64,000 nt of DNA from positions 4,588,001 through 4,652,000 of the forward strand of contig NZ_CP147913.1 in assembly GCF_037414475.1 (NCBI RefSeq), written 5' to 3'. Each line of letters begins with the position of its first letter. Position 1 is the first letter of the stretch. Shown in pieces: positions 1 to 64,000 of the stretch. Both the position numbers and the translations under genes were made by a program. The stretch is from Myxococcus stipitatus (GTDB lineage: Bacteria; Myxococcota; Myxococcia; Myxococcales; Myxococcaceae). Under the pieces are notes generated by a model. It had not been told where the DNA came from. It saw nothing but the letters and a program-made list of their open reading frames with translations, and did not search any database.

Positions 1-422
1 AGCACCACGCGCTGGCCCAGCTCCAGCGGGACTCCCGCGGCCAGCTCGCTCTCGGACAGCTCCCACGTGCCCTCCATCGCGGAGCCGGCGATGGCCACCC
101 GTGTGCCTCCGTCCTGGCACGTCAGCCTCACGCTTCCAGCGCGCGAGCCCGGGGCGAACACCAGGGGCTTGCGGCTGATGAACGGGTCGTTCAGCGCTTG
201 TCCCCGCGAGGCGCCGGCGCCGGGCGGGTGGAAGTCCGGCCCGTTGCGGGACAAGGCCACCTCACGTCCCTCCGCGAGCGCATCGAGCCGCAGCCGCTCA
301 CCGACGCGGCTGGGGATGGGGTGGGAGATGACGGTGAGGGCGGGGACCGGGTGTGGTCCCTTCGGGCCGCCGCCCCGCTCCAGCACGGCGGCGGTGGACA
401 CATCGGCGAGCGTGGGGGACAT
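1..422 (-). CDS. sigma-54-dependent activator with N-terminal FHA-like domain (5' part only)
   Basis: Only the first 140 or so residues are in the window; the gene runs off the left edge. The N-terminus carries the pattern usual in myxobacterial sigma-54 activators with an FHA sensor: LTVISHP, SRVGERL, a stretch ending DPFISRKPLVF, then GTRVAIAG and LELGQRVVL. FHA domains read phosphothreonine, so such regulators are normally driven by a Ser/Thr kinase and would continue into an AAA+ domain and a Fis-type helix-turn-helix; neither is visible here. The start is an ATG at 420-422. The assignment is by resemblance of the N-terminal region only, and an FHA protein of another type is the main alternative. 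Confidence 0.6.
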   Translation of the reverse strand, partial: MSPTLADVSTAAVLERGGGPKGPHPVPALTVISHPIPSRVGERLRLDALAEGREVALSRNGPDFHPPGAGASRGQALNDPFISRKPLVFAPGSRAGSVRLTCQDGGTRVAIAGSAMEGTWELSESELAAGVPLELGQRVV

Positions 423-495
423 GGTGGGCCTGGGCTTCGCGATTCTAGCCTGGCTGTGAGGGACGAAGGGGAACCCGGCGCTCACCGGCATGGCC

Positions 496-888
496 TCACC
501 CCCCGATGAACCAGGACGCGGAGAGGTTCCATCCGCTCAGCGAGCCGCTCTCCTGCGCGGTGAGCCCCTCCGTCGTCTGCCACCGGATGCTGTTGGCGCC
601 CATGGAGGGGATGTCCCAGCTCAGGGTGAAGGTCGCGTTGTTCACCGCCGCCGACTGGTAGACGACGTAGCCCGAGGCGGGGGTGCTGAAGTTTCCAGGG
701 CTGGAGAACTGCCCGGACTGGCCCGGGGAGAGGGTGCTCGGGGGTGGGCGGGTCCACTGCATCCCGCTGCTCGACTTCACGAGCACCAGGTCGCCCGGGG
801 TCTGGTTGACGAGCGTGGCGGACAGGCTCTCCGTCGTCTGCGGAGAGGCTTGCGGATGGGCGGGCTTGTCGATGGTCACTTCAGGCAT
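496..888 (-). CDS. aegerolysin-like beta-sandwich protein
   Basis: A 130-residue protein with no signal peptide and no membrane segment. It is rich in Ser, Thr, Gly and aromatic residues and contains NQTPGDLVLVKSSSG, a proline run, GYVVYQSA and FTLSWDIPSMGANSIRW. This alternation matches the beta-sandwich of aegerolysins and ET79-type crystal proteins, small secreted or cytosolic lipid-binding proteins often 130-140 residues long. ATG at 886-888 is preferred over longer in-frame starts because an AGGAG ribosome-binding site lies 7-8 bases upstream. The family call is by pattern, not by a clear signature. No partner MACPF gene, the usual pore-forming companion, is seen nearby, so lytic activity is not implied. 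Confidence 0.45.
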   Translation of the reverse strand: MPEVTIDKPAHPQASPQTTESLSATLVNQTPGDLVLVKSSSGMQWTRPPPSTLSPGQSGQFSSPGNFSTPASGYVVYQSAAVNNATFTLSWDIPSMGANSIRWQTTEGLTAQESGSLSGWNLSASWFIGG

Positions 889-1099
889 GGCGCACTCCTG
901 CGGAAGCGGGACGGTCACCGCTGCGTCAGGGGCTTCATTGCCCCTGGGGTGACAGTCCTCGCAGTGCAGTGGGTGTGCCGGAGTCCTCGAGTCCCCGAGG
1001 TGCCCTGGGAGCGCCTCACGAGGGGCGCCGCCGGCAGGGCCTCCGACGTGTCGGGCGGAACGCTCCGACACGCCGGATGCTCCCTGGACCGCCAGGGGA

Positions 1100-1381
1100 C
1101 TACTTCTTGCGCTTCTTGCCACCCGCGGCGGGGACCACGGCGGGCGCGGCGGCGGCCTGCTCGGCGGCGACCTTCAGCTCGTCGCGCTCCTTGGACACGT
1201 TGGCCAGCTCCCCCTCCAGCTCGGACACCTTGGTCTTCAGCGCCTCGTTCTCCGCGCGCAGCGACTCGGTGTCCTTGCGCAGCACGTTCGCCTCGGCGCG
1301 AGCGCGGTTGAGCTCGCGCGAGCCACCGCATCCGACCAGGGGAACCACCGCCAGCATCGCCACGGCCATCCATGCCTTCAT
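1100..1381 (-). CDS. small coiled-coil lipoprotein
   Basis: A 93-residue protein. It begins with a short hydrophobic signal (MKAWMAVAMLAVVPLVGCGG) whose LVGC lipobox predicts cleavage before Cys18 and lipidation. The middle, from about residue 22 to 75, is a heptad-rich helix (RAENEALKTKVSELEGELAN), a predicted coiled coil. The C-terminus is Ala/Pro-rich and ends in a basic GGKKRKK tail. Short lipid-anchored coiled coils of this type resemble Lpp-like spacers between outer membrane and peptidoglycan, but no family is recognised. The start is the ATG placed so that the signal peptide begins with Met-Lys; longer in-frame starts would bury the signal. Confidence 0.75.
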   Translation of the reverse strand: MKAWMAVAMLAVVPLVGCGGSRELNRARAEANVLRKDTESLRAENEALKTKVSELEGELANVSKERDELKVAAEQAAAAPAVVPAAGGKKRKK

Positions 1382-1576
1382 GTGAGCCTGCTCCTGTGTG
1401 TCCCAAGGCCCATGGGCCCGGGGACCTGAGTCATCCGGAAGAGAGGAGGGCGCGCCCCGGGGGGAGCCGGGCCCGTCCAACCGGCATCGAGCCGGCGAGC
1501 CTAGGCATGGAGCCGCCACGAGAGGAAGCCACGGGAGAGTCGGGTCCACCCGCGCCCGGACTGGAGTGCTTGCATC

Positions 1577-2329
1577 TCAAAGAGCATCCCCGGGGGCACT
1601 CCGCTCGTGAATCCAGACGTGCTCCGGGCCCCAGGTGAAGAGGAGCCAGTGCCGGGAGAGGAGGGTGAAGCCGGGGCCCTCCACGGGGCGGGTGACGGTG
1701 AGGACCCGGGTGCCGGGGCGGCAGGTGCGCAGCCGCTCGACGAGGCGCTCCCGCGTCTCGGGGGCCAGCGCGGTCCAGTTGATGAAGACGTGGGTGGCGT
1801 CGCTCAGGTCGGCCTGGGTGGCATCCCCCAGGAGCAGCTCCGCGCCCGCGCGGCTCACCAGTCCCGAGGCGAGCGACACGTGTTGCTCCAGGAGCTCGAC
1901 GCCCCGGGCCCTGGCGCCCAGCCAGCGCGCGGCGAGGAGCACGCGTCCTCGGCCCGCGCCCAGGTCGACCAGGAGGGAGGTGGCGTCGAGGCCCGCCTGC
2001 TTGAAGAGCCACACGGCGGTGTGGACGGGGGTCTCCCCGTAGATGAGCTCGCGGAAGTGCTGGCCGCTGGCGTGGAGGGCGCGGACCACGTCGAAGGAGC
2101 GGCGCGCGCGGTAGGGCGACGCGAGGGCCTCCCGCAGCCAGAGGCTCAGGTAGGGAGGGACGAGGCGCGGGCGCCAGACGATGATCAACAGGTCGCCCAG
2201 CCGGGTGATGATCTCGAGCAGCACGCTCCAGATGCGCACGGCGATCATCTGGGGGAGGGGCATGTCGAAGTCGGGGACCGACGTATCGAGCGGCGTCCTC
2301 CTCGGGGGGGTGGGGGAGTCCTCGGACAT
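1577..2329 (-). CDS. class I SAM-dependent methyltransferase, membrane-associated
   Basis: About 250 residues. The N-terminal part has a hydrophobic segment (LLEIITRLGDLLIIVW) consistent with membrane association. It is followed by the Rossmann SAM-binding motif LLVDLGAGRGRVLLAARWLG at about residues 120-140, the acidic strand end GVELLEQH, and the later motif HVFINWTALAPETRERL. The substrate cannot be told. The start is uncertain: MSEDS is used here, while a GTG 42 bases further upstream would add 14 residues, and neither has a strong ribosome-binding site. The gene lies 54 bases downstream of the DJ-1 gene in the same direction, so the two may be co-transcribed. Confidence 0.7.
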   Translation of the reverse strand: MSEDSPTPPRRTPLDTSVPDFDMPLPQMIAVRIWSVLLEIITRLGDLLIIVWRPRLVPPYLSLWLREALASPYRARRSFDVVRALHASGQHFRELIYGETPVHTAVWLFKQAGLDATSLLVDLGAGRGRVLLAARWLGARARGVELLEQHVSLASGLVSRAGAELLLGDATQADLSDATHVFINWTALAPETRERLVERLRTCRPGTRVLTVTRPVEGPGFTLLSRHWLLFTWGPEHVWIHERSAPGDAL

Positions 2330-2383
2330 GGTGGAGCGGACCGCCGCCGGGGCCCACTCGGGGGGCCCCACGGCGTCGAGCCC

Positions 2384-2947
2384 TCAGGCCGCGGGGGCCT
2401 TGGCGCGCAGCATCTTCATGAACTCGCGCATCCAGGCGGGGTGGTCCGGCCAGGCGCGGGCGGAGACCATGTTCCCGTCGATGACGGCGGCGGAGTCGAC
2501 GAACTCCGCGCCCGCGCCCTGCACGTCGAGCTTCAGCGCGGGATAGGCGGCGCTCTTGCGGCCCTTGAGGACACCGGCGGCGGTGAGCAGCAGCGGGCCG
2601 TGGCAGATGTGGGCCACGGGGCGGTTCTGCTCGAAGAAGTGTCGGACGATGCGCTGGCAGTCGGCGTTGTTGCGGAGGTACTCAGGGGCGCGGCCACCGG
2701 GGATGACCAGGGCGACGTAGTCGGAGGGCTTCACCTCGGAGAAGGCCAGGTCCGCCTGCCACGTGTAGCCGGGCTTCTCCGTGTACGTGTCGAAGCCGTC
2801 CACGAAGTCGTGCACCACGAACTGGAGCTTCTTCTTCGACGGGGCCGCGAGGTGGACCTCGTAGCCCTCCTCCAGCAGCCGTTGGTACGGGTACATCACC
2901 TCGAGGGACTCCGCCGCGTCTCCAGCCAGAATCAGGACCTTGGCCAT
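2384..2947 (-). CDS. DJ-1/PfpI family protein
   Basis: A 187-residue, single-domain protein of the DJ-1/PfpI/ThiJ superfamily (usual length 165-200). The nucleophile elbow is AHICHGPLLL, giving a predicted catalytic Cys115. The upstream VIPGGRAPEYLR supplies the glycine-rich strand and loop, and Glu16 in the AAESLEV segment is in the position of the acid that polarises the cysteine. Family members act as glyoxalases/deglycases, proteases or chaperones; which applies here cannot be decided. ATG at 2945-2947 follows a good GGAGG site and removes a 14-residue extension. The gene is followed in the same direction by a methyltransferase. Confidence 0.85.
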   Translation of the reverse strand: MAKVLILAGDAAESLEVMYPYQRLLEEGYEVHLAAPSKKKLQFVVHDFVDGFDTYTEKPGYTWQADLAFSEVKPSDYVALVIPGGRAPEYLRNNADCQRIVRHFFEQNRPVAHICHGPLLLTAAGVLKGRKSAAYPALKLDVQGAGAEFVDSAAVIDGNMVSARAWPDHPAWMREFMKMLRAKAPAA

Positions 2948-3177
2948 GCTGATCGCCTCCGATGGGTTCGCACCGAACAGCGCGCGCATCCTCGTGAGGG
3001 CTGTGTCCCTCCGTCAATCCGGGAGTCGGGAGAGCCGGGCAGGGTTGTCAGGAGAACACTTCGAGCAGGGCGGTCCGTCCTCCGCCGCTTCCGCGCATTT
3101 TCCCATCGAGCCGGCCGCGGCGTCGGATACTCGGGCCCTGCACCGGTGAGGTTCGCGCGAGTGGGAGAGCACGGGTC

Positions 3178-4548
3178 ATGACCGCGGTCTTGTTGCGTGA
3201 GTTGGCGGCGGTGCTTCCAGCGGAGGCGCTGGTCACGGATGTGGACGTGCTGGAGGCGCACCGCCGGGACCAGGCCGAGTGGGCGCCCTCGGGGCAACCG
3301 AGGGTCCTGGTGCGCGCGACGTGCACGGACGATGTGCGCGCGGTGATGCGCGTCGCCTCCGCGATGCGGGTGCCGGTGGTGCCTCGCGGGGCGGGCTCCG
3401 GGTTGTCCGGTGGGGCGAACGCGATGGACGGGTGCATCGTGCTGTCGTTGATGCGGATGAACCGGGTGTTGGAGGTGGACCCCCGAGGTATGCTCATGGT
3501 CGTTCAACCTGGGGTGTTGAACGCGGAGGTGAAGGCCGCGGCGGCCGCTCAGGGCCTCTGGTATGCGCCGGACCCGGCGAGCTGGGAGTTCTCCAGCCTG
3601 GGCGGCAACCTCGCCACGAACGCGGGGGGCCTGTGCTGCGTGAAGTACGGCGTCACCGGGGACGCGGTGCTGGGGTTGGAGGTCGTCCTGGCGGATGGCT
3701 CCGTCGTGCGCACGGGCGGGCGCACGATGAAGAACGTCGCGGGGTATGACCTGACGCGGCTGTTCGTCGGCTCGGAGGGAACGCTGGGGGTCATCACCGA
3801 GGCGACGTTGAAGCTGCGCCCCACGCCGCCGCGCGCGACGACGCTGGTGGCGACCTTCCCCCTGCTGTCGGGCGCGGGCACCGCCGTCACGGACATCATG
3901 GCGCGCACGCGTCCTTCCCTGCTGGAGCTGATGGACCGGGCCACGTGCCGGGCCGTGGAGGCATACAAGCCCCTGGGATTGGACGTGGAGGCCGCGGCCT
4001 TCCTGCTGGCGCGCTCCGACGCGGGAGGTGAACAGGGCGTGGCGGAAATCGAGACGATGGCGCGCTGCTGCGAAGCGGCGGGGGCCACCTTCGTCACCCA
4101 CTCCGCGGATGCGGCGGAGGGGGAGCTGCTCCTCACCGCGCGCAGGCTGGCCTACCCCGCGCTGGAGCGGCAGGGGGCGACGCTGCTGGATGACGTGGGG
4201 GTGCCGCTGTCGCGAATCCCGGAGCTGCTCGCCGCGGTGGAGCACATCGCCTCGCGGAGGGAGGTCCTGGTGGGCACCTTCGGGCACGCGGGGGACGGCA
4301 ACATGCACCCCACCGTCGTCTTCGACCGCAAGGACCCGGAGGCGCTGTCGAGGGCCCGCGCGGCGTTCGACGACATCCTGGAGGCGGCGCTCGCGTTGGG
4401 GGGCACCATCACCGGGGAGCACGGGGTGGGGGCGCTGAAGCAGCCCTTCCTGGGGCGGCAGCTGGGCGAGGAGGCGATGCGGCTGCACCGGCGCATCAAG
4501 GGAGCGATGGACCCCCTGGGCATCCTCAATCCGGGCAAGGTCTGCTGA
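3178..4548 (+). CDS. FAD-linked oxidase, glycolate/D-lactate dehydrogenase (GlcD-like)
   Basis: A 456-residue flavoprotein of the FAD-binding type 4/vanillyl-alcohol oxidase fold. The PP-loop for FAD is RVPVVPRGAGSGLSGGANA (about residues 62-80). WEFSSLGGNLATNAGG and VRTGGRTMKNVAGYDLTRL follow, the pattern of the glycolate oxidase GlcD/D-lactate dehydrogenase subfamily. The C-terminal substrate/cap domain contains FGHAGDGNMHPTVVFD and ITGEHGVG, whose His residues serve as metal or 2-hydroxyacid ligands in the family. It probably oxidises a 2-hydroxy acid to a 2-oxo acid and passes electrons to a quinone or cytochrome. No GlcE/GlcF subunits are adjacent, so it is probably a stand-alone D-2-hydroxyacid dehydrogenase. 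Confidence 0.85.
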   Translation: MTAVLLRELAAVLPAEALVTDVDVLEAHRRDQAEWAPSGQPRVLVRATCTDDVRAVMRVASAMRVPVVPRGAGSGLSGGANAMDGCIVLSLMRMNRVLEVDPRGMLMVVQPGVLNAEVKAAAAAQGLWYAPDPASWEFSSLGGNLATNAGGLCCVKYGVTGDAVLGLEVVLADGSVVRTGGRTMKNVAGYDLTRLFVGSEGTLGVITEATLKLRPTPPRATTLVATFPLLSGAGTAVTDIMARTRPSLLELMDRATCRAVEAYKPLGLDVEAAAFLLARSDAGGEQGVAEIETMARCCEAAGATFVTHSADAAEGELLLTARRLAYPALERQGATLLDDVGVPLSRIPELLAAVEHIASRREVLVGTFGHAGDGNMHPTVVFDRKDPEALSRARAAFDDILEAALALGGTITGEHGVGALKQPFLGRQLGEEAMRLHRRIKGAMDPLGILNPGKVC

Positions 4549-4637
4549 ATCCCGCCGGCGCCCAGGTGGGTATTTTCACCGGAGGAATCCAGTTGTTCCG
4601 CCAGCTTGCGAGGCCGGTCGATTATTTTATCGGGCGA

Positions 4638-4664
4638 TGTCGAGACCTCGCGCGTGGCTCCGAC
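4638..4664 (+). promoter_or_regulatory. candidate ECF42-type promoter
   Basis: A TGTCGA hexamer (4638-4643) is separated by exactly 17 bases from CGAC (4661-4664), about 64 bases upstream of the YCII/DGPF gene. This is the -35/-10 pattern I recall as described for ECF42 sigma factors. The gene pair it precedes encodes an ECF42 sigma factor and its typical DGPF partner, so positive autoregulation is the simplest reading. Seen: the motif and spacing. Inferred: its use. Confidence 0.6.
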
Positions 4665-4727
4665 ATCCGGATGAACGCGCACCCAATCCCGGGGCGCGGG
4701 TGACCCAAGAGAAGAGAGAGCCACCCC

Positions 4728-5129
4728 ATGAAGATGAAATACATGCTGATGATGAACTCCCCTCGCGAAGGGGCCGGCTCCATCATCCACTGGCCCAAGG
4801 AGGACGTCCGGGCGCACATCGCGTTCATGGTGGGCTTCGCGAAGAAGCTGGCCGGGACGGGGGAGCTGCTGACGGCCGAGGGGCTGGCGTTCCCAGACCA
4901 GGCGAAGCGGGTCCGGGCGGGCGCGGACGGCAAGCCCATCACCGATGGTGTCTTCCCGGAGTCGAAGGAGTTCCTCGCGGGCTACTGGATTGTCGAAGTG
5001 GACAGCCCGGAGCGGGCCTATGCCATCGCCGCGGAGGCCTCCGCCGCGCCTGGACGAGGAGGCGCGCCGCTCAACATGGACATTGAAGTGCGGCAGGTGA
5101 TGAGTGGTCCTCCGCCCGACATGATGTGA
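4728..5129 (+). CDS. YCII/DGPF-domain protein paired with ECF42 sigma factor
   Basis: A 133-residue single-domain protein of the YCII-related (DGPF) family: MKMKYMLMM at the start, KELAGTGELL-like middle (here KKLAGTGELLTAEGL), VFPESKEFLAGYWIVEVDS and EVRQVMSG near the end. These small proteins are the conserved genomic companions of ECF42 sigma factors and are usually among their direct targets. Their biochemical role is not settled. The stop codon overlaps the start of the sigma gene (TGATG), so the two are translationally coupled. A TGTCGA-N17-CGAC promoter lies upstream. Confidence 0.85.
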   Translation: MKMKYMLMMNSPREGAGSIIHWPKEDVRAHIAFMVGFAKKLAGTGELLTAEGLAFPDQAKRVRAGADGKPITDGVFPESKEFLAGYWIVEVDSPERAYAIAAEASAAPGRGGAPLNMDIEVRQVMSGPPPDMM

Positions 5130-6388
5130 TGACGGAGCCGAGCGACAGACGCATCGAGCACCTGCTGCGGGAGCATGCGCCGCGGGTGCTGGGCGCGGTC
5201 CTCCGGAAGTTTCGGGACTTCGGAGCCTCGGAGGACGCGGTGCAGGAGGCGCTGCTCGCGGCGGCCATGCAGTGGCCGCGCGACGGCGTTCCGGAGGACC
5301 CGCGTGCGTGGTTGATTCAAGTCGCCTCGCGGCGATTGACGGACCACGTGCGAGCCGACGCCGCGCGCCGCCACCGCGAGGAGCTGGTGGTCAGCCTGGT
5401 GCCGCCGGAGTTCCAGCTCGTGATGCCCCGGGAGGGTGACGAGCTGGTGGGGCGGGATGACGCGCTCGTGTTGTTGTTCATGTGCTGTCACCCCGCGTTG
5501 TCCACGGCCACCGCGGTTGCGCTGACGCTGCGGGCGGTGGGCGGGTTGACGACGGGGGAGATCGCCAAGGCGTTCCTCGTGCCCGAGTCGACGATGGCGC
5601 AGCGGATCAGCCGGGCGAAGCAGAGCATCAAGAGCTCCGGGGTGCCTTTCCAGAAGCCGACGCCGGAGGAGACCGCGCAGCGGCTGGGCGCGGTGCTGCA
5701 TGTGCTCTACCTCATCTTCAACGAGGGCTACACGGCGAGCTCCGGGCCGGAGTTGCACCGCACGGACCTGTCGGGCGAGGCGATTCGCCTCACGCGGATG
5801 TTGCACGCGCTCTTGCCGGACGATGGCGAGGTGGCGGGGCTGCTGGCGCTGATGCTGCTCACGGACGCGCGGCGGGCGGCGAGGACGGGGCCGGAGGGGG
5901 AGCTCATTCCGCTCGACATGCAGGACCGGAGCCTGTGGAGCGCGGGGATGATTGAAGAGGGCGTCGCGCTCATCTCCGCGACGCTGTCGAAGGGCTCGCT
6001 GGGGATGTACCAGGTGCAGGCGGCCATCGCGGCGGTGCACGACGAGGCCGCGCGGGCGGAGGACACGGACTGGCCTCAAATCCTCGCGCTCTATGGCGTG
6101 TTGATGGGGCTGGCCGACAGTCCGATGGTGGCGCTCAACCACGCCATCGCGACGGCGATGGTGCACGGGCCGGAGGTGGGGCTGGAGCTGCTGGAGGCGC
6201 TGGACGCGGAGGGACGGCTGGAGGAGAGCCATCGGCTCGACGCGGTCCGCGCGCACCTGCTGGAGCGGGCGGGGAGGAACGCGGAGGCGGTGGCGCACTA
6301 CCGCAAGGCGGCCGAGCGCACCACCAGCCTCCCGGAGCGCAACTACCTGCTGACCCAGGCCGCGCGGCTGAACGACGCGAGGACGTAG
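5129..6388 (+). CDS. ECF42-group RNA polymerase sigma factor
   Basis: About 419 residues, twice the usual ECF size. The N-terminal half has sigma region 2 (RKFRDFGASEDAVQEALLAA, about residues 20-45) and region 4 (GEIAKAFLVPESTMAQRISRAK, about residues 140-165). The C-terminal extension of roughly 200 residues contains LYLIFNEGYTAS, MQDRSLW (matching the conserved DQDRSLW-type motif of ECF42) and TPR-like helices ending AVAHYRKAAERT. ECF42 factors have no anti-sigma factor; the C-terminal domain itself is thought to control activity. No anti-sigma gene is present here. The ATG overlaps the stop of the YCII gene; a GTG three bases earlier is also possible. Confidence 0.9.
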   Translation: MTEPSDRRIEHLLREHAPRVLGAVLRKFRDFGASEDAVQEALLAAAMQWPRDGVPEDPRAWLIQVASRRLTDHVRADAARRHREELVVSLVPPEFQLVMPREGDELVGRDDALVLLFMCCHPALSTATAVALTLRAVGGLTTGEIAKAFLVPESTMAQRISRAKQSIKSSGVPFQKPTPEETAQRLGAVLHVLYLIFNEGYTASSGPELHRTDLSGEAIRLTRMLHALLPDDGEVAGLLALMLLTDARRAARTGPEGELIPLDMQDRSLWSAGMIEEGVALISATLSKGSLGMYQVQAAIAAVHDEAARAEDTDWPQILALYGVLMGLADSPMVALNHAIATAMVHGPEVGLELLEALDAEGRLEESHRLDAVRAHLLERAGRNAEAVAHYRKAAERTTSLPERNYLLTQAARLNDART

Positions 6389-6396
6389 GGGCTCAA

Positions 6397-6422
6397 GGCC
6401 CGCGCTTGGGTGAGCGCGGGCC
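6397..6422. terminator. bidirectional hairpin between convergent genes
   Basis: Perfect 10-bp arms GGCCCGCGCT and AGCGCGGGCC with a 6-base loop, placed between the converging ends of the ECF42 gene and the serine hydrolase gene. No strong U-tract follows on either strand. It most likely serves both genes. Confidence 0.6.
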
Positions 6423-6431
6423 CCAGAGGGG

Positions 6432-8015
6432 CTACTGCGCCGCCGCGGCCACGCCCAGGTCCTTCAGCTGCTTCACGGCGTTGGTGTTCTTCGGGTTCAG
6501 CTCGAGCGACTTCTTGTAGCTGCGGACCGCGTCGTCCTTGCGGCCGGCGGCGGCGTAGGCCTCGCCCAGGCTGTCGTGGGTGTTGGCGTCCTCGGGGAAG
6601 AGGGAGACGTTGGCCTCGAAGAACTTCACCGCGTCGGGGAGGCGGCCCTTGCCCATCAGCTTGTAGCCCAGGGAGTTGAGGATGTCGGAGGTCACCTTCT
6701 CCGTGGTGGACGCGGCGTTCTTGTGCGCGGTGAACCAGGCGATGGCGGCGTCGGTGCCCTTGGTGCGCAGCAGGGCGTCCGTGGTGAAGAAGGCCGTCTC
6801 GGGGTCGCCGGTGAAGCCCTTCCAGCCGTACTCGGCGGCCACGCTCTCGATGAGGCGGTCGAAGAGGAACGAGCCATCATCCGAGTTGGTCATGATGGCG
6901 ATGCCGCTTCCGGGTTCGGCGAAGGCCACGAGGACGCAGCGGTAGCCCTCGTTCGAGCCGCCGTGGCCGAACCAGACCGTGTCCGGGCGGCGCATGAAGC
7001 CGATGCCGAAGGCCTCCGACTGGCGGGTGAGCATCTGCTGCGCCATGGCCTTGGAGACCACGCGCTGGGACTTGCCCTGGGATGCCTTGGAGACCTCCAG
7101 CGCGATGCGCGCGAGGTCGGAGGGGGTGGTCCACAGACCGGCGGCGGCCTGCTCCGGGTAGGTGTGCCAGCGTCCCTCCACGCCCTTGCCGCCCGAGCGA
7201 GTGCCGACGGCGGCGAGGGGCTCCAGCGACTTGGGCAGGGGCTGCTCGTAGGTGCTGTTCTTGAGGCCCAGCGGTGACAGCACCGTCTCCTTCATGATTT
7301 GAGCGAACGGCTTCTGGAGTTGGTCCACGAGCATCTGCTGGACGATGGTGGTGCCGCCGCCGCTGTAGCGGGTGAGGGTGCCGGGGACGGTGTCCACGCG
7401 GACGGGGCTGGAGTTGGCGGGCTTCTCGCCATCCAGAATCTGTTGCAGCGTGGGAACAGGTTCCTGGGCCGAGTAGCCCCGGAAGCCATGCACCGTGGTG
7501 CCGGCGCTGTGGGAGAGCAGCCGGCGCAGGGTGACCTTCTGGTCCTTCGTGGACTCGTTGTCGGGGAGCTTCCAGGACACGAGCTTGTCGTTGATGTTCT
7601 CGTCGAGCGACCACTTGCGCTTCTCGGCGTGGTGCATCGTGGCGAGCGCCGTCACCGGCTTGCTGATGGACGCGGCCTGGAAGAGGGTGTCGATGGCGAT
7701 GGGCTCGGAGCCTCCGGCCTCTTTCACGCCGTAGCCCTTGGCCCAGACGAGCGAGCCCCGGTCGAACACGGCGACGCTCAGCCCGGGGATTTCATACAGG
7801 GCCATCCACTCCTGGAGGGACATGCGGAGCGGGGCTTCTCCGGCGATGGACAGGGCGGGGAAGCCTTGCTCCACGCGGGTGATGCGAGCGGCCTCTGAAG
7901 GGCGGGCCAGCCACTGGGTGGTGGGTTTGCGCGTGTCCGCGCCGGTGAGGAGTCCAACGGCCGTGACGCCCGAGAGGGCTACGGAGAGAACGCGGGAGGA
8001 CAGGAGTGGTCGCAT
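6432..8015 (-). CDS. serine beta-lactamase-like hydrolase with C-terminal TPRs
   Basis: A 527-residue exported protein. The N-terminus (MRPLLSSRVLSVALSGVTAV) is a signal peptide or anchor. The class C beta-lactamase/D,D-peptidase domain runs from about residue 65 to 390: SISK (Ser116, Lys119) is the SxxK nucleophile motif, YSGGG is at the YxN position, and WFGHGGSNEG gives the HxG motif. The last 100 or so residues hold tetratricopeptide repeats (ANVSLFPEDANTHDSLGEAYAAAGRKDDAVRSYKKSLEL, quoted in parts: residues about 470-510). Such proteins are usually periplasmic esterases or peptidases of unknown substrate rather than resistance enzymes. The gene converges with the ECF42 sigma gene and is divided from the eps locus by a terminator. 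Confidence 0.85.
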   Translation of the reverse strand: MRPLLSSRVLSVALSGVTAVGLLTGADTRKPTTQWLARPSEAARITRVEQGFPALSIAGEAPLRMSLQEWMALYEIPGLSVAVFDRGSLVWAKGYGVKEAGGSEPIAIDTLFQAASISKPVTALATMHHAEKRKWSLDENINDKLVSWKLPDNESTKDQKVTLRRLLSHSAGTTVHGFRGYSAQEPVPTLQQILDGEKPANSSPVRVDTVPGTLTRYSGGGTTIVQQMLVDQLQKPFAQIMKETVLSPLGLKNSTYEQPLPKSLEPLAAVGTRSGGKGVEGRWHTYPEQAAAGLWTTPSDLARIALEVSKASQGKSQRVVSKAMAQQMLTRQSEAFGIGFMRRPDTVWFGHGGSNEGYRCVLVAFAEPGSGIAIMTNSDDGSFLFDRLIESVAAEYGWKGFTGDPETAFFTTDALLRTKGTDAAIAWFTAHKNAASTTEKVTSDILNSLGYKLMGKGRLPDAVKFFEANVSLFPEDANTHDSLGEAYAAAGRKDDAVRSYKKSLELNPKNTNAVKQLKDLGVAAAAQ

Positions 8016-8152
8016 GGCGTGGTCCTGGAGGAGGTGGCTGCGTCGCGAAATGTCCTACGAATCTCTTCGTCGATGATTGCATGGGCGTGCGCGGGACGCA
8101 CTCGCGGCCCAGTGGCATCAAGCGCACGAGGGCCGCTAGGGGTGGTGAAGAA

Positions 8153-8179
8153 GAGAGGCATTGGCAGTGGCTGCCTCTC
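8153..8179 (-). terminator. Rho-independent terminator of the epsD-A operon
   Basis: Read on the minus strand: arms GAGAGGCA and TGCCTCTC (8 bp, perfect) around an 11-base loop, followed directly by TTCTTC. It lies about 20 bases beyond the epsA stop codon and marks the left boundary of the eps locus. Confidence 0.65.
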
Positions 8180-8199
8180 GTGGAAAGCCAGGGCCTGGC

Positions 8200-9003
8200 T
8201 CAGCCGCCCGTGCGCTTCCAGAACTCGCGCAGCAGGATGGTGGCGAAGCGTGAGTCATTGAGGATGTACCGGCGCCACAGCCGCTTGGGCTCATTGACCA
8301 GGCGGTACAGCCACTCGAAGCCGGCCTTGGAAATCCAGGGGGGTGCGCGCTTCGCCGTGCCAGCGATGAAGTCGAACCCGGCGCCCACGCCGATGGCCAC
8401 CGTGGGCCCCAGCTTCGCCGTCACCTGCGAAATCCACACCTCCTGCTTCGGACTGCCCAGCGCGACGAAGAGCAGGTGCGGGTCCTTCTCCCGAATCCTG
8501 GCGACAATCGGGTCGTTCTGCGCGTCCCCCCCGTCGGTGCGGACCATGGGCGAATCCCAGCCCACCACCTCCACGCCGAACTTCTCGCCCACGAGCTTCG
8601 CCACCTTCTCCGCCACTCCCGGCCCCGCGCCCAACAGGAACACCCGCCACTTGCGCTCCGCGCCCAGCTTCATCAGCGGGAGAATCAGGTCCGAGCCCGC
8701 GATGCGCTCGGGCAGCGTGACGTCCATCGCCTTCGACGCCCAGACGATGGGCATCCCATCCACCACCGAAATGGTGGCGCGCGAGTACGCCTCGCGGAAC
8801 TGCGCGTTGTCCTCGGCCAGCACCACGTGGTCCACGTTGGCCGTGAAGACGTACCCGCCCTGGCGCGAGTCCACCAGGCGGCCAATCTCCAGCACCGCGT
8901 CCTCGAACGTGAGCTGGTCGATGGCGAGCTGTCCGATGTGCAAGCGCGGACGGCCCGTGGTGAACGGCGTGGACTGGGGAGACTCCGGAGTCGCGACACT
9001 CAT
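8200..9003 (-). CDS. epsA: WecG/TagA/CpsF-family glycosyltransferase EpsA
   Basis: A 267-residue GT26 (WecG/TagA/CpsF) glycosyltransferase, cytoplasmic face of the inner membrane, adding a sugar (ManNAc-type donors in characterised members) to a lipid-linked oligosaccharide. Visible motifs: TANVDHVVLAEDNAQFREAY near the N-terminus, VVDGMPIVWASK, RVFLLGAGPG, FVALGSPKQEVWI and GVGAGFDFIAGTAKRAPPWI, all family hallmarks in order. The C-terminal basic WLYRLVNEPKRLWRRY helix is the membrane-docking appendage. The start ATG overlaps the epsB stop (ATGA). Position at the end of an epsD-C-B-A run matches the M. xanthus eps locus, where this gene is epsA. Confidence 0.9.
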   Translation of the reverse strand: MSVATPESPQSTPFTTGRPRLHIGQLAIDQLTFEDAVLEIGRLVDSRQGGYVFTANVDHVVLAEDNAQFREAYSRATISVVDGMPIVWASKAMDVTLPERIAGSDLILPLMKLGAERKWRVFLLGAGPGVAEKVAKLVGEKFGVEVVGWDSPMVRTDGGDAQNDPIVARIREKDPHLLFVALGSPKQEVWISQVTAKLGPTVAIGVGAGFDFIAGTAKRAPPWISKAGFEWLYRLVNEPKRLWRRYILNDSRFATILLREFWKRTGG

Positions 9004-11357
9004 GGCTTCTTCACCGTCAAATCAAACACTGTCATCGAATAGGGCGGCAGCCGCTGGACGAGCGACCCCGCCGTCTGCGTCCCTGTCGTCTGCGGGAGGA
9101 AGCCCCCGGGCGCGCCCGAGTACCCCATCACCTTCGCTCCCGTGAGCGTCCCGCAGCCCTTCAACTCCACCCGCGCCTGCGCGGCCTGGTCCGGGTCCAG
9201 GTTCAGCACCACCGCCACCAGCTTCGTCCCCGACTCGTCACGCGAGGCGAACACGCTGGCGCCCTCGTCCGCCTTCGCTGGCACCCAGTAGTCCTGGAAG
9301 CGGCCGCCGCGCCCGTCGAAGTCCCTGAACGCTCGGAACGCCCAGTACACCGGGCTGCCGTTGGTGGGGTACTGCCAGAAGTAGGCGGAGTAGATGTTCT
9401 CCTGCGCGAAGCGGCCCAGGGCCTCGGCCTGAGCGAGTCCGCCGCTCATGTGGCCGAACGCGCCGAAGTTGTATTCGCCGATGGAGATGAGCCGGCCCGG
9501 GTAGTTCTGCGCAATCCACTCCTTGAGGCGCGGCAGGAGCCGCACGGGCTCGCCAATCCACGACTCGTCCTTGTACGTCGGGTCCCACAGGGCCCGCGTG
9601 GAGCGGATGCGCCGGGCGTTGGTCTCCGGGTCCGTGTTCCCCTCCAGCCCCACGCCCACGTTCGTCTGCGGATAGAAGTGCACGTCCAGCACGTCGAGGA
9701 TGCGCACCCCCGTCTGCTTCTCGTGGTCTCGCAACTGGCGCAGGTACCACGCGAGCAGCGGCACGTCCCCATGCGCGCGGCGGTCCGAGTGCGGCGCGCG
9801 GCCCGGGGCGAAGTCCGCCGCGGACCAGAGGTAGTTCGTCCAGCCCCACTCGGCGGGGCCCGCGATGAGCGCCTCCGGGTCCGCCTTCCGCACCGCGGTG
9901 CCGTACGCGATGGTGCGCGACATCAGCCCGTCGTACGACAGCGGCTCGGGGAACACGTCCCGGTGGGTCGTGTTCCAGAGCATGGGCTCGTTGTCGAGGA
10001 TGTACATGTGCACGCCGCGCTCGCCGCGAGTCTTGTCTCGCTCGCGGATGGCGCGAATCCACTCGGCGACGAACTCGGGGGAGGCCTCGGTGCTCGTCTG
10101 TGAGGGCGAGCTGGGCTTCAGCGCGGTCCCATCGCGGGTGAGGCCGCTGCCGGCGCCGTTGTCCTCGCCCTTCTGGGCGCCGAAGCGGGCCACGGGGAAG
10201 CCCACGGACGACGTGTCCTTGGCCACCCAGCCCAGCATCGGCACGGTGAGCGCGGAGGACATGCCGTGCTTCTGGTTGGCGTTGAGGAAGTCCTCGTAGG
10301 ACAGGCCGATGTCCACGTTCTGGAAGTACCAGTCGTTGGCCGTGTTCCAGGCGCCGCCCAGCTTCCAGTTGTAGCGGGACGTGGGGTTGCCGCCCCAGCG
10401 GCGCGTGGTCGCGCCCATCTTGTACTGGTGCTGGTCCTTCTTCTCGCGCAGGCCATCCAGGGCGATGCCGTAGATGAGCGGGCTGATGCGATGGCCGGGC
10501 GCGGTGCAGTCGATGGTCAGCTTCGTGTCGCGCCCGCTGCCCTTGCCCATGCGCCCACCGCCCGCGGCCAGCGCGGCGGCGACGTCGGGAGGCAGCGGCA
10601 CGAGCGACACTTTGTCGAAGAGCACCCAGTCCCGGCCCACGTCCTTGGACGCGCGCAGCACCACGCGGTCGAACGCATGACCGTTCGGGTTGAGCAGCTC
10701 CATGGGGATGAGGATTTCAGACCACTCGCCATCCTTGCGGACCTGGAGCTCGGAGGTGATGGGGATGCGCGGGAAGGACGTGGCGCCCTGCGCGTCCAGC
10801 CGCACCTCCAGGAACTCGCCGTAGGACGCGGGCGCGCTCAGGCGCAGGGACAGCGCTCCGAACGTCCCCTCCAGCTTGGGGCGGTACAGAATCCAGCCGC
10901 CGTAGTTGAACAGGCGCATGCGCGCTGGAGCGCCCCGAGGCAGCTCGCGCGGTGCCCAGCCGATATCGCGCCACCCGGAGGACAGGCCGCCGTCGTAGAG
11001 CGACATCAACGTGGCGGCGGCGGTCTTCTCCACCGTGTCCGACGCCTTCTGCGTGGCGGAGTCCTTCTCCGAGTCAGCGGCCGGCTTCGCCGCGGAGGAC
11101 TTTTGCGCATCAGGCGACTTCGCGGCGCTGGAGTCCTTCTCCGAGTCAGCGGCGGAGGACTTTTGCGCATCAGCCGACTTCGCGGCGCTGGAGTCCTTCT
11201 CCGAGTCAGCGGCCTTCGTCGCTGCGGGGGCATTCGCCTTCTTCGTCGCGGAGACAGCCGGCTCCGCGGCCATCGCCACCGCGCCGCCGGCGAGCAACGC
11301 GCACGTCACCACGGCCGCGCCCGTCTTGCTTCGCGCACCCTTCACACCATCCTCCAT
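9000..11357 (-). CDS. epsB: GH44-type glycoside hydrolase EpsB
   Basis: A 785-residue secreted glycosidase. After a signal peptide (VVTCALLAGGAVAMAAEPA) comes a low-complexity Ala/Ser/Asp/Lys linker (about residues 35-115) built from near-identical repeats. A carbohydrate-binding-like region follows, then the catalytic barrel from about residue 290. MYILDNEPMLWNTTHRDVF carries the Asn-Glu acid/base pair typical of family GH44, and SIGEYNFGAFGHMSGG supplies the probable nucleophile Glu. A C-terminal beta domain ends the protein. It probably trims or turns over the eps polymer in the periplasm or outside the cell. ATG at 11355-11357 has a GGGGGAG site 8 bases upstream. The stop overlaps the start of epsA. 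Confidence 0.85.
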   Translation of the reverse strand: MEDGVKGARSKTGAAVVTCALLAGGAVAMAAEPAVSATKKANAPAATKAADSEKDSSAAKSADAQKSSAADSEKDSSAAKSPDAQKSSAAKPAADSEKDSATQKASDTVEKTAAATLMSLYDGGLSSGWRDIGWAPRELPRGAPARMRLFNYGGWILYRPKLEGTFGALSLRLSAPASYGEFLEVRLDAQGATSFPRIPITSELQVRKDGEWSEILIPMELLNPNGHAFDRVVLRASKDVGRDWVLFDKVSLVPLPPDVAAALAAGGGRMGKGSGRDTKLTIDCTAPGHRISPLIYGIALDGLREKKDQHQYKMGATTRRWGGNPTSRYNWKLGGAWNTANDWYFQNVDIGLSYEDFLNANQKHGMSSALTVPMLGWVAKDTSSVGFPVARFGAQKGEDNGAGSGLTRDGTALKPSSPSQTSTEASPEFVAEWIRAIRERDKTRGERGVHMYILDNEPMLWNTTHRDVFPEPLSYDGLMSRTIAYGTAVRKADPEALIAGPAEWGWTNYLWSAADFAPGRAPHSDRRAHGDVPLLAWYLRQLRDHEKQTGVRILDVLDVHFYPQTNVGVGLEGNTDPETNARRIRSTRALWDPTYKDESWIGEPVRLLPRLKEWIAQNYPGRLISIGEYNFGAFGHMSGGLAQAEALGRFAQENIYSAYFWQYPTNGSPVYWAFRAFRDFDGRGGRFQDYWVPAKADEGASVFASRDESGTKLVAVVLNLDPDQAAQARVELKGCGTLTGAKVMGYSGAPGGFLPQTTGTQTAGSLVQRLPPYSMTVFDLTVKKP
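11092..11211. repeat. 60-bp direct tandem repeat in the epsB linker
   Basis: Two head-to-tail 60-bp copies (11092-11151 and 11152-11211) that differ at a single base (G or C after GCGCATCAG), preceded at 11060-11081 by part of a third. The unit is 20 codons, so copy-number change would keep epsB in frame and only lengthen or shorten the linker. Confidence 0.9.
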
Positions 11358-11393
11358 GTGCTCATCTCCCCCGATGCGAGTGTGAGGCGAGCC

Positions 11394-11957
11394 TCACAGC
11401 ACCACGTCGTCGGTGTCCTTGCGCGGAAAGATGCGAGCGGGAATGCCCACGGCCACGCTGTCGGGTGGGACGTCCTGGAGCACCACGGCGTTCGCGCCGA
11501 TGCGCGAGCGCGCGCCGATGCGCACCGGCCCCAGGATGCGGGCTCCGGCGCCAATCCAGACGTCGTCCTCGATGGTGGGGTAGCCGTTGTCCTTGGCGGT
11601 GCCCACGGTGTTGTTGCCGTAGAAGCGCACCCGGTCGCCGATGCGCGCATCGCCGCCGATGACGACGCCCAGGCTGTGCACGAAGTACACGCCCTTGCCG
11701 AGCGTGACCTCCTTGCCAATCTCAATCCCCATCACCGCCGTCTGCGCCACGCGCAGCACGTGGTTGACCAGGGGGATGTGGTAGTCGAGCGCGGCCTCAC
11801 GGGCGCGATTGAGCGCGGTGATGCGGTACGAGTCACTGCTCAGCACCACCTTGGCGATGGCCTTCGCGTCCATGCCGCCACCGGCGGCCCTGGCCAGCTC
11901 GCGTGCGTCGGAGACGAGCGAACCGAGGAGCGAGCGCTTTTCCTTCATGATGTTCAT
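11394..11957 (-). CDS. epsC: serine O-acetyltransferase-like hexapeptide protein EpsC
   Basis: A 187-residue CysE-type acetyltransferase. The N-terminal helical part is followed by a left-handed beta helix with hexapeptide repeats: GIEIGKEVTLGKGVYFVHS, VIGGDARIGDRVRFYGNNTVG, TIEDDVWIGAGARILGPVRIG and ARSRIGANAVVLQDVPPDSVAVGIPAR. The last block is the CysE/NodL acceptor and acetyl-CoA region. In a polysaccharide locus it more likely acetylates a sugar precursor or the polymer than serine, and the M. xanthus counterpart epsC is annotated the same way. The first ATG overlaps the epsD stop (ATGA); a second ATG nine bases later has better spacing to the AGGGGGAG site. Confidence 0.85.
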   Translation of the reverse strand: MNIMKEKRSLLGSLVSDARELARAAGGGMDAKAIAKVVLSSDSYRITALNRAREAALDYHIPLVNHVLRVAQTAVMGIEIGKEVTLGKGVYFVHSLGVVIGGDARIGDRVRFYGNNTVGTAKDNGYPTIEDDVWIGAGARILGPVRIGARSRIGANAVVLQDVPPDSVAVGIPARIFPRKDTDDVVL

Positions 11958-12976
11958 CTCCCCCTCTGGCCCTGGAGGTAGCGGGCCACTTCCCGGGCGA
12001 TGCCCGTCCATCCGCCGGCCTCGCTGCGCGCGCCGCGGAGGTATTCCATGCCGTACACCACGGACGTGCCCGCGAACGCGGCCTTCTCCAGGCCCAGGTT
12101 GTCAGCGGCCTTCGCCGCGTGCATCACCGCGCCCGTGAGCAGCCGCGTGGCCTGAGGCGCCACCACGGTCGCCGCGAGCAGCGGGCGCGCGAGCGGATGG
12201 GTCTCGAACAAGAGCCGCCACGGATTGACGCCGCGCACGTCCGGGTGCTTGCGCGCCACCTGCGTGTCGAACATGCCGTAGCGGTTGGCGCGCTTGAGCC
12301 AGCGCTCGAAGGAGACGTGGTCGCTTCCATGCAACACATACGCGTCGCTGGCGAAGACGAATGAGCAGCCCGCCTTCTCCAGGCGCACGCCCAGCTCCAC
12401 GTCCTCGGACTGGCCCAGCGACTTGTCGAAGCCGCCCACGCCCACGTAGTCCTGGCGGCGGAAGGACACGTTGCCGGTGTACAGGTGATTGCCGCAGGCG
12501 CGAGCGCCGGGGGCGGAGAGCTCCTCCGCCATGCGGTGGTTGAGGTACGCGTACCAGCGCTCGAACAGCGGCATGTCGCCGATGGACGGGTCCGGCCGGA
12601 TGCGGCCGAGCACCACGTTCCGCGAGCCCGGGGGATGCTGCTCCAGGTGCCGTTCGAGGAAGTCGGGGGCCACCTGCATGTCGTCGTCGGTGACGAGGAC
12701 CACCTCACCCCGGGCGGCGAGCACGCCCCGGTGCCGTGCGGCGGCGGCGCCCGCGTTGGCCTGCACCTCCACTCGCAAGGTGAAGGGGTGCGATTGAGCG
12801 AGCAGTGGCTCGCGGACGGGCTCCTTGGAGCCATCATCCACCACGACGACTTCGAACTCGTCGGGTGTCAGCGTCTGTCCGTCGAACTGCTCCAGCAGCC
12901 GGGAGATGAGCGGCAGCCGGTTGAAGGTGGCGACAACGACGCTGAGGCGGGGCGTGGGGGCGTCCGAGGGCGTCAT
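11954..12976 (-). CDS. epsD: family 2 glycosyltransferase EpsD
   Basis: A 340-residue GT-A glycosyltransferase. SVVVATFNRLPLISRLLEQF opens the fold, EFEVVVVDDGS gives the nucleotide-binding Asp residues, and VLVTDDDMQVAPDFLERHL is the DxD metal site at about residues 92-110. GVGGFDKSLGQSEDVELGVRLEKAG carries the ED acid motif. No transmembrane segments are obvious, so it is a cytoplasmic, membrane-associated enzyme building the eps repeat unit on undecaprenyl phosphate. Start and stop overlap both neighbours by four bases (ATGA), showing tight coupling with the BY-kinase-like gene and with epsC. Confidence 0.9.
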   Translation of the reverse strand: MTPSDAPTPRLSVVVATFNRLPLISRLLEQFDGQTLTPDEFEVVVVDDGSKEPVREPLLAQSHPFTLRVEVQANAGAAAARHRGVLAARGEVVLVTDDDMQVAPDFLERHLEQHPPGSRNVVLGRIRPDPSIGDMPLFERWYAYLNHRMAEELSAPGARACGNHLYTGNVSFRRQDYVGVGGFDKSLGQSEDVELGVRLEKAGCSFVFASDAYVLHGSDHVSFERWLKRANRYGMFDTQVARKHPDVRGVNPWRLLFETHPLARPLLAATVVAPQATRLLTGAVMHAAKAADNLGLEKAAFAGTSVVYGMEYLRGARSEAGGWTGIAREVARYLQGQRGR

Positions 12977-13500
12977 GGCTTCTTCTTCTTCCTGAAGGAG
13001 GGCAGCCAGCCCTTCTTCTTGAGCTGGGGAAAGGTGACGCTGCCCACGAAGCGATCCGCGCCGATGAACTCCATCGTCTTGTTCGCCGAGCCGAAGTCCG
13101 TCTCTCCCAGGGTGACACACAGGAGGACGCCATCGGCGGCGAGCGCCAGGGGCAGGCTGGCGGGGCGGGTGAGGACGGAGTCGATGATGACGACGACACG
13201 CTCGCCCCGGCTCACGCGCTCGCGCAGCTCCAGCACGCGACGAGGTGCCTCGGCGGGGGCGATTCCGGTGGCGTCTTCCAGGTGAATCTTCTGCGTGGCC
13301 GCATAGGGGGCGCCGGCCTCGAGGATGGCGGTGGCCGCCTCCAGGGCGGGGGCGCCTGGGTGCGCGGGGACCACGGTGAGGTAGGCCCAGCCGCGGCGTT
13401 CCAGGGCGAACCACAACCGTTGCAGTGCCGGAGCGGGCACGGTGCTGTCGGAACCCTCGGCGCTCGAGGAACTGGGAGGTGCACTGGAATCGGCGGCCAT
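12973..13500 (-). CDS. degenerate BY-kinase/CpsD-like P-loop protein
   Basis: A 175-residue protein without signal peptide. The core reads AYLTVVPAHPGAPALEAATAI, where a CpsD/Wzc kinase would have a Walker A lysine loop; the expected GxGKT is absent. The second half keeps the kinase pattern: GERVVVIIDSVL in the position of the Walker B-type IIIDTPP, then LALAADGVLLCVTLGETDFGSANKTMEFIG and a final GSVTF strand. The C-terminus is basic (LKKKGWLPSFRKKKKP) and has no tyrosine cluster. It therefore looks like a BY-kinase domain that has lost ATP binding. It heads the epsD-C-B-A operon, and the stop overlaps epsD. A role as a non-catalytic partner of the kinase-less EpsV is inference. Confidence 0.55.
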   Translation of the reverse strand: MAADSSAPPSSSSAEGSDSTVPAPALQRLWFALERRGWAYLTVVPAHPGAPALEAATAILEAGAPYAATQKIHLEDATGIAPAEAPRRVLELRERVSRGERVVVIIDSVLTRPASLPLALAADGVLLCVTLGETDFGSANKTMEFIGADRFVGSVTFPQLKKKGWLPSFRKKKKP

Positions 13501-13666
13501 GGAGCGCTGCCCGGTATAGCGCAACGCGTGGCGACCTCCCAACGACCTGGCCGGACGGAAAGAAGAGAGGGTGACATTCGACCTGGCCTCAGGACTCCCT
13601 GTGTTCTCCATCAGGGACATGGGGGGCGTGGGGGCGAGCGTGTTGTGGGGGCGAGCGTGTTATGGA

Positions 13667-14899
13667 ATGGCCGTGCGGAAAATTGGCTATCTCATCCCCG
13701 AGTTCCCTGGACAGACGCACATCTTTTTCTGGCGTGAGCTGCAGGCGCTGCCAGGCAAGGGGGTGGCTCCAGAGCTGGTCTCCACGCGGCCGCCGCCCGC
13801 GCGAATCATCTCCCACAGCTGGGCGCGCGAGGCGATGTCGCGCACGGAGTACCTTGCGCCGCCGGGCCCGCTGGGCATGGTGAAGGCGGCGGCGGAGGTT
13901 GCGCGCGCGATGCCCACGGGGTGGGCGCGTTGCCTGGCGTCCATTGCTCGGGCGGAGGGGTTGGACGCGAAGGGTCGCGCGCAACTGCTGGGCTTCGCGG
14001 TGATGGGCGGGAGGTTGGCGTCGCTGGCGCGTGAGCGTGGGTGGTCTCACGTGCATGTGCATTCGTGCGCCAACGCGGCGCACGTGGCGCTGTTCGCGAA
14101 CCTGTTGTCGGGGCTGACGTACAGCATGACGCTGCACGGGCCGCTGGACGACTACGGGCCGAACCAGAAGGAGAAGTGGCGTCACGCGAAGTTTGCATTT
14201 GTCATCACGAAGAAGCTCCTGGGCGAGGTGAACCAGGAGCTGGCGGGGCATCTGCCCGCGAGCATCGAACTGGCGCCGATGGGGGTGGAGCTGAGCAAGT
14301 TCAACCGCTCGGTGCCGTACGCGGCGTGGACGGGGGAGGGGCCGCTGCGCATCTTCTCGTGTGGCCGACTCAATCCGTGCAAGGGGCACGCGGACCTCAT
14401 CGACGCGGTGGGGGTCTTGCGTGCGAAGGGCATCGACGCGCGGCTGGCCATCGCGGGTGAGGACGAGGCGGGCGGCACGACGTACCGCAAGGTGCTGGAG
14501 GCGAAGCTCGCGGAGACGAAGCTGGGTGACGCGGTGACGTTGCTGGGCGCGGTGAGCGAGGACAAGGTGCGGGGCGAAATCGAGCGCGCGCACATCTTCT
14601 CGCTGGCGAGTCTTCAGGAACCGCTGGGTGTGGCCATCATGGAGGCCATGGCCATGCGCGCGCCGGTGGTGGTGACGGGGGCGGGCGGGGTGAAGGAGTT
14701 GGTGGATGACGGCGTGGACGGGTTGCTCGTGCCGCCGCAGGCGCCGCTCGTGTTGGCGGAGAAGTTGGAGAAGCTGGCCCGGAATCCCGCCGAGGCAGAG
14801 CGCCTGGGCGAGGCGGGCCGTCGCAAGGTGGAGACGCAGTTCAGCAGCGAGCGCAGCGCGGACATGCTGGCGTTGATGCTTCAGCGCGCGGTGGTCTGA
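13667..14899 (+). CDS. epsE: GT4-family glycosyltransferase EpsE
   Basis: A 410-residue GT-B glycosyltransferase. The N-domain starts RKIGYLIPEFPGQTHIFFWREL. The acceptor side has HVHVHSCANAAHVALFA and TYSMTLHGPLDDYG. The donor domain shows RIFSCGRLNPCKGHADLIDAV, RLAIAGEDEAGG, and the EX7E-type retaining motif in FSLASLQEPLGVAIMEAMAM with Glu residues about eight apart. Soluble and cytoplasmic, it adds a sugar to the eps repeat unit. It is transcribed divergently from the BY-kinase-like gene; the 166 bases between them should hold both promoters. ATG 13667 is used; a GTG two codons on is possible. Position and family match epsE of M. xanthus. Confidence 0.9.
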   Translation: MAVRKIGYLIPEFPGQTHIFFWRELQALPGKGVAPELVSTRPPPARIISHSWAREAMSRTEYLAPPGPLGMVKAAAEVARAMPTGWARCLASIARAEGLDAKGRAQLLGFAVMGGRLASLARERGWSHVHVHSCANAAHVALFANLLSGLTYSMTLHGPLDDYGPNQKEKWRHAKFAFVITKKLLGEVNQELAGHLPASIELAPMGVELSKFNRSVPYAAWTGEGPLRIFSCGRLNPCKGHADLIDAVGVLRAKGIDARLAIAGEDEAGGTTYRKVLEAKLAETKLGDAVTLLGAVSEDKVRGEIERAHIFSLASLQEPLGVAIMEAMAMRAPVVVTGAGGVKELVDDGVDGLLVPPQAPLVLAEKLEKLARNPAEAERLGEAGRRKVETQFSSERSADMLALMLQRAVV

Positions 14900-14911
14900 G
14901 CGCGGCGGCGC

Positions 14912-15619
14912 ATGAGCACCCAAGGTGGAGATTGGACGGAGGAGGAGACGCGAGCCGCGGTGGCGAGCTACTTCTCCATGCTCGCCCAGCATCAGACGGG
15001 GCAGGCCTTCAACAAGGCCGCCGAGAGGCGGTTGCTACTAGCGGGGCCGCTGAGCGCTCGGACCAATGGGTCCATCGAGTTCAAGTTTCAAAACATCTCA
15101 CACATTCTCCACGAGATGGGGCGGCCCTGGCTTGAAGGGTACGCTCCAGGGCGCGGCTCCTATGCGGCACCGCTGAAGCTCGAGGTTGAGCGAGTTCTCC
15201 AACTCGAACTCAGCGCGCTGGCCGAGCCGACCGCCGAGCGCGATGTTCTCGAGGAGCGCACGGTCCGCATTCTCAAGTCAGGCCCCGTCCCTCGGCCCGC
15301 GGGGCATGCAGTTCCTCGCACCACCGAGATATTAGGACAGCGCGTCTTCCTGCGGGATTCGCAGGTGCGGGCCTTCGTGCTCCAGGAGGCCAACGGGCAT
15401 TGTGACGCATGCCGTGGGCCGGCTCCCTTCATGACCGCCGATGGGGTGCCATACCTGGAAGTCCACCACGTGCGCCTCTTGGCGAAGGGGGGAAGCGACC
15501 GTCCCGAGAACACCGTGGCCCTCTGCCCCAACTGCCACCGCCGATTGCACCTGGGGCGCGATGCGGCGGAGGTGCGGGAACGGCTGTACGCCCAGGTGAC
15601 GCGGCTCATCCGCGAGTAG
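14912..15619 (+). CDS. HNH endonuclease
   Basis: A 235-residue protein. The C-terminal HNH/McrA-type nuclease domain reads GHCDACRG, then YLEVHHVRLLAKGGSDRPENTVALCPNCHRRLHLG: two CxxC pairs for structural zinc, the HH catalytic pair, the central Asn and the final His. The N-terminal 130 residues (TEEETRAAVASYFSML, EFKFQNISHILHEMG) form a conserved helper region of unknown role seen in stand-alone HNH proteins. It starts 12 bases after epsE in the same direction. Its codons are a little less GC-biased than its neighbours (for example CTACTAGCG and AAGTTTCAAAAC), suggesting later acquisition. Defence or mobile-element origin is likely, and a role in polysaccharide synthesis is not. Confidence 0.85.
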   Translation: MSTQGGDWTEEETRAAVASYFSMLAQHQTGQAFNKAAERRLLLAGPLSARTNGSIEFKFQNISHILHEMGRPWLEGYAPGRGSYAAPLKLEVERVLQLELSALAEPTAERDVLEERTVRILKSGPVPRPAGHAVPRTTEILGQRVFLRDSQVRAFVLQEANGHCDACRGPAPFMTADGVPYLEVHHVRLLAKGGSDRPENTVALCPNCHRRLHLGRDAAEVRERLYAQVTRLIRE

Positions 15620-15922
15620 TCGTCGCGCACTGAGCAACGACGCGCCGTGTGGCGATGTGCCCATGCGCCGCATGACGCCTGGCGGCACTCAAGGCGAGCA
15701 GCCGCCTCATTGGTGCCGCGCGTGCGGAGCGGGCTTTGGGGCTCGGTGCGCGAACGGGAGGACATGCCATCGCGTCCCTGACTCCCTACGTTGATGCGCG
15801 ATGGAGTCCTTCCGTGTCTCGCAGTACGCAGGACGGCCGGGCGTCCGGGCCATGTGTCCCTGGGGGAGGGACAGGCCGAGGGGCCATGGGAGGCTGACCG
15901 TTGGCGCCGCGCTGATTATGCG

Positions 15923-17518
15923 ATGGGGTCTGACGGAGAGAAGGGAGGCTTTGCCTTGGAAGGCACCGAGCAGCACACCCCCCATGCTCCCGTTCAGGTG
16001 GAGCCACTCAGCACGAGCATCCTCCTGGTGGACGACCAGGCCTCGAACCTGCTGGCCCTGGAGGCCATCCTGGAGCCCATGGGGCAGCGGTTGGTGAGGG
16101 CCTCTTCCGGGGCGGAAGCACTGCGGTGGCTGCTGCGAGAGGACTTCGCGCTCATCCTCCTGGACGTGCGGATGCCGGGCATGGACGGCTTCGAGACGGC
16201 CCGCATCATCCGGCAGCGGGAGCGCTCCCGCTACACGCCCATCATCTTCCTCACCGCGCACGGGCGCGACGAGGCGAACCTGGTCCACGGCTACGCGTCC
16301 GGCGCGGCCGACTATGTCGTGAAGCCCTTCCACCCGGACGTCCTGCGCTGGAAGGTGGAGGCGTTCGTCTCGCTGTACGTGCGCCAGCGCGCCGTGCAGC
16401 AACACGAAGCCACCTTGTGGGAGCGCGAGCGGCGGATGCTCGAGCGGCAGGGCGAGCAGCGCTTCCGGCGGCTGGTGGACTCCATGCCCCAGTTCGTCTG
16501 GGCCCTCCTGGCGGACGGCACCATCAGCTACGCGAACCGGGGCTGGCTGGACTACGCGGGACTCACGCCCGAGCAGGGCCGTCACCGCGAGGCGAACCTG
16601 CGCTGCTGCCATCCCGAGGACGTGGCTCGAATCGAGGAGACCTGGCGCGGACTCCGCCGCGCGAGGAGCCCCGGGCAACAGGAGCTGCGGCTGCGGCGCG
16701 CGAGGGATGGTGAGTTCCGGTGGTTCCTCTTCCGCACGCTGCCGGAACACGACGAGGTAGGCCGGCTCGTGGGCTGGATATCCACCGCGACGGATGTCGA
16801 CGACGCCCGCCACGCGGCGGAGGCCTTGCGGGCCGCGAGTGAAGCCAAGGACATGTTCCTCACCATGGCCGCGCACGAGCTGCGCACGCCACTCCAGGCC
16901 GCGCGCAGCTACACGGACCTGGCGAGGGTGAAGGCCGGAGAGGAGCTGACGCCGCGAGTGGGGCGAGCGCTCGAGGGCGTCCAGCGCAGCGTCAACCGCA
17001 TGGCGAGGCTGGTGGAGAACCTGCTCGACGTGGGGCGACTGGAGCGCGGCGAGCTGCGCCTGAAGCCCGGCGACGTGGACGTGGGCGCGCTCCTGAGCGA
17101 CGTGGCGGAGCACTTCGAGCCCCTGCCCGAGAACCGCTTCATCCGCGTGGATGCCCCTCGAGGCCTGGTCGTGAAGGCGGATGGGGAGCGGTTGGACCAG
17201 GTGTTCAGCAACCTGGTGTCCAACGCCCTGCGCTACTCGCCGGACGGAGGAGACATCCACCTGCGCGCACGCGAGGAAGAGGGGTGGACCCACGTTCAGG
17301 TGAGAGACCAAGGCCTGGGGATTCCCGGCGACCGGCTGGAGAGCATCTTCGAGCGCTTCGGCCGGGCACATGGCGTCTCCTACGGCGGCCTGGGCCTGGG
17401 GCTGTCCATCGCGCGAGGCATCGTCGAGCGCCACGGTGGACGCATCTGGGCGGAGTCCTCGGGGCGCGGAGGGGAAGGAAGCACCTTCCACATCCTGCTG
17501 CCGAAGTCCTCGCGGTGA
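15923..17518 (+). CDS. response-regulator-first hybrid sensor kinase (REC-PAS-HisKA-HATPase)
   Basis: About 531 residues, no membrane segments. An N-terminal receiver (SILLVDDQASNLLALEAIL, acceptor Asp81 in LILLDVRMPGMDGF, KPFHPDV) is followed by a helix, a PAS domain (RFRRLVDSMPQFVWALLADG at about 190 through IETWRGL and WISTATDVDDA at about 300), the HisKA dimer with His318 in MAAHELRTPLQAARSY, and an ATPase domain with N box (QVFSNLVSNALRYSP), G1 (VRDQGLGIP) and G2 (YGGLGLGLSIARGI). It probably takes phosphate from an upstream kinase and signals onward. The start ATG is uncertain because no strong ribosome-binding site is present. Its place inside the eps locus suggests, but does not show, control of polysaccharide production. 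Confidence 0.85.
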   Translation: MGSDGEKGGFALEGTEQHTPHAPVQVEPLSTSILLVDDQASNLLALEAILEPMGQRLVRASSGAEALRWLLREDFALILLDVRMPGMDGFETARIIRQRERSRYTPIIFLTAHGRDEANLVHGYASGAADYVVKPFHPDVLRWKVEAFVSLYVRQRAVQQHEATLWERERRMLERQGEQRFRRLVDSMPQFVWALLADGTISYANRGWLDYAGLTPEQGRHREANLRCCHPEDVARIEETWRGLRRARSPGQQELRLRRARDGEFRWFLFRTLPEHDEVGRLVGWISTATDVDDARHAAEALRAASEAKDMFLTMAAHELRTPLQAARSYTDLARVKAGEELTPRVGRALEGVQRSVNRMARLVENLLDVGRLERGELRLKPGDVDVGALLSDVAEHFEPLPENRFIRVDAPRGLVVKADGERLDQVFSNLVSNALRYSPDGGDIHLRAREEEGWTHVQVRDQGLGIPGDRLESIFERFGRAHGVSYGGLGLGLSIARGIVERHGGRIWAESSGRGGEGSTFHILLPKSSR

Positions 17519-17628
17519 CGTGCTCGCGCACGTCCCGCGCGGCGGTGCTCTCAGGAAAAAATGTCGGAGCCCGTTGATAAGGATGAAGACCACTCAGGTG
17601 GTTTTGCGCCCCAGGCCGGAGGGCTGTG

Positions 17629-18651
17629 ATGGGTCGTGGCAGGGCCGTGGTGTTGTGTTTGTTTGCATTGGGAATGATGGCGGGCTGCTCGACGACGCGA
17701 GTGGTCCGTCTGGACATGGGCATGGGCGAGCCCGTCCTCCACACGCCGCGCGAGGTGGAAGGCGCGGGCCCCGTGAAGCTGGATGAAGATTCCTTCAAGA
17801 CCGCCGTGAAGCATCTGGCCCGGAACATGAGGCCCTCCGCGCATCCGCTGCGCGAGGCCCGCTATCGCCTGGGCATCCCGGAGCGCGGCGGAATGTCTCT
17901 GTATGAGCGGCGCAGGCTCGTCCCGGTGGGGGAGGAGGGCGATGGCTCGAGGGCCTCGCGCGAGGAGCCGAAGTCAGCGCACTCGCTGACGCGGGATTAC
18001 GCGCGGTGGTGTGAGGACGAGGACGGCGAGGGAGACTGTCTGCGCTTGCTGGAAGGGGGCGCGTCGCTGGGGCGTGAGGGCAAGTACGCGTTGGCGTTGG
18101 CCTTTGCCCTGGGGGATGTCTGGGAAGAGACGGGGGACGCGCTGGAGGACGTGTCCGCGCCATGGGCGGTGCGGGCGACGTTGACCGCGTCGGCGGCCAT
18201 GTACCTGATGCCGTGGTCCCTGCCGGAGCCCTTGTCGAAAGGGATTCCCGCGCGGATGACCGCGACGGCGATGGCATATCTGGGCGTGGAGTCCCTGTGG
18301 CGCGTGCTGGACGCGTGGGGCGTGCTGGTGCGCCGGGTGGATGCGGCCCGCACGTTCGAGGAGCTCCGCGGCGCGGGTGAGGCGTATGGCGAGGTGCTGG
18401 GAGAGAACGCGGCGCGGGTCCTCGTGATGTTGTCCGCGGCGTCCGCGGGGATGCCGGCGAGGGAGCCTGTGTTTCCGGAAGCGGCGAGGGCGGCGGCGGC
18501 GCTGGAGGCCCAGGCGGGCTGTGCCTACCACGAGCTGTCCAGCGTGGAGTCGGTGGCGATGACCTCCGAGGGCTTCACGCTGGTCCTCCCTCCCACCGCG
18601 CTGGCGAGGACGGGACACGGCTCGGAGATTCGCGGGCACCCCCGGCGATGA
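17629..18651 (+). CDS. SitA-family lipoprotein lacking a toxin C-terminus
   Basis: A 339-residue lipoprotein: signal ALGMMAGCSTTRVVRL with lipobox MAGC. The body has the conserved N-terminal region of myxobacterial SitA-type (TIGR02269-like) polymorphic toxins: RLDMGMGEPVLHTPR, FKTAVKHLARNMRPSAHPLREAR, GIPERGGMSLYE, YARWCEDEDGEGDCLRLLEGG, YALALAFALGDVWEE, MYLMPWSLPEPLSKG, and FEELRGAGEAYGEVLGENAARVLVML. Full SitA proteins continue into a variable toxin domain, often an AHH-type nuclease; here the protein stops at about the domain border (LARTGHGSEIRGHPRR). Only 19 bases separate it from wzy, and no SitB or SitI gene follows. ATG 17629 follows a GGAGGG site. SitA proteins move between kin by outer-membrane exchange. 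This one is either a remnant or a delivery scaffold. Confidence 0.75.
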   Translation: MGRGRAVVLCLFALGMMAGCSTTRVVRLDMGMGEPVLHTPREVEGAGPVKLDEDSFKTAVKHLARNMRPSAHPLREARYRLGIPERGGMSLYERRRLVPVGEEGDGSRASREEPKSAHSLTRDYARWCEDEDGEGDCLRLLEGGASLGREGKYALALAFALGDVWEETGDALEDVSAPWAVRATLTASAAMYLMPWSLPEPLSKGIPARMTATAMAYLGVESLWRVLDAWGVLVRRVDAARTFEELRGAGEAYGEVLGENAARVLVMLSAASAGMPAREPVFPEAARAAAALEAQAGCAYHELSSVESVAMTSEGFTLVLPPTALARTGHGSEIRGHPRR

Positions 18652-18670
18652 GGGCGCGGGGGCCCGTGCG

Positions 18671-20263
18671 TCAGCCTGTCTTGGCCACGTTCGGGGCCGG
18701 TGCTTCTTCCGCGTTCGGATAGGAGATGGCGCCTGGAGGGGGCACGGGCGCGGACGGCGCGGAGGGCACCAGCGTGCTCTTCGGCATGGGCCACGCGCCG
18801 GTGAACACGGCCAGCTTGCCGGAGACCACCACGCACAGGGACAGCAGGAACGTGCAGATGTACGAGATGATGCCCATGTCCCCGAACACCTGGTTGATGT
18901 AGCAGATGACGGCGCCCACGATGACCATCGAGGCGGCACGATGCTCGGAGATGTTCGAGCGATGGTAGGCGCGCACGGCCAGGTAGAGGGTGACCGTCAG
19001 GAACATCCAGATGCCGGTGTAGCCAGCGAACCCTCCGAAGGCGAGCAACCCCAGGAGGGAGTTGTGCGGATGGAAGCGGTACGTCGGGAACACGAAGGCG
19101 ATGTTGGGCAGGGGAATCGGCTCCAGGAACTCGTGCCCGTAGCCGGTGCCCAGGATGGGGAACTGGGTCCAGGTCGCGATGAGGTCCAGGTTCTCGATGT
19201 CTCGATAATCCAGGTTGCCCTCACCGCCCTCGCCGTCGATGAGTGAGCGGACCTTGTGCACGGGCGCGAAGGCGCCGCCGCGCGCGTTCCACCCCACCGC
19301 GAAGTAGACGACCATCAGCGGGGCCAGCAGCACGAGCGCGCGGGTGAAGGTGCGCTTGATGGCGGGCCAGGGCGTGATGAGGTAGCCGGCCAACAGACAG
19401 CCCACGAAGCTGACGTAGGCCAGCCGGCGGTCGTTGTACATCATGCCCATGAAGATGCAGAAGATGAGCAGCAGTCCTCTCAGGGCGTGAGCACCCTTGG
19501 GCTTCTCCATGAAGCGCATGGTCGCCACCAGCAGGGCGAAGTTGAACGTCATCGAGTCCGAGTGGCACGTGGTGTACTCGACGAAGACGCCCATGGCGGG
19601 CACGACGACGGCGCCGAAGTAGACGCTGACGGCGGCCTTGGTGAGCCCCGCGGCGATGACCGTCCGCGCGAAGATGGGCCAGTCCTCCGGCCCTCGCATG
19701 GCGTAGTGATAAATCGCGACGATGAACGGCAGCATCGCGGCCTGGTGCCACTGCCACAGCGAGTTGCGGAAGTCCCCGCCGCGCATCACCCCGCGCACCT
19801 CCATGAACATGATGGCGAAGAAGGACAGCGCCACCACGGCGATGAGCGGCCGGGGCATGGGCAGCACCGGCGGGTCGATGGTGGACTTCGTCATGCGCCG
19901 GTAGAGCGCAATCCCCAAGAGCCCCATGATGAGCAGGTCCACGAGGGGAAACCGCAGGGCGCCAATCTTGGTGATGGCGCTCAATTGCGTGAAGAGCAGC
20001 TCACCGATGGGGAACAGCGGAGAAGGCCAGAAACCGGACTGGGGGCGCTCGGGGACGAAGTCCACGGCGAGGACCAGGTAGGTGAGGCCCAGCACCGGAT
20101 AGCGCAGGGGGACTTTGACGACGACCCACAACACGCCCACCGCCAGGGCTGGGGCCAAAGCGACCACGGGGTGCAACACGGCCCCCCCCACGGTGGCCAA
20201 CACCAGGAAGCCAAGCAGCGCCAGGTAGCGCAGGTAGGAGGGCCGGTCCGGAGCGAACGTCAC
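18671..20263 (-). CDS. epsG: O-antigen ligase/polymerase-like protein (Wzy of the eps pathway)
   Basis: A 530-residue polytopic inner-membrane protein with about 10-12 hydrophobic segments, for example YLALLGFLVLATVGGAVLHP at the start and IVGAVICYINQVFGDMGIIS near the end. The large periplasmic loop ends FPILGTGYGHEF and is followed by YRFHPHNSLLGLLAFGG; this GxGxG...HN pattern is the Wzy/WaaL ligase signature. It joins repeat units into polymer in the periplasm. The C-terminal 40 residues are Pro/Ala-rich and cytoplasmic. The GTG start has a poor ribosome-binding site. It lies divergent from epsH across 55 bases and convergent with the SitA-like gene. Position matches the eps polymerase of M. 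xanthus (epsG/wzyE). Confidence 0.85.
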   Translation of the reverse strand: MTFAPDRPSYLRYLALLGFLVLATVGGAVLHPVVALAPALAVGVLWVVVKVPLRYPVLGLTYLVLAVDFVPERPQSGFWPSPLFPIGELLFTQLSAITKIGALRFPLVDLLIMGLLGIALYRRMTKSTIDPPVLPMPRPLIAVVALSFFAIMFMEVRGVMRGGDFRNSLWQWHQAAMLPFIVAIYHYAMRGPEDWPIFARTVIAAGLTKAAVSVYFGAVVVPAMGVFVEYTTCHSDSMTFNFALLVATMRFMEKPKGAHALRGLLLIFCIFMGMMYNDRRLAYVSFVGCLLAGYLITPWPAIKRTFTRALVLLAPLMVVYFAVGWNARGGAFAPVHKVRSLIDGEGGEGNLDYRDIENLDLIATWTQFPILGTGYGHEFLEPIPLPNIAFVFPTYRFHPHNSLLGLLAFGGFAGYTGIWMFLTVTLYLAVRAYHRSNISEHRAASMVIVGAVICYINQVFGDMGIISYICTFLLSLCVVVSGKLAVFTGAWPMPKSTLVPSAPSAPVPPPGAISYPNAEEAPAPNVAKTG

Positions 20264-20318
20264 GACGGACGGAGGCTACATCTGGAGGGCCGGTTGGGAT
20301 AGATGTGAAGGCACACGT

Positions 20319-21626
20319 ATGCCTGCTCATCGACCTCGCGTCCTCTTGATTGCCGAGCTGTGCAACCCCGACTGGGTGAGTGTCCCGCTGGAGGGCTGGT
20401 CGCTCTACCGCGCACTCGCCGAGGTGGCGGACGTGCATCTGGTCACCCAGGTGCGCAACCGGGAGAACATCCTCAAGCAAGGGGTGCAGGAGGGCTCGCA
20501 GTTCACCGCGTTGGACTCCACGCCGGTGGAGAAGCCGCTCGACAAGGTGGGGCAGTTCATGCGGGGCACGGCGGGCGTTGGCTGGACGACAGCCACGGCG
20601 TTGAGCGTGCTGCCCTACTACTACTTCGAGGAAGTGCTGTGGCAGCGCTTCGGCCAGCGCATCAAGGCCCGCGAGTTTGATTTGGTGCACCGCTACACGC
20701 CCATCAGCCCCACCACGCCGAGCACGTTGGCGCGGCGCTGCAAGAAGGCCGGGGTGCCCTTCGTGATGGGGCCGCTCAACGGCGGGTTGCCGTGGCCCAA
20801 GGGCTTCGGCGGCGCGCGGCGGCGGGAGAAGGAGTGGCTGAGCTACGTGCGGGACGCGTACAAGCTGATGCCCTTCTACAAGTCCACGCGGGAGAACGCG
20901 GCGGCCATCATCACCGGCTCGCGCGCGACGCGAGGGCAGGTGGGGACGCCGTGGCAGGACAAGACGGTGTACGTGCCGGAGAACGCCATCGACACCCGGC
21001 GCTTCGGCACGGCGAAGTCGGAGGGGCCGGTGGAGCTGCCGCTGCGTGTGGCCTTCGTGGGGCGCTTCGTGCCGTACAAGGGCATGGCCATGCTGATGGA
21101 GGCGGCGGCGCCGCTCATCCGCGAGGGCAAGGTGGTGCTCGAGTACATCGGGGATGGGCAGGAGATGCCCAACCTGAAGGCCCAGGCGGCGCGTGAGGGC
21201 ATCGAGTCGGGTGTGACGTTCGCCGGCTGGGTGAAGCACCAGGAGCTGCAGGGGCGTCTGGCGCGCAACCACGTGTTCGGCTTCCCCAGCGTGCGTGAGT
21301 TCGGTGGCGCGGTGGTGTGCGAGGCGATGGCGTTGGGGCTGGTGCCCATCGTGATGGACTACGGCGGCCCAGGCGAAATCGTGAGCCCGGCGACGGGCTT
21401 CGCGGTGCCCATGGGGACGCCGGAGCAAATCGTGGCGGGCGTGCGCGAGGTGCTCACGAAGCTGGTCGCGGACCCGTCGGTGATTCGGCCCATGGGTGAG
21501 CGGGCCCGGCAGCGCATCTTCAAGTACTTCACCTGGAAGGCGAAGGCGGAGCAGGTGCTGGAGGTGTATCGCTGGGTGCTCGGCGAGCGCGGGCAGCCCG
21601 ACTGGGGCATGCCGCTGGCGGACTGA
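20319..21626 (+). CDS. epsH: GT4-family glycosyltransferase EpsH
   Basis: A 435-residue GT-B glycosyltransferase. The N-domain opens RPRVLLIAELCNPDWVSVPLEGWSL; the acceptor side includes DLVHRYTPISPTTPS and VPFVMGPLNGGLPWP. The donor domain shows RVAFVGRFVPYKGMAMLMEA, VLEYIGDGQEMPNLKAQA, and the EX7E motif in FPSVREFGGAVVCEAMALGLVPI. GPGEIVSPATGFAV closes the nucleotide pocket. It is predicted to add one sugar of the eps repeat on the cytoplasmic side. It lies divergent from the polymerase gene, as epsH does in M. xanthus. No other gene follows in the same direction, so it is a single-gene unit. Confidence 0.9.
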   Translation: MPAHRPRVLLIAELCNPDWVSVPLEGWSLYRALAEVADVHLVTQVRNRENILKQGVQEGSQFTALDSTPVEKPLDKVGQFMRGTAGVGWTTATALSVLPYYYFEEVLWQRFGQRIKAREFDLVHRYTPISPTTPSTLARRCKKAGVPFVMGPLNGGLPWPKGFGGARRREKEWLSYVRDAYKLMPFYKSTRENAAAIITGSRATRGQVGTPWQDKTVYVPENAIDTRRFGTAKSEGPVELPLRVAFVGRFVPYKGMAMLMEAAAPLIREGKVVLEYIGDGQEMPNLKAQAAREGIESGVTFAGWVKHQELQGRLARNHVFGFPSVREFGGAVVCEAMALGLVPIVMDYGGPGEIVSPATGFAVPMGTPEQIVAGVREVLTKLVADPSVIRPMGERARQRIFKYFTWKAKAEQVLEVYRWVLGERGQPDWGMPLAD

Positions 21627-21639
21627 GGCGCTGGCGGTT

Positions 21640-22005
21640 CTACAGGGGGAGCAGCTCCACCTGGAGTTGCTCCGTCTGGTTCGAGCGCAAGAGCAGGTCC
21701 CCGCGCGTGTGTGAGGGATAACCGGGGTGCTCGAAGCGCAGGGTGTATGTGCCCGCCGGGAGCAAGGGCAGGCGGTAGTGGCCCGAGGCGTCCGTCCGGG
21801 TGTGCTGTGCTTCACCGAGGCTGGGCGAGGTGGCGATGACCACCAGGTCCGGGATGGGCACGTGGCTCGTGGCGTCGATGACCGTGCCCATGAAGACGCC
21901 TGGTGGGGGTTCGTACTCGTCGGTGTCCTCGGAGCGGGCGAAGAGCGGCACCGCGACGAAGAGCACCAGCATGCACACGAAATAGGCCGTGAAGAGCTTC
22001 AGCAC
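21640..22005 (-). CDS. carboxypeptidase-regulatory-like exported protein
   Basis: A 121-residue protein. The N-terminus (FTAYFVCMLVLFVAVPLFA) is a signal peptide or anchor. The rest is one beta-sandwich of the CarboxypepD_reg/Cna-B type: GVFMGTVIDATSHVPIPDLVVIAT, TRTDASGHYRLPLLPAGTYTLRFEHPGY. These domains are small extracellular or periplasmic beta folds often used for binding. It is the last gene on the minus strand after epsU and the next small gene, and it converges with epsH. The GTG start is chosen because it puts the signal peptide at the N-terminus; a longer start at 22095-22098 cannot be excluded. A role in eps export is suggested only by position. Confidence 0.7.
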   Translation of the reverse strand: MLKLFTAYFVCMLVLFVAVPLFARSEDTDEYEPPPGVFMGTVIDATSHVPIPDLVVIATSPSLGEAQHTRTDASGHYRLPLLPAGTYTLRFEHPGYPSHTRGDLLLRSNQTEQLQVELLPL

Positions 22006-22154
22006 GGGGGACTGCCTCGTTGGAGCCTTCGGGTGAGAGGCTCCATCCTCGCGCGCCGCTCCGACACGAGCCGCACGCGCGGCTCGTTGATTCATCACGA
22101 TTCCGGCATGGCCTGGCGTGGCCCGCGGGGCGCTCGGCGCGCTGGCGCCAGGGG

Positions 22155-22490
22155 CTACTTCTGGGTGGAGGTTGGAGCCGAGGTGTCGGTGAACCTGAAG
22201 CGCAAGGTGAGCAGCGGCATGTTCCGCTGCTTCATCACCTCGGGGAGGTCCACGGTGTCGAGCGTCTCACCATGAGGGGCGGGCTTGAGCTCGGTGATGA
22301 GAAGGCGTTGGAGGAGTTCCCTGTCCACCTGGGACTCTGGCGCCATCAAGCCCACGTCCGTGACGGGGCCTTGGCTGGGTGACTCGAGCGGGGGACCGAG
22401 TTGTTCGTCGAAGCGCTCAAGGGATTGAGCCCAGGAGGCGGAGGCGCTCAGGCACGACAGTCCACACACCACGGCGCGGAGGAGGGACAT
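22155..22490 (-). CDS. small exported protein of unknown function
   Basis: A 111-residue protein beginning with a clear signal peptide (MSLLRAVVCGLSCLSASASWA, cleavage near ASA-WAQ). The mature part is polar: SLERFDEQLGPPLESPSQGP, then VDRELLQRLLITELKPAP and MPLLTLRFRFTDTSAP. I do not recognise the family. It lies 110 bases downstream of epsU and 149 bases upstream of the carboxypeptidase-regulatory-like gene, all in one direction, so it is probably the penultimate gene of the eps export operon. A tandem GTGATG leaves the exact start open by one codon. Confidence 0.65.
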   Translation of the reverse strand: MSLLRAVVCGLSCLSASASWAQSLERFDEQLGPPLESPSQGPVTDVGLMAPESQVDRELLQRLLITELKPAPHGETLDTVDLPEVMKQRNMPLLTLRFRFTDTSAPTSTQK

Positions 22491-22600
22491 CACGGTTCAA
22501 CCCCGGAGGTCGCGAGAGGACACCATCATCCCCAAGCACCCGTGCGCGATTCTCCCAGCGCACCTCCCGAGTTCGTCATGAGTTCGTCACGAATGGACCG

Positions 22601-23809
22601 TCAGCGCCGCTCGGCCTCGCGCGTGGTGCGCACCCACTCGCCGCGCTTCTCCGCGCCGGGGCCGCGCAACATCAGCCACACCTTCCACACCACGTACACA
22701 GGCGCCCAGGCCAGGTCCACCAGGCCCCGAGGTCCCACGCCGGACACCCACCACCCGCGCAGCACATACGCGCCCAGGCTCGCCAGCCCGAAGCCCGCCA
22801 TCGCGGAGGCCGCCACGGCCGTGCCTCCCGACAGCCACACCAGCACCGACGCCGCCACCGCGCCGCCCACCGTCGCGAGCACCAGCTGGCTCAACGGTGG
22901 CACCAGCACGTCCATGGACAAGTCCAGCAGCAGCCCGCTCTTCTGCTTCAGCGCGTCACTCAAGAGCGGCCACCCGTGCAGCTTGCGCATCTGAGCGCGT
23001 CCACCCTCCCAACGCTGGCGCTGCGAGCGGCTCTGCTTCTCCGCCGTCACCATCTCGCCCTGCACCTCCGCCTCCCAGGCGTAGTGCACGCGGTGGCCCT
23101 TGCGGCCCAGGCGGATGCCGTACTCCAAATCCTCCACCACGCTGAAGGCATCGTGCGGCACCTCGCGCAGCACCGCGTGCGTGAAGCACATGCCGTTGCC
23201 GCGCAGGCCACACGAGACACCCAGCGCCTCGCGCCCCAGCGAGCGCACCTTGTGGAACATGCCCAGGGCAATCGTCATCAACCGCGTGCGCCATGAGGCC
23301 GTCGGGTTCATCACGCCGTAGTGCGCCTGCACCGCGTGCGCGCCGTCCTCCAGCCGCCGCGCGTAGGCGTGCAGCAGGTTGGGCGACACCACCGTGTCCG
23401 CGTCCACCACCACCACCGCGTCCGCGAAGCCGTCCTTCTGGCTGAACTCGAAGGCATACGCGAGCGCGTAGCCCTTGCCGCGCTTCTCCGTGTCGTGGCG
23501 CTCCAGCACCGTGGCGCCCGCCTCCCGCGCCTTCTGCGCCGTGGCGTCCGAGCAGTTGTCCGCGACGACGAGGATGCGCCGCATCGTCGGCGGGTAGTCC
23601 ACCGCGGACAGGTTGGCCACCGTGCGCGCGATGCCCAGCTCCTCGTTGTGCGAGGGAATCACCACGTCGAACTTGCGCGTGGGCGCCGGAGGCACCGGCG
23701 CCGCGCGCCGCCACGACAACAGCGTCAGGAGCAGCAGATAGCCGCACGCCACCGTCGCCGGCAGCAGCACCACACACAGCGCCAGGTCCACCCAGGTCCA
23801 CACCGTCAC
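22601..23809 (-). CDS. epsU: membrane-bound family 2 glycosyltransferase EpsU
   Basis: A 402-residue processive-type GT2 enzyme anchored in the inner membrane. One N-terminal TM segment (WVDLALCVVLLPATVACGYLL) precedes the GT-A domain: FDVVIPSHNEELGIARTVA, ILVVADNCSDATA, VVVVDADTVVSPNLL (DxD), GMCFTHAVLR, FSVVEDLEYGIRL (ED) and QSRSQRQRWEGGR (QxxRW). Two or three TM segments close the protein. QxxRW is the acceptor motif of cellulose- and hyaluronan-synthase-like enzymes. The GTG start follows GGGGGAG and lies 23 bases after the epsV stop. Position beside epsV matches epsU of M. xanthus. Confidence 0.9.
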   Translation of the reverse strand: MTVWTWVDLALCVVLLPATVACGYLLLLTLLSWRRAAPVPPAPTRKFDVVIPSHNEELGIARTVANLSAVDYPPTMRRILVVADNCSDATAQKAREAGATVLERHDTEKRGKGYALAYAFEFSQKDGFADAVVVVDADTVVSPNLLHAYARRLEDGAHAVQAHYGVMNPTASWRTRLMTIALGMFHKVRSLGREALGVSCGLRGNGMCFTHAVLREVPHDAFSVVEDLEYGIRLGRKGHRVHYAWEAEVQGEMVTAEKQSRSQRQRWEGGRAQMRKLHGWPLLSDALKQKSGLLLDLSMDVLVPPLSQLVLATVGGAVAASVLVWLSGGTAVAASAMAGFGLASLGAYVLRGWWVSGVGPRGLVDLAWAPVYVVWKVWLMLRGPGAEKRGEWVRTTREAERR

Positions 23810-23832
23810 GGCTCTCTCCCCCGAGCGCGCCT

Positions 23833-25353
23833 CTAGCGCCGCTCCAGCTCCGCCAGCACCGGGAGCTTCAGGATTCGCTCCACCTGCCACTTCTCCAGGA
23901 TGCGCCGGCGGATGATGTCCAGCGCCACCGCCGCGAAGATGCCCATGGCGATGCCACCCATCACGCCCGCGGCGAGGATGAGCTGCACCTTGGGCTTGGA
24001 CGGCTTCTCTGGAAACGTCGGCGGCGCCAGCACGCTGAAGCGGTGCTTCATCGATGCGCGCGAAATCTCCAGCTCCGTCTTCGCCTGGTCCAACCGCCGC
24101 ATCTTCTCCTGGTGCCGCATCACCAGCATGCGCACCCGGTCCGCCGCCACGGACACCTCCGGGTTGTCCGACGTCGCCGGCCCACCAAACCCCGCAGCGC
24201 CCAACAGCGGCCCCGTGGTGCCCTGCTCCAGCTCACCCGGGTCCCCGCCGTTGCGCATGTACTCGCCGATGAGCTCGTTGAGCTCCGAGCGCAGCGCCAC
24301 CAACTGCGGCGAGTCCTCCTGGAGCGCGACGATGCGCTGCTCCAGGTCCGTGATGAGCGGGTGCTGCGGCGAGTAGATGACCCGCTGCTCGGACAACTGG
24401 TTGCGCAGCTCCGTGAGGCGCCGCGCGCGGAACTCCTCCACGTCGGAGATGGCCCGGCGCTTGGTCTGCACCATGAACCGCATCTGCGCCAGCAGGTGGT
24501 TGGTGTTGATGCCCAGCCCGGCGCCCTGCGTCTGCCCTGGCGCTCCGCGAGCCCCCCGCTGCGCCTGCCGGGCCTCCTCGCGCTTGCGCTTGGCCTCCAC
24601 GCGCTTCACCGTGGCGTCCAGCGCCGCGATGGCCTGCTGGATGCCCTCCGCCTCCTCCACCACCTGCTTGTCGAGGATGGTGATGGCCTCCGCCACCGCG
24701 CCCATCTCCGCGGCCTGCCGCATCTCCAGGAAGTTCTTCTGCGCGGCCTCCACGATGTTGAGCGCCAGCTGCGGGTCGCTCCAGTCCACGCCGATGGTGA
24801 CGGTGCCCGTGCCGCCCTCCACCATGACGAGCATGGCCTGCTCCAACATGGCGGTGAGCGCGTCGCGCTTGTCGTCGTCCGACATGTGCGGCGGCGCCTT
24901 GCGCAGCACCTTCTCCTTCAGGTGGCTGATGGGCGAGCGCTGCAGCTCCCAGTACTCCACCAGCTTCGCGTCACGGATGATGGCCTTGAGGTTGTCGCTC
25001 TTCATCACCATCTCCCACGCCGCGCGCGTGGGCTGGTCCGCGTCCACGGGGATGGAGCGCCCCGGGTTCGCCAACGAGGCGATGATGAAATTGCGTTGCG
25101 TCAGCATCCGCGTTTCAACGTGATACTTGCGCGGCATGATTTTGCTGACGCCCGCGGCCAGCCCCGACACCAGGACCATCACCACCAGCGCGAGGAACCA
25201 GTGCCGCAGCACCGCGTTCTTCAAATAGAAGACCGAGTCGATGGCGAACCCCCAGTCGATGAGGTCCGCCGGCGCGTTCGTCTCCACGCGCTCCGGAGTG
25301 AATGCGGGGGGGGCGTGCGGGCCCGGCCGGGGCCCGGGCGCCGGAGCCGTCAC
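23833..25353 (-). CDS. epsV: Wzz/Wzc-type chain-length protein without kinase domain, EpsV
   Basis: A 506-residue polysaccharide co-polymerase. TM1 (RHWFLALVVMVLVSGLAAG) is near residue 50. A long periplasmic region with coiled coil (EEAEGIQQAIAALDATVKRVEAKRKREEAR and the following 100 residues) leads to the proline-rich segment PTFPEKPSKPKVQLILAAGV and TM2, with a short cytoplasmic tail ending KLPVLAELERR. No BY-kinase domain or Tyr-rich tail follows, as in M. xanthus EpsV. It controls polymer length and couples Wzy to the OPX protein. The GTG start overlaps the epsW stop (GTGA) and has an AGGAGG site. Confidence 0.9.
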   Translation of the reverse strand: MTAPAPGPRPGPHAPPAFTPERVETNAPADLIDWGFAIDSVFYLKNAVLRHWFLALVVMVLVSGLAAGVSKIMPRKYHVETRMLTQRNFIIASLANPGRSIPVDADQPTRAAWEMVMKSDNLKAIIRDAKLVEYWELQRSPISHLKEKVLRKAPPHMSDDDKRDALTAMLEQAMLVMVEGGTGTVTIGVDWSDPQLALNIVEAAQKNFLEMRQAAEMGAVAEAITILDKQVVEEAEGIQQAIAALDATVKRVEAKRKREEARQAQRGARGAPGQTQGAGLGINTNHLLAQMRFMVQTKRRAISDVEEFRARRLTELRNQLSEQRVIYSPQHPLITDLEQRIVALQEDSPQLVALRSELNELIGEYMRNGGDPGELEQGTTGPLLGAAGFGGPATSDNPEVSVAADRVRMLVMRHQEKMRRLDQAKTELEISRASMKHRFSVLAPPTFPEKPSKPKVQLILAAGVMGGIAMGIFAAVALDIIRRRILEKWQVERILKLPVLAELERR

Positions 25354-25754
25354 GACGGCCTCCTCGCCGCGGCATTCTTCAACAGCTGCCCCACCCGGCG
25401 CGCGAACTCCTCTTGCGTGAAGGGCTTGCCCAGATAGCCATTGGCGCCCGCCTCCTCCGCGTGGGCCTTGTCCTCCGGCAAATCCCTGGCGCTCACCACC
25501 AGCACCGGCACGTCCGCCATGCCCGCGGTGCGGCGGATGTGCTCGCACAAGTCATAGCCAGAGATATCCGGCAGCGTCAGGTCCAGGCACACGAGGTCCG
25601 GACGCGTGGAGCCCGCCAGGTACTTGAGCGCGGCCTGCCCGTTGGGCAGCTCCACCACGTCCTTGAATCCCATGGCACGCAGATAGTCGCCCAGCATCTT
25701 CCGAAAGAAGGGCGCGTCCTCCACCAGGAGGACCTTGTGCAGTTGGGGTTCCAT
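25350..25754 (-). CDS. epsW: single-domain response regulator EpsW
   Basis: A 134-residue CheY-like receiver without output domain. KVLLVEDAPFFRKMLGDYL holds the acidic pair (Glu12-Asp13), Asp58 in LVCLDLTLPDISGY is the phospho-acceptor, VLVVSARD supplies Ser at the Thr/Ser switch position, and LGKPFTQEEF gives the conserved Lys. It is part of the eps operon, overlapping epsV by four bases, so its phosphorylation probably regulates the export machinery by protein contact rather than transcription. The cognate kinase is not adjacent. M. xanthus has the same gene at this place (epsW). Confidence 0.9.
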   Translation of the reverse strand: MEPQLHKVLLVEDAPFFRKMLGDYLRAMGFKDVVELPNGQAALKYLAGSTRPDLVCLDLTLPDISGYDLCEHIRRTAGMADVPVLVVSARDLPEDKAHAEEAGANGYLGKPFTQEEFARRVGQLLKNAAARRPS

Positions 25755-25783
25755 CCGTCGTCAGCCTTTCTTCTCAGACACGC

Positions 25784-25960
25784 TCAGTGGAAGCCGAGCC
25801 GTGGCACCCAGACGATGACGCCGTAGGTGTATGCCGCGTTGAAGAGGATCACCCACAGGATGGCTTTCTTCAGTCCTCGCATCGGATTCGGGTCCCTCGC
25901 CGCTTTCGCGGGAAGGGCCACGGTGAGGATGAGGACGGACATCAGGATGAGCTTCGCCAT
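25784..25960 (-). CDS. 58-residue membrane protein between epsW and epsX
   Basis: A small gene shorter than usual annotation cut-offs. The product starts MAKLILMSVLILTVALPAKA, a signal-anchor or signal peptide. A basic stretch RDPNPMRGLKKA leads into a second hydrophobic segment, ILWVILFNAAYTYGVIVWV, and the protein ends PRLGFH. The frame is open from ATG to TGA, lies 15 bases after the epsX stop and 29 bases before the epsW start, and fills an otherwise empty gap in a tightly packed operon. That spacing and the clear two-hydrophobic-segment pattern support a real gene. No strong ribosome-binding site is seen, so translation may depend on coupling with epsX. A small subunit of the export complex is the natural guess. 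Confidence 0.6.
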   Translation of the reverse strand: MAKLILMSVLILTVALPAKAARDPNPMRGLKKAILWVILFNAAYTYGVIVWVPRLGFH

Positions 25961-25975
25961 GGGCTTTTGCTTCGC

Positions 25976-27229
25976 TCAGAGGATACCAGTTTGCCGCAAG
26001 GACAGGCCCAACGCCGCCGCCCACTGGAAGCGGGCCGCTGGCAGCTCGGGCGAGCGGCTCCACGTGCCTCGCGTGTCGGCATCCACCGACATCCAACTGT
26101 TGAGAATCCAGGATGCCGTCAACCCGCCGGATACCAACCGGTCTCCCGTGGCGCCGCCCACCGCGAAGGCCGTGCCCGCCGTGGCCGCCACGCGCACGCG
26201 AGGTCCCAGCACCCACGTCCCCGTCGCCGTCAGGTCCGCTCGAGGATAGACGCGCGCCGTCAGCCGGTCGGTGAAGGGAGACACGCGCAGACCCAGGCGC
26301 CCGTCGAAGTCCGCCGTGCGAGAGGGGATGCGGTGCCCCACCGCGAGCGTGAGGTTGGGCAACAGCTCCGTGCGAGGCGTGCCCGAGGGCGTACCCGGCT
26401 CCGGGTCTGGCGCGACTCCGCCCGTTGCTTCAATGGAGTGGACGACGCTGGCGCCCGCGCCCGCCTCCAATGACGTGCGACGGGACATGCGGCGCGTCCA
26501 GCTCTCCGTGAGCGTCACGACGGTGTTCCTCGCGCCGGTGGAGAAGCGCGCGTGCGTGGCGGAGGCGGAGGTGGTGATGGCGCTGAGCTCCGACAGCGCG
26601 TGGCTGAGCGAGACATCCATGCGCGGGCCGTACTGCATGGGCACGGCCTCGCGCGCGGGGCCATCCAGTCCTCCGCTGACGGAGAAGCCCGCGGTGCCGG
26701 AGAGCTGCCAGCGCCGTCCCAACTGGCTCGTCTCACCGGTGAGGGAGGTGGCCGAGGAGAGGAAGTAGACGGTGTCCGCGTCGGGGAGCGGCTGGAGCGG
26801 CCCGCCTCCGGGAGGAGGGCGCAGCGGACCGTCCGGGTCATCCGGGTCCGGCTGCAGGATGGGCAGCGAGTCCGTGGTGAGCAGGTTGACGCTGCCGAGC
26901 ACCAGCTCCTCGCTCAGCCGGAACGACAGGCCGCGCTCCGGGCGCCAGCGGGCGGCGAAGCGGCCCACGTGCTGCACCTCGGTGCGAGGCTCGGCGGTGA
27001 CTTCGCGCAGGCTGATGCGCGGCGCGTAGTTGAGCTCCAGGCGGGTGTTCCCCTCGGCCCGCTCCAGGCCGAGGATGGGCGTGAAGTCCGTGTCGCCGGC
27101 GATGGAGGGCGCGCCCTCGGTGGGGTCTTCGTTGGAGCGCACACGCGAGTCCACCCGCACGGAGGCGGAGTAGGTGATGGCGGAGGCGGAGAGCTCCAGC
27201 CACAGCGCGGTGAGCGCGGACCCCAGCAC
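25976..27229 (-). CDS. epsX: outer-membrane beta-barrel of the eps export translocon, EpsX
   Basis: A 417-residue protein made almost wholly of alternating beta strands: ITYSASVRVDSRVRSNED, TRLELNYAPRISLREV, LSFRLSEELVLGSVNLL, and many similar strands to the C-terminal FQWAAALGLSLRQTGIL. A Pro/Gly-rich loop (PDPDDPDGPLRPPPGGGP) near residue 135 is probably extracellular. In M. xanthus the equivalent EpsX is an approximately 18-stranded barrel that forms a two-part outer-membrane translocon with the short OPX protein EpsY. The GTG start gives a rather weak signal peptide (LTALWLELSASAITYSA), so an upstream start inside epsY is conceivable. The gene begins 3 bases after the epsY stop. Confidence 0.85.
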   Translation of the reverse strand: MLGSALTALWLELSASAITYSASVRVDSRVRSNEDPTEGAPSIAGDTDFTPILGLERAEGNTRLELNYAPRISLREVTAEPRTEVQHVGRFAARWRPERGLSFRLSEELVLGSVNLLTTDSLPILQPDPDDPDGPLRPPPGGGPLQPLPDADTVYFLSSATSLTGETSQLGRRWQLSGTAGFSVSGGLDGPAREAVPMQYGPRMDVSLSHALSELSAITTSASATHARFSTGARNTVVTLTESWTRRMSRRTSLEAGAGASVVHSIEATGGVAPDPEPGTPSGTPRTELLPNLTLAVGHRIPSRTADFDGRLGLRVSPFTDRLTARVYPRADLTATGTWVLGPRVRVAATAGTAFAVGGATGDRLVSGGLTASWILNSWMSVDADTRGTWSRSPELPAARFQWAAALGLSLRQTGIL

Positions 27230-27232
27230 GGG

Positions 27233-27871
27233 CTACTCCACCACCACCACGTCACCAGGGCGCAGGCGGAACGTGGGCGCGCGCCCCTCGGCGTGGATGA
27301 GGTCCTTGTAGCGGAAGCGGATGCGCAGGGCGGCCTGTCCGTCCTCCTGGCGCATGACGAAGATGCGGTCGTCGTGGGCGTACTCGGTGAAGCCGCCCGC
27401 GCCCGCCAGCGCTTGGAGAAGGCTTGCACCCACCTCGATTTCCAGCGGTCCGATGCGGTTGACCTCACCCATCATCGTCACCTTGATGGGGCGCGCCATC
27501 TCCAGCGCCACGGTGACGACGGGGTGATTGATGTAGTCCTTCAGCCGCGTCTGGATTTGCTGCGACAGCATGGCTGGGCTGTGGCCGGCGGCCTCCACGT
27601 CATCCAGGAAGAGCAGGCTGATGCGCCCGTCATCGCGCACGCGCGCCTGCGTGGTGAGCGACTCCTGGTTCCACACGCGGATGTTGAGCAGGTCGCCGGA
27701 GGCGATGCGGTAGCTGGCGTCCAGCGGAGGCGGCTTCTCCTGGTAGTCATCCACCCAGGTGTACTTGCCAAGCCCTCCACACGCGGAAGTCACGAGCAGG
27801 AGCGCGGCGCAGGCGAGCACCCGCGCCGCGAAGCGGGGCTCGGGGCGTCGGGCGTGGAGCGAGGACGGCAT
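27233..27871 (-). CDS. epsY: periplasmic OPX (Wza-like) lipoprotein EpsY
   Basis: A 212-residue outer-membrane polysaccharide export protein. The signal VLACAALLLVTSACGG has a lipobox TSAC. The polysaccharide-export domain is DASYRIASGDLLNIRVWNQE to HPVVTVALEMARP, followed by one SLBB domain (KVTMMGEVNRIGPLEIEVGASLLQALAGAGGFT) and the closing FRLRPGDVVVVE. It is much shorter than E. coli Wza and lacks the C-terminal amphipathic helix that spans the outer membrane, so it needs the adjacent barrel EpsX. It is predicted to form the periplasmic channel between EpsV and EpsX. Confidence 0.9.
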   Translation of the reverse strand: MPSSLHARRPEPRFAARVLACAALLLVTSACGGLGKYTWVDDYQEKPPPLDASYRIASGDLLNIRVWNQESLTTQARVRDDGRISLLFLDDVEAAGHSPAMLSQQIQTRLKDYINHPVVTVALEMARPIKVTMMGEVNRIGPLEIEVGASLLQALAGAGGFTEYAHDDRIFVMRQEDGQAALRIRFRYKDLIHAEGRAPTFRLRPGDVVVVE

Positions 27872-27886
27872 GGAGCGCGGGTTCCT

Positions 27887-29437
27887 TCAGGGAGTGGGAG
27901 CCACGGCGATGGGCGCCGGCTCCGGTTCGGGGTTGCCACGGCGGCGCGCCAGCTTCACCACCGCGAGGACTTCACCGGGCCGCACCGCGCCCAGCACGAG
28001 CACACCCATGACATACAACATCGCCTCCACGCCCAGCCTCGGCCAGTCCTCCAAGGGGGCGAGCACCGTGCGGTCCATCGCGACGACGCCCACGCAGACC
28101 ACCGCCGTCTTGGCGACCATGACCAACAGCCGCCGGTCCACCGCGGAGCGGCCCATGCGGCTCAACATGATGATGGTGATGGCCACCTCCATCAGGAGCA
28201 TGGACAGCGCGGTGCCCGCGGCGCCACCGCCATGGCCATAGGCGGCGTACATGCGCGGCACGAGGAACAGGTTGAGCAAGGGGTTGAGCAGCAGGCTGCC
28301 GAAGATGCTGGTGCCCGTCACCCACCACTCGCGGTTCGTCATGGTGAGCCACGAACCACACGTCATCGTCACGAAGGCCAGGACGAACAGCGGCGACTGG
28401 AGCCGCAGCAGGTTGACGGCGAGCGAGTAGTCGCGGCCGAGCAGGCCAATCCACAGCGGCGCGCCCATGACGATGAGCATCATCATGGGCACGGTGACGG
28501 CGAGCGTGCCCTCCAGCGCGCGGCGGGCGATGACGCTGACCTCCTCCTCGGAGCGCGCGGCCGCGCGGGACATCAGCGGCAAGAGCACCCAGCCCATGAC
28601 GGGGTTCAGCGCGAAGGTGATGTTGGAGATGCTCCACGCGGCGCTGTACCAGCCCACCTCTTCGTGGCTGCCCAGCATCCCCAGAATCATGATGTCCAGG
28701 CGCCCGTTGGTGGCGAGCGCCGCGGCGGTGAGGAAGTAGGGCAGGCCCGCCTTGAGCACCTTCCACGTGGCGGCCAGGTCCACGCGGAACACCAGGCCGA
28801 TGTGCTGACGCGCCAGGTGCCAGCCCACCACGAACTTGATGGCCTCCGACGCGACGACGGGCACCGCCAGCCACGGCAGCGGGAGCCGCAGCACGCCGAC
28901 GGCCAACAGCCCTCCGCCCCACACCACCTTGGTGACGACGTTGGAGATGGACAGCCCCGCCACCTTGCCCTTGGCGTGCAGCAAGGCCGCCATGGAGGCG
29001 TTGAGCATGACGAGCAGCTGCGCCGCGCCGAAGACGAGCACCAGCGCGCGCATCTCCGGCGAGTCGCCCCGGTAGGACATGACGAGCGTCAGCGCGCCCA
29101 TCAACACCACGGTGAGGCCCAGCCGCACGAGCAGGGAGGTGCCGAAGAAGTCGCTGGCGTGCTCGGGCCGGCGCGACACCTCCTTGCGGATGTACATCTC
29201 CAGGCCGAGGTTGGTGGCGATGAAGAAGATGGCGGAGAAGCTGTCCGCCCAGTTGAAACGGCCGAAGTCCTCCGGCGACAGGTAGTGCGTCAGCAGGGGA
29301 CGGATGCCGAAGGCAATCGCATACGTCACCAGCAGCGAACCGCCGAGCTGCAAGCCGTTGCGGACGGCGCCCATCGCCTCCTGGGAGCGCTCATGCTCCT
29401 GGGCGTCCTGCTGAGTGGATTCGCTGTGGGTAGTCAC
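27887..29437 (-). CDS. wzxE: Wzx-type oligosaccharide flippase of the eps pathway
   Basis: A 516-residue MATE/MVF-superfamily protein with about 12-14 hydrophobic segments. LQLGGSLLVTYAIAFGIRPLL opens the protein and FGRFNWADSFSAIFFIATNLG follows, the N-terminal pattern of the polysaccharide flippase family. Conserved charged residues sit within helices (EMYIRKEVSRRPE). It moves undecaprenyl-linked repeat units to the periplasm, where the polymerase acts. It lies 15 bases upstream of epsY and about 100 bases after epsZ; a strong hairpin stands in the epsZ gap. The GTG start is the only good candidate near the operon gap. Confidence 0.9.
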   Translation of the reverse strand: MTTHSESTQQDAQEHERSQEAMGAVRNGLQLGGSLLVTYAIAFGIRPLLTHYLSPEDFGRFNWADSFSAIFFIATNLGLEMYIRKEVSRRPEHASDFFGTSLLVRLGLTVVLMGALTLVMSYRGDSPEMRALVLVFGAAQLLVMLNASMAALLHAKGKVAGLSISNVVTKVVWGGGLLAVGVLRLPLPWLAVPVVASEAIKFVVGWHLARQHIGLVFRVDLAATWKVLKAGLPYFLTAAALATNGRLDIMILGMLGSHEEVGWYSAAWSISNITFALNPVMGWVLLPLMSRAAARSEEEVSVIARRALEGTLAVTVPMMMLIVMGAPLWIGLLGRDYSLAVNLLRLQSPLFVLAFVTMTCGSWLTMTNREWWVTGTSIFGSLLLNPLLNLFLVPRMYAAYGHGGGAAGTALSMLLMEVAITIIMLSRMGRSAVDRRLLVMVAKTAVVCVGVVAMDRTVLAPLEDWPRLGVEAMLYVMGVLVLGAVRPGEVLAVVKLARRRGNPEPEPAPIAVAPTP

Positions 29438-29489
29438 GGTGGATGGCCCCCCGGGCGTCGGCCGGACAGCCCGGGTGCATAGAAGACGA

Positions 29490-29519
29490 GCGGGGGCGGC
29501 ACGTCAATGCCGCCCCCGC
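29490..29519 (-). promoter_or_regulatory. strong intercistronic hairpin between epsZ and wzx
   Basis: A perfect 12-bp stem: GCGGGGGCGGCA and TGCCGCCCCCGC around a 6-base loop. On the transcribed (minus) strand it is followed by TCGTCTTCT, a modest pyrimidine tract. It lies just beyond the epsZ stop and 53 bases upstream of the wzx start. It could be a partial terminator/attenuator that lowers expression downstream of epsZ, or an mRNA-stabilising 3' end. Confidence 0.65.
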
Positions 29520-29541
29520 GGAAGTCAGGATGCTGGACAGC

Positions 29542-31026
29542 CTAGCTGGCGCCTCGCCCAGTAATCACCACTGGCACTGTCTGGAGCAAGAGACGCAGGT
29601 CGCTGGTGAGCGTCCAGTGATCGATGTACTGCATGTCCAGGTACATCCACTCTTCGAAGGAAATCTGATTGCGGCCAGACACCTGCCAGATGCAGGTGAG
29701 GCCCGGGCGCACCGAGAGGCGACGGCGCTGCCAGGTTTCGTACTTGGCGACCTCGGTGGGCACGGGAGGCCGCGGCCCGACGATGCTCATCTCGCCGCGG
29801 AGCACGTTGATGAACTGGGGCAGCTCATCAATGGAGAACTTGCGGATGAAGCGGCCGATGCCGGTGATGCGCGGGTCGTTCTTCATCTTGAAGACGGGGC
29901 CCGACTGCTCGTTGAGCGCGGCCAGCTTCTCCTTCAGCTCCTCCGCGTTCACCACCATGGAGCGGAACTTGAGCATGTAGAACGGCTTGCCGTTCTGCCC
30001 GACGCGGTACTGCTTGAAGAAGATGGGCCCCTTCGACGTGAGCTTCACCGCCAGCGCGACGAAGGCGAGCAGCGGCAGGAGCATCCACAGCGCCACCGCG
30101 GACACGCAGATGTCGAACAGGCGCTTCATCGCCATCTGGTGCGGCTTGGGGCTCACCGCCGCGAAGTGCAGGAAGCCGTCCGCCACCGCGGCGACGTTGA
30201 CGGGGCGCGCGCGGTCCAAGCGGAAGGTGTGCGCGGGCAGCGCGAACGGCACGCCGAAGCGCTCCGCCAGCTTGATGGCCGCCTGCATCGCCTCGCCCTG
30301 CTTGAGCGTGTTGCCCGCGATGTAGACCTCGTCCACCGCCGTGTTGCGCAGGATGTGCTCCAGGTCATCCACCGTGCCCAGCACCTTCGCGGGCAGCTCG
30401 CCGATGGATCCCGTGTCGTCGTTGAAGCGGATGTAGCCCAACAGCTCGCTGCGGCCGCGGCGTGCCAGGTCCTCGCCGGAGTAGCGGCCGAACGCACCCG
30501 TGCCGACGATGAGCACCGAGTTGGTGGGGCGCTCCTGCGAGGCCACCTGACGGAAGACGAACAGGCGCAAGAGCAGCGCCACCGGCCAGAAGAGCACCAG
30601 CAGCGGCACCAGGCCCGGCACCTTCAAGGTCTCCGGCATCGCCAGGTTCACCGCGGCAAGGACGGTCACGACCGCCAGCGTCGTCACGGAGACCAGCGCC
30701 ACGTGGTCCAGCTTGCTGCGCTCCGCGAAGCGCGAGTCGTAGAGGCACAGCGCGGTGCCCGTGATGATCCACACGACCAGCGCCGCGAGGATGATCGCCG
30801 GCAACAGCCAGCCGGGCTGCGCGAACAGCAGCCCGTCCAGCCACGCCGAGGCCGTCAGCACCACGGACATGAGCGCCAGGTCCACCGTGAGGTTCAGCTT
30901 CGCGGCGAAGCCCGGCGCCAGCTTGGGGCCAGGGACCTGCTCCTCCACCGCGGAGTCCATCGCGTTTGCCTGAGCGGATACCGACCCAGGACTCCCGACC
31001 GCCGCACCAGTACTTGCGCTGCTCAT
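29542..31026 (-). CDS. epsZ: polyprenyl phosphoglycosyltransferase EpsZ (initiates repeat-unit synthesis)
   Basis: About 494 residues. The N-terminal part has four TM helices (VDLALMSVVLTASAWLDGLL onwards), then a CoA-binding-like Rossmann domain (TNSVLIVGTGAFGRYSGEDLA), a fifth membrane segment (DICVSAVALWMLLPLLAFVAL), and the catalytic bacterial sugar transferase domain: FYMLKFRSMV, KNDPRITGIGRFIRKFSIDELPQ, MSIVGPRPP, RPGLTCIWQVSGR. It transfers sugar-1-phosphate from a nucleotide sugar to undecaprenyl phosphate, as WbaP/CpsE do. ATG at 31024-31026 sits 8 bases from an AGGGGGG site and is preferred over GTG 31035. This is the first gene of the export operon. Confidence 0.92.
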   Translation of the reverse strand: MSSASTGAAVGSPGSVSAQANAMDSAVEEQVPGPKLAPGFAAKLNLTVDLALMSVVLTASAWLDGLLFAQPGWLLPAIILAALVVWIITGTALCLYDSRFAERSKLDHVALVSVTTLAVVTVLAAVNLAMPETLKVPGLVPLLVLFWPVALLLRLFVFRQVASQERPTNSVLIVGTGAFGRYSGEDLARRGRSELLGYIRFNDDTGSIGELPAKVLGTVDDLEHILRNTAVDEVYIAGNTLKQGEAMQAAIKLAERFGVPFALPAHTFRLDRARPVNVAAVADGFLHFAAVSPKPHQMAMKRLFDICVSAVALWMLLPLLAFVALAVKLTSKGPIFFKQYRVGQNGKPFYMLKFRSMVVNAEELKEKLAALNEQSGPVFKMKNDPRITGIGRFIRKFSIDELPQFINVLRGEMSIVGPRPPVPTEVAKYETWQRRRLSVRPGLTCIWQVSGRNQISFEEWMYLDMQYIDHWTLTSDLRLLLQTVPVVITGRGAS

Positions 31027-31377
31027 CGTGTCCACCCCCCTCTACCTGCCCACTGTGATGTGCAGTTGTGGTGATAGAGGCTGCCGTTGAGGCTGAAAAA
31101 CTTCAAGTCGGAAAGAACTGCTTTTTGCCATGTTTGTGCGGTGCGTAGCAAGCCCCGGCACGGCGACTAAGACGTGACATGGTGTGAAATCTTTGGATCA
31201 TCCGACTCTCGTCCCATCTCATGGGGCCCATCGAACACCCGGCAGGACATCCGGACTTTCCGGGATGTCGCAACCTGGTCGCGACAGGATGCATCTATGA
31301 TGCCGGTCCGACGCGAGTGTTACGCACTGTGCGGGGCCGGTGGATGCATTCGTCGTCGGGAGAGGAGTTTTGCGTGG
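31027..31377. other. intergenic region upstream of epsZ, eps promoter region
   Basis: About 350 bases without a supportable gene between epsZ and the fdhD end. It is clearly richer in A/T than its surroundings around 31090-31140 (minus strand: AACATGGCAAAAAGCAG and a following TTTTTCAG), which fits a promoter region for the eps export operon. I could not settle on -35/-10 boxes or a perfect sigma-54 site. A short inverted repeat TGTCGC...GCGACA lies near 31266-31286 and may be an operator or part of the fdhD end. Confidence 0.4.
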
Positions 31378-32769
31378 TTAGCGCGGGCCCAGGCGTTCGG
31401 GGTGGGTGTGGAGGTTGAACCGGCCGTTCCGGACGAACGTGGCGAGCGTCACGCCAGAACGCAGGGCCAGGTCGATGGCCAGCGTGCTGGCCGCGGAAAC
31501 CCCCGCGATGACTGGGATTCTGGCCATGATGGCCTTCTGGACGATTTCGAAGCTGACACGTCCGCTCACCGCGAGGATTGCGGGCTGACACGTCAGTCCG
31601 CCCTCTGACGCAAGGCCTGCGCGGAGGGCTCCGGAGAGCAGCAGGGCGCCCACCACCTTGTCGACGGCGTTGTGGCGGCCCACGTCCTCGTACGCGGCCA
31701 GCAGCTGCCCCTGGGCGTCGAGCGCCAGGGCGGCGTGGACCCCCCCGGTCCGAGCGAAGTTCCGCTGCACCTCGCGCAGGCGCTCCGTGGCGCGCGCCAC
31801 GGCGGCGGGGGGCAGCAGTGGACCCGGTGGAAGTGGCGCGCAGCCGGCCAGCAGGTCCTCCACGGTTCGCCGCCCACACACTCCGCATGCGGACGTGGTG
31901 AGGCTGCCCCGGCGAGTGGCTCGCTCGGAGTCGGGGTCAATAACGACACCTGGGGCGGGCGTGACTTCGAGGGTGTTTCCCCAGCCATCCTCTCCGGGAC
32001 GGCCACAGTGGCTCACGGTGGCGAGGTCATTCACACCCCGGATGAGACCCTCCGCGAGGAGGAATCCGACGGCCAGTTCGCGGTCGTACCCAGGGGTCCT
32101 CATGGTCGTGGCGAGTGTCTCGCCGTTGACGCGAATCTCGAGCGGTTCCTCGACGGCGATGGAGTCGTCCTCCGGGGCGAGGAGGGTGTCGCCATTCCAG
32201 CGTTGGACCGGACGCGAGGCGATGCCTCGTGCGTCGGCGGGGGGCAGCGGAGCGCGGCGAGGAGGGCGCAGCTGTTCGAGGAGCACGTCCGCGATGGCGC
32301 CGACTTCGAGGGGCGACAGGACTTTGGGGGCGTGCGCGGGCGCGGAGGGCGAGTCGGTGACGAGGGCGAAGACGCCGGGGCGGGACAGCGCGAGCGGTGG
32401 GCCCAGGCCTTCGCGCCACACCTCCAGCTTGGGGAGCGGGCCGTCCTTCCAGCCTTCCACGAGCGCGAGGTCCAGCGAGCCGGCGAGGCGGGAGAGGAGC
32501 TCGGGGAGGGCCTCTGCCGGGGGGGTGCCGGTGGTGAGCTGGACACCGGAGGGGGTGGCGAAGCCGGTGAGGGAGGCGCCCGTGGCCTGGAAGCGGGCGG
32601 TGTCGCTGCCGGAGCGGTGGAGCGGGTGGTCGTCGGAGGAGTGCTTCACGGCGGCGACGCGCAGGCCTCGGGCGGCGAGCTCGGGAAGCAGGCGCTCCAC
32701 GAGCGTGGTCTTCCCCGCGCCGGACCAGCCGATGATGCTGATGGCGGGCACCCGGCCCATGAGGCTCAT
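31378..32769 (-). CDS. MobB-FdhD fusion protein
   Basis: A 463-residue fusion. The N-terminal 165 residues are MobB, the GTP-binding molybdopterin-guanine-dinucleotide adaptor: ISIIGWSGAGKTTLVERLLP (Walker A), VAAVKHSSDDH, DTARFQATGAS and LALVEGWKDGPLPKLEV. From about residue 195 follows FdhD, the sulfurtransferase that sulfurates the Mo cofactor of formate dehydrogenases: MRTPGYDRELAVGFLLAEGLI, TTSACGVCGRR (CxxC sulfur-transfer site), YEDVGRHNAVDKVVG and VSGRVSFEIVQKAIMA. The linker is Pro/Arg-rich. The frame is continuous, with no internal stop. The start overlaps the moeA stop (ATGA). Fusing guanylation adaptor and sulfuration couples two late steps of cofactor maturation. Confidence 0.9.
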   Translation of the reverse strand: MSLMGRVPAISIIGWSGAGKTTLVERLLPELAARGLRVAAVKHSSDDHPLHRSGSDTARFQATGASLTGFATPSGVQLTTGTPPAEALPELLSRLAGSLDLALVEGWKDGPLPKLEVWREGLGPPLALSRPGVFALVTDSPSAPAHAPKVLSPLEVGAIADVLLEQLRPPRRAPLPPADARGIASRPVQRWNGDTLLAPEDDSIAVEEPLEIRVNGETLATTMRTPGYDRELAVGFLLAEGLIRGVNDLATVSHCGRPGEDGWGNTLEVTPAPGVVIDPDSERATRRGSLTTSACGVCGRRTVEDLLAGCAPLPPGPLLPPAAVARATERLREVQRNFARTGGVHAALALDAQGQLLAAYEDVGRHNAVDKVVGALLLSGALRAGLASEGGLTCQPAILAVSGRVSFEIVQKAIMARIPVIAGVSAASTLAIDLALRSGVTLATFVRNGRFNLHTHPERLGPR

Positions 32770-34031
32770 GATTCGAGGCCCTCGGGTGTGGCCTCCACCG
32801 CGTGGTAGCGGGGCCGGTCGAACAGCTCCATCTCGACGAGCTCGCCCTCGCTGAAGTCCGCGCGACCCGGTGGGAGGATGACCCAGCCCTCCGCGTGGAC
32901 GTTCTGGAGCAGCTGCCCCGCGCCTTGAGGGCGCAGCACGGCGCGAGGTCCGGAGGCGTCGCCGTGCTCGAGCATCGCGGTGATGAGGTACGCGAGCCCG
33001 GCTTGTTTGTGCCGCGGCTCGGACAGCCGCGCGTGGACGCGGCGCCGGGTCTCGATGACGCCCTGGTGCTTGAGCAGCACCGGGCGCGCGAGCTGGTCGA
33101 ACGCGACGGTGGCCGCCCCCGGGTTGCCGGGCAACACGACGACGGTGGTGGGGCCCAGCCGCGCCACGGCCACGGGCTTGCCCGGCTTGAGGGCCACGCC
33201 ATCCACGACGAAACACGCGCCCAGGGACGCGAGCACCCGCTTGACGTGGTCCTTGTCGCCCACCGACGCGCCTCCCGTGGTGATGAGCACCTCCACGTCG
33301 GATGCGAGGCGGGTGATGGCCTCGCGCAGGGTGTCCTCGTCGTCGCGGGCGCGAGCCAGGTGACACACGTCGGCGCCCGCTTCGCGCGCGAGCGCCGCGA
33401 CCAATACCAGATTGCTTTCGTAAACCTGATGCGGAAGCGCGGGCTCGCCGGGACGCACGAGTTCGTCGCCGGTGGCCAGCACCGCGACACGTGGCGCGGG
33501 CCGCACGCACACCTGCGTCGCGCCCTGGGACGCGAGCACCCCCAGCACCGTGGCGCTCACGCGTTGGCCCGAGGCGACCAGGGAGGTCCCCGAGAGGACT
33601 TCCTCCCCCTCGCGGCGGATGTCATGGCCCGGTGGCACCGGGATGAAGATGTCCACGGCCAGGCCATCGGGCGTGGCGCGTGCGGCCTCCTGTCTCACCA
33701 CGGCATCGGCCCCGCGAGGGATGGGCGCACCGGTGAAGATGCGCGCCGCGTCGCCGGGCTGGAGTGCTCGGGTGGGCAGGGCTCCGGCGTAGACGGTCTC
33801 GATGACCCGCAGCCGCGCGGGTCGGTCCCGGTTCGCGCCGCGTGTCTCCTCCGCGCGCACGGCCCAGCCATCCATCGCGGAGTTGTCGCAGCCGGGCAGG
33901 GTGCGCGAGGCGCGGACCTCCTCGGCCAGGAAGCGGCCCAGGGCGTCGAGCAGGGGCACCCTCTCGGACGCGGCCGGAGTCATGGCTTCCAGCGCGGCCC
34001 GCCGGGCGGCGGAAAGGGACATGAGAGGCAT
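32766..34031 (-). CDS. moeA: molybdopterin molybdenumtransferase MoeA
   Basis: A 421-residue MoeA. Domain order is complete: N-terminal VPLLDALGRFLAEEV, LPGCDNSAMDGWAVRAEE, ARIFTGAPIPRGADAVVRQE (cofactor domain), PGHDIRREGEEV, RVAVLATGDELVRPGEP, then the MPT-binding fold VLITTGGASVGDKDHVKRVL and KPGKPVAVARLGPTTVVVLPGNPGAATVAFDQL, and the C-terminal domain. It inserts molybdate into adenylyl-molybdopterin. Two start codons nine bases apart (34031 and 34022) are equally possible. It is the first gene of the minus-strand pair with mobB-fdhD, divergent from mobA. Confidence 0.92.
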   Translation of the reverse strand: MPLMSLSAARRAALEAMTPAASERVPLLDALGRFLAEEVRASRTLPGCDNSAMDGWAVRAEETRGANRDRPARLRVIETVYAGALPTRALQPGDAARIFTGAPIPRGADAVVRQEAARATPDGLAVDIFIPVPPGHDIRREGEEVLSGTSLVASGQRVSATVLGVLASQGATQVCVRPAPRVAVLATGDELVRPGEPALPHQVYESNLVLVAALAREAGADVCHLARARDDEDTLREAITRLASDVEVLITTGGASVGDKDHVKRVLASLGACFVVDGVALKPGKPVAVARLGPTTVVVLPGNPGAATVAFDQLARPVLLKHQGVIETRRRVHARLSEPRHKQAGLAYLITAMLEHGDASGPRAVLRPQGAGQLLQNVHAEGWVILPPGRADFSEGELVEMELFDRPRYHAVEATPEGLES

Positions 34032-34198
34032 CGGCGCGCGCAGCCTACGCCGCGGGCCCTGGCCATTGTCCACACGGCCGCGCGCCGCTCGTCCGCTGGC
34101 TGTCCAACCATGGACTCGGCGCGTCAGCGCGGTGAAGTGCCTGGCGGTGGGCTCACTCGGCGGTGCGGGTATGGCATTCTCGGAGTGAGACGCGCGCC

Positions 34199-34828
34199 AT
34201 GGAACCCAGCGGTGACAGCCTCGATGTGACATACCCAGACGTGACATTCGCCATCATCGCGGGAGGGCGGGGCCGGCGTCTGTCCGGAGTGCCCAAGGGC
34301 CTCCTGGAGGTCGAGGGCCGTACGGTGCTCGCGCGGCAGCTCACGCTGGCGCCACGCTTTGGCGCGGTGGTGCTGGTGGCCAATACACCGGAGCCCTATG
34401 CGCCGTATGGGCTGCGGACCGTGGCGGACGCGGTGCCGGACAAGGGGGCGCCGGGCGGTGTGCAGGCGGCGTTGGCCGCGTCGGACACGCCCTGGGTGGT
34501 CACGGTGGCGTGTGACATGCCCTTCGTCTCGTGGGAGGCATTGCGCGTGTTGCTGGGCGCGCGCGGAGACGACGTGGACGCGGTCTGCTTCGAGTCCTCG
34601 GGACGCGTGGAGCCCCTGCTGGCCGTGTATCGCTCCAGCCTGGCGCAGGTCTGGCTCGCCACGTTGTCGGAGGACCCGTCGCTGCGGCAGTTGTTGTCTC
34701 GCTTCCGGGCCCGCGTGCTGCCCGAGTCCGCGCTGCGCGCCGTGGACCCTTCGCTGCGCTCCCTGGTGAATGTGAACACGCCGGAGGACCTGTCGGCGCA
34801 TGGGGTTGAGCTGCCTCGCGGGCGGTGA
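34199..34828 (+). CDS. mobA: molybdenum cofactor guanylyltransferase MobA
   Basis: A 209-residue nucleotidyltransferase of the MobA type. FAIIAGGRGRRLSGVPKGLLEVEG is the family signature with the GTP-binding glycines and Lys. VANTPEPYAPYGLRTVADAVPDKGAPGGVQAAL and TVACDMPFVSWEAL carry the Asp metal site, and DVNTPEDL at the end (here NVNTPEDL) is typical. It links GMP to molybdopterin to form MGD. ATG 34199 is used; a start at 34163 would add 12 residues without motif support. It lies divergent from moeA across 167 bases, so the three genes form a cofactor cluster with a shared promoter region. Confidence 0.9.
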   Translation: MEPSGDSLDVTYPDVTFAIIAGGRGRRLSGVPKGLLEVEGRTVLARQLTLAPRFGAVVLVANTPEPYAPYGLRTVADAVPDKGAPGGVQAALAASDTPWVVTVACDMPFVSWEALRVLLGARGDDVDAVCFESSGRVEPLLAVYRSSLAQVWLATLSEDPSLRQLLSRFRARVLPESALRAVDPSLRSLVNVNTPEDLSAHGVELPRGR

Positions 34829-34903
34829 CTCGGCGAGACAGACACGGCGGACACGCTCGGTCGCGAGGCTTGAGGAGGGGCTGGCTCGGTGGGAAGTGTC
34901 CCC

Positions 34904-35308
34904 TCATTCCACCACCGTCCAGGTGAGGGTGATGAAGTCCGCCATGGCGCCCTTCTGGAGCGAGAAGTCGTCCCAGAGGACCTCCTGTTGTCCCTTCTCG
35001 AAGACGCGCGAGACGCGCTGGAGGAACCGCGCTCCACCGCCCATCGGGTCGGCCACGGAGAACACCACGCGCACCCAACCCCGGGCGGCGGACGGCAGGA
35101 AGTCATCGGGCAGGGCCAGCACACTGTTGCCGGTGAAGATGTCCGAGTGGAGCTGCCGCCGCTCCTGCCCCTGCATCTTCCCGCTCACCAGCAGCCGCAT
35201 GGTCACCGTGTTGAGGGCCCCGTTGGGGCGCTCCATCACCAGCCTCACGCCCCTGCGGTCCGCACGCGCCAGCCGGATGGTGGATTCCAGCTTGTCATTG
35301 ACTGGCAT
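34904..35308 (-). CDS. conserved-looking protein of unknown function
   Basis: A 134-residue protein with no signal peptide or membrane segment. It reads as an all-beta domain: KLESTIRLARADRRGVRLVM, NTVTMRLLVSGKMQGQERRQL, GWVRVVFSVADPMGGG and a final ADFITLTWTVVE. Strong codon bias and a clean ATG support a real gene. I do not recognise the family. It converges with mobA; the 75 bases between them hold no obvious terminator. Confidence 0.65.
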   Translation of the reverse strand: MPVNDKLESTIRLARADRRGVRLVMERPNGALNTVTMRLLVSGKMQGQERRQLHSDIFTGNSVLALPDDFLPSAARGWVRVVFSVADPMGGGARFLQRVSRVFEKGQQEVLWDDFSLQKGAMADFITLTWTVVE

Positions 35309-35479
35309 GTTGTCCCTCTCGAGTCGAGAGCACGAGCCTTTCGGAACTCGCCCGGCTCATTCTAGGGGGGGGTGACACGGGAAGAAGGCCGGGCCGGAGG
35401 GGTGGCGGGCGGGAGGGTGCGTCAGCCTGACGCATGGACGCGGGAGGAGGAGGATGGGAGAGAGGAGTGGGAGCGAGCC

Positions 35480-35779
35480 ATGTTGAAGACCCCTCTTGGA
35501 CGATTTCGCGCGGTGGCCTTGCTGGAAGGCTTGTCGTTCGTCGTGTTGCTGTTCATCGCCATGCCGCTGAAGTACGCGGCGGACATGCCGATGGCGGTGC
35601 GTTTCACGGGCATGGCGCACGGACTGTTGTTCGTGCTGTATCTGTTCGCGCTGATGGAGGTGGCCATCGCGCTGCGCTGGTCCTTCTCCCGCGTGGCGGT
35701 GGCATTCGGCGCGTCGCTGGTGCCCTTCGGCAACTTCCTGCTCGACGCGAGGCTGCGCAAGGACGCCGGCGGCGCGTAG
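35480..35779 (+). CDS. DUF3817 integral membrane protein
   Basis: A 99-residue inner-membrane protein with three hydrophobic segments: FRAVALLEGLSFVVLLFIAMPLKY, FTGMAHGLLFVLYLFALMEVA and VAVAFGASLVPFGNFLLD. The pattern LEGxSFxxLLxxxMPLKY, GMAHGLLFVLY and SLVPFGxFxxD is diagnostic of DUF3817, a small family of unknown function found in many bacteria and sometimes annotated as YdzA-like. A shorter ATG than the longest possible frame is chosen because it removes an implausible Gly-rich extension. No coupled gene is present. Confidence 0.85.
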   Translation: MLKTPLGRFRAVALLEGLSFVVLLFIAMPLKYAADMPMAVRFTGMAHGLLFVLYLFALMEVAIALRWSFSRVAVAFGASLVPFGNFLLDARLRKDAGGA

Positions 35780-35926
35780 CGCACGCCCGGTTCACCCGAC
35801 GTATCGCAGCGGGGCTCCACGCTGGAACGGGGTGTGCCTGGGCGTCGCGGGTGCTCAAGGAGTTCGCGCGTGACACCAACCTGTGCGAGCATTCCGGCGC
35901 GATTTTTTCACGGCGGAGGTCGGCTC

Positions 35927-36541
35927 ATGGAACGCGGAACGTGGAACACGCCGGAAGCAGTGCAGCGCGAGCTGGATTCGCGCCTGGCGCTGGTGCAGTC
36001 CACCGAGCACATTCGCGGCATGCACTTCGCCGCGGTGCTCGACACCGTGCGGTTCCTCGGCGGTGAGCAGGCGGTGAAACACATCATGGACGCGGGCGAC
36101 TATCCCGCGGACCTGGACCCCACCGAGCTGTACCCCGTCCCGCCCTTCCTGCGTCTGTTCTTCGCCGCCACGCACCTGCTCACGCCGCAGCTCGGCGGCG
36201 CCGAGGAGGCCATGCGCCAGATTGGCGTCCAGGGCACGCTCGCCTTCGTGCGCTCCATGTTCGGCACCGAGGTTCGTCAGCAGGTGGGCGGAGACCCCAA
36301 GCTCCTGGTGAACATGCTCCCGGAGGCCTACCGCATGGCCATCGACTTCGGAGAGCTCCAGGTGGAGTGGACCGGCTCACGCGCGGGGCTCATCCACATG
36401 CGCCGCATCTTCACGCCCGTCGCCTACAACGAAGGCATGCTCGAAGGGGCCCTCCAGGCCGTGGGTGCCCAGGACATCCGGGTGCAGGGACGCCAGACGT
36501 CGCTGCTCGACAGCGAATACACCCTCTCCTGGGACGACTGA
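35927..36541 (+). CDS. DUF2378 (TIGR02265) myxobacterial family protein
   Basis: A 204-residue protein of a family nearly confined to myxobacteria and present in many copies per genome. Family features: STEHIRGMHFAAVLDTVRFLGGEQAV near the N-terminus, YPVPPFLRLFFAATHLL, RQIGVQGTLAFVRSMFGTEV, MLPEAYRMAIDFGELQVEW and the closing EGALQAVGAQDIRVQGRQTSLLDSEYTLSW. Function is unknown; some relatives resemble heme- or ligand-binding domains in fold predictions, which I cannot test. ATG 35927 follows a GGAGG site at good spacing. Confidence 0.85.
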   Translation: MERGTWNTPEAVQRELDSRLALVQSTEHIRGMHFAAVLDTVRFLGGEQAVKHIMDAGDYPADLDPTELYPVPPFLRLFFAATHLLTPQLGGAEEAMRQIGVQGTLAFVRSMFGTEVRQQVGGDPKLLVNMLPEAYRMAIDFGELQVEWTGSRAGLIHMRRIFTPVAYNEGMLEGALQAVGAQDIRVQGRQTSLLDSEYTLSWDD

Positions 36542-36566
36542 CCGGGCCCATCCGCTGTGCGTTTCC

Positions 36567-36621
36567 GGGACGGCCTTGTCCCGCCTTCGTCAGGCGAAGG
36601 CGGGGCTCCCGGTGGAGCCCC
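36567..36621 (+). terminator. overlapping hairpins after the DUF2378 gene
   Basis: Three stems stand in a row: GGGAC...GTCCC (36567-36582), CCCGCCTTCG with CGAAGGCGGG (36580-36604, loop TCAGG, 10 perfect pairs) and GGGGCTCC with GGAGCCCC (36602-36621, loop CGGT). Neighbouring stems share bases, so they compete. No U-tract follows. They probably act together as a terminator for the gene ending at 36541. Confidence 0.5.
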
Positions 36622-37071
36622 ATGACAAGTGATTGGATTCCCGTGGCCGCCACCCTGGCGTGCTGCTTGCTATCCGAGGTCCACGTACCGTGCGCTTCTC
36701 CCACGCGGGCAGGGCCGCGAGGAACACGGGACCTCGTGAATGGGAGGGCCGGCCGGGGCCTCTGACTCCTCCACCCGGCCGACCTTCCCTTCCGTGAGCG
36801 CCCACATCCGCCTCCAGGACCCGCTGTGTCTCATGCCATGTCTCACGTGGCGCCGGGAGCGAGGGAACTCCGCGAGAGGACAGCCTTTTTCGGCGCGCTC
36901 TGCTGGGAGGTCCAATCAAGTCGTGATGTTTCGCGTGGATTCTCAAGTTGTGCTGATGCGGTACATGACGCACGCAGGACGAAAAAAGGATGCGCGCCAG
37001 CGTTCCTTGACTAGAAGAGTCCGCCGAAAGCCCGGGAATGACCACGGGCCATTGCAACGGAGGGACGCTTC
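36622..37071. other. intergenic region with no supportable gene
   Basis: About 450 bases. Codon bias is lost in all frames. It turns A/T-richer towards the right end (around 36915-36990), which suits a promoter for the outer-membrane protein gene at 37072. A TTGACT at about 37007 could be a -35 box, but I see no convincing -10 at the right distance. Confidence 0.4.
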
Positions 37072-37641
37072 ATGAAGACACATCAGTGGATGGCCGTGGC
37101 GGCTGGGGTGATGGTCGCGACGAGCGCGAGCGCGCAGTCGGAGGGTGGCGGTGGCGGTGGCGGTGGCGGGAGCTTCGGCAACGCCGGGCAGATTGTCGTC
37201 AGCTCGGACGCGTCGGGCAGCCTGGGTTACACCACCGAAGGCCCCGGCATTGGGTATCTCACCATCGAGCCGAGCGTCGACTACTTCCTGAAGGAGAACC
37301 TCTCCATCGGTAGCAGCATCCGGCTGCGGGTGCTGTTCGGCGAGGGCGACACGGTGGCGGCCTTCGGCATCAGCGCGCGCGTGGGCTACAACATCGCCCT
37401 CACCGACAAGATCTCCGTGTGGCCCAAGGGTGTCGTGACCCTGGACGTGGGTGACAACATCCTGGGGACGCAGGAGGGCACGCTCTTCGCCTCCACCGTC
37501 ATCCTGGAGGGCTACGCGCCCTTCCTGTACCACGTCACGCCGCACTTCTTCCTGGGCGCCGGTCCCCGGCTGGCCGTGGGTCTGGGCGACGACGTCGACG
37601 TCACGTTCGGCGTGGCCACCACCATCGGCGGCTACTTCTAG
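37072..37641 (+). CDS. outer-membrane beta-barrel protein
   Basis: A 189-residue exported protein. Signal peptide WMAVAAGVMVATSASAQ is cleaved after about residue 22, followed by a glycine run coded by a GGTGGC hexanucleotide repeat. The mature part is eight or so amphipathic strands typical of a small OmpA/OmpX-like barrel: GIGYLTIEPSVDYFLKENLS, SSIRLRVLFGEGDTVAAFG, ISARVGYNIALTDKISVWPK, HFFLGAGPRLAVGLGDDVDV, and a terminal aromatic FGVATTIGGYF as recognised by the BAM complex. The ligand or role is unknown. Start ATG follows GGAGGG at good spacing. Confidence 0.8.
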   Translation: MKTHQWMAVAAGVMVATSASAQSEGGGGGGGGGSFGNAGQIVVSSDASGSLGYTTEGPGIGYLTIEPSVDYFLKENLSIGSSIRLRVLFGEGDTVAAFGISARVGYNIALTDKISVWPKGVVTLDVGDNILGTQEGTLFASTVILEGYAPFLYHVTPHFFLGAGPRLAVGLGDDVDVTFGVATTIGGYF

Positions 37642-37707
37642 GCTTCATCGCTGCTCGCGCGCGGGTGGGTCATCCCTTTCCGCGCGCGGGTGGCGTCTGT
37701 CATTCAC

Positions 37708-38661
37708 TCAGGCCTCCCACGCGCGGCCTCGTGTGAGGTGGCGCAGCACGAACGCGAGGTTGGCGGGGCGTTCGGCCATGCGGCGCATGAGATAGGCATA
37801 CCAGTGGCGCCCGTAGGGCACGTAGACGCGCACCCGGTAACCCCGTTGCACCAACCGCCGTTGAAGGTCTTCCCGGATGCCGAGCAGCATCTGGAGTTCG
37901 AACGCCTCGCGCCCGAGTCCTCTGCGCGCCGCGTGCTCGAGCGTGGCCTCGAGCATCCGCTCATCGTGCGTGGCGATGCCGTGATACACGCCGCTGTCGA
38001 GCAGCACCCGCATGCAGCGCACGAAGCTTGCGTCCACGTCTCGCTTGTCTGGAAAGGCGATGTCCGGACGCTCCAGGTAGGCCCCCTTGCAGAGTCGGAT
38101 GCGCACCCGCTCGGCGCACAGCGCCCGGGCATCCGCCTCCGTGCGCCGCAGGCTGCTTTGAAGCACCGCGCCCACGTGTGATTCGCCGTATTCGGCGTGA
38201 AGCTTTCGCACCAGGTCCAGCGTCGCCTGGGTGACGGCGCCGTGCTCCATGTCCACGCGGACGAACGAGCCCCGCGCCGTCGCCTCCGCCACCACCTCGC
38301 GGGCGTTCTCCAGGGCCAGCGCCCTGTCCATGAGCAACCCGCATTGCGTCAGCTTGAGCGACACGTTGGCCTGCAAGCCCGCTTCGTCGATGCGTGCGAG
38401 CAGCCGCAGGTACTCTTGCACCTCCTCCCGCGTCTCCTCCGCGTCGCGCACCGTCTCGTTGAGGTGGTCGAACGAGGCCCACAGCCCCCGGGCGTTGAGC
38501 CGCTTCACGGCGGCCAGGGCCTCCTCCAGCGTCTCTCCGGCGACGAAGCGACGGGAGAGCCGGCGCAGGCTCCTCACGCGTGTGGCCTGGTCCTTCAGCC
38601 AGGACTGGCGCGAAAGGAACAACAGGGTGCTACGGGACCAGCGCGGGGTGGCGTCTCTCAT
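37708..38661 (-). CDS. proline dehydrogenase
   Basis: A 317-residue monofunctional proline dehydrogenase (PutB/FadM-like, usual length about 300). The FAD-dependent barrel shows NVSLKLTQCGLLMD, FVRVDMEHGAVTQATLDL, HVGAVLQSSLRRTEADA, IRLCKGAYLERPDIAFPDKRD and HGIATHDERMLE, with the C-terminal substrate helix FELQMLLGIREDLQRRLVQRGYRVRVYVPYG and YLMRRMAERPANLAF; the last contains the Arg-Arg pair that holds the proline carboxylate. It oxidises proline to pyrroline-5-carboxylate and gives electrons to quinone. No P5C dehydrogenase gene is adjacent. ATG 38661 is the family start; the upstream extension is unlikely. Confidence 0.9.
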   Translation of the reverse strand: MRDATPRWSRSTLLFLSRQSWLKDQATRVRSLRRLSRRFVAGETLEEALAAVKRLNARGLWASFDHLNETVRDAEETREEVQEYLRLLARIDEAGLQANVSLKLTQCGLLMDRALALENAREVVAEATARGSFVRVDMEHGAVTQATLDLVRKLHAEYGESHVGAVLQSSLRRTEADARALCAERVRIRLCKGAYLERPDIAFPDKRDVDASFVRCMRVLLDSGVYHGIATHDERMLEATLEHAARRGLGREAFELQMLLGIREDLQRRLVQRGYRVRVYVPYGRHWYAYLMRRMAERPANLAFVLRHLTRGRAWEA

Positions 38662-39069
38662 TCCTGGGACTCCCAGGCAAAAGCGGACTCCCTCAATCCT
38701 TGCCACCCCGCCGGGTCCACGCCACCCGGGCCTGTCCACACGCGGGTGGACGCCAGCACACCCGTGCGGGCCCCGTCCCATGCCCGCCGGCCCGGGCAGC
38801 CAGACGGGCCCCCGTCTCAGTCACCGGGGACTGGCCAAAACCACGCATCGTCCCCGGGGGGATGTGAGGCGCCCACCTTGGGAGGTTGCTTTGAGTAGGC
38901 AACGCTTCGTGTCCTCTCCCATGGGCAGTCCCACCTCGGATGCGGCAGCCTCCCGTCGTTGTTTCACCCCGCTGAACGACTGCTCACCCAACTGTTTGAG
39001 TTTTAATAATGTGCGAATGAAGCGCGGCTTTGGTTGTCTGCCTCCGGTACCGTGCGGATGGTTGAGGGC
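38662..39069. other. intergenic region with divergent promoters expected
   Basis: About 400 bases between divergent genes (proline dehydrogenase and the hemerythrin-like gene). No frame has coding bias. An A/T-rich patch (TTTGAGTTTTAATAATGTG near 38995-39014) just upstream of the hemerythrin-like gene is the best promoter candidate. Nothing else is recognised. Confidence 0.4.
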
Positions 39070-39519
39070 ATGGGAGGCCCTTTCGACATCCTGGTCGAGG
39101 AGCACCATGCGCTGGAGGCGCGCTTCGCGCGGCTTGTCTCCAGTGCCGAGCCAGAGCCTCTCAGCGCTCAACGGGAGCTGTTGGTGTTGTTGCGACAGCA
39201 CACGTGGTTGGAGGAGCGTTGTCTTCAGCCGTGGGTGGCCCGAGTCGAGGGTCGTCACCGGGCTCGCCGGCTGGCCGAGGAGTCACTGGCCATGCGTGAG
39301 CTCATGGATGAATTGGAGGAACAGACGCTGGGGAGTGCTGAATGGCAGGCCCGCTTCCTGGCGCTCGAGGACCTGTGGGTCGCACATTTCCAAGAAGAAG
39401 AGAGGGCATTGTTGCCCAGGCTCACCACGGTGTTGGACCCGCAGGAACAGCAGGTGTTGAGCCTGGAGCTGCTCCGGGCGCGCAATGCACTGCGCTCCCG
39501 CGGTCATGAAGGGCTTTGA
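39070..39519 (+). CDS. hemerythrin-like (HHE) domain protein
   Basis: A 149-residue helical protein of the hemerythrin/HHE type. Candidate iron ligands are in ILVEEHHALEARFARLV (His pair), LLRQHTWLEERCLQPW (His and Glu) and WVAHFQEEERALLPRL (HxxxE). The set is close to the H-HxxxE-HxxxE pattern of HHE domains, although not every ligand of a canonical di-iron hemerythrin can be matched. Such proteins sense or handle oxygen, NO or iron. ATG 39070 is chosen over ATG 39058 because GAGGG precedes it. Confidence 0.7.
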   Translation: MGGPFDILVEEHHALEARFARLVSSAEPEPLSAQRELLVLLRQHTWLEERCLQPWVARVEGRHRARRLAEESLAMRELMDELEEQTLGSAEWQARFLALEDLWVAHFQEEERALLPRLTTVLDPQEQQVLSLELLRARNALRSRGHEGL

Positions 39520-39678
39520 TTCGGGGCGCACGCCCCGGGGGGGTGACCGTTGCCGGGACGGCTGAGCGTCGTTCCCGCCTCACTGGAATGAGACCCGACC
39601 TGGGGCGGTGGGGGGTGATACGTCCGCCAGTCACACCTTTTACACATCTTTTATCGCTTCCTTTAGACAAATCCTAAA

Positions 39679-39707
39679 TTGACAGGTATGGGTATGGGCA
39701 GCATCAC
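39679..39707 (+). promoter_or_regulatory. candidate vegetative promoter for the 39768 gene
   Basis: A perfect TTGACA (39679-39684) stands in an unusually A/T-rich 60-base stretch (39640-39680). A 17-base spacer leads to CATCAC at 39702, which is a poor -10. The box and base composition are seen; its use is inferred. The gene start is 60 bases downstream. Confidence 0.4.
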
Positions 39708-39767
39708 AAATCAACTCCCCCATCTAGTCCTTCGACACCCAGACTAGCCAAGACGAGGATTGAACGA

Positions 39768-40304
39768 ATGTCCGTGGATAAAGCGTTTCGGGACATGATC
39801 CGTAACGAAATCGAGGTCCAGCTCAAGCCGCTGCGCGATGTGGTCTCCCGCCTGGAGTCCGGCACCGCGGACCTGGATGCGCTGCGCAACGTGGCCGAGC
39901 GGCTGGCGCCCCTGGCCGAGGTCGTGGGGCCCCTGTTCGGCGCCCAGGCTCCTGCCGCGAAGGCGGGCCGCAAGGCGGTGGGCCGTCCCCCCGCGGCGGC
40001 GCGTGGTGCGATGAGCGCCCCCGCGGCGGCTCCCGTGGGTGGCAAGCGCCGGGGCCGCAAGCCCGCGGTGGCCACGGCGGATGGCTCGCGCGTGTGCGCC
40101 ATCATCGGCTGCGGCAAGCCCAGCCGGACCAAGGGTTACTGCGCCGCGCACTACCAGAAGCTGCGGATGCTGGAGAAGACCAACCGCCGTCCGTCCGCGT
40201 GGGTTGACTACGCGCCCGCTGACAGCGTGGATGACATCAAGCTTCCGCGTGGCCGCGCCGCGTCGAAGGCCCTGGCAGCCGCAGCGCAAGCCGCGAACGG
40301 TTAA
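39768..40304 (+). CDS. probable DNA-binding protein with AT-hook-like and zinc-finger-like motifs
   Basis: A 178-residue protein in three parts. Residues 1-70 form a helical, coiled-coil-like region (MIRNEIEVQLKPLRDVVSRLESG). Residues 70-105 are Ala/Pro/Lys/Arg-rich with GGKRRGRKPAVA, close to an AT-hook (RGRK/RP). Then VCAIIGCGKPSRTKGYCAAHYQKLRML gives a C-x4-C...C-x2-H arrangement resembling the zinc knuckle of HNH and phage-type proteins. The end is basic and Ala-rich. It is probably a nucleoid-associated or regulatory DNA-binding protein. Strong promoter elements and codon bias suggest high expression. No characterised family is recognised. Confidence 0.6.
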   Translation: MSVDKAFRDMIRNEIEVQLKPLRDVVSRLESGTADLDALRNVAERLAPLAEVVGPLFGAQAPAAKAGRKAVGRPPAAARGAMSAPAAAPVGGKRRGRKPAVATADGSRVCAIIGCGKPSRTKGYCAAHYQKLRMLEKTNRRPSAWVDYAPADSVDDIKLPRGRAASKALAAAAQAANG

Positions 40305-40437
40305 TCAGCGGCACGCTGCCCCGGCCCGGGCAGAGAGTGACCGCGACTTCCGTCAACCCCACACTCCTCTGTCTGGAGAGGGTTCGGGAGAAAGCCCGTA
40401 CGGGAAGTCTTGCCCGCGGGGGCTCGCAGGGGCATGA

Positions 40438-41322
40438 ATGCCCGGGCCCATGAAGACTCGAGATTTGGAGCCTGGAATCATCACCGACCTGGCCGGACGG
40501 ACCACGTACGGTGAATACCTACAGCTCGACCGGCTGTTGACGGCGCAGGTTCCGCGCTCGCAGCCCCCGCATCACGACGAGCTGCTCTTCATCATCCAGC
40601 ATCAGACGAGCGAACTGTGGATGAAGCTTCTCATCCACGAGCTGAGCGCGTGTATCCGCTATGTCCAGGCGGACCGGCTGGAGCCCTCCTTCAAGATTTT
40701 CGCTCGGGTGGCGCACATCCAGCGCATGCTCTTCGAGCAGTGGAGTGTCCTGGAGACGCTCACGCCCAATGAATACCTGGAGTTCCGTGACGCGCTGGGG
40801 CCCGCGTCTGGCTTCCAGAGCTGGCAGTACCGGGCGCTGGAGTTCCTGTTGGGCAACAAGGATGTGAATGCCCTGGGTCCCTTCCGCCACCAGCCGGAAG
40901 TCCATGGAGAGCTGGAGCGGCTGCTCCAGTCGCCCAGCCTCTATGACGAGTTCCTGCGCTACCTGGCGAGGAAGGGTCATGCCATTCCGGAGGACCACGC
41001 CCGGCGGGACTGGCGTCAGCCCTATGAGAAGAGCCCCGCGGTGATGGAGGTCTTCCGGCGCATCTATGAGGACATCGACGCGCATTGGGATGCCTATGAG
41101 ATGTGCGAGAAGCTGGTGGATACCGAGGAGCGCTTCCAGCTCTGGCGCTACCGCCACATGATGACGGTGATGCGCATCATCGGCTTCAAGCAGGGCACCG
41201 GTGGCTCCTCCGGCGTGGCCTTCCTCCGCAAGGCGTTGGATTTGCGATTCTTCCCGGAGTTGTGGGATGTGCGTACGGAGCTGACGCCACCGGGCGCCCG
41301 GGCTTCCAAACCCTCAACTTGA
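40438..41322 (+). CDS. kynA: tryptophan 2,3-dioxygenase
   Basis: A 294-residue heme dioxygenase, normal in length for bacterial KynA. Motifs: [14 protein letters not shown] (here RTTYGEYL), [25 protein letters not shown] with the substrate-side His, [18 protein letters not shown] (here [13 protein letters not shown]), [17 protein letters not shown], and [32 protein letters not shown] (quoted in parts), which holds the proximal heme His and the GTGGSSG loop. It opens the indole ring of L-tryptophan to N-formylkynurenine, the first step of the kynurenine pathway. ATG 40438 has an AGGGG site; ATG 40450 would remove MPGP. No other kynurenine gene is adjacent. Confidence 0.95.
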
Positions 41323-41500
41323 GCAGTGGATTCGGGCATGGCAGGCGTTGCGCGCCTGTCTTGACGTTCCGGTGGGATGAGAGGGATGGCGGGGCTGGGG
41401 TGGGTGAGACGCGTCACGTGTGAAACATCGACAATGTGACGGAGGTGGGGGTGGGGTGGGTGTGGGCGGGGGGAGGGGGTCGGGCTAGGCTGGGTGGACC

Positions 41501-42622
41501 ATGTCCGCCGCGGCCCCCCTGCTCTTCGAGAAGGCGCACATCCTCTGTTACCGGACGTTCGACATCGCCGATGAAATCAACCTCGAGCGGGCGCGCAAGG
41601 CCGTGTCGGAGGACACCCGGCGCCTCAAGCTGTCGCGGGAGAACAGTCAGTACATCCAGCTCCCCAATCCGCCGTTGGCGTATGAGCTGGGCCGGCGGCC
41701 GCTCGCGCTGAAGGGGGGGCCTGTCACGGTGGATGCCACCGCGCGCCTGTTTGACCATGGCGCCGCGTCCATCATCCTGCGGGTTCCGGTGCTCCCGGGC
41801 ACGTCATTGGAGGAGCTCACCCTGGTCGCGGACGAGCTCTATGACAGCCAGGCGTTGGAGGACCTGTCGCTGGAGCTGGTGGAGGGCGTGCGGCGCACCA
41901 TCGCTCAGGCGGTGCAGGAGCCGCACCTGTGGGACCAGAACGAGAGCTACACGGTCATCTTCGCGGAGAGCATCCGGGGCAACCCTTCGGCGGAGGCGCT
42001 GCTCGCCGAGGCGGACCTGGCGCGGCTCTTGTTGGGGGAGCACGGGCAGACGCCGCTGTCGCGAAGGGAGAGCGAGGCCGTCACGCAGGTGCGCTTCAGC
42101 TACACCGTCAATGACCTGGTCGTCATCGACTGGAACAGCGCGTTCGTCTACGAGCCGTCGGGCTCCGGGGACATCCCGGACCTGCTCGAAATCGCCAACG
42201 CGCAGCTGTTGGAGTTCCGCTACTACGACGAGCGGTTGGACACGCACATCGCGCGCATCCACGACGAGGTGCAGGCCAAGCGGCATGGGTGGACGCGGCT
42301 GTTCCGCAGCCCCTACCGCACGCTGACGCGGCAGACGCTCACCACGCTGGTGGACCTCAACGAGTTCATCGAGCGGGTGGACAACAGCCTGAAAATCATT
42401 GGCGACTTCTACCTGGCCAAGGTCTACGAGGGCGCGGTGAAGCGCATGCGCATCTCCGCGTGGCAGGGCTCCGTCACGCGCAAGCAGCAGTTGCTGGCGC
42501 AGACGTACGGACTGCTCAAGGGCGACGTGGACATCGACCGCTCCCACACGCTGGAGGCGGTCATCGTGCTGCTCATCGTCCTGGAGATCTTCTTCGCGTT
42601 CTTCAATGTGTTGGCTCACTGA
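41501..42622 (+). CDS. RMD1/DUF155 (YagE) family membrane protein
   Basis: A 373-residue protein of the RMD1/DUF155 family, related to yeast mitochondrial Rmd1/Rmd8. The beta-rich N-terminal half contains GAASIILRVPVLPGTSLEEL. The helical second half contains NAQLLEFRYYDERLDTHIARIHDEV and LVDLNEFIERVDNSLKIIGDFYLAKVYEGA, and the single C-terminal TM segment is AVIVLLIVLEIFFAFFNV, the family hallmark. The role is unknown in bacteria. A second family trait, the acidic-aromatic pair just before the TM, is present. It stands alone; a terminator hairpin follows. Confidence 0.8.
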   Translation: MSAAAPLLFEKAHILCYRTFDIADEINLERARKAVSEDTRRLKLSRENSQYIQLPNPPLAYELGRRPLALKGGPVTVDATARLFDHGAASIILRVPVLPGTSLEELTLVADELYDSQALEDLSLELVEGVRRTIAQAVQEPHLWDQNESYTVIFAESIRGNPSAEALLAEADLARLLLGEHGQTPLSRRESEAVTQVRFSYTVNDLVVIDWNSAFVYEPSGSGDIPDLLEIANAQLLEFRYYDERLDTHIARIHDEVQAKRHGWTRLFRSPYRTLTRQTLTTLVDLNEFIERVDNSLKIIGDFYLAKVYEGAVKRMRISAWQGSVTRKQQLLAQTYGLLKGDVDIDRSHTLEAVIVLLIVLEIFFAFFNVLAH

Positions 42623-42637
42623 AAGCCGCGCGGCCTT

Positions 42638-42655
42638 GTACCTGAGGACAGGTAC
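42638..42655 (+). terminator. hairpin after the RMD1 gene
   Basis: Seven-bp perfect arms GTACCTG and CAGGTAC with loop AGGA, 15 bases beyond the stop codon, followed by CTTCGGGTTT. A weak U-tract makes it a modest terminator. Confidence 0.5.
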
Positions 42656-42736
42656 CTTCGGGTTTCGCGGGTCCACTGGACATGGGACACTCGGGGCCTG
42701 GCGGTAGGGCCTACGGGGCCGGGGGGACGTGTGGGC

Positions 42737-45562
42737 ATGAAGGTGCCCGAGAGCAACCTGGCGGCCGCGGCGGACCGCATGGCGCGGACCCTCGAGCGGC
42801 TGGCCATGGCGCCGTCCGTGCGGGCGGTGCTGGAGGCGCTGCTTCGCGAGGCGGCGTCGGCCCTCGGTGCGTCCGGAGCCTTCTTGTGTTGGCGAGAGGA
42901 CGAAAGTGCCCCGCGAGTGCTCGCGACGCCCGGTCTGCCGGATGACGCCACCCGCGCGTGTGGCGAGCGCCTGCTGGAAGGAGCCCGGGACATCGATGGG
43001 GCGCTCCTGCCGTACGTGACGGTGGACCTGGAGCGCGACGTGCTCCTGGGAGAGGCGCGGGCGCGGCTGGGGGCGGTCTCATTGGTGTCGCTGCCGCTCA
43101 CCTCCTCCGTGGGGGAAGGCGTCGTTGGCGTGTTGTGTGGCCTCCAGCGCGAGGGCTGGGCGCCGCAGGAGGAGGCGCTCCAGCGCTTCGGGTTGCAGGC
43201 GCGGCTGGCGGGGCTGGTGCTGGAGCGCGAGCAGGCGATGGACCGGGCGCGCGCGGAGGTGGGGCGGGCGGAGGTGTCCCGGTTGGGGCGCTTCCAGGCG
43301 GTGACGGAGGCGTTCGGCCAGACGCTCACGCGCGAGGAGGTGGCCCAGGTGGTGTTGGACTTGGGCCTTCCCGCGGTGGGGGCGGCGGCGGGCATGGTGC
43401 ATCTGACGGCGGAAGGGGGCTCGGGGTCGGAGCGCTTCGCCTCGGTGGGCCTGACGGAGGGCGTGCTGGAGCCGTTGCGGGCCTTGTCCCGTGGGGGACA
43501 GGGGGGCGCGGCGCCGGTGTGGCTGGAGACGCGCGAGGCGGTGCGGGTGCGCTCGGCGAGGCTTTCGGACGCGATGGTGGAGGGGCCGCTGCGGGCGCTG
43601 GCGCTGCTTCCGCTGTTCGTGGAGGGGCGGGCGTTCGGCACGCTGGCGTTCGGCTTCGCTCGGGAGACGGGCTTCTCCGCGCTGGAGCGGGCGTCCATCA
43701 TCGGACTGTCGCGGCAGTGTGGGCAGGCGCTGGAGCGCGCGCGGCTCTACGAGCGGGAGCACACCGCGCGGGTGGAGGCCGAGGCGTTGGGCGCGAGGCT
43801 GAGCCTGCTGGCGGACGCGAGCGCGCTCGTGTCCGGCTCGCTGGGGTGGGAGGAGACGGTGTCCGGCGTGGCTCGGCTGGCGCTGGGGCACTTCGCGGAC
43901 GGGTGCGCGGTGGACTCGTACGAGGACGGGGTGGTGCGGCGGCTGGCGGTGCTGCACGCGGACCCGGAGAAGGCGGAGCGGGTGTTGGAGTTGACCAGCT
44001 TCCCGGCGGAGGCGGGGGCGTCCTCGCCGCTGACACGGGTGCTGGCCAGCGGTCAGCCTCGCATGGAGAAGCGCCGCACGCGGATGACGCCCGGCGAGGG
44101 GGGCGTGTTGCCGGTGTGGGGGGACAGCACGCTCATCATCACCCCGCTGGTGGCGCGGCAGCGTACGCTGGGGGCGCTCACCTTCGTGCGCGACGCGGAG
44201 CGCCCGCCCTTCGGCGTGGAGGACCTGTCGCTGGCGGAGGAGTTGGCGCGGCGCGCGGCGCTGGCCATGGACAACGCGCGGCTGTTCCGCGCGGCGCGCG
44301 CCGCGGAGGAGGAGAGCCGCCGCAGCGCCGCGCGGTTGCATGTGCTGGTGCAGGTCAGCCAGCTCATCGCCGAGGCGGGGTTGGACCTGCCCACGGTGCT
44401 GGACGTGCTGGCGCGCAAGGTGTCCGAGGCGCTGGGGGGCGGGTGTGTGTTGCAGCTGCTCGCCGAGGACCGGGAGCAGTTGGAGCTGGTGGCGGCGCAC
44501 CATCCGGACCCGGCGGCGCGTGGGGTGTTGGAGTCGTCGCTGCGGATGAATCCGGCGCGGGTGGGGGAAGGTCTGTCGGGCCGGGTGGTGGCGACGGGGC
44601 AGACGCTCTTCGTGCCCCGGCTGAGCGCGGAGGAGCTGCTGGGCGACAGGTCACCGGAGGGGATTACGTTCCTGGAGCACTACGGGCCCCAGAGCCTCAT
44701 CATCGTCCCCTTGGGCGCGCGGGGGCGGGTGCTGGGCACGCTGGGGGTCATCCGCGAGGCGCGCGGACGTGAGTACACCGCGGAGGAGCGCGCGCTCTTG
44801 GAGAGCCTGGCGGCGCGGGCGGCGCTGGCCATCGAGGATGCGCGGCTGTATGGCGCGGCCACCCAGGCGGTGAAGGCTCGCGACGAGCTGTTGTCCGTCG
44901 CGGGCCATGAGCTCAAGTCGCCGCTCAACGCGCTCCAGCTCCAGATTCACCTCCTGGCGCGCATGGCGAAGGACGCGATGGCGGCCAGTGGCCTGGCCGA
45001 GCGCGCGGAGAAGGCAGCGCGCGCGGGACAGCGCCTGGGGCTGCTCATCGACGACCTGCTGGACGTGTCCCGCATCAGCGCGGGGCGGCTGAGCCTCAAC
45101 CGGGAGGACGTGGACCTGGCCTCGCTCACCCGGGAGCTGGTGTCGCGCATGTCCGAGGAGCTGGTGCGCGCGGGCAGCGAGGTGCGGCTGTTGGCGGACG
45201 CAGAGGTCGTCGGCCGGTGGGACCGGCTGCGGCTGGAGCAGGTGCTGGTGAACCTGCTGTCCAACGCGGCGAAGTATGGCGCGGGCCGCCCGGTGACGGT
45301 GCAGGTGGAGCCGCGCGAGGCCGGGGCGGCGCTGCTGGTGCGCGACCAGGGCATCGGCGTGGCGCTGGAGGACCAGGAGCGCATCTTCGAGCGCTTCGAG
45401 CGCTCCGAGTCCGCGCAGCACTTCAAGGGCCTGGGCCTGGGCCTCTGGATTACCAAGCGCATCGTCGAGGCCCACGGCGGAAGCATCCGCGTGGAGAGCC
45501 AGCCCGGCAAAGGCTCCACCTTCACCGTGGAGCTGCCGCTGTCCGGAGTCCCTCAGGCCTGA
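42737..45562 (+). CDS. cytoplasmic sensor histidine kinase with four GAF domains
   Basis: A 941-residue soluble kinase. Four GAF-type sensor domains lie in tandem: about 20-165 ([16 protein letters not shown]), 190-345 ([15 protein letters not shown]), 365-515 ([18 protein letters not shown]) and 535-705 ([21 protein letters not shown]). The kinase core follows: His724 in [19 protein letters not shown] box [16 protein letters not shown]1 [22 protein letters not shown]2 [20 protein letters not shown]. No receiver or membrane part is present, so the partner regulator is elsewhere. GTG 42731 is an alternative start. GAF stacks usually bind cyclic nucleotides, heme or small ligands; the adenylate cyclase gene just downstream makes cyclic nucleotide sensing an obvious idea, but it is untested. 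Confidence 0.9.
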
Positions 45563-45753
45563 GGCGCACCGGACGCTGGCGGGGCGCTTCGCGGGGCCAG
45601 ACGCACTCCCTCGGGATTGCTCGGCTTGCGGGGATTGCGCGAGGACTTCGTGGCTTGGGGTGTTGTCGGAGGGCCCGGAGTCCTCCCGGAGCGCGGGGAG
45701 GTGGGATACGCTGGCGTGCGTCCAAGGCCGTTCCGGACGCCGAGGCCGCCTAC

Positions 45754-47214
45754 ATGAGCGCATCCAGCCCCCTCTTCGGTGACCTTCTGCTCAAGCTGGG
45801 CCTGGTCACGCCCTCGCAGGTGCAGGAGGCGCTGGCGCTGCAGGCGCTGACGGGCCAGCGGGTGGGGGAGGCCCTCATCTCGCTGGGGTACGTCACGCGG
45901 GAGCAGATTCAGGACGCGCTCGGGGAGGCGTTGGGGCTGCATCAGGACAAGGGCCCCACCCAGCCCGCGTTGGGGGAGCTGCTGGTGGGGCTCAAGTACG
46001 TGACGCTCGCGCAGCTCGACGAGGCCCTGGCGCGTCAGCGTCGCGACGGCCGCCGGCTGGGTGAAATCCTCGTGGAGCTGGGGCACTGCACGTACAAGCA
46101 GATCTACGAGGCGCTGGGGTTGCAGAACCGCATCGCCGGGCGGCAGGAGAACCCGCGTCCCTTCATCGACGGCCGCCGCCGCGTCGTGGTGGTGGACGAC
46201 AGCCCGCTGGCGTGCGCCTTCGTGCAGGAGGGCCTGGTGGGCCTGGGCTACGAGGTGCTGTGCTTCCAGGACCCGTTCGAGGCGCTGGAGGGCATGAGCC
46301 GGCTCCAGCCCGCCATCGTCCTCAGTGATTTGGAGATGCCGGGCCTGGACGGCGTGGAGCTGTGCCGCAGGCTGAAGGAGGGCCCCACGCGGGGGCTGCC
46401 GGTCATCATCCTCACGGCGAATGACCGCGAGGCGGAGCGCGTGCGGGGCCTGCGCGCCGGGGCCGACGACTACGTCAACAAGTCCGCGTCGATGGATGAG
46501 CTGGCCGCGCGCATCGAGAGCGTGGTGCGGCGCACGGGCGAGACGGAGCGGATGCGCAAGCTGTTCGCGCGCTACACGTCCGCGGCGGTGGTGGACGAAA
46601 TCCTCAAGAGCGCGGACGCGGTGGTGCTCACCGGCGAGAAGCGCGAGGTGACGCTGCTGTTCGCGGACATCCGCAACTTCACGGGGCTGGCGGAGAGCCT
46701 GCCTCCCGAGCAGGTCGTCGGGGTGCTCAACCAGGTGCTGGGCCGGCTGTCGGACGCGGTGCTCACGTGCGGCGGCACGCTGGACAAGTTCCTGGGGGAC
46801 GGGCTGATGGCGGTGTTCGGCGCGCCGGTGGCCCGTTCGGACGACGCGCTGCGCGCGCTGCAGTGCGCGAAGATGATGATGAACGCGATGACGGACCTGC
46901 GCGTGGAGGCGGAGGCGGAGTGGGCCGCCAACGGACGCGAGGGCCACCCGCTGGTGCTGGAATTGGGGGTGGGCATCAACTCGGGCGTGGTGGTCGCGGG
47001 CAACATCGGCAGCACGATGCGCGCCGAGTACACGTGCATCGGCGACGCGGTGAACGTGGCCGCGCGGCTGTGTGCCCTGGCCGGGCCGGGGGAAATCCTC
47101 GTCGGCGAGCGCACCCGGGAGCTGGTGGACGCCAACGAGACGGCGTTCGAGGACCTGCCCCCCGTCCGGTTGAAGGGTAAGCAACAGCCCGTGCCGCTAT
47201 TCCGGGCGCTTTAG
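45754..47214 (+). CDS. MshEN-receiver-adenylate cyclase signalling protein
   Basis: A 486-residue protein with a rare domain order. The first 130 residues hold MshEN-like helical repeats ([76 protein letters not shown]), the fold that binds c-di-GMP in type II/IV secretion ATPases. A receiver domain follows ([20 protein letters not shown], acceptor Asp192 in [15 protein letters not shown], and [11 protein letters not shown] with the Lys). A class III cyclase ends the protein: [16 protein letters not shown] (metal Asp), [17 protein letters not shown] (Lys of ATP selectivity, second Asp) and [12 protein letters not shown] (Asn and Arg of the transition state). It probably makes cAMP under control of phosphorylation and possibly c-di-GMP. 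Confidence 0.9.
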
Positions 47215-47268
47215 GCTCGCGCGAAGTCTTCCGCCCCGGGGCCCGCCGCTGACGGTAGGGTGGGGCGC

Positions 47269-47685
47269 ATGACTTCGTCCCCGGAAGCCTCGCCGCCCCC
47301 CTCTCGCCGCTCGCCCATCTTGTGGGTGGGGCTGGTGTTCGCCCTCGCGCTGGTGTGCGCGGTGCTGGTGGGGGCGCTGACGCGCTCGCGGGCGGTGTAC
47401 TCGGACCGCATCCATCGCGACTTCGTGGTGCTGGAGGAGGCGCTGACGCGCTACCAGGCGGACGGCCACACGCTGCCCGAGGATGCGGACCTGGAAGTGC
47501 TCCTGGTGCCCAAGTACCTGTCCGTGTTGCCGCTGGACCCGTGGGGCCGGCCGTACCGCTACACCAGCAACGGGCAGCAGGTGTTCATCGCGACGTTGGG
47601 ACAGAGCGACGACCGGGGCGGGCACGACGAGGAGCAGGACCACACCAACCACGACGGGCATCCGGCGCCTCCCCCGGAGAAGTAG
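47269..47685 (+). CDS. membrane-anchored pseudopilin G-like protein
   Basis: A 138-residue protein. An N-terminal TM helix (PILWVGLVFALALVCAVLVGAL) is followed by a domain resembling the C-terminal part of type II secretion major pseudopilins (GspG): LEEALTRYQADGHTLPEDADLEVLLVPKYLSVLPLDPWGRPYRYTS (quoted in parts) and FIATLGQSDDRGGHDEEQDHTNHDG; the acidic-His tail could bind calcium as GspG does. The prepilin peptidase site (G-F-T-L/x-E) is not present, so it is not processed like a pilin. The start ATG 47269 is favoured. It may be a stand-alone membrane protein using a recycled pilin fold. Confidence 0.7.
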   Translation: MTSSPEASPPPSRRSPILWVGLVFALALVCAVLVGALTRSRAVYSDRIHRDFVVLEEALTRYQADGHTLPEDADLEVLLVPKYLSVLPLDPWGRPYRYTSNGQQVFIATLGQSDDRGGHDEEQDHTNHDGHPAPPPEK

Positions 47686-47839
47686 CCGTCCAGCAGGGCG
47701 GCCGGGCGCCTGGAGGCCGTTCGTCCGGTGGGCCCTGGGGCGTGCTGGCATGGAGGAGGGGCCCCCCGTCGGGTGATGGCGTGCGCATCTGTCCTGGTGG
47801 GAGTGGCGTCTGGCCACATCCCCCACGAGGAGGGCGGCC

Positions 47840-49186
47840 ATGGCCATTGTCTGTGCGAGCCCGGTGGGAGCGCGGGAGTCCCGGGAGGTGGAGGTCGCCG
47901 CGGCGCTGGCGGCCCGGCTGGGCGAGCCGCTGCTGCTGGTGAGCGTCATGGACGGCGAGCCCCTCTCCGACACCACGCGCATCGAGGCGCAGCGGGAGCT
48001 GGAGTCGCGGGCGTCCCGGTTGGAGTTGCCCCCCGGGCGCGTGGAGTGCCGGGTGCGCTCCGACATGGAGGTGGTGCTGGCGGAGGAGGAGTGCCGGCGC
48101 TCCCGGTGGATTGTCGCGGCGTCGGAGGGGTGGCGCACGTCGGCGTGGCGGCGGGCCTCGCTGCCGGAGCGGCTGGCGCGGCGAGGGTGTGGCCCGGTGC
48201 TGGTGGTGCGCCGCGCGGACGCGCTGGTGGACTGGATGCGCGGACGGCGGCGGCTCCTGGTGCTGGTGGGGGTGGACCCGTTGTCCCCCACGGCCGACGC
48301 GGCGGTGGTGTTCCTGCGCGAGCTGCGCCGGGTGGGGCCGTGCGACGTGCTGGCCACGTATGTGTTCTCTCCGCTGGAGGAGCGCGAGCGGCTGGGCATC
48401 CACACGCCGGTCCACGTCGACGTGCTGGAGCCCGGCGCGCGCGACATGGAGGCGCTGGACCCCGCGGTGGAGACGGTGCTGCTGCGCGAGGCGCGTGAGC
48501 AGGTGGGGGACCTGTTGGGCGAGGGCCGCGTGGAGGTGGTGCTGGAGCCGGGCTATGGAAGGCCCGCGGACCACCTGCTGCACGTGGCGCTCACGCGAGG
48601 CGCGGACCTGGTGGTGGTGGGCATGCGCTCGCAGGGGCCGGTGAAGCGGCTGTGGCATGGTTCGGTGTCGGCCGGGGTGCTGCGGCACGCGGAGCAGGCG
48701 GTGGTGTGTGTGCCGGACGTGTTGAATGAGCCTCGCCACGCGTTGCCTCCGCGCAGCGTGCTGGTGCCGGTGGACTTCTCCGACTCGAGCCTGCGAGCCA
48801 TCTCCCAGGCGCGCTCGCTGGTGGGGCCGGGCGGGCGGGTGCACCTGCTGCATGTGCACCGCAGGCGGCTGAGCGACACGGGGTTCCAGGACCACTACGG
48901 CGTCCTGCCCATGCCCACCCGGGAGCAGGAGGCGATGTTGCGGCGGCTGTGGGGGCTGGTGCCTCGGGATGAGAGCGCCCGGACGTTGCGGTGGAGCGTG
49001 GAGGGGGTCTCCGGAGAGGACATCGCGTTGGCCATCTGCCAGGCCACCGAGCGCGAGGGGGTGGACCTGGTGTGTGTGGGCACCCCGGGAGGCCCGTCGA
49101 GAGAGCCGGATGCGTTGCCTGGGGCGGTGACGAAGGAGCTGGTGGCGCGGTGCCGGCGGCCGGTGATGGTGGTCCCCGGGGCGTGA
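47840..49186 (+). CDS. universal stress protein with three Usp modules
   Basis: A 448-residue protein in which Usp-like folds occur three times: about 1-128 (MAIVCASPVGARESREVEVAAALAARLG to GPVLVVRRAD), 135-305 (RRRLLVLVGVDPLSPTADAAVVFLREL to RHAEQAVVCVPD) and 315-448 (RSVLVPVDFSDSSLRAISQARSL to CRRPVMVVPGA). The second carries DLVVVGMRSQGPVKRLWHGSVS, matching the G-2x-G-9x-G-S/T ATP motif; the first is degenerate, while the third has GTPGGPSREP in this place. Tandem Usp proteins sense ATP or act in stress survival. It is a single gene with a CRP-like or general stress promoter not visible. Start ATG follows GGAGGGC. Confidence 0.85.
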   Translation: MAIVCASPVGARESREVEVAAALAARLGEPLLLVSVMDGEPLSDTTRIEAQRELESRASRLELPPGRVECRVRSDMEVVLAEEECRRSRWIVAASEGWRTSAWRRASLPERLARRGCGPVLVVRRADALVDWMRGRRRLLVLVGVDPLSPTADAAVVFLRELRRVGPCDVLATYVFSPLEERERLGIHTPVHVDVLEPGARDMEALDPAVETVLLREAREQVGDLLGEGRVEVVLEPGYGRPADHLLHVALTRGADLVVVGMRSQGPVKRLWHGSVSAGVLRHAEQAVVCVPDVLNEPRHALPPRSVLVPVDFSDSSLRAISQARSLVGPGGRVHLLHVHRRRLSDTGFQDHYGVLPMPTREQEAMLRRLWGLVPRDESARTLRWSVEGVSGEDIALAICQATEREGVDLVCVGTPGGPSREPDALPGAVTKELVARCRRPVMVVPGA

Positions 49187-49235
49187 TGGATTTGGAACAC
49201 AGTGCACCTGGGTGCACATGAAAAGACATTCAGCT

Positions 49236-49289
49236 GGGTCTCTTCGGTCCCCACCTGGTGGGGCACCCGGCCCGTTGAACGGGAGACCC
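49236..49289 (+). ncRNA. three-way structured element downstream of the Usp gene
   Basis: An outer 7-bp stem (GGGTCTC, 49236-49242, with GAGACCC, 49283-49289) encloses two perfect small hairpins: CCCCAC/GTGGGG around 49249-49263, and CCCGTT/AACGGG at 49271-49283. The last base of the second hairpin is also the first of the outer strand, so one pair competes. It lies 50 bases after the Usp stop and 53 bases before the next gene. A transcription terminator or a 5' leader element are both possible. Confidence 0.35.
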
Positions 49290-49341
49290 GGTGGGGCGTT
49301 AGAATCCGGGCACCACGCATCAGATAGCAGGGGGTCTGCCG

Positions 49342-49929
49342 GTGACGCTCAGCGGTTACCGAGAAGAAGAGCTCGTCTGCAATCGTGCCTCGCTCATCAT
49401 CCATGGTGGCACGGAGGAGGAGCGCCGTTCCTGGGCCCAGGAAGCCGCGCGCAACTTCGATGTGGACCTGGTGGAGGTGAAGCAGGTGGCGGACCTGGCC
49501 CATGCGCTTCGACAGCGCAACGGCGTGCTGTTCATCCCCGACGCCGCCAAGCTGGGCCGGGAGGCGCAAGGGCACATCCTGCGCTGCCTGCAGATGCAGG
49601 AGGAGCGGCCCAAGGTCGTGGTGGGGGTGTCGGGTGCCGCGGACGCGGCGCTCGCGCGGGGCACGCTGCGCGAGGACCTGCACTACCGGCTGCACCAGGC
49701 GCAGGTGGACCTCCAGAAGGACGGCTTGCGGGAGCTGCTCCGGCGGCGCTGGGCGCAACAGGCGGAGCAGCTCGCGCAGAAGGCCGCCGCCGTGAAGGCC
49801 GCGGAGGAGAAGGCCCGCGCCGATGCGGAGGCCCGCCGTCCGGGGACGGTGACACGCACGCTGCCCAAGACGCGCAAGACGGTGTCGAGCGCGCGCAAGC
49901 CCGCGGCACGCAACGCGGCGCCTCGCTGA
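49342..49929 (+). CDS. degenerate sigma-54 activator AAA+ fragment with basic tail
   Basis: A 195-residue protein. Residues 15-130 resemble the core of a sigma-54 activator AAA+ domain, but without Walker A. NRASLIIHGGTEEERRSWAQEAA stands where the P-loop should be. RQRNGVLFIPDAAKLGREAQGHILRCLQ is the Walker B-like strand with the acidic pair replaced. ALARGTLREDLHYRLHQAQVDL matches the conserved GxFREDLYYRL arginine-finger block. The GAFTGA loop is absent. From 130 on there is a helical linker and a Lys/Ala/Arg-rich tail (TLPKTRKTVSSARKPAARNAA). It cannot hydrolyse ATP by the usual means. It could be a domesticated binding partner of the full regulators or a decaying paralogue. The GTG start follows AGGGGG. 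Confidence 0.55.
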   Translation: MTLSGYREEELVCNRASLIIHGGTEEERRSWAQEAARNFDVDLVEVKQVADLAHALRQRNGVLFIPDAAKLGREAQGHILRCLQMQEERPKVVVGVSGAADAALARGTLREDLHYRLHQAQVDLQKDGLRELLRRRWAQQAEQLAQKAAAVKAAEEKARADAEARRPGTVTRTLPKTRKTVSSARKPAARNAAPR

Positions 49930-50037
49930 CGCGTGGGGCTTCGCGGAGGTGGGCTCCTGCCTCCGCGCCGCGCTCGTCAGGGGGCCGCCCTCGCCGTCGT
50001 CGTCGGTGGCCCACGTCGAGATGCGCGGAGCAATCCC

Positions 50038-50571
50038 ATGAGGCTGGAGCTGATTCGAGGCGACATCACCCGGGTCGACGTGGACGCCATCGTCAACGCG
50101 GCGAACTCGGCGTTGCTGGGGGGTGGAGGCGTGGATGGCGCCATCCACCGAGCGGCGGGGCCGGAGCTGCTGGCCGAGTGCCGTCAGTTGCGAGGCTGTC
50201 CCACGGGCCAGGCGCGGCTCACGCGGGGGTACCGGTTGCCCGCACGTCACGTCATCCACACGGTGGGGCCCGTCTGGAGGGGTGGTTCCGAGCGGGAAGC
50301 CGCCACTCTCGCTCGCTGCTACCAGAGTGTCTTCGCGCTGGTGGAGCAGCAGGGGTTCCGGACGGTGGCGTTTCCCTCCATCTCGACGGGGGTGTACCGG
50401 TTCCCCATCGAGCGGGCCGCGCGCATCGCCCTGGGGGAAATACGGAAGGCCTTGGAGGGGATGCCTTCGCTGGAGAAGGTGACAGTGGTGCTCTTCTCGG
50501 ACGCGGACCTGGAGACCTACCAGCGCGTGCTGTTGGAGGGGGCGGGAAGTTCCGGGGACGGGAATGTGTGA
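50038..50571 (+). CDS. macrodomain protein, probable O-acetyl-ADP-ribose deacetylase
   Basis: A 177-residue stand-alone macrodomain of the MacroD/YmdB type. [41 protein letters not shown] (quoted in parts) holds the adenine-binding Asp9 and the Asn-Ala-Ala-Asn and [10 protein letters not shown] ribose/phosphate loops with the catalytic Asn and Asp. [25 protein letters not shown] and [17 protein letters not shown] complete the signature. It removes ADP-ribose or acetyl groups from ADP-ribosylated targets. ATG 50038 follows GGAG. It is not obviously linked to an ADP-ribosyltransferase gene here. Confidence 0.9.
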
Positions 50572-50625
50572 ACGCGGAAAACTGGGCTAGAGTTCGGGCC
50601 ACGTTCACTCTTCGTGGAGCGCCAC

Positions 50626-51090
50626 ATGTCTCAGGAAAACGCTGAAGGAAAGCCGAAGCAGGGTCTCTCGCGGCCCATCGAGGTCGTTCGCGCAGAGCTC
50701 CTGGCCGACGAGGAGACCAAGAAGATTGCCACGGCCGTCAACATGAAGCTCGAGGACTACGTGGAGCTGGTCCTCAAGTACGCCCAGGACAAGAGCCTGG
50801 AGCCCGAGCTGGCCATCGTCTCCGACGACGAGCTGCGCAAGAACGGCATCACGCCGGTGACGACCGACGAGGCCGCCGACCTCATCATCCGCGGGATGAA
50901 GGGCGAGCTGCCCGGGTCGGCTCCGGACTTCGACGCCTCCAAGTTCGAGCAGAAGGCGACGGGCGGAAAGCCCTCCCTGTCTTCGCCGACGCAAGAGACG
51001 GCGGCTCCCGCGAAGTCCCAGCCCCAGGACGATGCGTCGCGTCAGTCGATGCTGGACCAGATCAAGCGCGGCGGTGGCGGCAGGGTCTGA
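50626..51090 (+). CDS. conserved soluble protein of unknown function
   Basis: A 154-residue acidic protein without signal peptide. The N-terminal part is helical (RPIEVVRAELLADEETKKIATAVNMKLEDYVELVLKYAQ, residues 15-55), with a DDELRKNGITPVTTDEAADLIIRGM segment next and a Ser/Pro/Gln-rich disordered tail ending QIKRGGGGRV. Codon bias and a GGAG-preceded ATG support a real, well-expressed gene. I recognise no domain. It stands in front of the equally unknown 152-residue gene, with 149 bases between. Confidence 0.65.
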   Translation: MSQENAEGKPKQGLSRPIEVVRAELLADEETKKIATAVNMKLEDYVELVLKYAQDKSLEPELAIVSDDELRKNGITPVTTDEAADLIIRGMKGELPGSAPDFDASKFEQKATGGKPSLSSPTQETAAPAKSQPQDDASRQSMLDQIKRGGGGRV

Positions 51091-51127
51091 GCGTCTGGCC
51101 TGGGGGGCGGGAACCCGGGGATTAAAT

Positions 51128-51159
51128 CGACGGAAATTCCGCGAGAAACAATTCCGTCG
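51128..51159 (+). promoter_or_regulatory. inverted repeat in the leader of the 51240 gene
   Basis: CGACGGAA (51128-51135) and TTCCGTCG (51152-51159), perfect 8-bp arms separated by 16 bases in an A/T-rich segment. No U-tract follows. It could be a regulator binding site, since the spacing equals about one and a half helical turns, or the terminator of the gene upstream. Confidence 0.4.
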
Positions 51160-51239
51160 GTCTGCCGAGAATCACTTCGAGTCTCTTCTTCGCCCAAATT
51201 CCCCCGCCTTCCTCCACTCTTCCTTCTCAAGGTGCCGCT

Positions 51240-51698
51240 ATGCTCTCGTTCCTCAAGAACAACCCGCTTACCAACCTGATCAAGAAGCCGCTGGAGATCG
51301 TCGGCAAGGCCGCCGAGGCGGTCAGCAAGGTTGCCGGTGGCATCGCGAACATCGGCCAGAAGGCGCTGAGCTTCCTGAACAAGCCGGCCAGCGAGGCCAT
51401 CGCGCCGATCACCAACAAGATCAGCGAGCAGGTCAAGAAGATCCCCTTCCTGGGCAAGTTCCTGGCCCCGGTGGTCGAGGGTCTGATGAAGCAGGGCGCG
51501 ACGGCGCTGCTCGGCTCGGGCCCCATCGGCGGCATCGGCGCGATGGCGCAGATCACCTCCAAGGTGTCCGACCTGACCAACCTGGCGCAGGGTGTTCGCA
51601 CGGCGGCTGACAAGGTCGGCGCCTTCGCCAACAACCCGCTGGGCCAGATGAACCTCCAGAACATCATGGCGCACCAGCACGCGGCGCTCATCCGCTAG
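51240..51698 (+). CDS. amphipathic helical protein of unknown function
   Basis: A 152-residue protein with no signal peptide. It consists of short amphipathic helices rich in Lys, Ala, Val and Gly, separated by Asn/Pro turns: FLKNNPLTNLIKKPLEIVGKAAEAVSKVAGGIANIG (quoted in parts), ISEQVKKIPFLGKFLAPVVEGLMKQGATALLG, then GPIGGIGAMAQITSKVSD and a C-terminal NPLGQMNLQNIMAHQH. Codons are dominated by the optimal set (AAG, ATC, CTG), as in very highly expressed genes, and the following DNA carries three terminators in tandem. It resembles membrane-interacting or storage/matrix proteins, but no family is recognised. Confidence 0.65.
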   Translation: MLSFLKNNPLTNLIKKPLEIVGKAAEAVSKVAGGIANIGQKALSFLNKPASEAIAPITNKISEQVKKIPFLGKFLAPVVEGLMKQGATALLGSGPIGGIGAMAQITSKVSDLTNLAQGVRTAADKVGAFANNPLGQMNLQNIMAHQHAALIR

Positions 51699-51734
51699 TT
51701 CCTCGCGCCCCAGGGCGCGGCGGTACGGCGAGTC

Positions 51735-52030
51735 CGAAGGCCGGCTTCCCACGAGAGTGGGGCCGGCCTTTTGGCGTTTCTGGGCCCGGCGGAGGGGGCC
51801 GATGCACCGTAAGTGCGGCGAGGCGCGAAGGCCGGCTTCCCACGAGAGTGGGGCTGGCCTTTTGGCGTTTCTGGGGCCGGGCGGAGGGGGCGATGCGCCG
51901 TAAGTGCGGCGAGGCGCGAAGGCCGGCTTCCCACGAGTGTGGGGCTGGCCTTTTGGCGTTTCTGGGGCTGGGCGGAGGGGGGCGATGCGCCGTAAGTGCG
52001 GCGAGGCGCGAAGGCCAGCTTCCCGCGCGG
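51735..52030 (+). repeat. three tandem 91-bp repeats, each with a Rho-independent terminator
   Basis: Units begin at 51735, 51826 and 51917 (period 91), and a decayed fourth begins at 52009. Each has a long hairpin then TTTT: 51737-51772, 51828-51863 and 51919-51954. The stem is AAGGCCGGC paired with GCCGGCCTT in unit 1; units 2 and 3 have one G-U pair. Inside it CCCAC pairs with GTGGG around a GAGA or GAGT tetraloop. The rest of the unit (TTTGGCGTTTCTGGGG to CGTAAGTGCGGCGAGG) is also conserved. They follow the gene ending at 51698 by 39 bases. Confidence 0.9.
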
Positions 52031-52542
52031 AGGTCGGCCAGCTGGCTCTGCAGATGGTGAGCCTGCGCGAAGGCACCGCGAGGGTGTTGCCCGAGCAGGG
52101 TAGGCGGTGCTGTCCCTTCGGTGCTTCTGGGGCGGCACCGGTCTCGCGGCTGGTGGAGTCGAGTGTCAGCACCGTGAGGGTGCGGCGGAACCCGAAGGTC
52201 GATCTGCCGCGAGTGTGGGCCCTGCCGTTGGGGGCGGGCATCCAACTGCGAGGGAGTGGCGGGCTTTGTGCGGCCGAACCCTTGGGGCTTCTCACTCCCA
52301 CCGTGAGGTTTGTGATCCACTGATGGGGATTGTGAAGGTGCTTCCAGTGAAGCACCCCGGGAGCGCGGCACGCCGCCTCGGGTCGGCGGTTTCAGCATCG
52401 CGAGAGCCCCCGGTTCTCCCGGTGCCTGAGCGAGAGACTGCGCGGATCATGCCGGTGATTGTCGTGCCGTGTGAGGGCATCGGCGGATCACCCGGATGCG
52501 CAAGGGGAGAGTCCAGGCCCCTCGTGAGAGAGGCGGCTCTCT
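52031..52542. other. intergenic region without recognisable gene
   Basis: About 510 bases. Base composition stays high in GC but third-position bias is weak in every frame. Part of it may be further decayed copies of the 91-bp unit (the fourth copy fades at about 52030). Several short open frames exist on both strands, none with a good ribosome-binding site or motif. Nothing can be assigned. Confidence 0.4.
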
Positions 52543-53202
52543 TCAACCCTCTTCGCGAACGAGCCGCTTCACATCCCCCAGGAGGCGATCCGTCGAGTCG
52601 CTGTCGGCGCTGTCGTAGTAGCCGCGAATCTGTCCCTTGGAGTCCACGAGGACGAAGTGGGTCCCGTGGAAGATGGAGAGCAGGTCATTCTCATCGGCGC
52701 CGGCCTCGCGCCCCATGCTGACCTTGAAGCCCTGGACGATGGTGTCCTTGAGGATGTCGTAGTCCCCAGTGAGGAAGCTCCAGCGGGTGAAGTTGGCGCC
52801 GTGGAGTTGCCCGTACTCCGCGAGCCGCTCGGGCGTGTCGTACTTCGGGTCGACGGAGAAGGACACGAGCCGGAGGCCGGTGCCGTGCGAGTCGGTGCTC
52901 TGCTGCACGTGCGCCATCTTCCGGGTGAAGGCCGGGCAGACGGTGGGGCAACGGGTGAAGATGAAGTTGGCGATGAAGGGATGCCCGCGAAGCTGAGCGC
53001 TGCCGAAGGGCTGGCCATCCTGCCGGGTGAAGGAGAAGTCCGGGAGCGCGCCGAGCTGGGGCAGGGGCTCGCTGTTCGTGCGCAGGAGGGAGAACCCAGC
53101 CGCCGCGGAGATGCCCAGCGCGATGACGGCGATGCCGGCCCAGAAGCCGGGGCGTTGCGTGAGGCGAGCGGGGGGGAGCGCGACGGAGGACTCAGCGGAC
53201 AT
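52543..53202 (-). CDS. SCO1/SenC family copper-chaperone protein
   Basis: A 219-residue membrane-anchored thioredoxin-fold protein. One TM helix (PGFWAGIAVIALGISAAAGF) is at the N-terminus and the rest is periplasmic. FSFTRQDGQPFGSAQLRGHPFIANFIFTRCPTVCPAF (quoted in parts) contains the CPTVC copper/redox motif, and the distal His is in FHGTHFVLVDSKG, giving the full CxxxC...H copper site. SCO proteins deliver copper to the CuA centre of cytochrome c oxidase subunit II. No cytochrome oxidase genes are adjacent in the window. Start ATG is followed at once by a polar cytoplasmic stretch, as usual. Confidence 0.9.
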   Translation of the reverse strand: MSAESSVALPPARLTQRPGFWAGIAVIALGISAAAGFSLLRTNSEPLPQLGALPDFSFTRQDGQPFGSAQLRGHPFIANFIFTRCPTVCPAFTRKMAHVQQSTDSHGTGLRLVSFSVDPKYDTPERLAEYGQLHGANFTRWSFLTGDYDILKDTIVQGFKVSMGREAGADENDLLSIFHGTHFVLVDSKGQIRGYYDSADSDSTDRLLGDVKRLVREEG

Positions 53203-53556
53203 GGTCCGGACCTAACGAAAGGTCCGAGAGGGCACAAGCGCCGAGGAAAGGCGCGAGGTCAACTCGCCTACTCGCGAAGTGTAGCCGACATCCGTCCACG
53301 CCCCAGGGCAGGCGGGGCCATGCTCGACCCCAAGGGAGAAAGAGGGCGAGCGCTCGGGCTTGTGGGGATGCGTAACGCCGGGGAATGGCCAGCACGAACC
53401 CGTGCACTCGCCGGGCTGGCATCGCCACATCCGCCTCACGAGATTCCGCGTCCGTGATGCGCGATGCCTCGCACAGCGCCGTGCCGTTACGTGGCTCGGG
53501 TGCGGTGTTGGTGTGTTCGGTGCAGAGGGGCCGGCGGTTCCTTCCGGAGTCAGCCC
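53203..53556. other. intergenic region between divergent genes
   Basis: About 350 bases holding presumably the promoters of the SCO gene (minus) and the unknown 485-residue gene (plus). No frame shows coding bias, and I see no recognisable boxes or hairpin beyond weak GC-rich stems. Confidence 0.4.
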
Positions 53557-55014
53557 ATGTCCCGAATCGACTCATCAGGCAGCACGGCCATTCCCCTCGA
53601 CACGGTGCCAGACGCGCCCCCATCCCCTGGTCTGTCGAGTCCTCAGAAGTCCTCCACGACGGCTCCACGCGAGCGCAATGAGGTCCACGCCTACGTCGCG
53701 AACCTCTTTCCAAGCGTGCCGCGCCGCCCCAACGACAATCCCACCCGTGGCACAAGTGGCACGGCGACATTGTCCGCGGGGGAGCTGCTGGCCCTGGGTG
53801 GAAAGCCCCGAGCACGCAGCGGCGAAGTCCCCTCGGAGTCCTTCTCGGAAATCCAATCGCGTCTGACCCGAGGTCTCACGGACTGGTCGGTGAGTGACGC
53901 GGATGTGAAGGCCGTGCACGCGCTGCTCGGACAGCTTCAGCCCGCGGACTACCGCGCCACGCTGGACCAGATGGAGCGCAACGGGCTGCTGAAGACATAC
54001 CTCGCGGAGCAAACGCCCGCGGCCCGCCAGTCCTTCCTGGAACAGGCCGAATCGAAGGGCGTGCTCCAGCGGCTCGCGGGAACACCTGCCTCGGGCCCAC
54101 TGGGGCTTCCCGGCCGGCCCGACTTCTTCCGGGATGACTCGGCGCTCCCCGACTCGCTGCGCCAGGCCGTCGAGTCCCACGCCATCGCGGCGGGGAGGTC
54201 CTTCCATGCGGCGCACGCGGCGTATCTTGGCCGCTACGCGAAGGCCGTCGAGGAGGCGCGGAGCCTGCCCGAGCTGCGCAAGCTGGGGCCTCCCCAGGAG
54301 GCGAAGCTGCCCGACTCGGTGCTGGGCCTCGACCGGAGAGACCCCGCGCGCGAGGACATCGCGGCGCGATGGCGGAGGGAGGTCGGCGCCCCGGGGTCCA
54401 CGAACTGGGTCTACCAGGCCGTCAATGTCCGGCACCGGGAACTCCTCGGAGAGCGGTCCGCAGGCACCTTCGCCCTGAAGGGAAAAGCGGAGGTCAGTCA
54501 CGCCAGCGCCCTGTTGGGAGGTGAAGCGAGGCTCGACTCACGCGGCAAGGTGGACGTGAAGGCCACGACGGGCCTGGAGCTGAAAGGAGGACCCGTGGGA
54601 GTGGAGGTGACCCTCGACTCGAAGGGAGCGGCTCAGACCGAGATGAAGCTGGACTTGGGACTCGTCAAGGTGAGTCAGTCGTCGGACGGAGAGCTGAAGC
54701 TGGCGATGGGCGTGGGCGAGTACGCGGGGAGCTACACCACGCTCAACCTGAAGGAGGCCGAGTTTGGCGGAGGGGTCTTCGCGAAGGTGGAGGCCGGGGT
54801 GAACAAGGGGGAGGTGCGGTTGGGGTACGACCTGAAGGGATTGAAGGCACGCAGCGCGGCCGAGGCGGTCGACCGCCAGCACGTGGGCCTCTTCGATGTT
54901 CCCCCCGAACTGGGGCGAGGGGCCTCCTGGGATTCGCTGACCGAGGCGCGTCGTTCGCGCTACGAGCGCAACGGTTGGAATCGCGAGGAGTGGGCTCGGG
55001 CCCAAGGCCACTGA
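53557..55014 (+). CDS. large protein of unknown function with a beta-repeat C-terminal half
   Basis: A 485-residue protein without signal peptide. Residues 1-85 are Ser/Pro/Thr-rich and probably disordered. Residues 90-300 are helical (SEIQSRLTRGLTDWSVSDADVKAVHALLGQL, FHAAHAAYLGRYAKAVEEAR). Residues 310-440 are a run of short beta strands in a repeating pattern: KGKAEVSHASALLGGEARLDSRGKVDVKATTGLEL, GVEVTLDSKGAAQTEMKLDLG, GGVFAKVEAGVNKGEVRLGYDL (quoted in parts). The end is RRSRYERNGWNREEWARAQGH. The N-terminal disorder plus helical middle is like secreted effector proteins with cargo linkers, but no toxin motif is seen. ATG 53557 follows GGAG. Confidence 0.55.
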   Translation: MSRIDSSGSTAIPLDTVPDAPPSPGLSSPQKSSTTAPRERNEVHAYVANLFPSVPRRPNDNPTRGTSGTATLSAGELLALGGKPRARSGEVPSESFSEIQSRLTRGLTDWSVSDADVKAVHALLGQLQPADYRATLDQMERNGLLKTYLAEQTPAARQSFLEQAESKGVLQRLAGTPASGPLGLPGRPDFFRDDSALPDSLRQAVESHAIAAGRSFHAAHAAYLGRYAKAVEEARSLPELRKLGPPQEAKLPDSVLGLDRRDPAREDIAARWRREVGAPGSTNWVYQAVNVRHRELLGERSAGTFALKGKAEVSHASALLGGEARLDSRGKVDVKATTGLELKGGPVGVEVTLDSKGAAQTEMKLDLGLVKVSQSSDGELKLAMGVGEYAGSYTTLNLKEAEFGGGVFAKVEAGVNKGEVRLGYDLKGLKARSAAEAVDRQHVGLFDVPPELGRGASWDSLTEARRSRYERNGWNREEWARAQGH

Positions 55015-55038
55015 GCGGGGCACGAGTCCGTGGCCGGG

Positions 55039-56883
55039 TCAGGAGGACGCGGGAGTTCGAGGCATCTCCACGGTGACGGTGGTGCCCAACCCTGGAGCAC
55101 TCTCCAGGTGGATGTGCCCCCCATGGGCCTCCACCACCTGGCGCGAGAACCACAGCCCCAAGCCGAAGCCACCGTAGTGACGCAAGGGCACCGCGCGGCC
55201 AAAGCGCTGGAAGAGGTGCGCCAGTTGCGCCGCGGGGATGCCGATGCCCCGGTCCTTCACGACCAGCCTCGCGAGGTCGCCGGGGATGCAGGAGACCTCC
55301 ACCTCCACGGGGCGCCCCAGTCCGTACTTCAGTGCATTGGACACCAGGTGCGTCACCATTCCATCGACGCGCGAGTGGTCCCATCGGCCCGGGACGGCAC
55401 CTGGGGCGTGCAGGAAGATGGTGGCGCCCGCGCGCTCGCGCTCCTCGGTGAACCGCGTCAGCACGCCTCGGCACACATCCACCAGGTCCACGGGCTCCGG
55501 GGTGAGGTGCAACCGGCCTTCGGACAGGTGCGCCACTTCCAGGAGCTCGCGGACCAGCCGACCCAGCCGGTCCACCTGCTGCACCGCCAGCGAGGTGCGC
55601 GCCTGCACGTCCTCGTCCACGGACATGCGTCGCAGCCGGGAGAGCTGCAGCTTGAGCGCTGTCAGCGGCGTGTTGAGTTCATGGCTGGCGATGGCGAGGA
55701 ACTCGTCGCGGAGCTGGAGCGCCTGCTGGGTCTGGTGGAAGAGGTGCGCGTTCTGTACGGCGGCGCTGGCCCGCCGGGCGAGCTCCACGGCCAGCGCCAG
55801 GTCCTCGCTCGTGTGGTGGCGGCCGGAGAGGCAGTGTCCCAGGGTCAGCGCCCCCAGCACCCCCTCGGGAGTCTCCAGCGGCACGGACATCCACGAGGTC
55901 GGCGCCAGGGTGCGCAGCAGCGCGAGCTGCTCGGGACCACAGGAGGTGCTCTCAATCCAGAGGGGGTCGATGCTGGGATGGAAGGCGGTCAGCCCGCTGG
56001 CCAACGCGCAGATGGGAGTCCCCGGACGCTCCGGAGGGTGCCAGCGGCTGGCCGCGAGCAGCCCCGAGCACTCCGGAGTGGCGGCGTGAAAGGTGCGGCG
56101 CACCTCATGGTCCGGCCCCAGCACGTCGATGATGCACAGGTCGCCCAGCGTGGGCACCAACCCCAGGGCCACGCCGCGCAGGGTGTGGCCCAGGTCCAGC
56201 GAGGTGGCCAGCATGGCGGTGGCGTGTTGGAGCAGCCCCACGCGCTCCACCTGGCTCCGCTCGGCGGCGAGCAGCCGGGCTCGCTCCAGGGCCATGGTGG
56301 CCTGCTGCGCCAGCATGTCGATGAAGGCGCGCTCCTCCTCCTCGAAGTCGTGGGCGAGCCCCCAGACGAAGATGAGGCAGCCCACCGTCCGTGTCCGGGT
56401 GAACAGAGGCAGACACGCGATGGACATGTCTCCGCTGCTGGGCCGGGTCGCCGCGGCCGTCTCCGGGAAGTGCGTGGCCAGCGTGGCGAAGTCCGCCAGC
56501 CACAGCGGGGCTCCGGTGCGCACGGCCTCGGCCACGGGGACCCGGGCATTCAGGGGCACGTGGGTGAAGGCGGCCTCCACCTCGGGAGGACAGCGCACGG
56601 AGTGGACGAGCTCCAGTGACGTGCCTGGCACATTCATCAAGTACAAGCCCCCGGCCACGGCATCCAGGGTGCGGACGGCCTCCACCACGACGGCGCGAGC
56701 CACGTCCTCGGGGGTGAGGGCTCCGGAGAGGGCCAGGGTGAGGGACTGGAGGCTTCGCATTCGAGCACTGGCCAGCTCGGCGCTGGCGCGGGCTCGGCGG
56801 CTCTCCGCCAGCAACTCCACCCCCGGACCCTGCTCCTCGTCGGACAGGGGCATGCGGAGGCTGACGGACGAATGCTTCTCCAT
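55039..56883 (-). CDS. cytoplasmic sensor histidine kinase with two GAF domains
   Basis: About 614 residues. GAF 1 spans roughly residues 30-200 (LTLALSGALTPEDVARAVVVEAVRTLDAVAGGLYL, quoted in parts, to ALERARLLAAER) and GAF 2 residues 205-365 (LLQHATAMLATSLDLGHTLRGVA to AVQNAHLFHQTQQ). The kinase has the phospho-His in EFLAIASHELNTPLTALKL, the N box MVTHLVSNALKYG, G1 VKDRGIGIPAAQLAHLFQRFG, and G2 YGGFGLGLWFSRQVVEAHGG. No membrane or receiver domain. The start is not certain: MEKHSS is used, and MRFSARG, 18 codons upstream, is an alternative. It ends facing the unknown gene at 53557. The target regulator is not in the window. Confidence 0.88.
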   Translation of the reverse strand: MEKHSSVSLRMPLSDEEQGPGVELLAESRRARASAELASARMRSLQSLTLALSGALTPEDVARAVVVEAVRTLDAVAGGLYLMNVPGTSLELVHSVRCPPEVEAAFTHVPLNARVPVAEAVRTGAPLWLADFATLATHFPETAAATRPSSGDMSIACLPLFTRTRTVGCLIFVWGLAHDFEEEERAFIDMLAQQATMALERARLLAAERSQVERVGLLQHATAMLATSLDLGHTLRGVALGLVPTLGDLCIIDVLGPDHEVRRTFHAATPECSGLLAASRWHPPERPGTPICALASGLTAFHPSIDPLWIESTSCGPEQLALLRTLAPTSWMSVPLETPEGVLGALTLGHCLSGRHHTSEDLALAVELARRASAAVQNAHLFHQTQQALQLRDEFLAIASHELNTPLTALKLQLSRLRRMSVDEDVQARTSLAVQQVDRLGRLVRELLEVAHLSEGRLHLTPEPVDLVDVCRGVLTRFTEERERAGATIFLHAPGAVPGRWDHSRVDGMVTHLVSNALKYGLGRPVEVEVSCIPGDLARLVVKDRGIGIPAAQLAHLFQRFGRAVPLRHYGGFGLGLWFSRQVVEAHGGHIHLESAPGLGTTVTVEMPRTPASS

Positions 56884-57259
56884 GCGCGCGGCCCGACGGC
56901 GCAGGTGACACCCCGAGCCCCTTGCACTGAAACGCATCCGAGGCCGGATTTCCGGCTCCGGCGGAATGAATGTCCTACGCCCGTCAGTCCCGCACGTGCC
57001 CAGTGAACACACGGGCCGAGAACTTCCGACCTGGAGTCCTGAGGAAGGTGGCTGTCGGACAGACAGCCCCGCCCCTCAATCGTCTTCCGCCGCGTGAAGT
57101 GTGGCGGTACCTTCCTTCCCAGAGCCCGGAGTCTCAGCGGCCGAAGTCTTCACTTCTCGCAGGGAACATGCTCCCGGGCGCACCCACGCAGGCAGTCTCC
57201 GAGTGCTTCCTCGCCTCGACATCGCGCTCTCGTTGCGCCTCCTTCTGGGATATCCACCG
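56884..57259. other. intergenic region between divergent genes
   Basis: About 375 bases without clear coding bias. It must hold promoters for the histidine kinase (minus) and the redox operon starting at 57260 (plus). The kinase start is uncertain, so part of the left end may be coding. No boxes are recognised. Confidence 0.4.
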
Positions 57260-57919
57260 ATGAACCGCTTCGCCGCAGTCCTCGTCATCCTGTCCTTGTT
57301 GTCCACCACCACCGCGCGCGCCCAGAGCAAGGCGCCGCCTTCCTCGGATGCGCCCAAGTCAGCGCCGTCCCTGGAGCCCAAGACGCAAGCGCCGGCGGAA
57401 GAGCCCGGGTTGGACTTCGACCTGCTCGAGCCCGCAGAGGCCGCCGCCGCGTCCCAGGTGGACCCGGAGCTGCAAGCACGCCTGGAGCGGCGCCGCACCA
57501 TGCTCAAGCTGCATCAGGGCCTGGGCTTCGCGCTGGCCGCGGGCCTGGTGACGACGACGGTGCTGGGGCAGTTGCAGTTCAACGACTCGTTCCGCGGCGG
57601 CGGTGATGACCGCACGCTGCTGGGCCTGCACCGGGGCTTCGCCATTGGTACCTCCGCGGTGTTCGCCTCCGTGGGCCTGTTGGGCCTGCTGGCGCCGGAC
57701 CCCTTCGAGAAGGAGGGCTTCCAGTGGGACACCATCACCTTCCACAAAATCTTCATGTCGCTCGCGACGGCGGGGATGCTGGCGCAGGTCATCCTCGGCA
57801 TCATGGCGACGGACCGCTATGGGCGGCTGTCGGAGACGGACCTCGCCACCGCGCACCAGGTCGTCGGCTTCACCACCCTGGGCGCCGTGTCGGCTGGTGT
57901 CTTCACACTGTTCTTCTGA
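57260..57919 (+). CDS. cytochrome b561-like four-helix membrane protein with exported N-terminus
   Basis: A 219-residue protein. A signal peptide (RFAAVLVILSLLSTTTARAQ) is followed by a Pro/Ala/Ser-rich periplasmic stretch (residues 22-75), then four membrane helices: KLHQGLGFALAAGLVTTTVLG, LHRGFAIGTSAVFASVGLLGLL, FHKIFMSLATAGMLAQVILGI and AHQVVGFTTLGAVSAGVFTLFF. Each helix starts with a His (LHQG, LHRG, FHKI, AHQV), the regular placement of heme ligands in b561-type proteins, so two b hemes are likely. First gene of a three-gene set with a YceI protein and a double Rieske protein: an electron-transfer unit in the membrane. Confidence 0.7.
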   Translation: MNRFAAVLVILSLLSTTTARAQSKAPPSSDAPKSAPSLEPKTQAPAEEPGLDFDLLEPAEAAAASQVDPELQARLERRRTMLKLHQGLGFALAAGLVTTTVLGQLQFNDSFRGGGDDRTLLGLHRGFAIGTSAVFASVGLLGLLAPDPFEKEGFQWDTITFHKIFMSLATAGMLAQVILGIMATDRYGRLSETDLATAHQVVGFTTLGAVSAGVFTLFF

Positions 57920-57979
57920 ATCTTCGCGCCCCGGCGCCGTTGGGCTCTGGGGACGGATTCGAGTTTCCTGGAGAGGGAT

Positions 57980-58558
57980 ATGACTGCTCGACGACTCGCG
58001 CTGCTCACCACCATGTTGCTTTCCCTGCCCGTGCTGGCCCAGGGCGGCGCCAAGACGTATGCGCTGAAGAAGGACTCCAGTTCGCTGACGTACAAGCTGC
58101 GGCACCCGGCGCACGAAGTGGTGGGCAAGGCGAAGCCCAGCGATGGCAAGGCCCGGCTGATGGCGGACGGCACGCTGCAGGTGGCGGTGCGCGCCAACAT
58201 CAAGGACTTCGACTCCGGCAATGGCAACCGTGACGCGCACATGATGGAAGTCACGGAGATGGCCAAGTACCCCATCGTCGACTTCAAGGGTGTGGCCAAG
58301 GGCGTGACGATGCCCACGGCCTTCCCCGCGAAGGTGCCGGTGACGCTCAAGGGGAAGCTCATGTTCCATGGGGTGACCCAGGACGTGGAGGTGCCCCTGA
58401 CGGTGGTGTTCAAGTCCGCCACGGAGGCGACGACCGAGGGCGCCTTCGACATCAGCCTGGAGGCGTACAAGGTGGAGCGCCCCTCGCTGCTGATGGTGAA
58501 GGTGGATGACAAGCTGGTGCTCGAGCCCGTGCTGGCCTTCGTGGTGGAGGGCACGTGA
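57980..58558 (+). CDS. YceI-family periplasmic lipid-binding protein
   Basis: A 192-residue exported lipocalin-like protein. Signal peptide RLALLTTMLLSLPVLAQ, then the YceI barrel: KDSSSLTYKLRHPAHEVVGKAK, LQVAVRANIKDFDSGNGNRDAHMMEVTEMAKYP (quoted in parts), FPAKVPVTLKGKLMFHGVTQDVEVPLTVVFK. The pattern N..RD.HM.E..... YP.......G.L..HG.T is diagnostic. Family members bind polyisoprenoid chains such as quinones. In this operon, between a b561-like protein and a Rieske protein, a quinone-binding role is attractive. The stop overlaps the Rieske gene start (GTGA). Confidence 0.88.
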   Translation: MTARRLALLTTMLLSLPVLAQGGAKTYALKKDSSSLTYKLRHPAHEVVGKAKPSDGKARLMADGTLQVAVRANIKDFDSGNGNRDAHMMEVTEMAKYPIVDFKGVAKGVTMPTAFPAKVPVTLKGKLMFHGVTQDVEVPLTVVFKSATEATTEGAFDISLEAYKVERPSLLMVKVDDKLVLEPVLAFVVEGT

Positions 58559-59361
58559 GCACTTCCCGACGTGGCTTCTTGAAGGGAATGCTGGGGACGG
58601 GCGCGGCGGGTGCGGCGGCGACGGCGCTGCCAGGATGCGCGCCGGATATCGACCCCGCGCCGGTGACGGATGTGTCGGCCAGTGACGCGGGGGTGGTGGA
58701 CCTGCTGGTGCCCCGCTACCCCGACCTGGCGCGGGAGGGTGGAGCGTTGACGGTGCGCGTGGGGGGCGAGAAGACGCCGCTCCTGGTGACGCACACGGGG
58801 CGAGACACGTACTCGGTGCTGTCCTCCATCTGCACGCATGCCGGGTGTCCGCTGGGATTCGACGGGCGCGAGGTCGTGTGCCCGTGCCATCTGTCCAAGT
58901 TCAACGCGGTGGATGGCGCGGTGACGCAGCGGCCGGCCACCGTGGGTTTGCGCAAGTTCGCCTCACGATTCAATCCGGGCACCCAGGTGCTGAGCATCGA
59001 CCTGCGCGCGGGCGAGGGGGGATTCCCCTCGGTGGTGAACGGTGAGGTGCGTCTGCCTTTCGCGCAGTTCCCCACGCTGAAGGACAACGGCAGCGTGGTG
59101 GATGGCGTCCCTGGTGGCTACGGCAAGCGCATCTTCATCTTCAGGCTGCAGGACGGCTCGCTGTCGGCGGTGGACTCCATCTGCACGCATCAAGAGTGCG
59201 AGGTGTCCTCGCGCCCGGAGCAGCTCGACCTCATCTGCTATTGCCACAACTCCACCTTCTCGGCGCAGGGGGACGTGACGAACCCGCCCGCGGTCCTTCC
59301 ACTGAAGAAGTTCACCGTGACGGAGACGGCGGACGCGGTGGTGGTATCGAACGTTCGGTGA
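58555..59361 (+). CDS. exported protein with two Rieske [2Fe-2S] domains
   Basis: A 268-residue protein with a twin-arginine signal (STSRRGFLKGMLGTGAAG) and a possible lipobox LPGC (Cys28). Two complete Rieske domains follow: cluster ligands CTHAGCPLGF with CPCHLSKFN (about residues 94-120), and CTHQECEVSS with CYCHNSTFS (about 205-235). Each provides C-x-H...C-x2-H. The second is followed by PLKKFTVTETADAVVV, the common Rieske ending. Tat export of folded iron-sulfur proteins fits. Two clusters in one chain could pass electrons in series between the b561-like partner and a periplasmic acceptor. GTG start overlaps the YceI stop. Confidence 0.9.
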   Translation: MSTSRRGFLKGMLGTGAAGAAATALPGCAPDIDPAPVTDVSASDAGVVDLLVPRYPDLAREGGALTVRVGGEKTPLLVTHTGRDTYSVLSSICTHAGCPLGFDGREVVCPCHLSKFNAVDGAVTQRPATVGLRKFASRFNPGTQVLSIDLRAGEGGFPSVVNGEVRLPFAQFPTLKDNGSVVDGVPGGYGKRIFIFRLQDGSLSAVDSICTHQECEVSSRPEQLDLICYCHNSTFSAQGDVTNPPAVLPLKKFTVTETADAVVVSNVR

Positions 59362-59465
59362 TGACAGGGCCTCACCGTCCAAGTCCTTGACGCTTTCGCA
59401 GGCATTGAGGACGGGGTGGGGCCCTTGTACCCCTCGCGGAATTCAAGCATGGATCTCCAAGAAAG

Positions 59466-60287
59466 ATGGAATCCATGCCAACGACCGGATTGTCCGTAAG
59501 AGTCTCCCAGCGGAGAAGCGCCTGGGGGGTGGGGATGTTGCTGGGGGTGTTGTTGTTGCCCCTGGTGGCGAGGGCGGAGGTCTCCGCCGATGTGCGGCGA
59601 TATTTGATCTCCATCCACAGGCTGATTGATGACCTCGCGTACGAGCGGGCCCTGGAGCAGATCTCCCGGGTGAAGAAGGTCTCACAGGGGCCCGAGGATG
59701 ATGTGGCGGTGTCCCTGTACGAGGGCGTCATCCTGTCGGAGCTGAGCAAGGGGCGGCAGGAGGACGCGGAGGCCGCGTTCAAGTCCGCGCTCTTCCTGAA
59801 CCCTGATGCGCAGCTGCCACTGAATGTGTCGCCCAAGCTGAAGAAGCGCTTCGAGCAGGTGCGCGCCAAGGTTCAGGAGGAGCTGGCCAAGAGAGGGGAG
59901 GACCCGAAGTCAGCGGAGAAGAAGATCATCATTGACGATGATCGCCCCCCTCGAAAGGAGACGCTGCGGCAGAAGGCATGGATTCCGGCCGCCGCGGGTG
60001 GGGCGTTGGCGCTGGGGGGAGGGGCCATGTGGCTCCTGGCCTCGCAGGAGAAGGCGAAGCTGGACGCGCCCTCGTCCCTCAAATCCGAAGCAGAGGCGGA
60101 GTCGGTGGCCCGGCGTACGCGCTCCATGCAGTCGGTGGGCGTGGGCCTGTTCGTGGGGAGCGCGGTGGGGCTGGGCGTGGCCGCGGGGATGTACCTGCTG
60201 GGGGGGCCTGGCTCTTCCGACGAAGCCCCCATGCTGTCGGTGGGAACGGATGGGACGTCCGCCTTCGTGAGCGGGAGGTGGCCGTGA
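59466..60287 (+). CDS. exported TPR-like protein with two C-terminal membrane segments
   Basis: A 273-residue protein. A signal segment (GVGMLLGVLLLPLVARAEVS) is followed by a helical repeat region resembling TPRs (YERALEQISRVKKVSQGPEDD, EDAEAAFKSALFLNPDAQLP), a charged linker (EKKIIIDDDRPPRKETLRQK) and two hydrophobic segments, AWIPAAAGGALALGGGAMWLLA and VGLFVGSAVGLGVAAGMYLLGG. The layout is common for myxobacterial envelope proteins of unknown role. The last codons overlap the GTG start of the kelch gene (GTGA), so the pair is translated together. ATG 59475 is an equally possible start. Confidence 0.7.
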   Translation: MESMPTTGLSVRVSQRRSAWGVGMLLGVLLLPLVARAEVSADVRRYLISIHRLIDDLAYERALEQISRVKKVSQGPEDDVAVSLYEGVILSELSKGRQEDAEAAFKSALFLNPDAQLPLNVSPKLKKRFEQVRAKVQEELAKRGEDPKSAEKKIIIDDDRPPRKETLRQKAWIPAAAGGALALGGGAMWLLASQEKAKLDAPSSLKSEAEAESVARRTRSMQSVGVGLFVGSAVGLGVAAGMYLLGGPGSSDEAPMLSVGTDGTSAFVSGRWP

Positions 60288-61612
60288 AGCCTGGCATTCG
60301 AGCGCTGCTGGCCGTGCTGGTGGTGGTGGGGCTCCAGGTGAGCGGGTGCCTCGACGTGGATGGGGCCCGGCAGAAGTTCTGTGAGGACAACCCCGCGCAG
60401 TGTGATGGGGGCGCCGGGAAGCCGGATGGAGGCGGAGACGCAGGTCAGGATGGTGGTCCGGACGGAGGTCCTGATGGTGGTCCAGACGGAGGGCCTGATG
60501 GTGGTCCGGACGGAGGGCCTGATGGCGGTCCCCCGGACGCGGGTGGGGATGGCGGGAGCCTGGAGTCGGGTTGGCATTCCATGGAGCGCATGCAGGAGTC
60601 GCGTGCCTTTCACACCGCCACGCGATTGAACGATGGCCGGGTCCTGGTGGTGGGGGGCGTCAGCGCGAACTGGAACGCCGCTGTCGCCTCCACGGAAATC
60701 TACGAACCGAAGACGAACAAGTGGACCAGCGCGGGGACCCTGCCGGAGCCGCGTGCCCGGCACACCGCCACCTTGCTGAAGAGTGGCAAGGTCCTGGTCG
60801 TGGGCGGGCATGACGCATCCGGCACCGAGCTGACGAAGGTGTTGGAGTATGACCCCACCGGGAGCGGCTCGTGGTCGGTCGTGGGCGCCCTCTCGCAGGG
60901 GCGTTTCAATCACGACGCGGTGCTGCTGACGTCCACTTCCTCGGGCGAGGTCCTGGTGATGGGCGGGGGCGTGAAGGGCGGTGCCGATGGCCTCACCTCC
61001 GCGGAGCTCTACAACCCGTCCAGTCGAGGGTGGACCTCCGTGTCCTCGGGCACGCTCGAGAAGGGGCGAGAGGGCGTCGTGGCCGTGGAGATGAGCGGCA
61101 ACAGGGTATTGGCCGTGGGTGGCTTTCCCTCGGGCCTGAGAACCGCGGAGGTGTATCAGCGGTCGCTCGGGGACTGGTCGCTTGTCAATGGGACTGCGGC
61201 CCAGAACCGCGTGGGTCACACCGTGACGCGTCTGGCCGGAGGCGACATCCTGGTGGCCGGCGCGGACTTGAACAACAACACCTATGGCGACAGCACGGAG
61301 CTCTTCTCCGAGACCTCCTTGACCTGGAGGAGCGCGGGCACATTGAGTGAGCCTCGGGCCTATTTCACGGCGACCCGCCTCGACTCCGGAGATGTCCTGG
61401 TGACGGGCGGCTCACGTGGGGAGAACCAGTCCCTGAAGGTGGTCCAGCTCTACCGTCCGACGGGCGGGGGTTGGACGGCGGGCCCGCCCATGACGGTGGA
61501 GCGGGCCTTCCACCGAGCGACGTTGCTCGACTCGGGCCAGGTGCTCGTCACCGGAGGGTTCAGGAACACGGAGCCCTACGTGCTGGATTCTGTGGAGCTG
61601 TACGTCCCCTGA
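60284..61612 (+). CDS. kelch-repeat lipoprotein
   Basis: A 442-residue lipoprotein. Signal ALLAVLVVVGLQVSGCLDV with lipobox VSGC, then a disordered Gly/Pro/Asp linker (residues 45-90) made of GGPDGGPDGG repeats, and a beta propeller of about six kelch repeats. Repeat cores: RAFHTATRLNDGRVLVVGGV, RARHTATLLKSGKVLVVGGH, FNHDAVLLTSTSSGEVLVMGGG, GVVAVEMSGNRVLAVGG, GHTVTRLAGGDILVAGA, YFTATRLDSGDVLVTGGS and FHRATLLDSGQVLVTGGF. Surface-exposed kelch lipoproteins are numerous in myxobacteria; ligands are unknown. GTG start follows GGGAGG. Confidence 0.88.
   Translation: MKPGIRALLAVLVVVGLQVSGCLDVDGARQKFCEDNPAQCDGGAGKPDGGGDAGQDGGPDGGPDGGPDGGPDGGPDGGPDGGPPDAGGDGGSLESGWHSMERMQESRAFHTATRLNDGRVLVVGGVSANWNAAVASTEIYEPKTNKWTSAGTLPEPRARHTATLLKSGKVLVVGGHDASGTELTKVLEYDPTGSGSWSVVGALSQGRFNHDAVLLTSTSSGEVLVMGGGVKGGADGLTSAELYNPSSRGWTSVSSGTLEKGREGVVAVEMSGNRVLAVGGFPSGLRTAEVYQRSLGDWSLVNGTAAQNRVGHTVTRLAGGDILVAGADLNNNTYGDSTELFSETSLTWRSAGTLSEPRAYFTATRLDSGDVLVTGGSRGENQSLKVVQLYRPTGGGWTAGPPMTVERAFHRATLLDSGQVLVTGGFRNTEPYVLDSVELYVP
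60449..60532 (+). repeat. 24-bp tandem repeat coding GGP-DGG linker
   Basis: Three 24-bp units (starts 60449, 60473, 60497), with a partial fourth to 60532. Each codes for eight residues, and the codons differ by one or two silent bases. Copy-number change would alter linker length without frameshift. Confidence 0.9.
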
Positions 61613-61621
61613 GCTCGAGTG

Positions 61622-61647
61622 CGCGGGCCCATGAACGTGGGCCCGCG
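61622..61647 (+). terminator. hairpin after the kelch operon
   Basis: Perfect 10-bp arms CGCGGGCCCA and TGGGCCCGCG with loop TGAACG, 9 bases beyond the stop. No U-tract follows, but the position at an operon end supports termination. Confidence 0.6.
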
Positions 61648-61776
61648 GGAGTGCGGCTCAATCAAATCCATCCGTGGAGAGGGCTACGTCGCGCCAGGTA
61701 GCCCGTTCCGGGTTGACGTCCCGGTGTTTGCCTTCGCTCAGTTCAAGTCAGCGCGGCCGCATCCAGGAGGTGCGGC

Positions 61777-61820
61777 GCGCGTTGAGGCACTTCGTGAGCA
61801 TCGGCGCGCTGCGTGATGTC
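61777..61820 (-). pseudogene. decayed duplicate of the CBS gene 3' end
   Basis: Read on the minus strand it translates DITQRADAHEVPQRA, matching the end of the CBS protein (DIAQRADNDEELQRA) 110 bases away. About 35 of 44 bases are identical. It has no start or complete domain. It could be a remnant of a neighbouring CBS gene that decayed, or a slipped duplication of the gene end. Confidence 0.5.
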
Positions 61821-61837
61821 GCGCGACTCGAATCAAC

Positions 61838-62842
61838 TCAACGCAGCCGTGTCCAGAATGAGCGGCGCGCGGAGATACGGGACAGCGCGCGTTGAAGCTC
61901 TTCATCGTTGTCGGCGCGCTGCGCGATGTCACTTAGCGAGATGATGCCGACGAGGCGGTCATCATGCTCGATGACTGGGAGTCGGCGAAGCTGCCGGCGG
62001 GTCATGAGCGCGAGGGCCGTATGCAATGTCTCATCGAGCGTGACGGCGTCGATGTCCTCCGTCATCACGTCCGAGACGCGGAGCTGCTCGGGAGGCTGCC
62101 CATCCGTGAAGGCACGCAGGGCGAGCTCACGGTCGGTGACGAGCCCCACGAGCCGGCCACGCTCGTCGACGATGGGAATGACGCCGCAGTCCTCGTCCCG
62201 CATGAGCCGAGCCACCTCGCGCAAGGAGCTGTCACGCCGCGCGGTGCGCACGTTGCGAGTCATCACCTCGCGAGTCATCAAGGGCTCACGCTGCCACCGC
62301 CGCTCGGGTGAAGGCGGGCCCTCTTGTACGGCAACCGCACTCGAGCGTCCCCGCGCGCGAGGCGAGGACTGCTCGTCCCGAGCCCGTGCCTCCTCCGTGC
62401 GCGTGTGCGCCCTGCCTCCGTAGCCCGTGCGGTCCCACGGACGATATTCCGCGGCCTGAGGCGCCAGCTCCTGGTCCTGGTCGCCCATGCTCCGCCGGGG
62501 ACCGATGCCCGTGGCATACCGGTCATCGCGGTCATCCCGCCCGTAGGGCCCCCTGCCCACGCCCCCCGTGGCCCACTCCGCGTCGCTCCGCGCCACGTCG
62601 CGGTCATCCACATCCGTGCGCACCTGGGCCATGCGCAAGGTCGCGGCCCGGTGGAATCGACCTTCGCGCAAGGACGACAGCTCATCGCGCGCGGGATTCC
62701 ATCCCGACACATCCGACTCACCTCGCTCGCGCGAGCCAGGAGGGGCCGCGTCGGCAGGCCGTGCCGCCTCGGACGCGAGTCGTCCAGGCCGCAAGGCTCC
62801 TTGCCCCTCATCCCAACCGTTGTCCATGCTTCGCTGCGCCAT
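61838..62842 (-). CDS. CBS-domain-pair protein with long disordered N-terminus
   Basis: A 334-residue cytoplasmic protein. Residues 1-190 are low-complexity and rich in Arg, Asp, Gly and Pro (RDDRDDRYATGIG, RPWDRTGYGGRAH), predicted disordered. The last 140 residues are a Bateman module of two CBS domains: MTREVMTRNVRTARRDSSLREVARLMRDEDCGVIPIVDERGRLVGLVTDRELAL (quoted in parts) and DVMTEDIDAVTLDETLHTALALMTRRQLRRLPVIEHDDRLVGIISLSDIA. CBS pairs bind adenine nucleotides such as AMP, ATP or cyclic dinucleotides; GIISLSD holds the usual ribose Asp. Unlike IMPDH or transporters, no effector domain is attached. The start is taken at MAQRS; the upstream extension is unlikely. Confidence 0.8.
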   Translation of the reverse strand: MAQRSMDNGWDEGQGALRPGRLASEAARPADAAPPGSRERGESDVSGWNPARDELSSLREGRFHRAATLRMAQVRTDVDDRDVARSDAEWATGGVGRGPYGRDDRDDRYATGIGPRRSMGDQDQELAPQAAEYRPWDRTGYGGRAHTRTEEARARDEQSSPRARGRSSAVAVQEGPPSPERRWQREPLMTREVMTRNVRTARRDSSLREVARLMRDEDCGVIPIVDERGRLVGLVTDRELALRAFTDGQPPEQLRVSDVMTEDIDAVTLDETLHTALALMTRRQLRRLPVIEHDDRLVGIISLSDIAQRADNDEELQRALSRISARRSFWTRLR

Positions 62843-63114
62843 GCCCTGAAGGCTGGCGATGCCCGCGGGCTCCACCAACCAGCGAGGCCACGCCCGCCCG
62901 AAGGGCTGTCAGGTTCCTCATGCGAGCAAGGCAACCCGGGCAGCAGTCCGCCACGAGAGGCCTCTCGCCAAGCCAGGAACCCAGCGGCACAGCGGAGCCC
63001 ACGCGCCCCAAGGAGCCCCGGCCCGCGCTCGTCACCCAGGCCACGAGCCCAACAACACAGGTGCCGCGACAAGCCAGACAAGCAACCCACCGCATGTCTG
63101 TCTTCCCAGGCACT
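62843..63114. other. intergenic region without supportable gene
   Basis: About 270 bases. A minus-strand frame gives a hydrophobic start (MRWVACLACRGTCVVGLVAWV), but codon bias is absent and no ribosome-binding site is present, so I do not call it. Nothing else is seen. Confidence 0.4.
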
Positions 63115-63798
63115 TCAGTGCACGGCCCAGCGCTCGGCAATCTCCTCGCAGGCGAGCACCACGTCGCTCAGCCGGCGGATGTGCGCTCGCGGCGCGGTGA
63201 AGATGGTGCCCGCGAAGACATCCACCACCTGCACCATGCGATGGTCCGAAGGACCCAACTGGCACAAGTGCTGCTCCGCGAACCGCTGCAGCATCGTCCC
63301 GATGTACTGCCCGGAGCGCTCGTCCAGCGGGTGGTGCTTGGAGAAGTAGAGCTTCATCAACCCCACGCGAGGATTGCCGTTCCGGTCCAACCGCTGGAGG
63401 ACGACCTCCGGACGCACGCTGATGGTGACCCCCGCCATCTCCAGCACGGGAGGCTCCGCGCCCACCGCGCTGACGATGGTGTCCTCCAGACCGAGCCACG
63501 GCGCCAGGTCCGCGAAGCGCTCCAACGCCTCCGAGCACAGATGCAGCCGCTGCGCCTCGAACTCCGACTGCGGCACGCTGCACGCGAAGCGGCGCTGGTG
63601 CTCGCGGAGGATGGCCGGGTCCAGGTCGCGACACAGGAAGTCGGTAATCGCGTGGGACGCCTCGGGGTAGCGCAGGTACTGCTGCTCGGGTGGATGCTTC
63701 TGGTCGTAGATGATGCGCTTGCGACGAGCAGGGGTCGCGGTGAGGTACTCACCCAGCTTGTTCACGGACACACGCGGCAGTTCACGCACTTCCGCCAT
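63115..63798 (-). CDS. conserved protein of unknown function, possibly nuclease-like
   Basis: A 227-residue soluble protein. The N-terminus SVNKLGEYLTATPARRKRIIYDQKHPPEQQYLRYPEASHAITDFL (quoted in parts) has a pattern I know from conserved unknown proteins near defence genes. A later block, GVTISVRPEVVLQR...GLMKLYFSKHHPLDERSGQY, looks like the strand-turn-strand of a PD-(D/E)xK fold (Glu in PEV, Lys in KLYF), with HRMVQVVDVFAGTIFTAPRAH following. No experiment or clear motif fixes the activity. The ATG follows GGGAGG at ideal distance, so the start is firm. The genes beyond the right edge of the window would help decide whether it belongs to a defence island. Confidence 0.55.
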   Translation of the reverse strand: MAEVRELPRVSVNKLGEYLTATPARRKRIIYDQKHPPEQQYLRYPEASHAITDFLCRDLDPAILREHQRRFACSVPQSEFEAQRLHLCSEALERFADLAPWLGLEDTIVSAVGAEPPVLEMAGVTISVRPEVVLQRLDRNGNPRVGLMKLYFSKHHPLDERSGQYIGTMLQRFAEQHLCQLGPSDHRMVQVVDVFAGTIFTAPRAHIRRLSDVVLACEEIAERWAVH

Positions 63799-64000
63799 GG
63801 AGTTCCTCCCCCTGGATGCTGGCGAATGAGCACACAATACCGAGGGGGGCTGACATGCCTTTGGCCGCGTGAGTCATTGAAAACAGAGGCGTCGCGCCGC
63901 GCGGAGGTCGCACGCGGCGGACGAGACGTCACACGGCGGGTGGTCCGCTGCGCCCGCGCGGATGGCGGCGAGTCCGGAGGGCTCGAGCGGCGTTCACATG
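63799..64000. other. window edge, no supportable gene
   Basis: The last 200 bases. A minus-strand frame from the edge ends at a TGA near 63931-63933 (reading ALRTRRHPRGRSGPPAV before the stop) and could be the end of a gene whose body lies outside the window, but the segment is too short to judge. No promoter is recognised. Confidence 0.3.

What the first reader, a model, noticed from the sequence alone, without database searches (positions are those of the whole stretch)
51735..52030. Three tandem terminators in 91-bp repeats behind a highly optimised small gene
Each unit has a long hairpin with a T-run, and the variation among copies keeps the stem (G-C or G-U) and the tetraloop form. Triple termination would protect the downstream region from a very strong promoter, or the units could be processed into identical small RNAs. 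Either use is unusual.
Basis: partly seen in the sequence, partly recalled or inferred. Interest (0 to 1): 0.6.

Follow-up and report, generated by a model that had tools for sequence, protein, structure and literature searches.

The report
Gene-end hairpin copied in tandem
A conserved transcription stop-type hairpin behind a strongly codon-adapted small gene has been copied head to tail in some related bacteria, ours holding three good copies, and the extra copies look like mostly redundant spares rather than a needed triple brake.

Summary
In detail: three 91-bp units (51735-52007), each with a 15-pair hairpin (-25 to -28 kcal/mol) and a split U-tail, plus decayed sequence behind. The gene in front (51240-51698) has a codon adaptation above 257 of 257 sampled genes. 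The genome has 10.3 Mb and 26 held congeners.

Comparison changes the meaning. The gene, the convergent SCO1 gene and the FIRST hairpin with its tail are conserved in 27 of 27 congeners. Only 11 of 27 have extra copies (2-7 in all), with lineage-specific periods, spacers and copies, decaying away from the gene. Sixteen relatives manage with one hairpin at the same codon adaptation. Stem changes are mostly of the kind that keeps G-U pairing in the + strand RNA. No close copy was found elsewhere in the genome.

Best reading: an ordinary terminator of this genus, expanded locally by tandem duplication; spares may still terminate, but need for triple termination is not shown. No 3'-end data were available. 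In passing I found a more striking object elsewhere in the genome: tandem 71-nt RNA-like units behind a sigma-54-like promoter.

The parts
50614..51090 (+). upstream partner gene (158 aa, start uncertain; no Pfam or NCBIfam family)
   Evidence: ORF; found beside the small gene in 26 of 27 congener loci, not seen in L020, whose locus begins at its contig end; no family hits
51145..51173 (+). promoter-like block GAAAC-N17-GAGAATC, spacing invariant in the genus
   Evidence: pattern found in 27 of 27 congener loci, not in the 3 distant loci L029-L031; promoter function is inference
51240..51698 (+). 152-aa gene of unknown function, predicted helical with low confidence, very high codon adaptation
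   Evidence: no Pfam or NCBIfam family
51704..51719 (+). short GC palindrome CGCGCCCC-AGGGCGCG just after the stop
   Evidence: read; a similar short palindrome is visible after the stop in relatives printed (not counted)
51735..51825 (+). unit 1: the conserved terminator-type hairpin with split U-tail, plus spacer
   Evidence: hairpin model 72.5 bits at 51734-51784; orthologous hairpin in 27 of 27
51826..51916 (+). unit 2: tandem copy of the hairpin
   Evidence: 69.8 bits
51917..52007 (+). unit 3: tandem copy of the hairpin
   Evidence: 68.1 bits
52008..52232 (+). degenerate repeat sequence, possibly decayed further copies
   Evidence: partial matches of 66-79%; model scores of 14.0 and 14.1 bits are at background level
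52543..53202 (-). convergent SCO1/SenC gene
   Evidence: Pfam SCO1-SenC E 1.7e-28; convergent in 27 of 27 congener loci

Best explanation
Unit 1 is the ordinary intrinsic-type terminator (or at least the 3'-end hairpin) of the 152-aa gene: a GC-rich stem of 14-15 pairs followed by a split U-tail (UUCGGCUUU or UUUUGGCGUUU), kept throughout the genus. In two clades this hairpin with some flank was duplicated head to tail, by slippage or unequal recombination, repeatedly and differently in each lineage. New copies keep their fold for a time, probably still terminate what leaks past the first, and decay with distance from the gene; array length between 1 and 7 has no visible link to the gene's codon adaptation. 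Shown: conservation, copy numbers, lineage-specificity, decay, a pairing pattern that fits + strand RNA. Inferred: that the hairpin terminates transcription in the cell, the duplication mechanism, and that the spares are redundant.
For: First hairpin plus tail in 27 of 27 congeners at the same place, tail bases GGC.TT invariant; gene in 27 of 27, convergent SCO1 in 27 of 27. Hairpin model: copies of at least 45 bits number 3,2,4,4,5,2,2,2,7,3,2 in 11 loci and 1 in the other 16; nine multi-copy loci form one clade and two lie in another on a FastTree tree whose supports I did not print. Extra copies resemble those of their own genome (nearest extra copy in the same genome for 18 of 20; 2000 label shuffles mean 2.5, max 9); periods 56-97 bp. 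Scores fall with distance from the gene in 73 of 87 within-locus pairs, shuffle mean 43; the first copy is best in 10 of 11 loci. 95.4% of cells paired against 38-63% when partners are slid. On the 27 first copies, all 10 single C/T changes in the stem keep a pair and no single G-to-A occurs; among extra copies 16 single C-to-T against 2 G-to-A, p 0.0013. Weaker model hits elsewhere in the genome have other stems; 8 of 13 lie within 70 nt after a same-strand ORF stop.
Against: No transcript data. The U-tail is split and fails a simple scan, so termination efficiency is uncertain. The extra copies analysed were chosen by resemblance to the hairpin, which favours intact pairing and inflates; 14 of 46 single stem changes break a pair, and unpaired columns also show some excess of C-to-T over G-to-A (14 to 9). 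In one search two of five measures are not above the shuffles (pairs with double change 5 v 3.6; further pair types 17 v 15.7). With first copies included only 16 of 24 extra units have their nearest relative in the same genome. One search uses a model built partly from the first copies. The genome-wide model search scored 150 of 15,043 first-look candidates. Copies in L006 and L010 (5 and 7 good ones) are kept better than pure decay would suggest.
Confidence: 0.68

Rival explanations
1. Selected multiple termination: extra units were kept because one leaky split-U terminator is not enough behind this very active gene, shielding the convergent SCO1 gene from antisense read-through.
For: Very high codon adaptation; convergent SCO1 in 27 of 27; extra units largely keep RNA pairing; multi-copy state in two clades.
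Against: 16 of 27 relatives have one unit with equal codon adaptation (means 0.860 and 0.861, Mann-Whitney p 0.86), 11 of these 16 with SCO1 only about 123-154 bp away (the other 5 have gaps of 435-848 bp); copies decay distally.
Confidence: 0.18
2. The units are processed into identical small RNAs with a function of their own.
For: Same-genome precedent of tandem RNA-like units elsewhere; stable hairpins.
Against: Only the hairpin and tail are conserved; in 9 pairs of relatives the 60 nt after the first hairpin match at 0.51-0.81 identity, shuffled spacers giving near 0.5; no Rfam match; 16 of 27 relatives have no extra unit.
Confidence: 0.07
3. A DNA-level palindromic repeat (REP-like element, protein site or slippage hot spot) with no role in RNA.
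For: Gap length varies greatly, and two relatives (L013, L016) carry quite different tandem repeats in the same gap.
Against: Pairing asymmetry favours G-U in + strand RNA; no other close copy found in the genome; fixed place just after the stop in 27 of 27.
Confidence: 0.07

Closest known systems
Tandem terminators (e.g. rrnB T1-T2 of E. coli, recalled; the galM tandem of a Rho-independent and a Rho-dependent terminator, PMC9927376, passages seen)
   Same: Two or more terminators in a row behind one transcription unit, the later ones catching read-through.
   Different: Here the units are head-to-tail duplicates of one another, near-identical in this genome, with copy number from 1 to 7 between congeners; termination not measured.
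Tandem pxr small-RNA paralogs of Cystobacter (PMC5568312, passages seen)
   Same: Tandem duplicated structured RNA units in a myxobacterial intergenic region.
   Different: pxr copies are sRNA genes, each with its own sigma-54 promoter, between nla19 and an NADH dehydrogenase gene; the window units lie between a small gene and SCO1, and only the hairpin and tail are conserved.
REP/BIME-type intergenic palindromes (recalled)
   Same: Palindromic repeats at 3' ends, sometimes clustered.
   Different: No other close copy was found in the genome.

Membership tests
Intrinsic (Rho-independent) terminator | stable GC-rich stem-loop at the 3' end of a gene on the sense strand | tested here: met
   -25 to -28 kcal/mol, z -3.4 to -4.6; about 37 nt after the stop; hairpin in 27 of 27 relatives
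Intrinsic (Rho-independent) terminator | run of U immediately after the stem | tested here: inconclusive
   split U-tail UUUU-GGCG-UUU; not called by the 5-of-8 scan; tail conserved in 27 of 27
Intrinsic (Rho-independent) terminator | RNA 3' ends form at the tail | not testable with these tools
   needs Term-seq or 3' RACE
Tandem terminators | two or more terminators in succession on the same strand behind one gene | tested here: inconclusive
   three hairpins at 91-bp spacing are there as structures; that they terminate was not tested
Dispersed repeat family (REP-like) | many similar copies across the genome | tested here: not met
   one place by DNA search (40 of 51 first-look candidates scored); model search gives 3 hits of 68-72 bits, all in the array, next best 34.6 bits (150 of 15,043 first-look candidates scored)
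Tandem small-RNA genes (pxr-like) | unit conserved as a whole with its own promoter | tested here: not met
   spacers not conserved in 9 species pairs; no sigma-54-like TGGCAY-N4-6-TTGCW match in any of 27 gaps; no sigma-70-like site; other promoter types not tested
Rfam families | match at gathering score | tested here: not met
   0 matches in the window, 0 up to E 1 over 51000-52600

The most novel reading that the evidence does not exclude
Terminator strength at this locus evolves by copy number: a fixed, conserved but leaky split-U terminator is repeatedly amplified in tandem, in at least two clades and with independent units in each lineage, and the copies are kept for a time by selection on read-through, making an evolvable 'terminator ladder' behind one of the most codon-adapted genes sampled in the genome.
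Probability: 0.2. Interest if true: 0.55.

Novelty: new variant of a known kind. Interest (0 to 1): 0.33.

Why it matters
Terminators are usually thought to change strength by point changes in stem or U-tract (general knowledge). A locus where the same terminator-type hairpin is repeatedly multiplied, with 1 to 7 copies across close relatives and the neighbouring genes held constant, is a natural series for asking whether terminator redundancy is selected or merely tolerated. It also shows a conserved split U-tail hairpin in a high-GC bacterium that a simple scan missed.

Tried and rejected
Dispersed repeat: no other close copy found. Known RNA family: none. Relatives in other genera by protein: in the species collection 69 stretches matched a pattern and none encoded a relative; of 61 genomes searched, 28 match: 27 of 27 of the genus and one weak match in another family. 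Function of the 152-aa protein: no Pfam or NCBIfam family above threshold; fold models were poor (pLDDT 62.8 single; 42.4 with alignment) and were not searched further. Simple hairpin counts are no evidence in this GC-rich genome: 60 in 464 kb (window included) against 48 in shuffles; only the tandem arrangement stands out there (2 pairs against 0, both in this array). A second 800-kb sample, without shuffles, gave 119 hairpins and 3 tandem pairs, one of them the second array described below and two unlike it; the last 800 kb were searched for tandem repeats only. Link between copy number and codon adaptation: none. Regulon of the promoter-like block: the exact pattern GRAAAC-N17-GAGAATC found nothing in the own genome, because the own copy reads AGAAAC, so that search was uninformative. 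Literature: ten searches, of which I saw listings only; none listed a paper that by title or abstract start describes this array or terminator arrays in Myxococcus; some listings were cut (12 of 2,042; 15 of 59; 25 of 29). Passages seen: PMC9927376, PMC7566282, PMC5568312, PMC5684412; PMC12207403 holds none of my four terms. WebGeSTer paper not held. Rows dropped: distant loci L029-L031 before all counts of 27 (14 of 27 genomes have such a second, distant match, 12 of them not fetched); L008's second copy is missing from A2 (24 of 25 extra copies of at least 45 bits used); five opposite-strand matches were left out; 22 of 27 proteins went into A3.

Full report
What is there. The window lies in a 10.31-Mb single-contig genome with 26 held congeners. 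The genus is not named by any search; size and relatives suggest Myxococcus (recalled). At 51735-52007 three 91-bp units stand head to tail, each with a 15-pair hairpin of -25 to -28 kcal/mol and z of -3.4 to -4.6. The loops read GAGA, GAGA, GAGT. The tail is TTTTGGCGTTTCT: two short U-runs split by GGCG, the first of which partly pairs with the stem-base A's. The simple scan did not call it. On the minus strand the hairpin has no T-rich tail (read), so it faces the upstream gene only. Degenerate repeat sequence follows, but further hairpins there score at background level.

The gene in front. The 152-aa ORF 51240-51698 has no Pfam or NCBIfam family and no confident fold. Its codon adaptation against 24 ORFs of the ribosomal-protein cluster of the same genome is 0.858, above 257 of 257 sampled genes and above 22 of the 24 reference ORFs. 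That is a sequence proxy for expression, not a measurement. A 158-aa gene precedes it and a SCO1/SenC gene converges from 53202 to 52543. SCO1 converges in 27 of 27 congener loci and the upstream gene is seen in 26, the 27th being cut near its contig end. A promoter-like GAAAC-N17-GAGAATC block is found upstream in 27 of 27.

Conservation of the first hairpin. Aligning the first hairpin of all 27 shows the stem and tail held, with two pairs changed on both sides. Placed on a tree, stem columns change 0.64 times each against 1.84 for the other columns; single changes in the stem are 6 C-to-T and 4 T-to-C, all keeping a pair, 2 transversions that break one, and no single G-to-A; two further transversions, changed on both sides, break a pair and two double changes keep it. 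A C-to-T turns G-C into G-U, which pairs in the + strand RNA but not on the opposite strand (A-C), so the asymmetry suggests that the + strand RNA hairpin is what is kept.

Extra copies. A covariance model of 32 units finds copies of at least 45 bits as follows: own genome 3; L003 2; L004 4; L005 4; L006 5; L007 2; L008 2; L009 2; L010 7; L011 3; L014 2; the other 16 loci 1 each. On a FastTree tree of the three neighbouring proteins, rooted at the midpoint, nine multi-copy loci form one clade and two lie in another, beside single-copy L013. The gap between the small gene's stop and SCO1 ranges from 123 to 1115 bp (the SCO1 edge is that of a tblastn match). Periods are 56-97 bp. Extra copies are most like other extra copies of the same genome: 18 of 20 against a shuffled mean of 2.5 and maximum of 9; if first copies are allowed as neighbours, 16 of 24. 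In 9 pairs of relatives the first hairpin core is 0.92-1.00 identical while the next 60 nt are 0.51-0.81. Score falls with distance from the gene in 73 of 87 within-locus comparisons. This is birth by tandem duplication and decay, with the first copy constant.

Are the spares used? For: their pairing is largely kept (95.4% of cells), and single stem changes relative to the genome's own first copy are 16 C-to-T against 2 G-to-A, p 0.0013. Against: the copies were picked by resemblance, which biases both; 14 of 46 single stem changes break a pair and unpaired columns also lean to C-to-T (14 to 9); two of five measures do not exceed shuffles; scores fall off in distal copies; and codon adaptation, computed with this genome's weights, is the same with one copy (mean 0.860, n 16) or several (0.861, n 11; p 0.86). 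I therefore think that they are mostly redundant spares with residual function.

How unusual is it? In the own genome only the three units match the model strongly; the next best is 34.6 bits (150 of 15,043 first-look candidates were scored). Of the 13 weaker hits, 8 lie within 70 nt after a same-strand ORF stop (mechanical ORFs); 5 of 13 carry TTGCGGG in the tail, though the model includes the tail and so selects for it. This hints that the hairpin style is more general here. In 2.06 Mb (100 sampled stretches plus the window) Tandem Repeats Finder gives 32 arrays with period 40-160 and score of at least 150; 13 lie outside coding-like frames, and of these only two have a unit hairpin below -25 kcal/mol: this one and one at G000:C1:1603532-1603742; three arrays in coding-like frames reach that energy too.

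The second array, in passing. Downstream of a 138-aa lipoprotein-like ORF and convergent with an epimerase-like ORF (names are mine, from the sequence) lie three 71-bp units. On the minus strand each folds into two hairpins with a U-rich tail. The own gap and those of 25 of 26 congeners (the 26th, L159, gave no readable gap) have 2-4 units 70-71 bp apart (14 with two, 11 with three, 1 with four), and all 26 have a sigma-54-like TGGCAY-N5-TTGCT 119-126 nt before the first loop. Fifty-three distinct units show 9 of 22 pairs with changes on both sides (shuffles 5.3), 98.9% of cells paired and 63 double-change cells against 15.7; further pair types (18 v 16.5) do not exceed shuffles. Rfam gives nothing near threshold. 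It is not pxr by its neighbours: pxr lies between nla19 and an NADH dehydrogenase gene and is single-copy in most species (PMC5568312, passages seen). Searches listed no paper on it. It looks like an undescribed tandem small-RNA locus, and it shows by contrast what an RNA-gene array looks like: whole unit and promoter conserved. The window's array is the opposite.

Verdict. Real, confirmed and mildly unusual: a conserved gene-end hairpin multiplied locally. The triple-termination need and the small-RNA reading are not supported. Interest 0.33.

Noticed in passing
L072:3530-3745 minus strand (G000:C1:1603530-1603745, outside the window): Candidate undescribed tandem small-RNA locus: 2-4 units of about 71 nt, each two hairpins plus U-rich tail, behind a sigma-54-like promoter, in 26 of 26 readable gaps of the genus (own included); strong covariation (9 of 22 pairs with double changes); no Rfam family; neighbours differ from those of pxr.
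   Followed up: partly
window 51145-51173: Promoter-like GAAAC-N17-GAGAATC block with invariant spacing upstream of the 152-aa gene in 27 of 27 congeners; could be an alternative-sigma promoter.
   Followed up: partly
L013 and L016, gap behind the orthologous small gene: The same gap holds quite different tandem repeats (about 51-bp units with GGAATGAGGGTTCCTTCC in L013; longer units in L016), so the gap seems prone to tandem duplication (read).
   Followed up: no
L030:1501-1921 and L031:1501-1921 with upstream neighbours: Distant paralogous pair (about 32% and 42% identical) of the small gene and its upstream partner in two congeners, with a weak match of the hairpin model just after the stop (19.8 and 20.3 bits); 14 of 27 genomes have such a second match to the small gene.
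   Followed up: no
G000 loci L035-L047: Several hairpins after other ORFs share a split U-tail (TTGCGGG in 5 of 13 weak model hits, a set selected by the model), possibly a terminator style of this genus that simple scans miss.
   Followed up: partly
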